Positions 1 through 50,874 of a stretch of DNA of 50,874 bases are shown here, piece by piece; position 1 is the first letter of the stretch; each line of letters starts with the position of its first letter. Source of the stretch: Mycobacteriales bacterium (GTDB lineage Bacteria; Actinomycetota; Actinomycetes; JAFAQI01; DASSKL01); contig DASSKL010000079.1 of assembly GCA_035690485.1 (NCBI GenBank), positions 1 through 50,874 of the forward strand, in the 5' to 3' direction. Below the pieces are notes generated by a model that saw nothing but the letters and a program-made list of their open reading frames with translations, ran no database searches and was not told where the DNA came from. Position numbers and translations under genes: made by a program.

Positions 1-1
1 C

Positions 2-1345
2 TCGAGGCTGCTGCTCGTCGCCGTCTCCAGCGGATCGGTACTCAACCCGCTGAACTCCTCGATGATCGCCGTGGCGCTCGTCGACATCACCCGTGCCTTC
101 AAGCTGTCGTTCGCCGGCGCGTCGTGGCTGATCTCCGCCTACTACCTGGCGAGTGCGGTGGGCCAGCCGGTGATGGGGCGGCTCGGTGACCTGATCGGCC
201 GGCGCCGGGTGTTCCTCGCCGGCCTCGTCGTGGTCGGCCTGTCGGGCCTCGCCGCCGCGGTCGCGCCGACGTTCGGCCTGCTGGTGGCCGCGCGTGTCGT
301 GCAGGCCTGCGGCAGCTCGGCTCTCTACCCCGCGGGCGTCGGCATCCTGCGCGAAGCCGACGTCGACCGGCGGGCACAGGCCCTGGGGGTGATGTCGATC
401 GTCGCGTCGGTCTCGGCCGCCATCGGTCCGACGATCGGCGGCGCCCTCGTCGGCTGGCAGGGCTGGCCGACGATCTTCCTCGTCAACCTGCCCGCCGTGG
501 CCGTCTCGCTGGCACTCGCGCTCATCGCGCTGCCGCGCGACGACCGGCCGTGGATCTCTCCGGCCGCCCTGCTGCGGCAGTTCGACCTCCCCGGTGCCGG
601 CTGCTTCTCGGCCGCGCTCGCGTTCCTGCTGGCCTTCCTCGTCTCCTTGCACGACAGCCCGGCCTGGTGGGCCCTGGGTCTCTCGATCCTCGCCGCCGTC
701 GTGCTCGGCTACGTCGAGCGCCGACGCGACCGGCCGTTCCTCGACCTCGCGGCGCTGCGGGCCAACCGCGTGCTGGTGGGCGTCTACGCAGGCCAGGCGC
801 TGGCGAACTTCGTCTTCTACGCGATCTTTTTCGGCATCCCGAGCTACCTGCAGGCCGCCCGCGGTGACGGCGCCGAGACCGCCGGACTGATCATGATGCC
901 GATCACCGTGCTCGCGGTCGTCACCACGCCGTTCGCGGCCCGCCTGGTCGACCGGCACGGCAGCCAGCTGGTGCTCTCGGCGGGCTCGGTGGCCCTCGTG
1001 GCGGGAGCACTGGTGCTTCTCGCCGTACGTCCGGGTCTCGCCGATGCCGGCATCGCGGGCCTGCTGGCGCTCACCGGCATCGGGGTCGGCTGCACCAACC
1101 TGGCCCTTCAGACGGCGATGTACGACGCCGCCCCGGCCGCCGAGATGGGAGCGGCCTCCGGGCTGTTCCAGACCGCCCGCTACATCGGCACCATGCTGGC
1201 GGCCGGCACCCTCGGCGTCGTCTTCGGCGAGCGCATCGACGCTGCGCAGCTGCACCAGCTGGCGCTCATCCTCGGCGCCGCCGCGGTCATGCTCACCGTC
1301 TCCACGCTGCGTCGCCCGCGGCCCGTGCGCCTCGCCCCGCGGTGA
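2..1345 (+). CDS. MFS drug/metabolite efflux transporter (5' end outside window)
   Basis: The open frame runs in from the left edge, so the true start is outside the window; the ATG at position 62 is internal, because the preceding codons read as a normal transporter N-terminus (...SGSVLNPLNSSMIAVAL). About 447 residues are visible. They form many hydrophobic helices with the MFS loop 2-3 signature (GRLGDLIGRRRVF) near residue 60 of the visible part and an RHGSQ-type loop in the second half. The family exports small molecules by proton antiport across the cytoplasmic membrane; the EmrB/QacA-like (DHA2) group is the best guess from the N-terminal sequence. The substrate cannot be read from sequence. 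It converges on the phosphotransferase gene, with only 10 bases between stop codons and no clear terminator. Confidence 0.85.
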   Translation, partial: SRLLLVAVSSGSVLNPLNSSMIAVALVDITRAFKLSFAGASWLISAYYLASAVGQPVMGRLGDLIGRRRVFLAGLVVVGLSGLAAAVAPTFGLLVAARVVQACGSSALYPAGVGILREADVDRRAQALGVMSIVASVSAAIGPTIGGALVGWQGWPTIFLVNLPAVAVSLALALIALPRDDRPWISPAALLRQFDLPGAGCFSAALAFLLAFLVSLHDSPAWWALGLSILAAVVLGYVERRRDRPFLDLAALRANRVLVGVYAGQALANFVFYAIFFGIPSYLQAARGDGAETAGLIMMPITVLAVVTTPFAARLVDRHGSQLVLSAGSVALVAGALVLLAVRPGLADAGIAGLLALTGIGVGCTNLALQTAMYDAAPAAEMGAASGLFQTARYIGTMLAAGTLGVVFGERIDAAQLHQLALILGAAAVMLTVSTLRRPRPVRLAPR

Positions 1346-1355
1346 GCTGTCGCGA

Positions 1356-2177
1356 TCAGAGAGTGGTCACCGGGCGGCACTGCAGCAGCCACAGCCGCCC
1401 GCCGGCGAAGGCCCACTCGATGTCCCGCGGCCCGTGGAACACCCGCGCGCACCGCTCGGCCAGCCGGTGCAGCGCGACGAGCTGCCCGTCGTCGAGGCAC
1501 AGCGCCTCGACCAGGTGCTCCGCCGTCGGCGTTTCGGCCGTGCCACCGTCGACGTCGAGCCGCACGGCGACGTCCTTGTAGCCCGGGTTCCGCTCGACCA
1601 CCGCGCCGGCGGTGTCCAGCCGGTACAGGTCCGGGGTCACGAGCCCCTGCACCACTGCCTCGCCGAGCCCCCACGCGGCCTCCACCACCCGCTCGTCCGC
1701 GCCGGTCACAGGGTTGCGGGTGAAGAGCACGCCCGCGACGTCGGCCGCGACGAGCTGCTGGACGACCACGGCGACCGACACGGTGGCCGGCAGCCCCATC
1801 CGGTCGCGGTAGGCCATGGCGCTCGGCGTACGCCCCGACTCCCACACCTCGCGCACGGCGCCCGCCACCGCGGCCGCGTCGGGTACGCCGAGGCAGGTGC
1901 GGTGCTGCCCGGCGAAGCTCGCGTCGGCGGCGTCCTCGTCGATCGCCGAGGAGCGTACGGCGAATGGTCCGCCCGCCAGCACCGGCCCGTCCAGCTCGCC
2001 GTCGGCGATCCGTTCCACGGTGGCCGCGTCGAGAGCAACCCCTTCGGGCACCGGCAGCCCGGCCCGGACGGCTGCCGCCAGCTGCGCGGCCTTGCCTCCG
2101 TAGCGCGCCGCGTCGGCGGCGTCGGTCAGCGGCACGGCCACCGCGGGGACGGCGGCCGTGTCCCTGTCAGCGGTCAT
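1356..2177 (-). CDS. ATP-grasp (PPDK_N-type) subunit of a split PEP-synthase-like phosphotransferase
   Basis: A 273-residue protein made of only the N-terminal ATP-binding module of PEP synthase or pyruvate phosphate dikinase. Visible motifs, in order, are GGKAAQLA near residue 27, AVRSSAIDEDA with SFAGQ near 73-90, GVLFTRNPVTG near 150, AWGLGEAVVQG near 170 and DIEWAF...LLQCRPVT at the C-terminus; these bind ATP and Mg. By family knowledge this module transfers the beta-phosphate of ATP to a histidine on a swivelling domain. That domain is in the upstream gene, whose TGA overlaps this ATG (ATGA), so translation is coupled. Longer upstream starts in this frame would run inside the partner gene and are rejected. 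The module is shorter than usual (about 330 residues). Substrate unknown. Confidence 0.85.
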   Translation of the reverse strand: MTADRDTAAVPAVAVPLTDAADAARYGGKAAQLAAAVRAGLPVPEGVALDAATVERIADGELDGPVLAGGPFAVRSSAIDEDAADASFAGQHRTCLGVPDAAAVAGAVREVWESGRTPSAMAYRDRMGLPATVSVAVVVQQLVAADVAGVLFTRNPVTGADERVVEAAWGLGEAVVQGLVTPDLYRLDTAGAVVERNPGYKDVAVRLDVDGGTAETPTAEHLVEALCLDDGQLVALHRLAERCARVFHGPRDIEWAFAGGRLWLLQCRPVTTL

Positions 2178-3829
2178 TCGAGGACGAGCACCTCGCCCGT
2201 GGTGCCGTTGACGCGCACCCTGGTGCCGTCGGCGATGAGCCGGCTCGCCTCGCGGGTGCCGACGACCGCCGGGATGCCGTACTCCCGCGCCACGATCGCC
2301 GGGTGCGACAGCAGGCCGCCGCGGTCGGTCACGATCGCCCCGAGCAGCGGCAGGATGATGTTGAAGGCCTCCGTCGTGCACGACGTGAGCAGCACGTCGC
2401 CGGGCTCGATCCGCCCGAAGTCCGCCGGGCTGCGCACCAGCCGGACGGTGCCCTCGTAGCTGCCGTTGCTGGCAGCGATGCCGGTGATCGACTCGGCGGT
2501 GTGGACGTGCTCGACCTCGGCGAACATGTTCATGATCACCGTTTGGACGGCAGCCGTGGCGCGGGCCATCGGTGGTGGCAGCAGCTCCAGCGGCGGGGGA
2601 GGAGCGGGCGGGTCACCCAGGTGGATCGGCACGTCGTCGGCATGCGCGGTCGCTCGCCAGTGCGCACGGGTCGCCACCTCGGCGGCGCTCGGGCCACCGG
2701 TGCCGCGCAGCATGGCGCAGAGCTCGTCGTAGGTGGCGTCCATCGCGTGCTCGGTCGCGAGCAGGGCGCCGCGCATGGCCAGGCGGGCGCCGACCGCGAG
2801 CACGACCCGTCGCACGATGCCGGCGGACCAGACGTCGCAGTAGAGGCCGCGCTCGTCGCGCAGCCGGTAGAGCAGCCGTGCCTCGGCCAGCAGCTCGTCG
2901 AACTCGGCGCGGTGCTCGGCCGGGACGGCTTCGCGCACCCGGTCCGTCGCCGCCTTCGTCGACTCGGCGTCGTCGACCGCGCGGGAGTCCGCGTCGAGCG
3001 CGGCGCGGATCCCGCGGAGCAGGATCTCCGGCTGCTCGAGCGCGTAGGGGTAACCGGGCTCGACGCTGTCGAGCAGTCGGTAACCGACCATGTCGACGTA
3101 CTCCCGGGCCGCCGCGCCGGCCGCCCCCGGGAGCGCGCAGAGCTCCTGCAGCGCCGCCGGGTCGTCGCGGTTGACCAGCGCCCGCGCGGTGTCGTCGCGT
3201 GCGATGGCGTCGAGCAGGGCGGCCATCTCGTCGGCGAGGCCGCTCGACACCGGTGAGGCGCCCTGGAGCAGGGCGAGGACCTCACTCGTGGACACCTCGG
3301 GTGCCCAGGCGCTCATGTGCGCGATCAGGTCTCCGACCGGCGTCATCGCCGCGCTGTTGAACGAGTGGTGGGTCTCGGCCATCTCGGCGAAGTGGTCGCG
3401 GCACACGGCCAGGTGCGCCAGCAGGCCGTCGTCGTCCAGCGTCGCGGGGTCGATCGCCTGCAGCTCCCGGTGCCGGGCGATGTTGCGCGGCTTCACCTCG
3501 GTGTCCCAGCGCTGCAGGTCGGCCCGCCAGCGCTTGGTGGCGAACGTCTCCGCGGCTGCCTCGATCCGCGCCGGGAACTCCGCCTCGGGGGCCGGCATCA
3601 GCCGGTGGTAGACGAACCCGTTGATCAGCGCGGCCTGCAGGCCGTTGATCGGCGCGCCGTAGCGGGAGAACGCCGAGCGCATGCCGCGGGTGAAGGCATC
3701 CGGCCAGAAGTCCGAGATGAAGTGGGCGACCGGCCGGCTCAGGTGGCTGCGGTCGAGCTCCCACGAGCCGGGGCCGGGCGCGACGAATGGCGGCAGCTCG
3801 GTCGACTGGCGCGTGGATTCCGTGGTCAT
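2174..3829 (-). CDS. Phosphohistidine-domain subunit of a split PEP-synthase-like phosphotransferase
   Basis: A 551-residue protein. Residues 1 to about 440 are a largely helical region with no motif I can name. The C-terminal ~100 residues are a PEP-utilizing mobile (swivelling) domain ending in GGLLSHPAIVAREYG with the candidate phospho-acceptor His509. No PEP/pyruvate-binding barrel follows, so with the downstream ATP-grasp subunit the module resembles rifampin phosphotransferase (ATP-grasp, substrate domain, His domain) or the two catalytic subunits of phenylphosphate synthase rather than PEP synthase. A proline-rich linker (PPAPPPPLELLPPP) lies near residue 410. The gene starts 80 bases from the divergent peptidase gene behind a GGGGGA Shine-Dalgarno-like run. 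Inference: it phosphorylates a small hydroxylated or aromatic compound. The identity of the substrate is not determinable here. Confidence 0.8.
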   Translation of the reverse strand: MTTESTRQSTELPPFVAPGPGSWELDRSHLSRPVAHFISDFWPDAFTRGMRSAFSRYGAPINGLQAALINGFVYHRLMPAPEAEFPARIEAAAETFATKRWRADLQRWDTEVKPRNIARHRELQAIDPATLDDDGLLAHLAVCRDHFAEMAETHHSFNSAAMTPVGDLIAHMSAWAPEVSTSEVLALLQGASPVSSGLADEMAALLDAIARDDTARALVNRDDPAALQELCALPGAAGAAAREYVDMVGYRLLDSVEPGYPYALEQPEILLRGIRAALDADSRAVDDAESTKAATDRVREAVPAEHRAEFDELLAEARLLYRLRDERGLYCDVWSAGIVRRVVLAVGARLAMRGALLATEHAMDATYDELCAMLRGTGGPSAAEVATRAHWRATAHADDVPIHLGDPPAPPPPLELLPPPMARATAAVQTVIMNMFAEVEHVHTAESITGIAASNGSYEGTVRLVRSPADFGRIEPGDVLLTSCTTEAFNIILPLLGAIVTDRGGLLSHPAIVAREYGIPAVVGTREASRLIADGTRVRVNGTTGEVLVLE

Positions 3830-3909
3830 GCGGGTCCCCCCTCGGACGGATCTGTGCCAGCATCCTGCGGTGCGTCGGTCCTGGCAATGAGAACGGGCAA
3901 GATGGGCCA

Positions 3910-4980
3910 GTGTCCGTCACCGAGTCCCGCCGCCGCCGGCTGGCGGCCGCGATCGCCGCTCTCGACCTCGATGCGCTGCTGGTGACCCGGCTGGTCAACG
4001 TGCGCTACCTCACCGGGTTCACCGGCTCCAACGGGGCTCTGCTGCTGCACTCCGACGGCCGCGTCGTGCTGGCCACCGACGGCCGTTACACGGAGCAGGC
4101 GCAGCAGCAGGCGCCCGACCTGCCGGTGCGCACCGACCGCAACGTCGTCGGCGCCCTCGCCACGGGCGCGTCCGGACGGCTCGGGTTCGAGGAGCACGAC
4201 CTCACGGTGTCGGCGTACGACGCCCTGCACGAGCAGCTGGCCGACAGCAGCACCGAACTGCGGCGCAGCGGGCAGCTCGTGGAGTCGCTCCGCCAGCACA
4301 AGGACGAGGACGAGGTGGCGACGCTCGCGCGTGCCGCCGCTGTCGCCGACCAGGCCCTGGCCGACTGCCTGCCGCGGATCAGGCCCGGCGTCACCGAGGC
4401 CGAGGTCGCCCGCGCCCTCGAGGACCGGATGCGCGACCTGGGTGCCGAGGCGCCGGCGTTCGACACGATCGTCGCGAGCGGGCCCAACGGCGCCATGCCG
4501 CACCACGGCGCCGCCGACCGTCCGCTGGCGACGGGCGATCTTGTGACGATCGACTTCGGCGCCCGGGTCGACGGCTACCACTCCGACATGACCCGGACCA
4601 TCGCCCTCGGCCCGGTGGCCGCGTGGCAGCAGGAGCTCTACGACCTGGTGCGGGAGGCGCAGCGGCAGGGCCGGCGGGCGCTCGCCGTCGGGGCCGAGAC
4701 CCGGGCGGTGGACGCCGCCGCGCGCGCCGTCATCGAGGCCGCCGGTCACGGCGCGAACTACCCGCACGGGCTCGGCCACGGGGTCGGGCTGGAGATCCAC
4801 GAAGCGCCGATGATCGGGTCCACGAGCACGGCTACACTCGACGAGGCAGTGCCCGTCACCGTCGAGCCGGGGGTCTACCTCCCGGGGCGCGGCGGTTGCC
4901 GCATCGAGGACACCCTCGTGGTCCGCGCGGACGGGCCGGAGCTGCTGACGACGACGACCAAGGACCTGCTGGTCCTGTGA
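3910..4980 (+). CDS. pepQ: M24 family metallopeptidase, Xaa-Pro aminopeptidase/dipeptidase type
   Basis: A cytosolic 356-residue creatinase-fold peptidase that removes residues next to proline. The N-terminal domain (about 1-125, with [17 protein letters not shown]) is typical of prolidases. The catalytic pita-bread domain shows the metal ligands in order: [18 protein letters not shown] (two Asp), [15 protein letters not shown] (His), [11 protein letters not shown] (Glu) and CRIEDTL (Glu). I chose the GTG at 3910, because the conserved region begins a few residues later and the longer upstream frame would reach into the divergent gene. It leads the pepQ-efp-nusB group, ending 16 bases before efp, the usual actinobacterial arrangement. 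The exact specificity (aminopeptidase versus dipeptidase) is not settled by sequence. Confidence 0.9.
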
Positions 4981-4996
4981 GCGGGAGCGCACGCGC

Positions 4997-5560
4997 GTGG
5001 CGACCACCAACGACCTGAAGAACGGCATGACGCTCGACCTCGACGGCGTGCTCTGGAACGTCGTGGAGTTCCAGCACGTCAAGCCCGGCAAGGGTGGCGC
5101 GTTCGTGCGCACCAAGCTGAAGAACGTGCTGACGGGGCAGGTCGTCGAGAAGACGTTCAACGCCGGCGTGAAGGTCGACGTGGCCACCGTCGACAAGCGC
5201 GAGATGCAGTACCTCTACCAGGACGGCGACAACTACGTCTTCATGGACACCGCGTCCTACGAGCAGCTGCCGGTGCCGGCCGACGTGGTGACCGACGCCA
5301 CGCCCTACCTGCTCGAGAACATGACCGCCACGGTCGCCACGCACGCAGGCACCCCGCTCTACGTCGAGCTGCCGGCGAGCGTCGAGCTCACGATCACCTA
5401 CACCGAGCCGGGCCTGCAGGGCGACCGCTCCACTGGTGGCAACAAGCCCGCGACGCTCGAGACCGGCGCGACCGTTCAGGTCCCGCTGTTCCTCACCACC
5501 GGCGAGAAGATCAAGGTCGACACCCGTGACGGTCGGTATCTGGGCCGGGTGACCTCCTAG
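4997..5560 (+). CDS. efp: Elongation factor P
   Basis: A 187-residue protein, the standard EF-P length, starting at GTG. EF-P binds between the ribosomal P and E sites and relieves stalling at polyproline stretches. The KOW-like N-terminal domain holds the tip loop [13 protein letters not shown], whose Lys32 aligns with the residue that is modified in Escherichia coli; the two OB domains follow and end with [13 protein letters not shown]. No EpmA/EpmB-type modification gene is visible nearby. From what is known of other actinobacteria, Lys32 may act unmodified (inference). It sits 16 bases after pepQ, and its stop is followed after two bases by the nusB start, so the three genes are surely co-transcribed. 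Confidence 0.97.
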
Positions 5561-5562
5561 CG

Positions 5563-5973
5563 GTGGCCGCGCGCAGCAAGGCACGCAAGCGCGCCGTCGA
5601 CGTGCTGTTCGAGGCCACGCTGCGCGGCACCGACCCGGTCGAGACCCTCGCCCAACGTCTGGCGCAGGCCGACCCGCCCGTGCCGGACTACGCCGTCGCG
5701 CTCGTCGAGGGCGTGGTCGCGCACCGCGCCCGCATCGACGAGCTGATCGCGTCGCACGCGGTCGGCTGGACGCTCGACCGGATGCCGCCCGTCGACCTCA
5801 CGATCCTGCAGGTCGCGACCTACGAGCTGCTCTGGCGCGACGACGTGCCGGATCCGGTCGTCATCGACGAAGCGGTCGAACTGGCGAAGAACCTCTCGAC
5901 CGACGAGTCGCCGGCTTTCGTCAACGGCCTGCTCTCAAGGCTTCTGGGACTGAAGCCTGACCTCGTGGTCTAG
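5563..5973 (+). CDS. nusB: Transcription antitermination factor NusB
   Basis: A 136-residue all-helical protein that, with NusE (S10), binds boxA RNA and keeps RNA polymerase going through rRNA operons. The sequence begins MAARSKARKRAVDVLFEA and carries the conserved LDRMPPVDLTILQVATYELLW and the DEAVELAKNLSTDESPAFVNGLL helix typical of NusB. The GTG start is two bases after the efp stop. The gene is tail-to-tail with bldD, only 13 bases apart, so no room remains for a classical terminator. The partial rRNA operon at the end of this window, with its own leader element, is a plausible target. Confidence 0.96.
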   Translation: MAARSKARKRAVDVLFEATLRGTDPVETLAQRLAQADPPVPDYAVALVEGVVAHRARIDELIASHAVGWTLDRMPPVDLTILQVATYELLWRDDVPDPVVIDEAVELAKNLSTDESPAFVNGLLSRLLGLKPDLVV

Positions 5974-5986
5974 CCGGTTCCGCGAG

Positions 5987-6526
5987 CTAAGCGTCCACCG
6001 CGCGGCGGGCTTCGGGATTGAGAACCCCCCAGTGGATGAACTGCTCGGCGACCTCGTGGGCCGACTGGTTGTAGATCACGGCCAGCGAGCGCAGGTCGTC
6101 CTGCCGGATGGAGAGCACCCGGCCGTTGTAGTCGCCGCGCTGGCTCTGGATCGTCTGCGCGTAGCGGTGCAGCGGAGCCGCGTCGTCGGCCGGCACGTCG
6201 GACAGCTTCTCGAGGTCGATGACGATGCGCGGGGGAGGCTCGGGGGTCGCGACGCTGCCGCCGCCGTGGGGGAGCAGCTCGGCGATGGGTACGCCGTAGA
6301 AGTCGGCGAGCTCGGCCAGCCGCTGCACCGTGACCGCCCGGTCGCCGCGCTCGTAGGAGCCGACGACCACGGCCTTCCAGCGTCCCTCGGACTTCTCCTC
6401 GACGCCGTGCAGCGACAGACCTTGCTGCATGCGGATGCCTCGCAGCCGCGAGCCGAGCGCCTTGGCGTAGGCGCTGGTGCCGGGCTCCGCCGCCGTGAGG
6501 TCGATCTCGTCCCTGCTGTCGGTCAT
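5987..6526 (-). CDS. bldD: Developmental master regulator BldD, c-di-GMP binding
   Basis: A 179-residue transcription factor. The N-terminal XRE-type helix-turn-helix (about 18-90) includes GLSLHGVEEKSEGRWKAVVV and GSYERGDRAVTVQRLAELA, nearly identical to Streptomyces BldD. The C-terminal domain keeps the cyclic-di-GMP signature RGD (130-132), eight residues, then RQDD (141-144). In Streptomyces, a c-di-GMP tetramer glues two C-terminal domains together, so the dimer can repress sporulation genes. The ATG at 6526 follows a GAAGGA Shine-Dalgarno; the N-terminus is then some 18 residues longer than the Streptomyces protein. A near-consensus BldD site at 6593-6607 suggests autorepression. bldD is divergent from the pyr operon. 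Confidence 0.96.
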   Translation of the reverse strand: MTDSRDEIDLTAAEPGTSAYAKALGSRLRGIRMQQGLSLHGVEEKSEGRWKAVVVGSYERGDRAVTVQRLAELADFYGVPIAELLPHGGGSVATPEPPPRIVIDLEKLSDVPADDAAPLHRYAQTIQSQRGDYNGRVLSIRQDDLRSLAVIYNQSAHEVAEQFIHWGVLNPEARRAVDA

Positions 6527-6592
6527 CGTCTGTCCTTCGTCGGCGCGGGGGCGCGAGCCAGCGAGTGGAGGGGTAGAGCATACCGGGGCACG

Positions 6593-6607
6593 GTTACCCT
6601 CCGTGAC
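6593..6607. promoter_or_regulatory. Candidate BldD operator (autoregulation)
   Basis: The 15-mer around TTACCCTCCGTGA matches eight of the nine fixed positions of the published BldD consensus nTnACnC(A/T)GnGTnAn; only the central G is changed. It lies 67 bases upstream of the bldD start codon, just upstream of a TATGCT -10-like element on the minus strand (6578-6583). That placement fits autorepression, as known for Streptomyces bldD. It also lies in the bldD-pyrR divergent region, so an effect on pyr transcription is possible but unproven. Confidence 0.6.
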
Positions 6608-6732
6608 GGTATTGCCGCGCTTCATGATCGTCAAGCACCCCGACGCGCCTATCCCGGGGTATTTGTCCGACTCGGCTCGGGATTCGGCGTACGGCGCACA
6701 ACTCCTGCGCGGGGACGCGGCCGGACCGCCTG

Positions 6733-6738
6733 GTAACG
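6733..6738 (+). promoter_or_regulatory. Candidate -10 element of the pyr operon promoter
   Basis: TAACGT fits the actinobacterial TANNNT -10 pattern and lies about 17 bases upstream of the first base of the PyrR hairpin, so transcription would begin near 6745 and the leader would consist essentially of the hairpin. No good -35 hexamer is visible at the right distance, so this is a weak call. Confidence 0.35.
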
Positions 6739-6741
6739 TAG

Positions 6742-8326
<1,585 letters not shown>

Positions 8327-8330
<4 letters not shown>

Positions 8331-9601
8331 GCGCCTGGACCCTGCGGGGCGTGCGGCCCTACGGCGGTGAGCCCACCGACCTGCACCTCGCCGACGGCCG
8401 CATCGTCGAGGAGGCGCCGGCGGGCGCCACGGCCTACGACGCCGGCGGCCTCGTCGTGCTGCCGGGCCTGGTCGACCTGCACACCCACCTGCGCGAGCCC
8501 GGCCGCGAGGACGCCGAGACGGTCGAGACCGGCACCCTCGCCGCCGCCCTCGGCGGCTACACCGCAGTGCACGCGATGGCCAACACCGAGCCCGTCGCCG
8601 ACACCGCGGGCGTCGTCGAGCAGGTCTGGCGGCTCGGGCAGGAGGCCGGTCACTGCGAGGTGCACCCCGTCGGTGCGGTCACCGTCGGGCTCGGTGGCGA
8701 ACGGCTCGCCGAGCTCGGTGCGATGGCCGACTCCGCCGCCCGGGTGCGGGTGTTCTCCGACGACGGCAGGTGCGTGCACGACCCGCTGCTCATGCGCCGG
8801 GCGCTCGACTACGTCAAAGCCTTCGACGGGGTCATCGCGCAGCACGCGCAGGACCCGCGGCTCACGGAGGGCGCGCAGCTCAACGAGGGCGTCGTCTCCG
8901 CGCAGCTCGGCCTCGTCGGCTGGCCGGCCGTCGCCGAGGAGGCTGTCATCGCGCGCGACTGCCTGCTCGCCGCGCACGTCGGCTCCCGGCTGCACGTGTG
9001 CCACGTGTCCACGGCCGGCGCGGTCGAGCTGATCCGCTGGGCCAAGAGCAAGGGCTGGGACGTCACCGCCGAGGTGACGCCGCACCACCTCCTGCTGACC
9101 GACGACCTGGCCACGTCCTACGACCCGGTCTTCAAGGTCAACCCGCCGCTGCGCACGGCTGCCGACGTCGCCGCCCTCCGCGCCGGGCTGGCCGACGGCA
9201 CCATCGACGCCGTCGCCACCGACCATGCGCCGCACCCGCTGGAGGACAAGGAGACCGAGTGGGCCGCCGCGGCGTTCGGCATGCTCGGCCTCGAGACCGC
9301 GCTCTCGATCGTCGTCGACACGATGGTCGCCACCGGCGCGCTCGACTGGAAGGGAGTCGCCGACCGCATGTCCGTCCGCCCCGCTCACATCGGCCGCCTG
9401 GCCGAACAAGGACAGCAGCTCGTCCCGGGTGCGCCCGCCAACGTCGTACTCATCGATCCCGATGCCCGCTGGGTCGTCGACCCGGCGCAGACGGCAAGCC
9501 GCAGCCGCAACACGCCCTACGCCGGACGCGAGCTGCCCGCCCGCGTCGTCGCGACGTTCCTGCGCGGCCGGCCCACCGTCATGGACGGGAAGCCCGCATG
9601 A
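8327..9601 (+). CDS. pyrC: Dihydroorotase (type I)
   Basis: 424 residues. It cyclises carbamoyl aspartate to dihydroorotate. The amidohydrolase barrel shows the metal motif [10 protein letters not shown] near residue 50, later metal-binding histidines in the IAQHAQD and HVCHVSTAG strands, and DHAPHP near 300. Length and motifs place it in the bacterial type I group that usually works beside aspartate carbamoyltransferase, matching its location. ATGA overlaps at both ends link it to pyrB and carA. No PyrX-like inactive partner is visible. No unusual residue noted. Confidence 0.97.
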
Positions 9602-10704
9602 GAGAACCAGCCATCCTGGTCCTGGAGGACGGGCGGGCGTTCCGCGGCGAGGCCTACGGCGCCGTCGGCGAGACCGTCGGGGAAGCGGTCTTCAACACCG
9701 GCATGACCGGCTACCAGGAGACCCTCACCGACCCGTCGTACCACCGGCAGGTCGTCGTCATGACCGCCCCGCACATCGGCAACACCGGCGTCAACGACGA
9801 GGACCCCGAGTCCCGCCGGATCTGGGTCGCCGGCTACGTCGTGCGCGACCCGGCCCGGGTGCCCTCCAACTGGCGTTCGCAGCGCAGCCTCGACGAGGAG
9901 CTCGCCGCTCAGGGCGTGGTCGGCATCAGCGGTGTCGACACCCGCGCGCTGACCCGGCACCTGCGCGAGCGCGGCGCGATGCGGGTCGGTGTCTCCAGCG
10001 TCGAGACCGACCCCGACGCGCTGGCCGCGCGCGTGCTCGCGAGCCCCACCATGGAGGGCTCCGACCTCGCGCGCGAGGTCACCACGCCGCAGCCCTACGT
10101 CGTGGATGCCTCGGGTGGCAGGAGATACCGCGTGGCCGCGATCGATCTCGGCATCAAGGCCTCGACCCCGCGCTACCTCAGCCAGGCCGGGTGCGAGGTG
10201 CACGTGCTTCCCGCCACCGCGACCGCCGACGACATCCTCGCGGTCGAGCCCGACGGCGTGTTCTTCTCCAACGGCCCTGGCGACCCGGCGACGGCCGACT
10301 ACGCCGTCGAGGCGATGACCGGGGTGCTGGGCCGCAAGCCGGTGTTCGGCATCTGCTTCGGCAACCAGATCCTGGGCCGCGCGCTCGGCCTGGGCACCTA
10401 CAAGCTCAAGTACGGCCATCGCGGCGTCAACCAGCCGGTGCAGGACCGGCTGACCGGCCAGGTGCACGTGACCAGCCACAACCACGGGTTCGCCGTCGAC
10501 GCGCCGCTCGAGGGCCGGGTCGACACCCCCTATGGTGCCGCCGAGGTCACCCACGTCGATCTCAACGACGACGTGGTCGAAGGCCTGCAGTGCTTGGAAA
10601 TCCCGGCGTTCTCGGTGCAGTACCACCCCGAGGCCGCCCCCGGCCCGCACGACGCGACCGGGTTGTTCGAGAGGTTCGCGGAGTTGATGGAGGCACACCG
10701 GTGA
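9598..10704 (+). CDS. carA: Carbamoyl-phosphate synthase small (glutaminase) subunit
   Basis: 368 residues. It hydrolyses glutamine and passes ammonia to CarB through an internal tunnel. The N-terminal CPSase small domain (about 1-150, with [17 protein letters not shown]) precedes a class I amidotransferase domain. The nucleophile is Cys253 in GICFGNQ, and His343 and Glu345 in QYHPEA complete the triad. The start overlaps the pyrC stop (ATGA), and the stop overlaps the GTG of a small membrane-protein gene. Carbamoyl phosphate from this enzyme feeds both pyrB here and argF 34 kb away, so the enzyme serves two pathways although it is controlled with pyr. Confidence 0.97.
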
Positions 10705-10873
10705 CCGACCAGCAGATCGACGACGGCCGGCCCGCCGCGCCGGATCCGCACCTGTTCGCGGATCGAGCCGCACCACCGGCGTTCGCGCACGTGGCGGGCA
10801 TCATCGGCTTCGTCCTCCTCTGCGTCGCGGTCCTGTCGGTCGCGGCCTACTTCATCGGCAGCGGGACCGATTG

Positions 10874-10874
<1 letters not shown>
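10701..10874 (+). CDS. Small single-pass membrane protein between carA and carB
   Basis: A 57-residue frame starting at GTG (overlapping the carA TGA) and ending in TGATG shared with the carB ATG. Residues 1-30 are polar and proline-rich ([11 protein letters not shown]); residues 31-52 are one strong hydrophobic helix ([21 protein letters not shown]); the tail is five residues. Such tight overlaps on both sides argue that it is really translated. I do not recognise a family and assign no function. Small membrane proteins within the pyr cluster occur in related actinobacteria (from memory), so it may be a lineage-conserved accessory. N-terminus in the cytoplasm is a guess. Confidence 0.7.
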
Positions 10875-14142
<3,268 letters not shown>

Positions 14143-14146
<4 letters not shown>

Positions 14147-15012
14147 AGCCGGTCCAGGTGCGCGGCGAGGTCCTCGGCATCAAGCAGGTCGGCGCCTACT
14201 GGGCGATGACGCTGGTAGCGCCGGGCATCGCCGAGCAGACCAGGCCGGGCCAGTTCGTCGCGATCGCGGTGGGCGGACCCGAGACACCGATGCTGCTGCG
14301 CCGGGCCTTCTCGATCCACGCCGTCCGCGAGACCGGCATCTACGGCGGCACCGTCGAGTTCGTCTTCGCCGTCCACGGCAAGGGCACCGAGTGGCTGTCC
14401 CGACTGCGGCAGCACGACAGCGTCGACGTGGTCGGGCCGCTGGGCCGGCCGTTCGCGCTCCCTCGCGAGCCGGCGCACTGCGTCCTCGTCGGGGGCGGTT
14501 ACGGCGCCGCGCCGCTGTTCCTGCTCGCCGATGCGCTGCGCGCCCGCGGCTGCCGGGTCGACTTCGTACTCGGCGCCGCCACCGGCGACCGGCTCTTCGG
14601 CGCGCTGGAGGCCAAGCGGATGGCTGCCAGCGTCGCATTCACCACCGACGACGGTTCTTTCGGCCAGCAGGGCCGGGTCTCGGACATGCTTCCCGACGTC
14701 ATCGCCCGCACCCGCGCCGACGTCGTCTACGCCTGCGGCCCGATGGCGATGCTCGAGGCCGTCTCGCGGATCGCGGCGGAGGCCTACGACGGGGCCGGCA
14801 TCCCCGCCCAGGTCGCGGTCGAGGAGGCGATGGCCTGCGGCGTCGGCGTCTGCATGACCTGCGTGCTGCCCGTCATCGGTGACGACGGGGAGACCCGCAT
14901 GGTCCGCTCCTGCGTCGAGGGCCCGGTGTTCGCCGCCGACCGGCTGCGCTGGGACGCGCTGGGCACCGTGCCGCTCGATGCCGTCGGCGCCGCGGCGATG
15001 GGAGCGCACTGA
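14143..15012 (+). CDS. pyrK: Dihydroorotate dehydrogenase B electron-transfer subunit PyrK
   Basis: 289 residues of the ferredoxin-reductase-like fold. The FAD-binding beta barrel (about 1-100, with [13 protein letters not shown]) is followed by an NAD-binding domain beginning [17 protein letters not shown]. Near the C-terminus, Cys232, Cys237, Cys240 and Cys257 (CX4CX2CX16C) form the [2Fe-2S] site. It carries electrons from PyrD to NAD+, making this the soluble class 1B enzyme, not the quinone-linked class 2 form I expect in Streptomyces or Mycobacterium. ATGA overlap with carB and TGATG overlap with pyrD fix its role in the operon. Confidence 0.95.
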
Positions 15013-16025
15013 TGGCCGACCTGACCACGCGACTTGCCGGGGTGGAGTTCCCCAATCCGGTCTTCACCGCCTCCGGGTGCGCCGCCGCCGGTCAGGAGCT
15101 CGACCAGTTCTTCGACGTCTCCTCGATCGGCGGCGTCGTCACCAAGTCGATCATGCTCGAGCCCCGGTCCGGCCGGCCGACGCCACGCATGGCCGAGACC
15201 CCGAGCGGCATGCTCAACTCCATCGGGCTGCAGGGGCCGGGCATCGACGCGTTCCTGCAGCGCGACCTGCCGTGGCTCGAGCAGCGCGGAGCGCGGGCCG
15301 TCGTCTCGATCGCCGGCGGCAGCGTCGACGACTACGCCAAGCTCGCCGGCCGGCTGCGTGGGGCGCCGCTCGCGATGATCGAGGTCAACATCTCCTGCCC
15401 CAACGTCGAGGACCGCGGCCAGGTCTTCGCCTGCGATGCCGGTGGCGCCGCCGCGGTCGTCTCCGCCGTGCGCAAGGCGGTCGCGTCGAGCATCCCCGTC
15501 TTCGCGAAGCTCTCGCCCGACGTCACCGACATCGTCGCCGTCGCGCGCGCCTGCGTCGACGCCGGCGCCGACGGCCTCTCGATGATCAACACGCTGCTCG
15601 GGATCGTCATAGACACGACGAGCCTGCGCCCGGTGCTCGCGGGGGTCACCGGCGGGCTGTCCGGGCCGGCCATCCGGCCGGTCGCCGTCCGCTGCGTCTG
15701 GCAGGTCCATGCCGCGATGCCCGAGGTACCGATCCTCGGCATGGGCGGGATCCGCACCGGGCTCGACGCGCTGGAGTTCCTGCTCGCCGGCGCCAGCGCG
15801 GTCAGCGTCGGCACGGTCACCTTCCACGACCCGAGCGCGCCCGCCCGGGTGCTCGCCGAGCTGCGCCAGGCCCTCGACGAGCGAGGCATCGAACGACTGG
15901 AGGACATCATCGGCCTAGCCCACCGCCCGCCGGTTCTCACCGTCCCGGAGGAGCCCGATCCACCGGGCGACGAACCCGAGCCGATCCCCACCGCCCGACC
16001 CGTCGCCTTCGAGGACGTCCGGTGA
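15012..16025 (+). CDS. pyrD: Dihydroorotate dehydrogenase catalytic subunit (class 1B)
   Basis: 337 residues. It oxidises dihydroorotate to orotate with FMN. The flavin barrel contains NPVFTASGCAAAG near 15, the substrate loop TPSGMLNSIGLQ near 63-74, and the class 1 catalytic Cys129 in NISCPN, where a class 2 enzyme would have serine. The FMN-phosphate loop GMGGIRTG lies near residue 245. The last ~35 residues are an acidic, proline-rich tail (VPEEPDPPGDEPEP) not needed for the fold. The adjacent pyrK, sharing TGATG, supplies the electron outlet. The stop overlaps the pyrF GTG. Confidence 0.96.
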   Translation: MADLTTRLAGVEFPNPVFTASGCAAAGQELDQFFDVSSIGGVVTKSIMLEPRSGRPTPRMAETPSGMLNSIGLQGPGIDAFLQRDLPWLEQRGARAVVSIAGGSVDDYAKLAGRLRGAPLAMIEVNISCPNVEDRGQVFACDAGGAAAVVSAVRKAVASSIPVFAKLSPDVTDIVAVARACVDAGADGLSMINTLLGIVIDTTSLRPVLAGVTGGLSGPAIRPVAVRCVWQVHAAMPEVPILGMGGIRTGLDALEFLLAGASAVSVGTVTFHDPSAPARVLAELRQALDERGIERLEDIIGLAHRPPVLTVPEEPDPPGDEPEPIPTARPVAFEDVR

Positions 16026-16717
16026 CCGGCCGCGAGCGGGCGCCCATTGCGGTGGCCCTGGACGCCCCCGACGTGGAGACCGCCGCCCGTTGGGCGGCCG
16101 CGGTCTCGCCGTACGTCTCGACGCTGAAGGTCGGCCTGGGGCTCTTCTGCCGGCAGGGCCCGGAGGTCGTCGACGCGATCCGGGGCGCGCGCGGCGCCGA
16201 CCTCTTCCTCGACCTGAAGCTGCACGACATCCCCGCGACCGTGGCCAATGCCGCGCGGGCGGTGGCACGGCTCAAACCGCGTTACCTGACGGTGCACGCG
16301 GCCGGCGGCCGGGCGATGGTGTCCGCCGCCGTCGAGGCCGCCCCCGACGTCGACATCGCCGGCGTCACCGTGCTGACCTCCCTCGCCGAGAGCGACCTGG
16401 CCACCGTGGGTTTCGCCGGCTCCGCCGCCGATGCCGTACGCCGCCTCGCGGTGCTCGCCGTCGACTCGGGCGCCCGCGCGCTGGTCTGCTCCCCGCAGGA
16501 GGTCGCGATGGTCCGCGCGGAGGTCGGCCCCGGCATCACACTGATCACCCCGGGCGTGCGCCCGGCGGCTGCCGACACCCAGGACCAGGCCCGGGTCGCG
16601 ACCCCCGAGCGCGCGCTCGCCGACGGGGCGGACCTGCTGGTCATCGGCCGCCCGATCACCGGTGCCGACGACCCCGGGGCGGCCGCCGCCGCGATCTCCG
16701 CGACCCTCGCGCGTTAG
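16022..16717 (+). CDS. pyrF: Orotidine 5'-phosphate decarboxylase (type 1)
   Basis: 231 residues. It converts OMP to UMP. The catalytic array DLKLHDI (Asp64, Lys66, Asp69) and ITPGVRP with VIGRPIT near the C-terminus are intact. The short length and the DxKxxDI form place it in the type 1 group (Escherichia coli/Bacillus-like), whereas many actinobacteria have the longer type 2 enzyme. It ends the pyr operon. No pyrE follows, so orotate phosphoribosyltransferase must be encoded elsewhere. About 105 bases without a gene follow before sIHF. Confidence 0.96.
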   Translation: MTGRERAPIAVALDAPDVETAARWAAAVSPYVSTLKVGLGLFCRQGPEVVDAIRGARGADLFLDLKLHDIPATVANAARAVARLKPRYLTVHAAGGRAMVSAAVEAAPDVDIAGVTVLTSLAESDLATVGFAGSAADAVRRLAVLAVDSGARALVCSPQEVAMVRAEVGPGITLITPGVRPAAADTQDQARVATPERALADGADLLVIGRPITGADDPGAAAAAISATLAR

Positions 16718-16734
16718 CGCTGCGACAGGGCGGA

Positions 16735-16764
16735 TTGCCGGTGACGCCGCCGACCCGCTAGGTT
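16735..16764 (+). promoter_or_regulatory. Candidate promoter for the sIHF-gmk-rpoZ group
   Basis: TTGCCG (16735-16740) and TAGGTT (16759-16764) are separated by 18 bases, a good fit to the actinobacterial housekeeping sigma pattern TTGNCN / TANNNT. It lies in the only gap between pyrF and sIHF and would give a leader of about 50 nt. Confidence 0.55.
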
Positions 16765-16822
16765 CGCCGCGCCGCCCTCGACCCGCTCGGCGCTCCGACG
16801 TTCCTACCGCGAGGTGACCCAC

Positions 16823-17152
16823 GTGCCGCTTCCGTCCTTGACCCCCGAGCAGCGGGCCGCGGCGCTGGAGAAGGCCGCGGCGGCCCGGCGGGCCCGCGCC
16901 GACCTCAAGGCGCGGCTCAAGCGCTCGGGCACGTCGCTCGCGGACGTGCTCGCGCGAGGCGAGACCGACGAGGCGATCGGCAAGATGAAGGTCTCCGCGG
17001 TGCTCGAGGCGCTGCCCGGCGTCGGCAAGGCGCGGGCCGCGAAGATCATGGAGCGGCTCGACATCTCGCCGAGCCGGCGGGTGCGCGGTCTCGGCGCCAA
17101 CCAACGAGCCCGGCTGGTGGCAGAGTTCGGTGACGGTGCCGGACGCGCGTAG
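16823..17152 (+). CDS. sihF: Actinobacterial integration host factor (sIHF/mIHF)
   Basis: A 109-residue basic nucleoid-associated protein. It opens [26 protein letters not shown], a long charged helix, and then has the helix-two-turn-helix DNA-binding core with [29 protein letters not shown] and the invariant [11 protein letters not shown]. It bends DNA and influences replication, recombination and secondary metabolism in Streptomyces; it is unrelated in sequence to proteobacterial IHF. I chose the GTG at 16823, because GAGGTGA lies five bases upstream and homologues start here; an in-frame GTG at 16814 sits inside that Shine-Dalgarno. The 3' end overlaps gmk by 23 bases. Confidence 0.93.
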
Positions 17153-17702
17153 CCGACACGGGCGTCTGACGGTCCTGTCCGGGCCGTCCGGAGTGGGCAA
17201 GGGCACGGTCGTCGCCGCCGTACGCCGCCGCCACCCCGAGGTCTGGGTCTCCGTGTCCGTCACCACCCGCGAGCCCCGGCCGGGGGAGACCGACGGCGTG
17301 GAGTACCACTTCGTCGACCTCGACACGTTCACCGGCATGGTCGCCCGGGGGGAGTTCCTCGAGCACGACACCCACTTCGGTGCCGGCTACGGCACCCCGC
17401 GCGCCCCGGTCGAGGAGCGCCTGGCCGCCGGTGGCAGCGTGCTGCTCGAGATCGACCTGCAGGGCGCGCGACAGGTGCGGGCGCGGATGCCCCAGGCCAT
17501 GCTCGTCTTCCTCGCGCCGCCCTCGTGGGAGGAGCTCGAACGCCGGCTGCGCGGGCGCAGCACCGAGGACCGGCAGCGGGTCCGCCGCCGCCTCGACCGG
17601 GCCCGCATCGAGATGGCGGCCGAGGCGGAGTTCGACGCCGTCGTCGTCAACGACGACGTCGAGGCCGCGGCCGATCGGCTGGTAGCCTTGATGTCGATCT
17701 AG
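17130..17702 (+). CDS. gmk: Guanylate kinase
   Basis: 190 residues. It phosphorylates GMP to GDP with ATP. The P-loop GPSGVGKG is at residues 18-25, followed by [22 protein letters not shown], the GMP-binding segment, [17 protein letters not shown], and the lid region with [17 protein letters not shown]. Two in-frame GTG starts (17130 and 17136) are possible and differ by two residues; I list the first. It overlaps the end of sIHF by 23 bases in another frame, so the two are translated from one message. rpoZ follows after 28 bases, the classical gmk-rpoZ pair. Confidence 0.95.
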
Positions 17703-17730
17703 ATCCGCAGTCTGCAGCGAGAGGCACCAC

Positions 17731-17994
17731 GTGGCCGGCACCAGCCCCGACCCCCAGGGCATCACCTACCCGCCCATCGACGACCTGCTCGGCAAGGTCG
17801 AGTCGAAGTACGCCCTGGTGCTCTACGCCTCCAAGCGCGCGCGGCAGATCAACGCCTACTACTCCCAGCTCGGAGAGGGGCTGCTGGAGTACGTCGGCCC
17901 GCTGGTCGACACCCACCCGCACGAGAAGCCGCTGTCGGTCGCGCTGCGCGAGATCGACCAGGACCTGCTCGAGTACGAGCAGGTCGAGCAGTAG
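17731..17994 (+). CDS. rpoZ: RNA polymerase omega subunit
   Basis: 87 residues. The omega chain clamps the beta-prime subunit and assists polymerase assembly. The conserved core is [33 protein letters not shown], with a C-terminal helix rich in acidic residues. It starts at GTG seven bases after GAGAGG. Length and surroundings (gmk before, coaBC after) are typical for actinobacteria. Its gap to gmk is 28 bases, with no terminator seen. Confidence 0.96.
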
Positions 17995-18015
17995 CTCCTC
18001 GCCCGCGGCCGGACC

Positions 18016-19257
18016 ATGGCTGACGACGGCCTCCCGTCCCGCGGGACCCCCGCGCCCGAGCGATCCTCGGTCGTCCTCGGCGTCTCCGGCGGCATCGCCG
18101 CCTACAAGGCCTGCGAGCTGTTGCGGCTGCTGACCGAGTCCGGCCACGAGGTGCGCGTCGTGCCGACCGACGCGGCCCTGCGGTTCGTCGGCACACCGAC
18201 CTGGGCGGCGCTGTCCGGCCGACCGGTCAGCACCGACGTCTGGACCGACGTCGAGCAGGTGCCCCACGTGCGGCTCGGCCAGCGCGCCGACCTCGTCGTC
18301 GTGGCACCGGCCACCGCTGACCTGCTCGCCCGGGCGGCCACCGGCCGGGCCGACGACCTGCTCACCGCGACCCTGCTCACCGCCCGCTGCCCGGTCGTCT
18401 ACGCGCCGGCCATGCACATGGAGATGTGGGAGCACCCGGCGACCCGGGCCAACGTCGACACCCTGCGCGCCCGGGGCGCGGTCGTGCTCGACCCGGCGGT
18501 CGGCCGGCTCACCGGCGCCGACACGGGTCCCGGCCGGTTGCCCGACCCCGCGGAGATCTTCGCGGTCTGCGTCGACCTGCTCGCCCGGCCCGCCGCTGCG
18601 GCGGACCTCGCCGGCCGGCACGTCGTCGTGTCCGCCGGCGGCACCCGCGAGTACCTCGACCCGGTGCGCTTCCTGGGCAACCGGTCGAGCGGCCGGCAGG
18701 GCTACGCGCTCGCCCGCACCGCGGCCGCCCGCGGCGCCCGGGTGACACTGGTCTCCGCCAACGTCGCGCTGCCCGACCCGGCGGGTGCCGCGCTCGTGCG
18801 CGTGGGCAGCGCGGAGGAGCTGCGTGCCGCCGTGCTCGCGGCGGCGGCCGACGCCGACGCGGTCGTCATGGCTGCGGCGGTCGCCGACTTCCGGCCGGTC
18901 AGCCGCGCCCCGCTGAAGATCAAGAAGGGCGACACCGAACCCGAGCCGGTCAAGCTCGCGCGCAACCCCGACGTGCTGGCCGAGGTGGTGCGCGGGCGCC
19001 ACGCCGGCCAGGTCATCGTCGGGTTCGCCGCCGAGACCGACGATGTCCTGGCCAACGGCCGCCGCAAGCTGGAGGCCAAGGGCTGCGACCTGCTGGTGGT
19101 CAACGAGGTCGGGGAGGGCGTCGCCTTCGAGGTGGCGCACAACCAGGCGGTCGTGCTCGGCCGCGACGGCAGCACGACGGAGATCCCGCTCGGGCCCAAG
19201 GAGACGCTCGCCCACGTCGTGTGGGACCTCGTCGCGCAGCGCCTGCCCACGCGCTGA
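18016..19257 (+). CDS. coaBC: Bifunctional phosphopantothenoylcysteine decarboxylase/synthetase
   Basis: 413 residues. The N-terminal CoaC flavoprotein (about 15-190) decarboxylates 4'-phosphopantothenoylcysteine; the C-terminal CoaB domain makes that substrate from phosphopantothenate, CTP and cysteine. CoaC signs: LGVSGGIAAYKACELLRLL, His in VPHVRLGQRADLVVVAPATADLLAR, and PAMHMEMW, where the family pattern PxMNxxMW has Asn and this protein has His. CoaB signs: VVSAGGTREYLDPVRFLGNRSSG, MAAAVADFRPV and the KIKK lysines. Starts at ATG 21 bases after rpoZ. The His for Asn change appears to be common in actinobacteria (recollection), but I cannot check this here. Confidence 0.95.
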   Translation: MADDGLPSRGTPAPERSSVVLGVSGGIAAYKACELLRLLTESGHEVRVVPTDAALRFVGTPTWAALSGRPVSTDVWTDVEQVPHVRLGQRADLVVVAPATADLLARAATGRADDLLTATLLTARCPVVYAPAMHMEMWEHPATRANVDTLRARGAVVLDPAVGRLTGADTGPGRLPDPAEIFAVCVDLLARPAAAADLAGRHVVVSAGGTREYLDPVRFLGNRSSGRQGYALARTAAARGARVTLVSANVALPDPAGAALVRVGSAEELRAAVLAAAADADAVVMAAAVADFRPVSRAPLKIKKGDTEPEPVKLARNPDVLAEVVRGRHAGQVIVGFAAETDDVLANGRRKLEAKGCDLLVVNEVGEGVAFEVAHNQAVVLGRDGSTTEIPLGPKETLAHVVWDLVAQRLPTR

Positions 19258-19286
19258 CCGTCGGCGCGCGGCGCCGGGCCGCTGAC

Positions 19287-19292
19287 TACACT
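19287..19292 (+). promoter_or_regulatory. Candidate -10 element upstream of metK
   Basis: TACACT fits TANNNT within the 87-base gap between coaBC and metK. No -35 hexamer at normal spacing is convincing. I see no SAM riboswitch in the gap, which is too short to hold a known class. Confidence 0.3.
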
Positions 19293-19344
19293 CGCCGGTG
19301 GTCGACCGATCGGCCGTTTCGTTCCGCTGTCCCCAGGGAGTCCC

Positions 19345-20541
<1,197 letters not shown>

Positions 20542-20555
20542 CCCCGCTGTGGACA

Positions 20556-20579
20556 AGCGGCGATCCGTCGTCCGCCGCT
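20556..20579 (+). terminator. GC-rich hairpin downstream of metK
   Basis: AGCGGCG (20556-20562) is complementary to CGCCGCT (20573-20579) with a ten-base loop. There is no U tract, as usual for actinobacterial terminators. It lies between the metK stop and a TAGACA -10-like hexamer (20582-20587) just upstream of priA, so it could end the metK message. Confidence 0.35.
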
Positions 20580-20593
20580 GGTAGACAACCGGC

Positions 20594-22573
20594 GTGGCCG
20601 GTTCCGGGCGCAAGCCCTCGTCGCTGACGCTCGCGGCGACCTTGCCGGTCGCGCGGGTGGCGGTCGACGTGTCGCTGCCGCACCTCGACCGGCCGTTCGA
20701 CTACCTCGTGGCCGAGCAGCACGATGCGGCCGCGGTGCCGGGGGCCCGCGTGCGTGTCCGCTTCGCCGGGCGTCTCGTCGACGGCTACGTCCTCGAGCGC
20801 ACGCAGAGGAGCGAGCACGAGGGCCGGCTCGCGTTCCTGGCCCGCGCGACCTCGGCCGAACCGGTGCTGTCCCCGGAGGTGGCCACCCTGGCTCGGGCGG
20901 TGGCCGACCGGCAGGCGGGTGTGCTCGCCGACGTTCTGCGGCTGGCGATCCCGCCGCGGCACGGGGCGACCGAGCGCCAGCCTTCTCCGGACCCCCTTGC
21001 GCCGCCCGCGCCGCCCGACCCGAGTGCCCTCGCCCGCTACGTCGACGGGCCGGCGGCCCTGCAGGCGCTGGCCGGGGGCGAGTCTCCGCGTCTGGTCTGG
21101 CCGGCGTTGCCCGGCGGTGGCTGGCCCGACGAGATCGCCGCACTCGCGCAGGCGACGCTGGCCTCCGGTCGCGGCGCGGTCGTGGTCGTGCCCGACGCCC
21201 GCGATGCGGACCGCCTCGATGCCGCGTTCGCGGCCCGGCTCGGTGCCGGCCGGCACATCGTGCTCACTGCCGATGCCGGGCCGGCCGAGCGCTACCGGCG
21301 CTTTCTCGCCGTCCGGCGTGGCTCGGTGCAGGTGGTGGTCGGCACCAGGGCGGCGGGGTTCGCGCCGGTGCACGACCTCGGGCTGGTCGTGATCTGGGAC
21401 GACGGTGACGACCTGCACGCCGAGCCGCGCGCGCCGTACCCACATGCGCGCGAGGTGCTCCTCCAGCGGGCGCACCTGACGGGCGCGGGGGCGGTCGTTG
21501 GCGGGTTCGCCGTCACAGCGGAGGGGGCTCGGCTGCTCACGACCGGGTGGGCCCGGCCGCTCGAGCCCGACCGCAACGCACTGCGCGCCGGCGCGCCGAG
21601 GGTGACGCCGCTGGGCGACGACGCCGCGCTGGCCCGTGACCCGGCCGCCCGCTCGGCGCGATTGCCGACGGTCGCCTGGGACGCCGCCCGCGCCGCCCTC
21701 GGCCTCGGCCGGCCGGTGCTCGTCCAGGTGCCACGGCGCGGCTACCAACCCGCGCTGTCCTGCGCCGAGTGCCGGTCGCCGGCACGGTGCGCGCACTGCG
21801 CCGGCCCGCTCGGGCGCTCCGGTCGGCCCGACGTCACGGTGCCCGCGTGCCGATGGTGCGGCCGGCCGGCGGCCGACTGGCACTGCCCCGAGTGCGGGTC
21901 GGCCCGGCTGCGCGCCGCGGTCGTGGGGGAGCGGCGCACGGCGGAGGAGCTCGGCCGCGCCTTTCCCGGCGTCCCCGTCGCCACCTCGGCCGGCGACCGG
22001 GTGCTCGCCACCGTCGCGGCCGAACCGTCCCTCGTCGTCGCCACGCCCGGAGCCGAGCCGGTGGCCGACGGCGGCTACGGGGCAGCACTCCTGCTCGACG
22101 GGTGGGCGCTGCTGACCCGGCCCGACCTGCGCGCCGGGGAGGAGGCGTTGCGCAGGTGGTTCAACGCGGCGGCCCTGGTCCGCGCGGGAGCGGATGGCGG
22201 CACGGTCGTCGTCGCGGCCGAGTCCGGGTTGCCCGCGGTGCAGGCGCTGATCCGGTGGGCACCGGCCTGGCACGCCGGCCGGGAGCTGGCGGCCCGCGCC
22301 GAGCTGCGCTTCCCGCCCGCCGCGCGGTTGGCCGCGCTCACGGGCGCGCCGGCCGCCGTGTCCGACCTGCTCGCGGCGACCGACCTGCCCGCTGCTGCCG
22401 AGGTGTTGGGGCCGGTGCCGGCTCCCGGGGGCCACGAGCGGCTGCTGGTGCGGGTGCCGCCGCGCGACGGCGCCGTGCTCAGCGCAGCGCTCAAGGCCGC
22501 GGCCGCGGCGCGCAGTGCCCGCAAGGCGGCGGATCCGGTGCGGGTCCAGATCGACCCGATCGAGCTGCTGTGA
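20594..22573 (+). CDS. priA: PriA-like replication restart protein, helicase motifs degenerate
   Basis: 659 residues. The N-terminal 3'-DNA-binding domain (RVAVDVSLPHLDRPFDYLVAE onward) is PriA-like. The zinc-binding core has four CX2C pairs between about residues 390 and 437 (CAEC, CAHC, CRWC, CPEC). The Walker A sequence expected before residue 200 is absent (the region reads WPALPGGGWPDEI, without GKT), and the DEEH box is replaced by WDDGDDLHAEPRAP. It therefore probably binds forks or partner proteins without unwinding DNA, as annotated for other actinobacterial PriA proteins. The GTG start is six bases after TAGACA, which may indicate leaderless transcription. Confidence 0.88.
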   Translation: MAGSGRKPSSLTLAATLPVARVAVDVSLPHLDRPFDYLVAEQHDAAAVPGARVRVRFAGRLVDGYVLERTQRSEHEGRLAFLARATSAEPVLSPEVATLARAVADRQAGVLADVLRLAIPPRHGATERQPSPDPLAPPAPPDPSALARYVDGPAALQALAGGESPRLVWPALPGGGWPDEIAALAQATLASGRGAVVVVPDARDADRLDAAFAARLGAGRHIVLTADAGPAERYRRFLAVRRGSVQVVVGTRAAGFAPVHDLGLVVIWDDGDDLHAEPRAPYPHAREVLLQRAHLTGAGAVVGGFAVTAEGARLLTTGWARPLEPDRNALRAGAPRVTPLGDDAALARDPAARSARLPTVAWDAARAALGLGRPVLVQVPRRGYQPALSCAECRSPARCAHCAGPLGRSGRPDVTVPACRWCGRPAADWHCPECGSARLRAAVVGERRTAEELGRAFPGVPVATSAGDRVLATVAAEPSLVVATPGAEPVADGGYGAALLLDGWALLTRPDLRAGEEALRRWFNAAALVRAGADGGTVVVAAESGLPAVQALIRWAPAWHAGRELAARAELRFPPAARLAALTGAPAAVSDLLAATDLPAAAEVLGPVPAPGGHERLLVRVPPRDGAVLSAALKAAAAARSARKAADPVRVQIDPIELL

Positions 22574-22598
22574 CCAGGGGACCGCTACCCGGTCGACC

Positions 22599-22604
22599 TA
22601 GACT
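22599..22604 (+). promoter_or_regulatory. Candidate -10 element of the def-fmt-rsmB promoter
   Basis: TAGACT fits TANNNT in the 64-base gap between priA and def, with a short leader and a GAGGAG Shine-Dalgarno (22627-22632) before the def GTG. The same TAGACT hexamer recurs upstream of rpe and pheS in this window. Confidence 0.5.
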
Positions 22605-22637
22605 CGGGACCAGCGCCCACGACCGCGAGGAGCACGC

Positions 22638-23186
22638 GTGCCCGTCCAGCCCATCCGCCTGTTCGGCGACCCCGTGCTGACGACGCCCGCCGTACCGGTG
22701 ACCACCTTCGACAAGGAGCTGCGGGTCCTCGTCCGCGACCTCGTCGACACGATGACCGACGCGCCCGGCGCAGGCCTGGCCGCGCCACAGATCGGCGTCG
22801 GCCTGCGCGTCTTCGTCTACGACGTCGACGAGACGGTAGGGCATCTCATCAACCCCGAGCTCGGTCCCTTCTCCGACGAGGAGCAGGACGGCGAGGAGGG
22901 TTGCCTGTCGTTCCCGGGCCTGGCCTTCCCGACGAAGCGCGCGCAGACCGTGGTGGCGCGCGGCTTCAACATGTACGGCGACCCGGTTGTGCTCGAGGGC
23001 AGCGCCCTGATGGCCCGCTGCCTCCAGCACGAGACCGACCACCTCGACGGCATCCTGTTCATCGACCGGCTCGACCCCGAGCAGCGCAAGGTCGCGATGA
23101 AGGCGATCCGGGAGGCGGAGTGGTTCGGCGCCCCCGCACCGCAGGTCAAGGTCTCGCCGCACGCCACGCTCGGCCGGGCGCTGTAG
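22638..23186 (+). CDS. def: Peptide deformylase
   Basis: 182 residues. It removes the formyl group from nascent N-terminal methionine. All three motifs are present: GAGLAAPQIG (residues 44-53), EGCLSFPG with metal ligand Cys89, and HETDHLDG with ligands His131 and His135 and catalytic Glu132. It starts at GTG five bases after GAGGAG. It is the partner of fmt, 42 bases downstream, which adds the formyl group to initiator tRNA, so the pair covers both ends of the formylation cycle. Confidence 0.96.
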   Translation: MPVQPIRLFGDPVLTTPAVPVTTFDKELRVLVRDLVDTMTDAPGAGLAAPQIGVGLRVFVYDVDETVGHLINPELGPFSDEEQDGEEGCLSFPGLAFPTKRAQTVVARGFNMYGDPVVLEGSALMARCLQHETDHLDGILFIDRLDPEQRKVAMKAIREAEWFGAPAPQVKVSPHATLGRAL

Positions 23187-23228
23187 TGGTCCGCCCCGCC
23201 GTCCCCGAGACCTCGGCGGTGCGCTGAC

Positions 23229-24152
23229 GTGCGGCTCGTCTTCGCCGGCACGCCCGACGTGGCCGTGCCGTCCCTGCACGCGCTGCTCGACTCCGCCCAC
23301 GAGGTCGTCGCTGTCGTCACCCGCCCCGATGCACCGGCCGGCCGCGGCCGCACGGTGCGACCCAGCCCGGTGAAGGAGGCCGCCCTCGGTGCCGGTCTCG
23401 AGGTGCTGACGCCCGCCCGCCCTCGCGAACCCGACTTCCTGCAGCGGCTCGCCGAGCTGGCGCCCGACTGCTGCCCCGTCGTCGCCTACGGCGCCCTCGT
23501 CCCGCGCGCCGCGCTCGACATCCCCGCCCACGGCTGGGTCAACCTGCACTTCTCGCTGCTGCCCGCGTGGCGAGGTGCGGCCCCCGTGCAGCACGCCATC
23601 ATGGCCGGCGACGACGTGACCGGCGCCTCGACGTTCCTCCTGGAGGAGGGGCTGGACACCGGGCCGGTCTTCGGCGTGCTCACTGAGGAGATCCGGCCGA
23701 CCGACACCTCCGGCGACCTGCTCGCCCGGCTCGCGCAGGCCGGCGCGGGGCTCCTCGTGGCGACCCTCGACGGCATCGCGTCCGGCGAGCTGGTCGCGCG
23801 GCCGCAACCGGCCGACGGCGTCTCGCTCGCGCCGAAGCTCACCCCGGACGACGTCCGGGTCGACTGGACGGCTCCGGCCCGTCGTGTCGACCGGCTCATC
23901 CGTGCCGGCACCCCCGCGCCCGGCCCCTGGACGACCTTCCGCGACAGACGCCTCAAGGTCGGCCCCGTCACCGTCACCGACGAACCCGCGCTGGCGCCCG
24001 GCGCGTTGCGCGTCGACAAGGGCGGCGTGCTGGTCGGCACCGGCACCACGCCCGTCCGGCTCGGCGACGTCCGGCCCGAGGGCAAGCCGGTGATGGCGGC
24101 GGACGCCTGGGCCCGCGGCGTACGCCCCGGTCCCGACGACCGGTTCGGGTGA
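23229..24152 (+). CDS. fmt: Methionyl-tRNA formyltransferase
   Basis: 307 residues. It formylates Met-tRNAfMet using 10-formyl-tetrahydrofolate. The N-terminal domain begins [16 protein letters not shown] and holds the catalytic Asn and His in [18 protein letters not shown] and the Asp in [10 protein letters not shown]. The C-terminal OB-like domain binds tRNA (begins about 205, [14 protein letters not shown]). The GTG start lies 42 bases after def; the stop overlaps the rsmB GTG by four bases. Confidence 0.96.
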
Positions 24153-25483
24153 GCCGGCAGCCCCGCGATCCGGCCCGGCGGACGGCCTACGACGTCGTGC
24201 ACGCCGTCGCCACCGCCGGCGTGTTCGCCAACCTGCTGCTGCCGCGGTTACTGCGCGAGCGCCGGCTCGACGAGCGCGACGCGGCCTTCGCCACCGAGCT
24301 GGCCTACGGCACCCTGCGCTGGCAGGGCAGCCTCGACGTGGTGCTCGCGCGCTGCGCCGATCGCTCTCTGGACCGGATCGACGACGAGGCGCTGGCCTGC
24401 CTGCGGCTCGGTGCCTACCAGCTGCTGCGGATGCGGGTGCCCTCGCACGCGGCCGTCGCGGCCACCGTCGACCTCGTCCGCGAGGTGGCCGGCCCGCGGC
24501 CCGCCGGTTTCGTCAACGCCGTCCTGCGCCGAGCCGCCGGTCACGACTGGGACGGCTGGATCGCGGCGCTCGCGCCGGTCGAGGGAGCGGACCGGCTCGC
24601 CCTCTCGCTCGGCTTCCCGCGGTGGATCCTCGACGCCTACACCGACGCACTCGGTGGCGACCGCACCGAGGCGGCCGCCGCCCTCGCCGAGGACCGGCCG
24701 CGCACGCACCTCGTCGCCCGTCCCGGGCGCATCACCCGTGAGGAGCTGGTGGCGGCGAGCGGTGGCGAGCCCGGCCTCTACTCGCCCTACGCGGTCCGCA
24801 CCACCGGCGGCGACCCGGCCGCGCTCGCGGCGGTCCGTGACGGCCGCGCCGCCGTGCAGGACGAGGGCAGTCAGGTGACGGCACTCGCCCTCGCCCAGGC
24901 CCCGATCACCGGCGCGGACGCGCGATGGCTCGACGTGTGCGCGGGTCCCGGCGGCAAGGCGGCCCTCCTCGCCGGGGTGGCCGCCCAGCGGGACGCGCGG
25001 TTGCTGGCCGTCGACCGACAACCGCACCGCGCCCGCCTGGCCGCTCGGGCGCTGGCCGGCGCGCCGGCCGCGACGGTCGTCGCTGATGGCACCCGACCGG
25101 CCTGGCGCGACGGGACCTTCGACCGGGTGCTCGTCGACGTGCCGTGCAGCGGTCTCGGGGCGCTGCGGCGCCGGCCGGAGCTGCGGTGGCGGCGTACGCC
25201 GGACGACGTCGTGCGTCTCGGCCCGCTGCAGCGCCGGCTGCTGGAGCGAGCGCTGGACGCGGTTCGCTCCGGCGGGGTCGTCGCCTACGTCACCTGCTCC
25301 CCGCACCGGGCGGAGACCCAGGCCGTCGTCGCGGCGGTGACCGCCAGCCGTGACGACGTCGCGACGCTCGACACCCCGGCCCTGCTCGGGATCCCCGACG
25401 TCGGGTCCGGCCCCGGCGCGCAGCTGTGGCCCCACCGGCACGGGACCGACGCGATGTTCGTGGCCCTGTTGCGGCGAACGTGA
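24149..25483 (+). CDS. rsmB: 16S rRNA m5C967 methyltransferase RsmB
   Basis: 444 residues. An N-terminal NusB-like helical domain (about 1-140) is followed by a SAM-dependent RNA cytosine-C5 methyltransferase domain. SAM-binding [15 protein letters not shown] lies near 265. The two cysteines of m5C RNA methyltransferases are in [10 protein letters not shown] (motif IV) and [10 protein letters not shown] (motif VI). It starts at GTG overlapping the fmt stop, as in many bacteria. The residue number of its 16S target is taken from the family, not from this sequence. Confidence 0.94.
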
Positions 25484-25506
25484 CCGGCCGGCAGGCCTTT
25501 GGCACC

Positions 25507-25512
25507 TAGACT
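25507..25512 (+). promoter_or_regulatory. -10 element of a likely leaderless rpe promoter
   Basis: TAGACT ends eight bases before the GTG at 25520, so transcription should begin at or next to the start codon. There is no Shine-Dalgarno for rpe, consistent with a leaderless mRNA. Confidence 0.55.
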
Positions 25513-25519
25513 TCGTCGT

Positions 25520-26191
25520 GTGGGGGTGCAGATCGCGCCGAGCATCCTGTCGGCCGACTTCGGCCGCCTGGCGGACGAGGCCGCCGCCGTCCCGGGCGCC
25601 GACTGGCTGCACGTCGACGTCATGGACAACCACTTCGTCCCGAATCTCACGCTCGGCCTGCCGGTCGTCGAGAGTCTGCTCAAGCACGCCGCGCAGCCCA
25701 TCGACTGCCACCTCATGATCGAGGACCCCGACCGCTGGGCCCCGGCCTACGCGGAGGCGGGCGCCGGCAACGTCACCTTCCACGTCGAGGCGGCCCACGC
25801 CCCGGTGCGCCTGGCGCGGGCGATCCGCGCGGCCGGCGCCCGGGCCGGCATGGCGCTCAAGCCCGCCACGGCGGTCGAGCCCTACGCCGACCTGCTGCCC
25901 GAGCTCGACATGCTGCTCGTGATGACCGTCGAGCCGGGCTTCGGCGGCCAGGCGTTTCTCGACGTCGTCCTGCCCAAGGTGCGCCGCGCCAGGCAGATCC
26001 TGCGCGAGCGCGAGTCGGCGGTCTGGTTGCAGGTCGACGGCGGGGTCGACGAGGACACGATCGTGCGCTGCGCCGAGGCGGGCGCCGACGTCTTCGTGGC
26101 CGGCTCCGCGGTGTTCCGCGCCGACGACCCGGGAGCCGCCGTCGAACGGCTGCGCGCCGCGGCGCTCGGCGCCGTCGAGGACTCCTCGTGA
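25520..26191 (+). CDS. rpe: Ribulose-phosphate 3-epimerase
   Basis: 223 residues. It interconverts ribulose 5-phosphate and xylulose 5-phosphate in the pentose phosphate pathway. The barrel shows [10 protein letters not shown], the metal-binding [22 protein letters not shown], the VEPGFGGQ phosphate loop and [11 protein letters not shown] chose GTG 25520 rather than an upstream TTG because it sits at leaderless distance from TAGACT; GTG 25526 is an alternative two codons later. Its product pool is the source of ribulose 5-phosphate used by ribBA downstream. The stop overlaps the GTG of the receiver-GGDEF gene. Confidence 0.95.
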
Positions 26192-27138
26192 GCCTCGTGC
26201 TGGTCGTCGACGACGACGTGGACATCGCGCGATTCCTCGAGATCAACCTGAAGCTCGAGGGTTTCGGCGTGATCGTCGCGCACGACGGGCGCGAGGCGCT
26301 CGACGCCGTCGCGGAGCAGATGCCGGACCTGATCCTGACCGACGTGATGATGCCCGGCGTCGACGGCGTCGAGCTGTGCCGGCGGCTGCGCGCCGACGCG
26401 GCCACGGCGAACATCCCGATCATCATGCTGACGGCGAAGAACCTCTCGGCCGACAAGGTCGTCGGGCTCACCGCGGGCGCCGACGACTACATGCTCAAGC
26501 CGTTCGACACGCTGGAGCTCATCGCACGGGTGCGCTCGACGATGCGCCGCAACGCGGAGATGCGGGCGGTCTCGCCGCTCACCGGCCTGCCCGGCAACAC
26601 CCGTATCGATCTCGAGCTGTCGGCGCGGTTGTCGTCGGGGGAGCAGTTCGCCCTGTGCTACCTCGACATCGACAACTTCAAGGCCTTCAACGACTGCTAC
26701 GGCTTCATCCGCGGCGACGAAGTGATCATGCTGCTCGCGTCCTCGCTGAAGACCGTGGTCGCCGCCTCCGACGACCCGCGGGCGTTCGTCGGTCATGTCG
26801 GCGGTGACGACTTCGTGCTGCTCTGCTCGGAGGAGACCGCCGAGGAGCTCGCCAGGCGCACGCTCGAGGTGTTCGACGCGGCGGTGCCCGGGCTGCACCA
26901 TCCCGACGACGTGGCCAACGGCTACCTGTCGGTCGTCGACCGGCAAGGCTCGCTTCGCCGCTACCCGCTGGTGTCGGTCTCGGTGGGCGTCGCGCTCACG
27001 TCTCGCCTGGACCTGCGCGATCACCGTGAGCTGGTCGAGGTGGCCACGGAGATGAAGAGCGTGGCCAAGAACACCGCCGGCTCCGCGGTGGCCGTCGACC
27101 GCCGCGTCCGCAGCCGCGCAGACGAACCCGGCCCGTGA
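26188..27138 (+). CDS. Response regulator with receiver and variant GGDEF domain
   Basis: 316 residues. Residues 1-120 form a complete receiver domain: acidic VVDDD at 7-10, phospho-acceptor Asp52 in LTDVMMPG, Thr82 and Lys104 in LKPF. Residues 125-300 form a GGDEF domain with [17 protein letters not shown] (160-169) and GFIRGDEV, but the signature reads GGDDF (205-209), with Asp in place of the second acidic Glu, and no RxxD inhibitory site precedes it. It may be a weak diguanylate cyclase or a GTP or c-di-GMP sensor. No kinase is adjacent; the gene is coupled to rpe by a GTGA overlap. BldD, a c-di-GMP effector, is encoded 20 kb upstream. Confidence 0.9.
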
Positions 27139-27164
27139 TCTTCGTCACCTGAAACCGAACCTCG

Positions 27165-27194
27165 TTCGACGGCGCGTCGGTCGCGTGCGACAAT
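27165..27194 (+). promoter_or_regulatory. Candidate promoter of the riboflavin operon
   Basis: TTCGAC (27165-27170), an 18-base spacer and GACAAT (27189-27194) lie about 20 bases upstream of the FMN riboswitch. The -10 departs from TANNNT in its first base, so the call is moderate. Transcription from here would place the riboswitch at the very 5' end of the message. Confidence 0.45.
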
Positions 27195-27212
27195 CGCGGG
27201 CAGAGCGACAGC

Positions 27213-27342
27213 ACGCGCGCTCCGGGGTCGGTGCAATTCCGAACCGGCGGTAACAGTCCGCGACCCGACCGCAGCCGGCGGCCGGTTGACCCGGTGCAAC
27301 TCCGGGACCGACGGTGAGAGTCCGGATGGGAGGACGCGCGCG
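27213..27342 (+). promoter_or_regulatory. FMN riboswitch (RFN element)
   Basis: The aptamer has the conserved RFN strings: GGGGTCGGTG, then AATTCCGAACCGGCGGTAAC, AGTCCGCGACCC, then GGTGCAACTCCGGGACCGACGG and GAGAGTCCGGATGGGAGGA. The closing P1 helix pairs GCGCGC (27215-27220) with GCGCGC (27336-27341). FMN binding lowers expression of riboflavin genes in known cases. The gene order ribD-ribE-ribBA-ribH directly downstream confirms the call. Confidence 0.95.
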
Positions 27343-27378
27343 GGCGGTCGCGGCTCGGCGGTCTCTCCGCCGGCGCCG

Positions 27379-27440
27379 CCTCCCGTCCCGCCGTGCTTTC
27401 TCCGCCTGTCGCGGGTGCGCGTGGACGCAGAGGCGGGAGG
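27379..27440 (+). promoter_or_regulatory. Expression platform of the FMN riboswitch (anti-SD / SD switch)
   Basis: CCTCCC (27379-27384) is complementary both to GGGAGG inside the 3' part of the aptamer (27328-27333) and to GGGAGG forming the ribD Shine-Dalgarno (27435-27440). With FMN bound, the aptamer copy is used in the aptamer fold, leaving CCTCCC free to mask the Shine-Dalgarno; without FMN the two can pair and free it. There is no U-rich terminator, which supports translational control. Inferred from complementarity only. Confidence 0.55.
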
Positions 27441-27444
27441 TGCG

Positions 27445-28554
27445 GTGAGCGGCGACGGGTCGGCCTACGCCGATGCGATGCGTCGTGCCATCGCGCTGTC
27501 CCGCGAGGCCCTCGGCCGCAGCAACCCCAACCCGGCCGTCGGCGCGGTCATCCTCGACCGCGCGGGACAGGTCGTCGGCTCCGGCAGCACGCAGGCCGTG
27601 GGCGGCCCGCACGCCGAGGCCGTCGCACTCGCCGAGGCGGGGGAGCGGGCCCGCGGCGGGACGGCCGTCACGACGCTCGAGCCCTGCCGGCACACCGGAC
27701 GCACCGGCCCGTGCACCCGCGCCCTGATCGACGCCGGCGTCACCCACGTCGTCTTCGCCCTCGGCGACCCGCACGGCCCGGCAGCCGGCGGTGCGGGCGA
27801 GCTGAGCGCCGCCGGCATCACCGTCACCGACGGAGTCCTCGCCGACGAGGCCGACGCGGTCGTCGGTCCGTGGCGCACCGCCGTCGCCCGTCGCCGCCCG
27901 CACGTGACGTGGAAGTACGCCGCCACGCTGGACGGACGCAGCGCCGCCGCCGACGGCTCCAGCCGCTGGATCACCGGCCCGCAGGCCCGCGCCGACGTCC
28001 ACCTGATGCGGGCGCAGGCCGACGCCGTGCTCGTGGGCAGCGGCACCGTCCTCGCCGACGACCCGCTGCTGACGGTCCGGGGCCTCGACTGGCCGCGCCG
28101 GCCCGCCCGCGTCGTCGTCGACACCGCGGCACGCACGCCGGTGACCGCGCGCGTGCTCGACGGCGAGGCCCGCACGATCGTCGCCGTCGGCGACGAGGCC
28201 GACCCCGAGCGGGTCAAGGCGCTGCGGGCCACTCCGGCAGAGATCGTGGCGCTGCCGCTCTCCGGCCCCCACGTCGACCTGCGCGCGTTGCAGGCCGCGC
28301 TCTACGAGCGCGAGATCTTCCTGGTCCTGCTGGAGGGCGGGCCGACGCTCGCCGGGGCGTTCCTCGCGGCCGGCCTCGTCGACCGGGTCGTCGGCTACGT
28401 CGCGCCCGCCCTGCTCGGCGCCGGCCCTGCCGCCCTCGCCGACGCCGGCGTCGCCACGATCGCCGGGGCGCGCCGGCTCCGCCTCGACAGCGTGGAGCGC
28501 GTCGGCGACGACGTACGACTTGTCGCGACCGTGCCGGGAGAGGGCGAGAGCTGA
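27445..28554 (+). CDS. ribD: Bifunctional riboflavin deaminase/reductase RibD
   Basis: 369 residues. The N-terminal zinc deaminase (to about 150) shows His56-Ala-Glu58, then Cys81 and Cys90 in EPCRHTGRTGPC. The C-terminal reductase (from about 150, beginning RPHVTWKYAATLDGRSA) reduces the ribosyl side chain using NADPH and has GPQARADVHLMRAQADAVLVGSGT and LLEGGPTLAGAF. I chose GTG 27445, four bases after GGGAGG; longer in-frame starts lie inside the riboswitch. It is the first gene of the riboflavin operon and overlaps ribE through TGATG. Confidence 0.93.
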   Translation: MSGDGSAYADAMRRAIALSREALGRSNPNPAVGAVILDRAGQVVGSGSTQAVGGPHAEAVALAEAGERARGGTAVTTLEPCRHTGRTGPCTRALIDAGVTHVVFALGDPHGPAAGGAGELSAAGITVTDGVLADEADAVVGPWRTAVARRRPHVTWKYAATLDGRSAAADGSSRWITGPQARADVHLMRAQADAVLVGSGTVLADDPLLTVRGLDWPRRPARVVVDTAARTPVTARVLDGEARTIVAVGDEADPERVKALRATPAEIVALPLSGPHVDLRALQAALYEREIFLVLLEGGPTLAGAFLAAGLVDRVVGYVAPALLGAGPAALADAGVATIAGARRLRLDSVERVGDDVRLVATVPGEGES

Positions 28555-29236
28555 TGTTCACGGGCATCGTGGAGGAGCGCGGTGAGGTCGTCCGGCTCGA
28601 CCGGACGGGCGACGCGGCCCGGCTCACCCTGCGCGGGCCCGTCGTCACCGCCGACGCGCGCCACGGCGACTCGATCAGCGTCAGCGGCGTCTGCCTGACC
28701 GTCGTGGAGACCACCGGCGACACGTTCACCGCCGACGTCATCGGGGAGACCCTCGCCCGCACCAGCCTCGGCGGCCTGGGCCCGGGCGACCCGGTCAACC
28801 TCGAGCGCGCGGCCACCCTGGCCACCCGGCTGGGCGGCCACCTCGTGCAGGGCCACGTCGACGGGGTAGGGCGCATCGAGTCGCGGATGCCGGGCGAGCG
28901 CTGGGAGACCGTGCGCGTCGCGCTGCCGGCACACCTGGCGCGCTACGTCGTCGAGAAGGGCTCGATCACCGTCGACGGGGTGAGCCTGACCGTCGTCGAG
29001 GTCGGCCCGGCGCACTTCTGCGTCGGCCTGATCCCGGCGACACTGGCGCTGACGACCCTCGGCACGAAGCAGGCCGGTGACCCGGTCAACCTCGAGGTCG
29101 ACGTCGTCGCGAAGTACGTCGAGAAGCTCGTTGCCGCACGGACGAGCGAGATACCGCCCGCCACCGCGTCGGTGCGCGGGCAACCAGCAGCAGCGCCGAC
29201 CGGTCCGCCGGCGGCGACCAGCAATGGGGAGCGAGC

Positions 29237-29240
<4 letters not shown>
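28554..29240 (+). CDS. ribE: Riboflavin synthase alpha chain
   Basis: 228 residues. It dismutates two 6,7-dimethyl-8-ribityllumazine molecules into riboflavin and the pyrimidine substrate. It has two homologous lumazine-binding repeats: the first begins [12 protein letters not shown] with [13 protein letters not shown], the second begins about residue 98 with [13 protein letters not shown] and [12 protein letters not shown]. The last ~30 residues are an Ala/Pro-rich tail not present in the core family. ATG start in TGATG with ribD; four-base overlap with ribBA. Confidence 0.96.
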
Positions 29241-31245
<2,005 letters not shown>

Positions 31246-31289
31246 CACGCCGTGCCCCGTCCCGCATCCCTTCTTCGAAAGGCAACACC

Positions 31290-32165
31290 GTGCTCGCCGT
31301 CGTCCTGCCCAAGGGCAGCCTCGAGAAGCAGACGCTCGACCTCTTCGCCGCCGCCGACCTCGGCGTGCTCCGCGGCTCCGACCGTGACTACCACGCCTCC
31401 GTCGACGACCCGCGCATCGACAAGGTGCGCTTCCTGCGGCCGCAGGAGATCCCGACCTACGTCGAGCAGGGCATCTTCGACCTCGGCATCAGCGGCCGCG
31501 ACTGGATCACCGAGACCAACGCCGACGTCGTGAGCCTCGGCGAGATCGGCGGCGGCCGCCAGGGCGCCGCGCTCGTCCGGGTCGTGCTGGCGGTCCCGAA
31601 GGAGTCCGCGTGGGAGCGGGCCGAGGACCTGCCCGACGGCGTACGCATCTCCACCGAGATGCCGGAGACCACCCGCCGCTACCTCGAGGAGCACGGGGTC
31701 AAGGCCAAGGTCTTCACCAGCCACGGGGCGACCGAGGCGAAGATCCCCGACATCGTCGACGCGATCGTCGACATCACCGAGACCGGTTCGAGCCTGCGCA
31801 AGGCCGGGCTGAAAGTGATCGCCACGCTGCTCACCAGCCGCACCGAGCTGATCGCCAACCGAGACGCCTACGAGGACCCGGTCAAGCGTGCCGCGATCGA
31901 CGACATCCACCTGTTGCTGCAGGGGGCGTTGCGAGCACGGGGGCAGGTGCTGCTCAAGCTCAACGTGCCGGCCGAGCGCCTCGACGAGGTCCTCGGGGTG
32001 CTGCCGGCGATGGCGTCGCCGACGATCATGACGCTGGCCGCCGGCGACATGCGGGCGCTGGAGACCGTGGTGCCCAAGCAGGGCGTCAACCGGTTGATCC
32101 CCGCGCTGAAGGCGGCCGGCGCCCGCGACATCCTCGAGCTGCCCATCTCGAAGATCGTCGAGTAG
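31290..32165 (+). CDS. hisG: ATP phosphoribosyltransferase (long form)
   Basis: 291 residues. First step of histidine synthesis, joining ATP and PRPP. It begins MLAVVLPKGSLEKQTLDLF and holds the PRPP-binding DIVDAIVDITETGSSLRKAGL near 155-175. The length, with a C-terminal ~80-residue ACT-like regulatory domain (VLLKLNVPAERLDEVLGVLPAMASPT), marks the long form, inhibited by histidine and independent of HisZ. The GTG start has GAAAGG seven bases upstream. No other his gene is in the window. It probably continues the rib transcript. Confidence 0.95.
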   Translation: MLAVVLPKGSLEKQTLDLFAAADLGVLRGSDRDYHASVDDPRIDKVRFLRPQEIPTYVEQGIFDLGISGRDWITETNADVVSLGEIGGGRQGAALVRVVLAVPKESAWERAEDLPDGVRISTEMPETTRRYLEEHGVKAKVFTSHGATEAKIPDIVDAIVDITETGSSLRKAGLKVIATLLTSRTELIANRDAYEDPVKRAAIDDIHLLLQGALRARGQVLLKLNVPAERLDEVLGVLPAMASPTIMTLAAGDMRALETVVPKQGVNRLIPALKAAGARDILELPISKIVE

Positions 32166-32208
32166 CCCGACTCCCGGTTCACGGGAACAGGCGCCGGGAA
32201 GCCGGTGC

Positions 32209-32449
32209 TAACCTGGCCGTACGACCGGCGGGCGTCCATGCGCCCGTCAGCAAGCGGAGCACCGCTCCCACCCGCGCGGCCCACGGGCCGACGGGTCCGG
32301 TCAGGGCCACCCGTCTCGGCGGGTGAGCCTGTGGTCGCGTGCCAGCCGGCACGTGCCCGCCGACCGGTCGGAGCCGGCCCCGCGCGCAGCGTCGAGCGGG
32401 GCCGTCGTCGTTCGCCGACCCCGTGCCACACGATTCACCAGGAGGTCCC
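32209..32449 (+). promoter_or_regulatory. Structured leader of infC-rpmI-rplT
   Basis: A gap of 284 bases between hisG and infC with no gene. It holds a TAACCT -10-like hexamer (32209-32214), a hairpin CGGGCG / CGCCCG with six-base loop (32229-32246), the ten-base palindrome GGCACGTGCC (32348-32357) and a nine-pair hairpin CGGCCCCGC / GCGGGGCCG (32375-32404) that ends 45 bases before the infC start. Leaders of this operon bind L20 in several other bacteria. I can see structure here, but cannot match it to a known L20 leader by eye. Confidence 0.45.
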
Positions 32450-33010
32450 ATCAGCGTCGAACCACGGATCAACGACCGGATCCGCGTCCCCGAGGTGCGC
32501 CTCGTCGGGCCGGGCGGCGAGCAGGTCGGCATCGTGCGCATCGAGGATGCGCTGCGGCTGGCCCAGGAGGCAGACCTCGACCTCGTCGAGGTCGCCGCGA
32601 CCGCGCGGCCACCGGTCTGCAAGCTCATGGACTACGGCAAGTTCAAGTACGAATCCGCCGTCCGTGCGCGGGAAGCCCGCAAGAAGCAGGCGCAGACCGT
32701 GATCAAGGAGATGAAGCTCCGGCCGAAGATCGACCCGCACGACTACGAGACCAAGAAGGGTCACGTCGTGCGCTTCCTGAAGCAGGGCGACAAGGTCAAG
32801 ATCACGATCATGTTCCGCGGGCGGGAGCAGTCCCGTCCCGAACTCGGTTTCCGGCTGCTCCAGCGGCTGGCGGCCGACGTGGAGGACCTCGGCTTCGTCG
32901 AGGCGTCGCCCAAGCAGGACGGTCGCAACATGACGATGGTGATGGCGCCGCACCGCAACCAGCGGGCGGAGCACCGGACGGCGGAGCGCGAGCCCGCCGC
33001 TCACGAGTGA
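32450..33010 (+). CDS. infC: Translation initiation factor IF-3 (AUC start codon)
   Basis: 186 residues. IF-3 stops subunit joining and checks start codons. The N-domain begins [28 protein letters not shown]; the linker and C-domain have [23 protein letters not shown] and [17 protein letters not shown]. The start is ATC at 32450: AGGAGG ends four bases before it, homologues begin here, and the only upstream in-frame GTG (32423) would put this Shine-Dalgarno inside the gene. A rare start codon allows IF-3 to reject its own mRNA, as with AUU in Escherichia coli infC. rpmI and rplT follow. Confidence 0.95.
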
Positions 33011-33032
33011 CGGGATAGAGGAGAACGGCCAG

Positions 33033-33227
33033 ATGCCCAAGGCGAAGACCCACAGCGGGGCGAGCAAGCGCTTCCGCCTCACCGGCAGCGGCAAGCTCAT
33101 GCGGCGCCGGGCCAACCGCAACCACCTGCTGGAGCACAAGCCGTCCACGCGCACCCGCCGGCTGCACAACGAGGTGACCCTCTCCAAGGCCGACGACGCC
33201 AAGATGCGCAACCTGCTCAACCTCTGA
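33033..33227 (+). CDS. rpmI: 50S ribosomal protein bL35
   Basis: 64 residues, very basic. It begins [20 protein letters not shown] and continues [16 protein letters not shown], which are the family marks. ATG start with GGAG ten bases or so upstream (gaggagaacgg). It sits 22 bases after infC and 69 bases before rplT, the universal infC-rpmI-rplT order. Confidence 0.97.
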
Positions 33228-33296
33228 CCCGACCCCTCGGCCCAGTCCCGGCCGCCCGCCTTCCGGTGGACGGCCGTCGCAGCAAGGAGAACGTCC

Positions 33297-33686
33297 GTGG
33301 CACGCGTCAAGCGCGCAGTCAACGCCCAGAAGAAGCGTCGCGAGGTCCTCGAGCACGCCAGCGGCTACCGCGGCCAGCGGTCGCGGCTCTACCGCAAGGC
33401 CAAGGAGCAGGTCCTCCACTCCTTCGGCTACTCCTACCGTGACCGCCGCAAGCGCAAGGGCGAGTTCCGCCAGCTCTGGATCCAGCGCATCAACGCCGCC
33501 GCGCGCGCCAACAACATGACCTACAACCGGTTCGTGCAGGGGCTCAAGGCGGCCGGCGTCGAGGTCGACCGCAAGCACCTCGCCGACCTCGCGGTCACCG
33601 ACCCGGCGGCGTTCACCGCGCTCGTGCAGGTCGCCCGCGCGGCGCTTCCTGCCACCGAGACCGCCCCGGCGGGCTCGCCCGCCTGA
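33297..33686 (+). CDS. rplT: 50S ribosomal protein bL20
   Basis: 129 residues. It starts [26 protein letters not shown]; bL20 is needed early in 50S assembly. The basic N-terminal extension runs into 23S rRNA, and the globular C-domain has [29 protein letters not shown]. The GTG start follows AAGGAG. The last ~15 residues are an Ala/Pro-rich tail. The stop (TGA at 33684-33686) overlaps a CTG that appears to start the next gene. Confidence 0.97.
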
Positions 33687-34558
33687 GCGCGGCAGACGGG
33701 CCGACCTGCCCGGTCCCACCGCACGCGGCCGGGTCCGCGCGCCTGATCACGTCCGTCCGCGCCCGGCCGGTCGCCGCTGCTCGGCGGCTGGCCAAACGCG
33801 CCTTCCGGTCGGCCGACCGTGCGTTCCTCGTCGAGGGGCCGCAGGCGGTGCGGGAGGCGGTCACGGACCCGCGCGGTCTGGTGACCGATCTGTTCGCCAC
33901 CGACGAGGCGGCCGCCCGCCATGCCGACATCCTCGAGGCGGCGGGCGGCATTCCGATCCACCTCGTCAGCGGCGAGGTGCTGGGGGCCCTCGGCCAGACC
34001 GTCACCCCGCAGGGACTCGTCGCGGTCGCACGTTTCTGCGACGTCACGCTCGACGACGTGCTCGTCAACCCGCCCCGGCTGGTCACCGTGCTCTACGCCG
34101 TACGCGATCCCGGCAACGCCGGCACCGTCATCCGCACCGCCGACGCCGCCGGTGCCGACGCCGTCGTGCTCACCGACACGTCGGTCGACCCCTACAACGG
34201 CAAGTGCGTGCGCGCGTCGGCCGGCAGCCTCTTCCACCTCCCTTTCGTGACCGGCGTGCCGGTCGCAGCCGCCGTCGCACGGCTGCGGTCCGCCGGCCTT
34301 GCCGTCCTGGCCGCCGACGGGCAGGCCGACGACGACCTCGACGAGGTCGCCGACACCGGCGGGCTGGACGGCCCGACCGCGTGGTTGTTCGGCAACGAGG
34401 CCTGGGGGCTTCCCGAGGCGGTGCGCGCGCTGGCCGACCGAGTGGTCCGGGTGCCCATCCACGGCAGGGCCGAGAGCCTCAACCTCGCCACGGCGACCGC
34501 CGTCTGTCTCTACGCGTCGGCGCGCGCGCAGCGCGAAAACCGGCCGCCCGACGGCTAG
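33683..34558 (+). CDS. SpoU-family rRNA 2'-O-methyltransferase (TrmH-like), non-canonical start
   Basis: About 291 residues if read from CTG 33683, which overlaps the rplT stop as CTGA. The N-terminal substrate-binding domain includes [32 protein letters not shown], and the SPOUT knot domain has [33 protein letters not shown] and [13 protein letters not shown]. From the rplT stop to the conserved FLVEGPQAV there is an uninterrupted frame with no ATG, GTG or TTG; the first ordinary start, GTG 33848, would delete that domain. CTG 33743 is the other candidate. Family members methylate 2'-OH of rRNA or tRNA; the exact target is unknown. Confidence 0.85.
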
Positions 34559-34561
34559 GCT
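34556..34561 (+). promoter_or_regulatory. -10 element of a likely leaderless histidine-kinase promoter
   Basis: TAGGCT overlaps the stop of the methyltransferase gene and ends eight bases before the kinase GTG (34570). No Shine-Dalgarno is present, so a leaderless transcript is likely. Confidence 0.45.
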
Positions 34562-34569
34562 GGGCGACC

Positions 34570-35640
34570 GTGACCGGGGGACTGCCGGACAAGCACGCCT
34601 ACGACGAGCTACCCGATGGCGTGCTCGTCGCCGACGACGCGGGGTTCGTCTCGGTTCTCAACCCCGCGGGCGAGCGCATGCTCGGCTGCTCGGCCGACGC
34701 GGCCATCGGACGCGACTTCCGCGAGGTGCTCCCGCTCGAGGACCCCACCGGCCGCGACTGGTGGGCCTGCACCCGGCCCTACGACGGGCTGCCCACCCGC
34801 ACCCGCCAGCCGGAGCGGCAGCTGACCTACGTCCCCTGCGGCGGCGAGCCACGCGACCTGCTGGTCACCGCCCGCTACGTGCGCAACGGCGCTCGCCTCT
34901 CCCGGCTCGTGGTCTGCTTTCGCGACACCGGCGCGCGTGAGCGCGACGAGCGCAGCCGGGCGGACCTCGTGTCCACGGTTGCCCACGAGCTGCGCTCGCC
35001 GTTGACCAGCGTCAAGGGGTTCACAGCCACGCTGCTGGCCAAATGGGAGCGCTTCACCGACGAGCAGAAGCAGTTGATGCTGCAGACCGTCAACGCCGAC
35101 GCTGACCGGGTGACCCGGCTCATCACCGAGCTGCTCGACGTCTCCCGCATCGACGCCGGTCGGCTCGAGCTGCGCCGCCAGGTCGTCGACCTCCCCGCCG
35201 CCGTGCAGAAGGTGTTCGACGGCCGGGTCGCCTCGGGTGAGGAGCGCGACCGGTTCGTGCTGCAGGTGACCGGGGAGCTGCCGGAGATGTGGATCGACCC
35301 GGACAAGCTGGCACAGGTGCTGGCGAACCTGGTCGAGAACGCCCTGCGCCACGGCGCCGGCACGGTGACCGTCACGGTCGCGCCCGCCACGGTCGCCGGC
35401 GAGCGGGGTGCCGAGGTGACGGTCACCGACGAGGGCCCCGGCATCGACCCCGACGTGCAGCCCCGCATCTTCGGCCGCTTCTGGCGCGGCAGCCGGCGGG
35501 GCGGGACCGGGCTCGGTCTCTACATCACCAAGGGGCTGGTCGAGGCGCACGGCGGCGCGATCGAGAGTGGCCGGGCACCCGGTGGTGGGGCGCTGTTCCG
35601 ATTCACCCTGCCTGCCGGCACCCCCGCCTTCGCGCGCTGA
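34570..35640 (+). CDS. Soluble PAS-domain sensor histidine kinase (orphan)
   Basis: 356 residues with no membrane segment. An N-terminal PAS domain (about 10-120, YDELPDGVLVADDAGFVSVLNPAGERMLG) is followed by a HisKA dimerisation domain with His139 in STVAHELRSPLTSVKG, and a HATPase domain with Asn257 in NLVENALRHG, the DEGPGID box (287-293) and the GGTGLGL box (311-317). It should autophosphorylate His139 in response to a cytoplasmic ligand or redox cue sensed by PAS. No response regulator is adjacent; the lone receiver at 43613 or the receiver-GGDEF at 26188 are conceivable partners, without direct evidence. Start chosen at GTG, just after a TAGGCT -10. Confidence 0.9.
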   Translation: MTGGLPDKHAYDELPDGVLVADDAGFVSVLNPAGERMLGCSADAAIGRDFREVLPLEDPTGRDWWACTRPYDGLPTRTRQPERQLTYVPCGGEPRDLLVTARYVRNGARLSRLVVCFRDTGARERDERSRADLVSTVAHELRSPLTSVKGFTATLLAKWERFTDEQKQLMLQTVNADADRVTRLITELLDVSRIDAGRLELRRQVVDLPAAVQKVFDGRVASGEERDRFVLQVTGELPEMWIDPDKLAQVLANLVENALRHGAGTVTVTVAPATVAGERGAEVTVTDEGPGIDPDVQPRIFGRFWRGSRRGGTGLGLYITKGLVEAHGGAIESGRAPGGGALFRFTLPAGTPAFAR

Positions 35641-35734
35641 CGCCGCCCGCTGGCCGTCGCCTCGCTGCGTTGTCGCTCGCGTGCGCCCCGCGATGCTCGG
35701 CCGGCGACCGGCGTAGTTAGAAGTCTCGCCTCCG

Positions 35735-35740
35735 TAGACT
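35735..35740 (+). promoter_or_regulatory. Candidate -10 element of the pheST promoter
   Basis: TAGACT fits TANNNT in the 132-base gap before pheS, giving a leader of about 25 nt with a weak TGGAG Shine-Dalgarno. That leader is too short to hold a T-box. Confidence 0.5.
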
Positions 35741-35772
35741 GACGCGTCATCCCACTGCTGGAGTTCCCTTTC

Positions 35773-36876
35773 ATGTCCGCGCCCGATTACGACCCGAAGC
35801 AGGTGCAGGCGGTGTCCGCAGCCGCGCTCGACGACGCCGTCGCGCTGGGCCGCGCGGCGTTCGCCGCGGCCCCCGACCTCGACGCGCTCGCCGCGGCGCA
35901 CACCGCTCATCTGGGGCAGCGTTCGCCGGTCGCACTGGCCCGCCGGGAGATCGGCGTACTCCCGCCGCAGGCCCGTGCCGAGGCGGGGCGGCGGGTCAAC
36001 GAGACGCTCACCGCCCTGCAGACGGCGTACGACGACCGCCACGAGCAGCTCGTTGCCGCGCGCGACCGGCACACCCTGCTGGACGAGGCCGTCGACGTCA
36101 CGCTCCCGTGGGACCGCCGGCCGAGGGGCGCCCGCCACCCGCTCACGCTCGCGATGGATCGCATCGCCGACGTCTTCGTCGCCATGGGGTGGGAGGTCGC
36201 CGACGGGCCCGAGGTCGAGGCGGAGTGGCTGAACTTCGACGCCCTCAACGTCCCACCACACCACCCGGCGCGGGAGACCCAGGACACCTTCTGGATCGAG
36301 CCGCCCTCGCGCGGCGTCGTGCTGCGCACCCAGACCTCACCCGTGCAGGTGCGCACGCTGCTGACCCGGGGCGCCCCGTGCTACGTCGTCGCACCCGGGC
36401 GCACCTACCGCAACGACGCGCTCGACGCAACGCACAGCCCGGTCTTCCACCAGGTCGAGGGGCTTGCGGTCGACGAGGGCCTCACGATGGGCCACCTCAA
36501 GGGCACGCTCGAGCTGTTCGCCCAGGCGATGTTCGGCCCCGACGTGCACACCCGGCTGCGCCCCGACCACTTCCCGTTCACCGAGCCGTCGGCCGAGGTC
36601 GACCTGCTCTGCTGGGTCTGCCACGGCGAGTCGGCCAAGCCGGGGGCGCCCGCCTGCCGCACCTGCGGCTCCGAGGGGTGGATCGAGTGGGGTGGCTGCG
36701 GCATGGTGCACCCCACCGTGCTGACGGCCGGCGGTGTCGACCCCGAGCGCTACAGCGGGTTCGCGTTCGGCATGGGCATCGAGCGCACGCTCCTCGCGCG
36801 GCACGACATGGGCGACATCCGCGACCTGATCGAGGGCGATGTGCGGGTCAGCCTGGCGCTGGGGCGGGAGCACTGA
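35773..36876 (+). CDS. pheS: Phenylalanyl-tRNA synthetase alpha subunit
   Basis: 367 residues. Catalytic subunit of the heterotetramer that charges tRNA-Phe. The N-terminal coiled coil (to about 90) binds tRNA. The class II core has HPLTLAMDRIADVFVAMGWEVADGPEVE, motif 2 around VVAPGRTYRNDALDATHSPVFHQVEGL, and motif 3 FAFGMGIERTLLARHDMGDIRDL. A CX2C pair plus a second (CWVC...CRTC) near 276-296 may bind zinc, as in some bacterial enzymes. ATG start; the stop overlaps the pheT ATG (TGATG). Confidence 0.96.
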   Translation: MSAPDYDPKQVQAVSAAALDDAVALGRAAFAAAPDLDALAAAHTAHLGQRSPVALARREIGVLPPQARAEAGRRVNETLTALQTAYDDRHEQLVAARDRHTLLDEAVDVTLPWDRRPRGARHPLTLAMDRIADVFVAMGWEVADGPEVEAEWLNFDALNVPPHHPARETQDTFWIEPPSRGVVLRTQTSPVQVRTLLTRGAPCYVVAPGRTYRNDALDATHSPVFHQVEGLAVDEGLTMGHLKGTLELFAQAMFGPDVHTRLRPDHFPFTEPSAEVDLLCWVCHGESAKPGAPACRTCGSEGWIEWGGCGMVHPTVLTAGGVDPERYSGFAFGMGIERTLLARHDMGDIRDLIEGDVRVSLALGREH

Positions 36877-39335
36877 TGCGCGTCCCCCTGTCGTGGCTGC
36901 GCGACTACGTCGACCTGCCCGAGGTCGGCGGTCACGACCTCGCCGCCGCCCTGACCAGGGTCGGTCTCAAGGTCGAACGGGTCGAGGTGATCGGCGGCGA
37001 GATCGACAACGTCGTCGTCGCGCGGGTCCTCGACGTGGAGCCGCTCGAAGGCTTCAAGAAGCCGATCCGCTGGTGCCGGATCACCGACGGCACCGACGAG
37101 CGCATGGTCATCTGTGGAGCGAGCAACTTCGCGGCCGGCGACGTCGTCGCCTACGCGCGGCCCCCCGCGCGGTTGCCCGGCGGGTTCACCATCGAGTCGC
37201 GCAAGGCCTACGGCAAGGTCTCCGACGGCATGATCTGCTCTGCGGCGGAGCTCGGCCTGTCCGACGACCACAGCGGCATCCTCGTGCTCGACGGTGGCCT
37301 GCCGCTGGGCGCCGACGTCGTCACCGCGCTGCACCTGCGCGACGAGGTGCTCGACGTCGCGGTCAACCCCGACCGGGGTTACGCGCTGTCGGTGCGCGGC
37401 GTGGCGCGCGACGCAGCGCTGGCCCTCGGCGTGGGCTACCGCGACCCGGCCGCCGTGGCGCTGCCGTCCGTCGACGCCGCCGGGTATCCCGTCCGTGTCG
37501 ACGACGTCGACGGCTGCTCCCGCTACGTCGCCAGGACCCTGACCGGACTCGACCCGACAGCACCGAGCCCGGCATGGTTGCAACGCCGGCTCACCCTCGC
37601 CGGCATGCGGCCGATCTCGCTCGCGGTCGATGTGACCAACCACGTGATGCTCGAGCTCGGCCAGCCGCTGCACGCCTTCGACCGCACGGCGCTGCGCGGC
37701 GCGATCGTCGTACGCCGGGCGATGCCGGGGGAGCGGCTCACCACCCTCGACGGCGTCGACCGCGCGCTGCACCCCGACGACCTGGTGATCACCGACGACT
37801 CCGGCCCGATCGCCCTCGCCGGCGTCATGGGCGGTGGCCCCACGGAGATCACCGGCTCGACGACCGAGATCGTCGTCGAGTCGGCGCGCTTCGACCCGGT
37901 GGCGATCGCCTACACGGCCCGTCGGCACCGGCTGGCCAGCGAGGCCTCGCGGCGCTACGAACGTGGGGTCGACGATGCACTCGCGCCTTACGCCGCTGAA
38001 GTCGCGGTGCAGCTGCTGGCGCGGCTCGGCAGCGCCCGTCCAGAGCCCGCGGTGACCGACGTCGACGCCCGGCCCGCGCGGCCCGTCATCACCCTCGATG
38101 CGACCCTGCCGGGGCGCTTGGCCGGCGTGGCCTATCCGGTCGACACGGTCCGCCGCCGGCTCGTCGACGTCGGCTGTGAGGTCGAGGGAGACGATCCGCT
38201 GCAGGTGACTCCGCCGTCGTGGCGGCCGGACCTGCGCCGACCGGTCGACCTGGTCGAGGAGGTCGCCCGCCTCGAGGGCTACGACGAGATCCCGGGGCTG
38301 GTGCCGGTCGCGCCGGCGGGTGCCGGGCTCACGATCGAGCAGCGGTGGCGCCGCGGTGTCGGTCGCCTGCTCGCCGATGTCGGCTACGTCGAGGTGCTCA
38401 CCTACCCGTTCACCTCCGACTCCGACAGCGACCGGCTGATGCTCGGCGTCGACGACCCGCGGCGGGCAACCGTGCGGGTCGCGAACCCCTCGTCCGAGGA
38501 GGAGCCGCTGCTCCGGGCGACGTTGCTGCCCGGGCTGCTCGCCGCGCTGACCCGCAACGTCAGCCGGGGCGCCACGGACCTGTCGCTGTTCGAGATCGGG
38601 TCGGTGTTCCGCGACCCGGCTGGAGTGCCGGCCGCACCGAGGCCGCCGGTCACGCGACGACCCACTGCCGAGGAGCTGGCCGGCATCGAGGCCGCCCTGC
38701 CGGACCAGCCACTGCATCTGGGCGCGGTCCTGTGCGGGCAGTGGGAGCCGGCCGGCTGGTGGGGTAAGGGCCGCGACACCGGCTGGCCCGACGCCGTGCA
38801 GGCCGCCCGCACGGTCGCCGACGGCCTCGGCGTGTGCCTCGAGGTCGCCGCTGCACAGGTCGCGCCATGGCACCCCGGACGCTGCGCCGAGCTCAGCGTC
38901 GGGGGACAGGTCATCGGCTGGGCCGGGGAGCTGCACCCGCGGGTCGTCGACGCGCTCGCGCTGCCGCCCCGGACCTGCGCCGCCGAGATCGCGCTCGCGC
39001 CGGTGTTCGCTGCCGTGCCCGACGCGGTACCGGGCCCGCTGGTCTCCGCGTTCCCGGCCGCGTCTCTCGACGTCGCGCTGCTCGTCGATGCCTCCGTGCC
39101 GGCAGCCGCGGTCGAGACCGCCCTGCGCGCCGGCGCCGGGCCGCTGCTCGAGTCGCTGCGGCTCTTCGACGTCTTCGCGGGTGCGCAGCTCGGCGAGGGC
39201 AAGAAGTCGCTGGCCTACGCGCTGCGGTTCCGGGCGGCCGACCGGACCCTGTCGACCGAGGAGGCGACAGTCGCCCGAGACGCGGCAGTCGAGGAGGCCG
39301 GGCGGCGCGTGGGGGCGGTGCTCCGCGGCGCCTGA
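36876..39335 (+). CDS. pheT: Phenylalanyl-tRNA synthetase beta subunit
   Basis: 819 residues. It begins MRVPLSWLRDYVDLP. Domains in order: a tRNA-binding OB domain (about 40-150, RWCRITDGTDERMVICGASNF), the B3/B4 editing domain that hydrolyses mischarged Tyr-tRNA-Phe (about 205-390), B5 (about 400-470, ITLDATLPGRLAGV), an inactive class II core (about 490-690), and a C-terminal ferredoxin-like anticodon-binding domain (about 725-819, VSAFPAASLDVALLVD). Length is typical. Its TGA stop lies in the loop of a GC hairpin. 54 bases separate it from argC. Confidence 0.96.
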   Translation: MRVPLSWLRDYVDLPEVGGHDLAAALTRVGLKVERVEVIGGEIDNVVVARVLDVEPLEGFKKPIRWCRITDGTDERMVICGASNFAAGDVVAYARPPARLPGGFTIESRKAYGKVSDGMICSAAELGLSDDHSGILVLDGGLPLGADVVTALHLRDEVLDVAVNPDRGYALSVRGVARDAALALGVGYRDPAAVALPSVDAAGYPVRVDDVDGCSRYVARTLTGLDPTAPSPAWLQRRLTLAGMRPISLAVDVTNHVMLELGQPLHAFDRTALRGAIVVRRAMPGERLTTLDGVDRALHPDDLVITDDSGPIALAGVMGGGPTEITGSTTEIVVESARFDPVAIAYTARRHRLASEASRRYERGVDDALAPYAAEVAVQLLARLGSARPEPAVTDVDARPARPVITLDATLPGRLAGVAYPVDTVRRRLVDVGCEVEGDDPLQVTPPSWRPDLRRPVDLVEEVARLEGYDEIPGLVPVAPAGAGLTIEQRWRRGVGRLLADVGYVEVLTYPFTSDSDSDRLMLGVDDPRRATVRVANPSSEEEPLLRATLLPGLLAALTRNVSRGATDLSLFEIGSVFRDPAGVPAAPRPPVTRRPTAEELAGIEAALPDQPLHLGAVLCGQWEPAGWWGKGRDTGWPDAVQAARTVADGLGVCLEVAAAQVAPWHPGRCAELSVGGQVIGWAGELHPRVVDALALPPRTCAAEIALAPVFAAVPDAVPGPLVSAFPAASLDVALLVDASVPAAAVETALRAGAGPLLESLRLFDVFAGAQLGEGKKSLAYALRFRAADRTLSTEEATVARDAAVEEAGRRVGAVLRGA

Positions 39336-39341
39336 GGCGCC
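39327..39341 (+). terminator. Hairpin with the pheT stop codon in its loop
   Basis: GGCGCC (39327-39332) and GGCGCC (39336-39341) are complementary, and the three loop bases are the TGA of pheT. No U tract follows. It could act as a terminator of pheST just before the separate argC promoter, or affect ribosome release. Confidence 0.4.
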
Positions 39342-39351
39342 ACTAAACCGA

Positions 39352-39382
39352 TTGCGCATAGATATGCGGGTGTCTGTATAGT
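39352..39382 (+). promoter_or_regulatory. Leaderless promoter of the arginine operon
   Basis: TTGCGC (39352-39357) and TATAGT (39377-39382) are 19 bases apart. The -10 ends seven bases before the argC ATG, so transcription should start at or near the A of the start codon. No Shine-Dalgarno lies between. An ARG box occupies the spacer. Confidence 0.65.
39355..39368. promoter_or_regulatory. ARG box (ArgR operator)
   Basis: CGCATA and TATGCG are perfect inverted repeats around a two-base centre. This matches the inner CAT-N4-ATG core of ArgR half sites (TGCATnnnnATGCA type). It lies between the -35 and -10 of argC, so ArgR (encoded at 44925 in the same operon) with arginine would block polymerase. 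A second box normally adjoins; the following TGTCTGTATAG is only a poor match. Confidence 0.65.
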
Positions 39383-39389
39383 TGGCCGC

Positions 39390-40391
39390 ATGGGGATCAC
39401 CGCGGCCGTCGCCGGAGCCAGTGGCTACGCGGGCGGCGAGCTGCTCCGTCTGCTGCACGCACATCCGGAGATCGACGTGGTCGGGCTGGCCGCCGGGTCC
39501 AACGCCGGCCGGCCCGTGTCCCAGGTGCACCCGCACCTGACCGGCTACTACGGCCGCGTGTTCGACGCGGCGACGCCCGACGCCCTGACCGCCGACCTGG
39601 TCTTTCTGGCCCTGCCGCACGGCGAGTCCGCGGCAATCGCCGCACAGCTGCCCGAGCACTGCCTCGTCGTCGACCTCGGCGCCGACTTCCGGCTCGCCGA
39701 CGCCGGCCCGTGGGAGCGCTACTACGGCGGCGCGCACGCGGGCACCTGGACCTACGGCCTGCCCGAGATCCCGGGCCAGCGCGAGCGGATCGCGGCCAGC
39801 ACCCGGATAGCCAACACCGGGTGCTACGCGGTTGCGGTCACCCTCGCGCTCGCCCCGCTGATCGCCTCGGGTGCCGTCGAGGCCGACGATGTCGTGGTCG
39901 TCGCCGCCAGTGGGACCAGCGGTGCGGGCAGCGGCGCGAAACCGCACCTGATGGCCAGCCAGGTCATGGGCGACCTGTCGCCCTACAAGGTGGGCGCACA
40001 CCAACACGTCCCCGAGATCAAGCAGGCGACCGGTGCGCGCAGCCTGAGCCTGACGCCCGTCCTCGCACCGATGCCGCGCGGCATCCTCGCGACCGTCACG
40101 GCCCGCCCGACCGGTAGCGAGGACCCGCGGGAGATTCTCGCGGCGGCCTACGACGGGGAGCCGTTCGTCCACGTTCTGCCGGCCGGCCAGTGGCCGCACA
40201 CCGGCGCGACCTTCGGCTCCAACTCCTGCCACCTGCAGGCCACGGTCGACGTGGACTCGGGGCGGGTCATCGTCGTCAGTGCGATCGACAACCTCGGCAA
40301 GGGCGCGGCCGGCCAGGCGGTGCAGAACGCCAACATCGCGCTCGGCCTGCCGGAGGCGCTCGGCCTGTCGGCGGACGGGGTGGCCCCGTGA
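39390..40391 (+). CDS. argC: N-acetyl-gamma-glutamyl-phosphate reductase
   Basis: 333 residues. NADPH-dependent third step of arginine synthesis. The Rossmann start is AAVAGASGYAGGELLRLL; the catalytic Cys sits in IANTGCYAVAVTLAL near 150; the substrate-binding HQHVPEI follows near 210. ATG start, immediately after the -10 (leaderless). First gene of the arg operon; it overlaps argJ by four bases (GTGA). Confidence 0.97.
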   Translation: MGITAAVAGASGYAGGELLRLLHAHPEIDVVGLAAGSNAGRPVSQVHPHLTGYYGRVFDAATPDALTADLVFLALPHGESAAIAAQLPEHCLVVDLGADFRLADAGPWERYYGGAHAGTWTYGLPEIPGQRERIAASTRIANTGCYAVAVTLALAPLIASGAVEADDVVVVAASGTSGAGSGAKPHLMASQVMGDLSPYKVGAHQHVPEIKQATGARSLSLTPVLAPMPRGILATVTARPTGSEDPREILAAAYDGEPFVHVLPAGQWPHTGATFGSNSCHLQATVDVDSGRVIVVSAIDNLGKGAAGQAVQNANIALGLPEALGLSADGVAP

Positions 40392-41542
40392 GCGTCACGA
40401 CGCCCAAGGGCTTCCGCGCCGCCGGGGTGACCGCCGGCCTCAAGGAGAGCGGCACCCCCGACCTCGCGCTGGTCGTCAACGACGGCCCCCGGTCGGCGGT
40501 TGCCGGCGTCTTCACCACCAACCGCATCCAGGCCGCACCGGTCACCTGGTCCCGCGAGGTCGTCCGCGGTGGCAGCGTGCGGGCGGTCGTGCTCAACTCC
40601 GGCGGCGCCAACGCGTGCACCGGTCCCGACGGGTTCGCCGACACCCACCGCACCGCCGAGGCCACTGCTGCGGCCGTCGGCGTCGACCCGGGCGAGGTCG
40701 CGGTCTGCTCAACCGGGCTCATCGGCGTACGCCTGCCGCTCGACCGGGTCCTCGACGGAGTGTCCAAGGCGGCGGCGGGCCTCTCCGCCGACGGCGGGCG
40801 TGACGCCGCCGAGGCGATCCGCACCACCGACACCGTCGCGAAGACGTCGTTCCTCGAGCACGTCGACGGCTGGACGGTCGGCGCGATGGGCAAGGGCGCG
40901 GCCATGCTCGCCCCCGCCCTCGCGACCATGCTCGTCGTGGTCACCACCGACGCCGACGTCGACGCCGAGACCTGTGACCGGGCGCTGCGCGATGCCACTC
41001 GGGTCACGTTCGACCGGCTGGACACCGACGGCTGCATGTCGACCAACGACACGGTCCTGCTGCTGGCCAGCGGCGCGAGCGGCGCCGCGCCGGCGTATGA
41101 CGAGTTCGCCGCGGCCGTCCGCGGTGTCTGTGCCGATCTCGCCGCGCAGATGGCCGACGACGCCGAGGGCGCCAGCAAGCGCCTCCTCATCGAGGTGGTC
41201 GGGGCGGCCACCGAGGACGACGCGGTCACGGTCGGCCGCGCCGTCGGCCGCAGCAACCTCTTCAAGTGCGCGGTTCACGGCGAGGATCCCAACTGGGGTC
41301 GCGCGCTGTCCGCCGTAGGCACCACCGACGCCGCCTTCGAGCCCGACGGCGTCGACATCGCGATCAACGGCGTGTTCGTCTGCCGGGGCAGTGCCACCGG
41401 CGAGGATCGTGCTCTCGTCGACATGAGCGCCCGTGACGTGCACGTCGTCGTCGACCTGCACGCGGGTGATGCCACGGCGACCGTCGTCACGACCGACCTG
41501 ACCGCGGACTACGTGCACGAGAACTCGGCCTACTCCACATGA
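40388..41542 (+). CDS. argJ: Bifunctional ornithine acetyltransferase / N-acetylglutamate synthase
   Basis: 384 residues. It moves the acetyl group from acetylornithine to glutamate, closing the acetyl cycle, and may also use acetyl-CoA. The precursor cuts itself between Ala179 and Thr180 in ALATMLVV; Thr180 becomes the nucleophile. [21 protein letters not shown] at the N-terminus and [16 protein letters not shown] near 220 are conserved. Its presence explains why argE is not needed here. GTG start overlapping argC; ATGA overlap with argB. Confidence 0.97.
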
Positions 41543-42404
41543 CCGCAGCACTCGAGAAGGCCGCGACGCTGGTCGAGGCGCTGCCGTGGCTGGCGCGTTT
41601 CCACGGCCGCACCGTCGTCATCAAGTACGGCGGCAACGCGATGACCGACGAGACCCTGCAGGCGGCGTTCGCGGAGGACGTGGTCTTCCTGCGTTACGTC
41701 GGCATCCGTCCCGTCGTCGTGCACGGCGGCGGCCCGCAGATCACCGCGCACCTGCACAGGCTGGGTGTCGAGAGCGTCTTCACCGGCGGGCTGCGCGTCA
41801 CGACGCCCGACACGATGCAGGTCGTGCGCATGGTGCTGGTCGGTCAGGTCAACCGCGACCTCGTCGGACTGGTCAACGCACACGGCCCGTTCGCGGTCGG
41901 CCTGTCCGGCGAGGACGCCCACCTGTTCACCGCGGAGCGCCGCGGCGCGTTCGTCGACGGCGAGGAGGTCGACGTCGGCCAGGTCGGCGACGTCGTCGAC
42001 GTCCGGCCCGACGCGGTACAGGCCCTGCTCGGCGACGGCCGGATCCCGATCGTGGCCACCGTGGCGGTCGGTCGTGACGGTGAGCTCTACAACGTCAACG
42101 CCGACACGGCCGCAGCGGCGCTGGCCGTCGCGCTCGGTGCCGAGAAGCTCGTCGTGCTCACCGACGTCGAGGGTCTCTACCGCGACTGGCCGGCCAGCGA
42201 CGAGGTCGTCAGCCGGTTGACGGCGAGCGAGCTCGCCGAGCTGTTGCCGAGCCTGGCCGAGGGCATGGTCCCGAAGATGGAGGCCTGCCTGCGCGCCGTA
42301 CAAGGCGGTGTCCCTGCCGCGCACGTCATCGACGGGCGGGTGCCGCACGCGGTGCTGCTCGAGGTGTTCACCGACGAGGGGGTCGGCACGATGGTGGTGG
42401 CGTC

Positions 42405-42408
<4 letters not shown>
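41539..42408 (+). CDS. argB: Acetylglutamate kinase
   Basis: 289 residues. Second step of arginine synthesis. The amino acid kinase fold has [10 protein letters not shown] near 28, [12 protein letters not shown] near 60, [30 protein letters not shown] near 180, and VPKMEAC near 245. An N-terminal helix ([18 protein letters not shown]) is the mark of hexameric, arginine-inhibited enzymes, so feedback control is expected. Tight overlaps on both sides (ATGA with argJ and with argD). Confidence 0.97.
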
Positions 42409-45419
<3,011 letters not shown>

Positions 45420-45449
45420 CCACTCACCGAACCAAGGAGCACCACCGCC

Positions 45450-46664
45450 ATGTCCGAACGCGTCGTCCTCGCCTACTCCGGAGGGCTGGACACCTCCGTC
45501 GCCATCGGCTGGATCGCCGCCGAGCACGACGCGGAGGTCATCGCCGTGGCCGCCGACGTCGGCCAAGGCGGCGAGGACCTCGACGCCATCAGGCAGCGTG
45601 CCCTCGACTGCGGCGCCGTCGAGTCGGTCGTCGTCGACGCCCGGGCCGAGTTCGCCGACGACTTCTGCCTGCCGGCCCTCAAGGCCAACGCGCTCTACAT
45701 GGACCGCTACCCGCTGGTCTCCGCGCTGTCACGCCCGGTGATCGTCAAGCACATGGCCGAGGCGGCGCGCTACCACGGCGCGACTGCGGTCGCGCACGGC
45801 TGCACCGGCAAGGGCAACGACCAGGTCCGTTTCGAGGTCGGCCTTGGTGCGCTCGCACCCGACCTCAAGGTCCTCGCCCCGGTCCGCGACTCGGGCATGA
45901 CCCGCGACAAGGCGATCGCGTTCGCCGAGGAGCGTGGCCTGCCGATCGACGTGACCAAGAAGTCGCCGTACTCCATCGACCAGAACGTCTGGGGACGCGC
46001 GGTCGAGACCGGCTTCCTCGAGGACCCGTGGAACGCACCCGTAGAGGACGTCTACTCCTACACCTCGGACCCGACGCAGCCGCGGGCGGCCGACGAGGTC
46101 GTCATCACGTTCACTGCGGGCGCCCCCACCGCGATCGACGGCCGGCCGGTGACCATGCTGCAGGCGATCCAGGAGCTCAACCGGCGTGCCGGCGCCCAGG
46201 GCATCGGGCGGCTCGACATGGTGGAGGACCGGCTCGTCGGTATCAAGAGCCGCGAGGTCTACGAGTGCCCCGGCGCGATCGCGCTGATCACCGCGCACCA
46301 GGAGCTCGAGAACCTCACCGTCGAGCGCGATCTTGCCCGCTTCAAGCGCTCGGTCGACCAGCGTTGGACCGAGCTGGTCTACGACGGGCTGTGGTTCTCA
46401 CCGCTCAAGCGGGCGCTCGACGGGTTCGTCGACGCGGCCTCGGAGCACGTCTCCGGCGACGTGCGGCTGACCCTGCACGGCGGCCGCGCCGTCGTCACCG
46501 GCCGCCGCAGCGACGCGTCGCTCTACGACTACAACCTCGCGACGTACGACGCCGGCGACGTCTTCGACCAGTCCCTGGCCAAGGGTTTCGTCGAGCTGTG
46601 GGGCCTGCCCAGCAAGATCGCCGCCCGCCGCGATGCCCGCCTGGCCGACCCGGACACCGCGTGA
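45450..46664 (+). CDS. argG: Argininosuccinate synthase
   Basis: 404 residues. It joins citrulline and aspartate using ATP. The N-type ATP pyrophosphatase loop [14 protein letters not shown] opens the protein; [15 protein letters not shown] near 115 and [13 protein letters not shown] near 172 are signature regions. ATG start with AAGGAG about ten bases upstream. Stop overlaps the argH GTG. Confidence 0.97.
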
Positions 46665-48094
46665 GCGAGACACCGGACCTGCCGCCGGCGCCGGCGACCC
46701 GTCTCTGGGGCGGGCGCTTCGAAGGCGGCCCGGCCGAGGCGCTCGCCCGGCTGTCGGTGAGCGTGCAGTTCGACTGGCGTCTGGCGCCCTACGACCTGCT
46801 GGCATCGCGCGCGCACGCGCGCGTGCTGCATCGCGCGGGCCTGCTCTCCGACGAAGAGCTGGCCCAGATGCTGGCGGCGCTCGACGACCTCGCGGAGGCG
46901 GTGAGAGCGGGGCGCTTCCGCCCCACCGTCGAGGACGAGGACGTGCACACCGCCCTCGAACGCGGGCTGCTCGAGCGTCTGGGCAGCCTCGGCGGCAAGC
47001 TGCGGGCCGGCCGTAGCCGCAACGACCAGGTGGCCACCGACCTGCGGCTCTACCTGCGCGACCACGTCCGGCTCGTCGTCGCCCGGCTCACCGAGCTCGC
47101 CGACGCGCTGCTGGCCCAGGCGGAGCGGCACGTCGAGACGGCCGCGCCCGGGATGACCCACCTGCAGCACGCCCAGCCGATCTCCTTCGCCCACCAGCTG
47201 CTGGCGCACGTGCAGGCCTTCGCGCGTGACGCCGACCGGCTGCGCGACTGGGACCGCCGAGCGGCGATCTCGCCCCTCGGCGCGGGCGCGCTGGCCGGGT
47301 CGAGCCTGCCGCTCGACCCGGAGACCGTCGCCTACGAGCTCGGTTTCACGGCCGCCGCGGCCAACTCGATCGACGCGGTCTCGGACCGGGACTACGTCGC
47401 GGAGTTCCTGTTCGCCGCCGCGCTGCTCGGGGTGCACCTGTCGCGGTTGGGCGAGGAGGTCGTCCTCTGGACGACCCGGGAGTTCCGCTGGGTCGAGCTC
47501 GACGACGCGTACGCCACCGGCTCGTCGATCATGCCGCAGAAGAAGAACCCCGACGTCGCGGAGCTCGCCCGCGGCAAGTCGGGCCGGCTGGTCGGCCACC
47601 TGACCGGCGTACTCACGATGCTCAAGGGTCTGCCGCTCGCCTACGACCGCGACCTGCAGGAGGACAAGGAACCGGTGTTCGACGCGGTCGACACGCTGCT
47701 CCTCGTGCTGCCGGCGGTGGCCGGGATGATCGCGACCATGCGGGTCGACGTGGACCGGCTCGCCGCCTCGGCGCCCGAGGGGTTCGCGCTCGCGACCGAC
47801 GTCGCCGAGTGGTTGGTGCGGCAAGGCGTGCCTTTCCGGGAGGCGCACGAGGCGGTCGGGCACCTGGTCATGTGGTGCACCGTCCACGACTGCGACCTGC
47901 ACGAGGTCTCCGACGCCGACATGGCGGCGATCAGCCCGCGCCTGACCCCAGAGGTTCGATCGGTGCTCTCGGTCGACGGGGCGCTGCGCTCCCGCGCGGC
48001 GCCGGGTGGGACGGCGCCGGACCGGGTCCGCGAGCAGCTTGCCGCGGCGCGCGCCCTCGTCGAGTCGCACGCCGGGTGGGCCGGCGGTCGGTGA
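46661..48094 (+). CDS. argH: Argininosuccinate lyase
   Basis: 477 residues. It splits argininosuccinate into arginine and fumarate. Conserved regions: LWGGRFEGG at the N-terminus, [13 protein letters not shown] near 90, [15 protein letters not shown] near 115, [18 protein letters not shown] near 165, and the flexible catalytic loop [12 protein letters not shown] near 288. GTG start in the argG stop. Last arginine gene; the mpg GTG overlaps its stop. Confidence 0.97.
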
Positions 48095-48702
48095 CGTCTC
48101 TCCCACGGGAGTTCTACGACCGGCCGGTGCTCGAGGTAGCCCGCGACCTGCTCGGTGCGGTGGTGACGCACCGCGGGGTTGCCGTCCGGCTCGCGGAGGT
48201 GGAGGCCTACGCCGGTGCGCTGGACCCGGCCTCGCACGCCTACCGCGGGCCGACGACGCGCAACGCGACGATGTTCGGGCCGCCCGGCCACGCCTACGTC
48301 TACTTCACCTATGGCATGCACTGGTGCATGAACCTCGTCTGCGGCCCGCCCGGGCAGGCGTTCGCGGTGCTGCTGCGCGCCGGGGAGGTCGTCGACGGGC
48401 TGCCGTGCGCCCGCGAGCGCCGGCCGGCCGCGCGCCGCGACCGGGACCTCGCCCGCGGGCCCGCGAGGCTCACGCAGGCGCTCGGCGTGGACCGCAGCTG
48501 CGACGGTTTCGATGTCACCACGCCGGTGGGGGACCTGGTGGTGCGGGAGGGCGCGCCCGTGCCCGACGATGAGGTACGCACCGGTCCGCGCGTCGGTGTC
48601 ACGGCGGCCGCCGACCGGCCGTGGCGATTCTGGGTGGCCGACGACCCGACGGTCAGCGACTATCGACCGTCCGCACCGCGAAGGAGACGAGCACGCCCGT
48701 GA
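48091..48702 (+). CDS. mpg: 3-methyladenine DNA glycosylase (AAG/MPG family)
   Basis: 203 residues. It removes alkylated purines from DNA to start base excision repair. Family marks: [11 protein letters not shown] near 33 with the Glu that activates water, [19 protein letters not shown], and [16 protein letters not shown], where the Tyr intercalates in DNA. A short arginine-rich tail (PRRRRARP) ends the protein. GTG overlaps the argH stop and its own stop overlaps tyrS. The argH-mpg-tyrS order also occurs in mycobacteria (recollection). Confidence 0.93.
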
Positions 48703-49979
48703 GCGAGCAGGCGCCCGACATCCTCGACGAGCTCGGCTGGCGCGGGCTGGTCGCGCAGACCACCGACGTCGGCTCCCTGCGCGACGACCTGTCGCGGGGG
48801 CCGCTGACCTTGTACGCCGGGTTCGACCCGACGGCTCCGAGCCTGCACGCCGGCAACCTGGTGCCGCTGCTGACGCTGCGCCGGTTCCAGCAGGCCGGGC
48901 ACCGCCCGATCGTGCTGGCGGGCGGCGCCACCGGGATGATCGGTGACCCTCGCGACGTGGGGGAGCGGGTGCTGCAGTCGACCGAGACCGTCGCCGACTG
49001 GACCGAGCGGATCCGCGGCCAGCTCGAGCGCTTCGTGGAGTTCGGCGACGGGCCCACGGCGGCGATCGTCGTCAACAACCTCGACTGGACCGCGCCGATG
49101 TCGGCGATCGAGTTCCTGCGCGACATCGGCAAGCACTTCTCTGTCAACGTCATGCTCGCCCGCGAGACCGTGAAGGCGCGGCTCGCCGGCGAGGGCATCA
49201 GCTACACGGAGTTCAGCTACCTGCTGCTGCAGTCCATGGACTACCTGCAGCTGTTCAGGCGGCACGGCTGCCGGCTGCAGATCGGCGGCTCCGACCAGTG
49301 GGGCAACATCCTCGGCGGCGTCGACCTGGTCCGGCGGGTCGAGGGCGCGGCCGTGCACGCCCTGACCACCCCGCTGGTCGTGTCGGCCACCGGGCAGAAG
49401 TTCGGCAAGTCGACCGGTGGCGGCTCGCTCTGGCTCGATCCGGCCCTCACCTCGCCGTACGCCTTCTACCAGTACTGGATCAACGCCGACGACCGTGACG
49501 TCGGCGCCTACCTGCGCTACTTCACGTTCCTGTCTCGGGAAGAGATCGACGACCTCGACCGCGCCACGCGCAAACGCCCGGCAGCGCGTACCGCGCAGCG
49601 GCAGCTCGCCGAGGAGATCACGAGCCTCGTGCACGGCGGCGAGGAGTGCGCGCGGGTCGTCGCGGCGAGCCGGGCGCTGTTCGGTCAGGGCGAGCTGGCG
49701 GCGCTCGAGGAGGCGACGCTGTCCGCAGCGCTGCGCGAGACGCCGTACGTGTCCGTGGCAGGAGAGCCGCCACCCATCGGTGTCCTCCTGGCCGACGCCG
49801 GGCTGGCCAAGAGCCGCTCCGAGGCTCGCCGGCTCATCGGCCAGGGCGGCGTCTACGTCAACAACGACAAGGTCGACGACCCCGACGCGGCCCTGTCGGC
49901 CGAGCAGTTCCTCCATGGCAGGTGGGCGGTCCTCCGGGTGGGCAAGCGGCACCTGGCCGGGGTCGAGCGGACCGGCTGA
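48699..49979 (+). CDS. tyrS: Tyrosyl-tRNA synthetase
   Basis: 426 residues, class I. The HIGH-like motif is HAGN in [11 protein letters not shown] near residue 47; the KMSKS-like loop is KFGKSTGG near 232; the tyrosine-binding [12 protein letters not shown] lies near 197. The C-terminal S4 domain ([30 protein letters not shown], about 355-390) binds tRNA. GTG start overlapping the mpg stop; AAGGAG is present but about 12 bases upstream. No T-box is possible in this position. It is followed by the rRNA operon. Confidence 0.96.
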
Positions 49980-50060
49980 ACCACCTCCCGGACAGGGCAG
50001 GTCGCGCGGAGTCTCGGCCCGACCACCAACGCGTCGACAGGCCGTCACGCGGTGCGCGGC

Positions 50061-50077
50061 GGGCCCGTGTCGGGCCC
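50061..50077 (+). terminator. Terminator-like hairpin after tyrS
   Basis: GGGCCCG (50061-50067), loop TGT, CGGGCCC (50071-50077): a perfect seven-pair stem with a three-base loop and no U tract. It lies in the 524-base gap between tyrS and 16S rRNA, just upstream of the first rRNA promoter, as expected for the end of the arg-mpg-tyrS transcript. The 81 bases between tyrS and the hairpin show nothing else. Confidence 0.6.
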
Positions 50078-50091
50078 AACAGGACCCCGGT

Positions 50092-50121
50092 TTGACCCGC
50101 CGGCGAGGCACCCCGTAATGT
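50092..50121 (+). promoter_or_regulatory. rRNA operon promoter P1
   Basis: TTGACC (50092-50097), 18-base spacer, TAATGT (50116-50121). A strong match to housekeeping sigma elements, about 390 bases upstream of 16S rRNA. Confidence 0.7.
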
Positions 50122-50246
50122 GGTCTTCGCCCGCGGGGGACCGGACGCGCGAGACGCGGCCGGGTCTGCGGGAGCCCACATCGACGAGGCCGTGTTCAGG
50201 CGCGGCGGGTCAATGCTGGGGGCCGGGCACTTCACCGGGGCCGTCT

Positions 50247-50275
50247 TTGACAGCCTGGGGGAGCCGGGATAGATT
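50247..50275 (+). promoter_or_regulatory. rRNA operon promoter P2
   Basis: TTGACA (50247-50252), 17-base spacer, TAGATT (50270-50275): the best promoter in the window by eye, with a consensus -35. Tandem promoters are usual for actinobacterial rrn operons. Confidence 0.75.
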
Positions 50276-50329
50276 TGGCGGGTTGCCCCGAGACTGGTCG
50301 CGAGACCCGGATCGGTGCGCGTCCGTACC

Positions 50330-50503
50330 TTGAGAACTCAACAGCGTGCTAAAAGTCAGTGCCAACTGAATTACCCCCGTCGGCCGGGTTCGCCCGGTCG
50401 GTTGGGTTTCTTTGGTGATGACAGAAGCATTCAGCTCTGTCTATTGCCAGGCTTTCTTCGCAGAAGGTCGTGATCCCGCTTTCGGGCGGGCACACATATG
50501 ACA
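50330..50503 (+). promoter_or_regulatory. rRNA leader with conserved element and UUCG hairpin
   Basis: The palindrome TTGAGAACTCAA (50330-50341), followed by CAGCGTGC, is an element seen upstream of many actinobacterial 16S genes, probably for antitermination or processing. A very stable hairpin follows: CGGCCGGG (50381-50388), loop TTCG, CCCGGTCG (50393-50400), eight pairs with one G-U, then T-rich GGGTTTCTTTGG. A third hairpin, CCCGC / GCGGG, is at 50475-50490. The second resembles an intrinsic terminator that NusB-type antitermination would have to pass (inference). Confidence 0.6.

Positions 50504-50874
<371 letters not shown>

What the first reader, a model, noticed from the sequence alone, without database searches (positions are those of the whole stretch)
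1356..3829. Split, order-reversed PEP-synthase-like phosphotransferase without a PEP barrel
Seen: two ATGA-coupled genes hold a phosphohistidine swivelling domain (His509, upstream gene) and an ATP-grasp domain (downstream gene), with a large uncharacterised helical region but no PEP/pyruvate-binding barrel. Known: rifampin phosphotransferase fuses ATP-grasp, substrate and His domains; phenylphosphate synthase uses separate subunits. Inference: a two-subunit enzyme that phosphorylates a small molecule directly, possibly for antibiotic inactivation or aromatic activation. The neighbouring convergent MFS exporter may or may not be related.
Basis: partly seen in the sequence, partly recalled or inferred. 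Interest (0 to 1): 0.55.

Follow-up and report, generated by a model that had tools for sequence, protein, structure and literature searches.

The report
Split small-molecule kinase with export pump
Two overlapping genes encode the two halves of an enzyme related to rifampin phosphotransferase that most likely phosphorylates an unknown small molecule; relatives in several bacterial phyla often keep the pair beside a matching drug-type export pump, which points to detoxification or resistance rather than central metabolism.

Summary
In detail: gene A (2174-3829, minus; phosphohistidine swivel domain, His509) overlaps gene B (1356-2177, minus; ATP-grasp) at ATGA, and no PEP-barrel gene lies beside them. 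The split is already known (PpsAB, CreHI, HpeHI), and a PpsA-PpsB locus has the same gene order. The "uncharacterised" helical region is not an orphan: a confident model of A matches the rifampin-binding plus His domains of RPH along its whole length (Z 23.4, rmsd 5.3, 487 residues), and B matches ATP-grasp domains of RPH and PEP synthase (Z about 30).

New here: A-B belong to a separate clade for which I found no description (24-25% identical to PpsA and CreH-like proteins), present in several phyla. Of 61 loci, 32 have a DHA2-like MFS gene, 14 a cyclic-nucleotide-binding domain on or beside B, 11 a TetR-type regulator, and 4 none; no locus has two of these. MFS and A distances correlate (Mantel r 0.91, 28 loci). 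The window's convergent MFS is such a partner.

Best reading: a two-component small-molecule dikinase acting with an exporter to inactivate and expel a hydroxylated compound. Mechanism is by homology; role is inferred; substrate is unknown.

The parts
2174..3829 (-). Gene A, 551 aa: RPH-like helical substrate-binding domain plus C-terminal phosphohistidine swivel domain
   Evidence: AlphaFold2 pLDDT 92.5, pTM 0.91; RPH match Z 23.4, rmsd 5.3, 487 aligned
2540..3766 (-). A residues 22-430: helical substrate-binding region, homologous to PpsA/CreH and to the RPH rifampin-binding domain
   Evidence: hhalign columns 22-551 against PpsA/CreH profile E 9.8e-55, 127-551 against Rph E 1e-31; 5hv2 aligns model 13-407 with chain 317-747, Z 15.3
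2195..2410 (-). A residues 474-545: swivelling phosphohistidine domain PF00391
   Evidence: E 6.9e-20
2303..2305 (-). Codon of His509, predicted phosphoryl carrier
   Evidence: H in 51 of 51 aligned A proteins
1356..2177 (-). Gene B, 273 aa: compact stand-alone ATP-grasp subunit
   Evidence: PF01326 E 2.3e-62; pLDDT 92.8; RPH ATP-grasp Z 30.3, PEP synthase Z 29.6, HpeI Z 23.9
2091..2093 (-). Codon of Lys29 of B, aligned with RPH Lys22
   Evidence: invariant in 43 of 43 B proteins; alignment
1953..1955 (-). Codon of Arg75 of B, aligned with RPH Arg117
   Evidence: invariant in 43 of 43 B proteins; alignment
2174..2177 (-). ATGA overlap of the stop codon of A and the start codon of B
   Evidence: sequence
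2..1345 (+). DHA2-like MFS gene, convergent with A-B, cut by the contig start; homologous to MFS genes beside A in relatives
   Evidence: MFS_1 E 1.3e-53; efflux_EmrB 149 bits, below its cut-off of 230; 33-35% identical to the MFS proteins of L034, L035, L037, L038, up to 36% (L056)

Best explanation
A two-component small-molecule dikinase that works like a split rifampin phosphotransferase. B binds ATP in its ATP-grasp domain and hands the beta-phosphate to His509 of A; the swivel domain of A then turns to A's own helical pocket and puts the phosphate on a hydroxyl of a small molecule, releasing AMP and Pi. In cells the unit is most likely for detoxification or resistance: the compound is inactivated or trapped by phosphorylation, and the co-evolving MFS pump expels the compound or its phosphate. 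Shown by computation: domains, folds, conserved catalytic positions, the A-B pairing, the MFS association. Inferred: the chemistry (homology to RPH and HpeHI), the detoxification role, the direction of transport. Unknown: the substrate.
For: Domains. A aligns over its length with the RIF-binding plus His domains of RPH (Z 23.4) and with PpsA/CreH profiles (E 9.8e-55); B with the RPH ATP-grasp (Z 30.3) and HpeI (Z 23.9). His509 in 51 of 51 A proteins, Lys29 and Arg75 in 43 of 43 B proteins. A-B directly paired in 54 of 61 loci and distances correlated at r 0.86 over 52 loci. An MFS of one subfamily near A in 32 of 61 loci, 33 matched stretches (31 loci) in 369 kb close to A against 2 in 436 kb farther off; A-MFS distances r 0.91 over 28 loci, 0 of 5000 permutations as high. 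TetR-type regulators upstream in 11 of 61. A Pfam tally of 148 neighbours shows no recurring aromatic-catabolism family among the 25 of 178 families listed.
Against: Every characterised two-component relative in the papers I read is catabolic (PMC12167813, PMC9618137). Only 32 of 61 loci have the MFS, and 29 do not. The MFS model was built from 5 of these loci and recognises this subfamily only, so the near/far count is not a control for MFS genes in general. In the window the MFS is on the opposite strand, so not in one operon. L034, L035 and L084 have A and MFS without B beside them. A P450-like gene occurs near A in 3 loci (L058, L075, L086; named by eye), and P450 is part of the cre-type operon L122. 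No substrate, no activity, no phenotype. The MFS scores below the EmrB cut-off. The fold match of A to RPH has a large rmsd (5.3 A).
Confidence: 0.58

Rival explanations
1. A catabolic activation kinase: like PpsAB, CreHI and HpeHI it phosphorylates a phenolic compound as the first step of its breakdown, and the MFS imports the substrate.
For: Nearest characterised two-component enzymes are catabolic (PMC12167813, PMC9618137); A is homologous to PpsA and the CreH-like protein over its full length; a P450-like gene lies near A in 3 loci.
Against: The pathway genes beside the PpsA and CreH-like loci do not recur beside A: clusters found in 3 or more loci are A, B, MFS, TetR, an SDR-like and an ABC-type family at scattered distances, cNMP, P450 (3 loci) and a response regulator (3 loci). 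Only 24-25% identity to PpsA and CreH-like, separate clade. No UbiD in the own genome, which bears on the Pps route only.
Confidence: 0.2
2. A biosynthetic enzyme of a natural product: a tailoring phosphorylation or, as in prodigiosin ligases RedH/PigC, an ATP-driven condensation, with the MFS exporting the product.
For: RedH and PigC share the same domains (A 79.6 and 60.4 bits, B 178.5 and 169.4 bits); drug-type MFS; several relatives are in producer genera (Streptomyces, Sorangium).
Against: No recurring biosynthetic neighbours in the cluster list or in the 25 families shown; all scores far below the 1350 and 1300 bit cut-offs. The neighbourhoods were only 8 kb on each side.
Confidence: 0.13
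3. A protein or phosphorelay kinase, like VadK (Rv1127c) of Mycobacterium tuberculosis, in which the swivel His passes phosphate to another protein.
For: VadK is a barrel-less PPDK relative acting as a histidine kinase (PMC13400623, passages); 14 of 61 loci carry a cyclic-nucleotide-binding domain.
Against: VadK has no separate substrate domain by its description, whereas A has a full RPH-type substrate domain.
Confidence: 0.06
4. An ordinary PEP synthase or PPDK in pieces, completed by a barrel protein elsewhere.
For: ATP-grasp and swivel domains are shared with PEP synthase (B matches 2ols at Z 29.6); the genome has two PF02896 barrels.
Against: Those barrels sit in frames of 904 and 578 aa on other contigs. 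A has its own RPH-type substrate domain. PEP synthase's Thr two residues before the catalytic His is Leu507 here (L in 48 of 51). BLAST with one barrel found none in the 61 loci (a weak test without positive control).
Confidence: 0.03

Closest known systems
HpeHI, hydroxyphenylethanone dikinase of Rhodococcus rhodochrous GD02 (PMC12167813; HpeI = PDB 9GOJ)
   Same: Two separate proteins; ATP-grasp subunit plus substrate-and-swivel subunit; T/S-x-x-G-G-x-x-x-H motif; B matches 9goj at Z 23.9
   Different: HpeH was not in hand for the tree; pathway genes hpeCBADEF have no counterpart seen beside A; B lacks a stretch of some 40-60 residues that PpsB and CreI have (not compared with HpeI itself)
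PpsAB, phenylphosphate synthase (here the Azoarcus sp. KH32C locus L121, named by its phenylphosphate carboxylase neighbours)
   Same: Same split and same gene order; A 24% identical over the length (E 1.6e-29), B 36% over 216 residues
   Different: Separate clade; PpsAB sits with a CBS-domain gene and ppcBDAG, absent here
CreHI, 4-methylphenol kinase (here a CreHI-like pair of Rhodococcus oxybenzonivorans, L122, named by its P450 operon)
   Same: Same split; A 25% (E 4.4e-29), B 40% over 210 residues
   Different: B gene precedes A gene there; separate clade
RPH, rifampin phosphotransferase (PMC4844700; PDB 5FBT, 5HV1; Streptomyces Rph in L125)
   Same: The same three domains; A fold Z 23.4, B fold Z 30.3; B 44% identical over 207 residues to Rph
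   Different: One chain of about 870 aa there, two here; scores 89.6 (A) and 170 (B) bits against the family cut-off of 999; no RAE-like element upstream
PRK08296 models of NCBIfam (NF006149-NF006153, hypothetical proteins)
   Same: Best NCBIfam hits of A (125.3 bits for NF006153)
   Different: Far below the curated cut-offs (578-730 bits); function not given

Membership tests
Two-component small-molecule dikinases (kind of PpsAB, CreHI, HpeHI) | ATP-grasp on one protein, substrate plus swivel domain on another | tested here: met
Two-component small-molecule dikinases (kind of PpsAB, CreHI, HpeHI) | Phospho-accepting His in T/S-x-x-G-G-x-x-x-H | tested here: met
   T501...H509; His in 51 of 51; motif as given in PMC12167813
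Two-component small-molecule dikinases (kind of PpsAB, CreHI, HpeHI) | AMP-forming phosphorylation of a small molecule, both subunits needed | not testable with these tools
   needs an assay
PpsA/CreH/HpeH clade itself (phenolic kinases) | About 45% pairwise identity and placement inside that clade | tested here: not met
   24-25% to PpsA and CreH-like; separate clade; HpeH itself not on the tree
PpsA/CreH/HpeH clade itself (phenolic kinases) | Phenolic substrate | not testable with these tools
   needs an assay
RPH (NF041857) | Score over the curated cut-off as one polypeptide | tested here: not met
   89.6 and 170 bits against 999
RPH (NF041857) | RIF-binding domain fold | tested here: met
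   Z 23.4 over model 1-551 and Z 15.3 over 13-407
RPH (NF041857) | Catalytic Arg666-Glu667 of the substrate domain | tested here: inconclusive
   A conserved R-x-R-D-E-R cluster (322-327) lies there, but the register is uncertain by two residues
PEP synthase / PPDK | PEP/pyruvate-binding barrel in the enzyme or next to it | tested here: not met
   No barrel domain in A or B or beside them
PEP synthase / PPDK | Regulatory Thr two residues before the catalytic His | tested here: not met
   Leu507; L in 48 of 51
RedH/PigC prodiginine ligases (NF052632, NF052631) | Score over the curated cut-off | tested here: not met
   A 79.6 and 60.4, B 178.5 and 169.4 bits against 1350 and 1300

The most novel reading that the evidence does not exclude
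A widespread, undescribed family of phosphorylate-and-export units: a split RPH-type dikinase and a dedicated DHA2-like pump that have evolved together across several phyla and give tolerance to a class of natural hydroxylated toxins or antibiotics not yet known to be inactivated by phosphorylation, with a sister branch in which a cyclic nucleotide gates the same kinase through a domain attached to or beside its ATP-grasp subunit.
Probability: 0.33. Interest if true: 0.75.

Novelty: new variant of a known kind. Interest (0 to 1): 0.5.

Why it matters
RPH is an antibiotic-resistance dikinase, and its discoverers suggested that its relatives form a large unexplored group of small-molecule dikinases (PMC4844700, passages). 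This clade is a concrete candidate for a new resistance or detoxification enzyme: it occurs in several phyla, one copy is on a Streptomyces plasmid (1 of 221 matching plasmid records covers most of A), and about half of the loci have a pump whose distances follow those of the kinase. That pairing gives a direct way to test the role and look for the substrate. The variant with a cyclic-nucleotide-binding domain would be a dikinase controlled by a cyclic nucleotide; the searches showed no description of one.

Tried and rejected
Viral contigs: one scan, no relative. Close-range conservation could not be tested: the family holds only the own genome and the order 13 genomes, of which only the own one has a full-length match. 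The other hit in the order (G006) groups with the PpsA/CreH clade.

Rifamycin link: a 19-base RAE-like element (recalled) was sought in up to 500 bp upstream of 61 A genes at up to 4 mismatches, a few with little sequence upstream (for example L082, L084, L091): none. The Rph control locus L125 gave a site with 2 mismatches upstream of rph. This does not exclude rifamycins as a substrate.

Promoter and terminator scan of 1200-4000: nothing. UbiD in the own genome: none, while 9 of 14 control genomes have it. Barrel BLAST in 61 loci: none, single query, no positive control. Mapping RPH Arg666-Glu667 onto A: register uncertain, left open. L126 (Variovorax WDL1) and L123 (Rhodococcus) are other swivel-domain contexts. 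Papers: searches; one search returned no paper and only unrelated ones. In the fold searches, no structure other than RPH covered the N-terminal part of A; that is no proof of absence.
Full report
What is in the window. Gene A (2174-3829, minus, 551 aa) ends in a phosphohistidine swivel domain (PF00391, residues 474-545); gene B (1356-2177, minus, 273 aa) is an ATP-grasp protein (PF01326, residues 71-272). They overlap at ATGA. The window is the whole contig C79 of a 3.13-Mb, 102-contig genome. The convergent MFS gene runs into the contig start; its match covers model positions 7-449 of 449, so few residues are missing. On the other side lies a divergent run of genes with no evident link.

The helical region is not an orphan. 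A profile of window-clade A proteins (46 of 49 rows used) aligns with a PpsA/CreH profile of 25 proteins over residues 22-551 (E 9.8e-55, 21% identity, 514 columns) and with an Rph sequence over 127-551 (E 1e-31). AlphaFold2 gives A a pLDDT of 92.5 and pTM 0.91. The best structural matches are RPH: 5fbt, Z 23.4, rmsd 5.3, 487 residues, model 1-551 on chain 305-867; 5hv2, model 13-407 on chain 317-747, Z 15.3, is the rifampin-binding part alone. B (pLDDT 92.8) matches the RPH ATP-grasp (Z 30.3), PEP synthase 2ols (Z 29.6, a tie) and HpeI 9goj (Z 23.9). So A plus B hold the three domains of RPH, cut between ATP-grasp and substrate domain. PMC12167813 (parts 1-4 of 6 read; passages) describes the same cut for HpeHI and names CreHI and PpsAB as homologues. 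The architectural surprise is therefore known; the locus I take for PpsA-PpsB has the same gene order, the CreHI-like one the opposite.

Catalytic positions. His509 is H in 51 of 51 aligned A proteins, in T-x-x-G-G-x-x-x-H. Lys29, Arg75, Glu254, Gln266 and Arg268 of B are invariant in 43 of 43. Lys29, Arg75 and Thr94 align with RPH Lys22, Arg117 and Thr136, which mutation showed to matter in RPH (PMC4844700, passages); position 94 is Ser in L053. B lacks a stretch of some 40-60 residues present in Rph, PpsB and CreI between the first two ATP-grasp blocks. The regulatory Thr of PEP synthase before the His is Leu507 (L in 48 of 51).

A separate clade. In a class sample 63 of 393 genomes match at E 1e-20 or better, but besides the own genome only 7 have full-length matches, at 45-48% identity. 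A scan of one genome per species kept 80 loci of 550 relatives; I took L041-L093 as window-like and L094-L120 as more distant, L092 and L093 being outliers. The organisms include Actinomycetota, Pseudomonadota, Myxococcota, Cyanobacteriota, Acidobacteriota and candidate division FCPU426. On a tree of 97 proteins the window clade (56 rows, support 99) is apart from the 25-row clade with PpsA and the CreH-like protein (support 100, branch 1.42). This is a quick tree with one kind of support, midpoint rooted, weak at the deepest forks, with several long branches; the window's own place within its 17-row group is unresolved, and HpeH is not on it. Gene and species relationships disagree (Variovorax, Geodermatophilus and cyanobacteria each fall in more than one place), which suggests transfer. 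One copy is on a Streptomyces plasmid, the only one of 221 matching plasmid records where most of A is covered.

Three partners. Among 61 loci, window included, B lies directly downstream of A on the same strand in 54, upstream in 1 (L093), and is not seen in 6 (L034, L035, L084, L087, L089 and L090, the last cut by a contig end). An MFS gene lies within 4.5 kb (midpoints) in 32, on the same strand in 31 of these; the window is the exception. A cyclic-nucleotide-binding domain lies on or directly after B in 14 (9 in the same reading frame, 5 in another). A TetR-type regulator lies upstream in 11, found with a model built from 8 of these loci. Four have none of the three. No locus has two. After removal of two duplicate contigs: 14 cNMP only, 31 MFS only, 14 neither, 0 both (Fisher p 3e-6; loci are not independent). 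On the tree the three states need 4 changes over 55 labelled rows, so the exclusivity is largely inherited.

Is the MFS association real? With a model built from 5 of the MFS genes, 33 matched stretches (31 loci) lie in 369 kb close to A and 2 in 436 kb farther away in the same loci. This speaks for this MFS subfamily, not MFS genes at large. Distances between A proteins and between their MFS proteins correlate at r 0.91 (28 loci, 0 of 5000 permutations as high); A and B at r 0.86 (52 loci). The window's MFS is 33-35% identical to four of those MFS proteins and at most 36% to any (L056). The cNMP domain keeps an FGE...R-x-AT cassette in 14 of 14, where CRP-type proteins bind the cyclic nucleotide (recalled).

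What it probably does. By homology: ATP on B, beta-phosphate to His509 of A, then to a hydroxyl in A's helical pocket. The role is inferred. Pathway genes seen beside the PpsAB and CreHI-like loci do not recur here. Clusters present in 3 or more loci are A, B, MFS (27), TetR (10), an SDR-like family (8) and an ABC-type family (6) at scattered distances, a cNMP gene (5), a P450-like family (3: L058, L075, L086) and a response regulator (3) (family names by eye except MFS, TetR and cNMP). A Pfam tally of 148 of 170 chosen neighbours gives TetR 8, overlapping methyltransferase models up to 5 each, and small counts otherwise; 25 of 178 families were shown. The own genome has no UbiD. A kinase with a drug-type MFS or a TetR, scattered across phyla, fits detoxification or resistance better than catabolism. 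Catabolism remains the main rival, because each characterised two-component relative in the papers read is catabolic. Nothing points to rifamycins in particular.

Open points. L034, L035 and L084 have A and MFS without B beside them; in G024 and G046 the only ATP-grasp matches at E 1e-15 lie in long frames of 931 and 1173 aa. Whether these A proteins borrow a partner is unknown. The paper searches showed no description of this clade; most subscription papers are not held. PMC13400623, PMC9618137 and PMC4844700 were seen as passages, PMC13099321 only in listings.

Verdict. Observation confirmed, interpretation partly supported; a new variant, with its own partners, of a known kind. Interest 0.5: strong association evidence that is easy to test, but role and substrate are untested.

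Noticed in passing
L034, L035 (G024, G046) and L084: A and the MFS gene without a stand-alone ATP-grasp gene beside them; in G024 (one contig) and G046 the only ATP-grasp matches lie in long frames of 931 and 1173 aa.
   Followed up: partly
L032 10408-11646, L033 353-1621, and L041, L042, L044-L049, L051, L052, L064, L088: 14 loci where B carries, or is directly followed by, a cyclic-nucleotide-binding domain with the FGE...R-x-AT cassette in 14 of 14: a possible cyclic-nucleotide-controlled dikinase.
   Followed up: partly
L040 4261-6759, 6831-7505, 1535-3715: A one-chain relative (832 aa, ATP-grasp first, swivel last) with a divergent TetR gene and an MMPL transporter gene nearby.
   Followed up: no
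L123 6116-7354 and 10765-12156: Rhodococcus plasmid with a short swivel-domain gene (412 aa) and a separate gene annotated as dikinase among acyl-CoA dehydrogenase genes.
   Followed up: no
L126 1962-4309: Variovorax plasmid with ATP-grasp, an unnamed protein and a swivel domain annotated as three consecutive genes: either a three-way split or a broken gene.
   Followed up: no
L094, L097, L099, L100: A tight Desulfosporosinus/Peptococcaceae group of split dikinases, 24% identical to A in the two aligned, apart from both the window clade and the PpsA/CreH clade.
   Followed up: no
window 1-62: The MFS reading frame runs off the contig start; the ATG at 62 listed by the ORF finder is probably internal.
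   Followed up: yes
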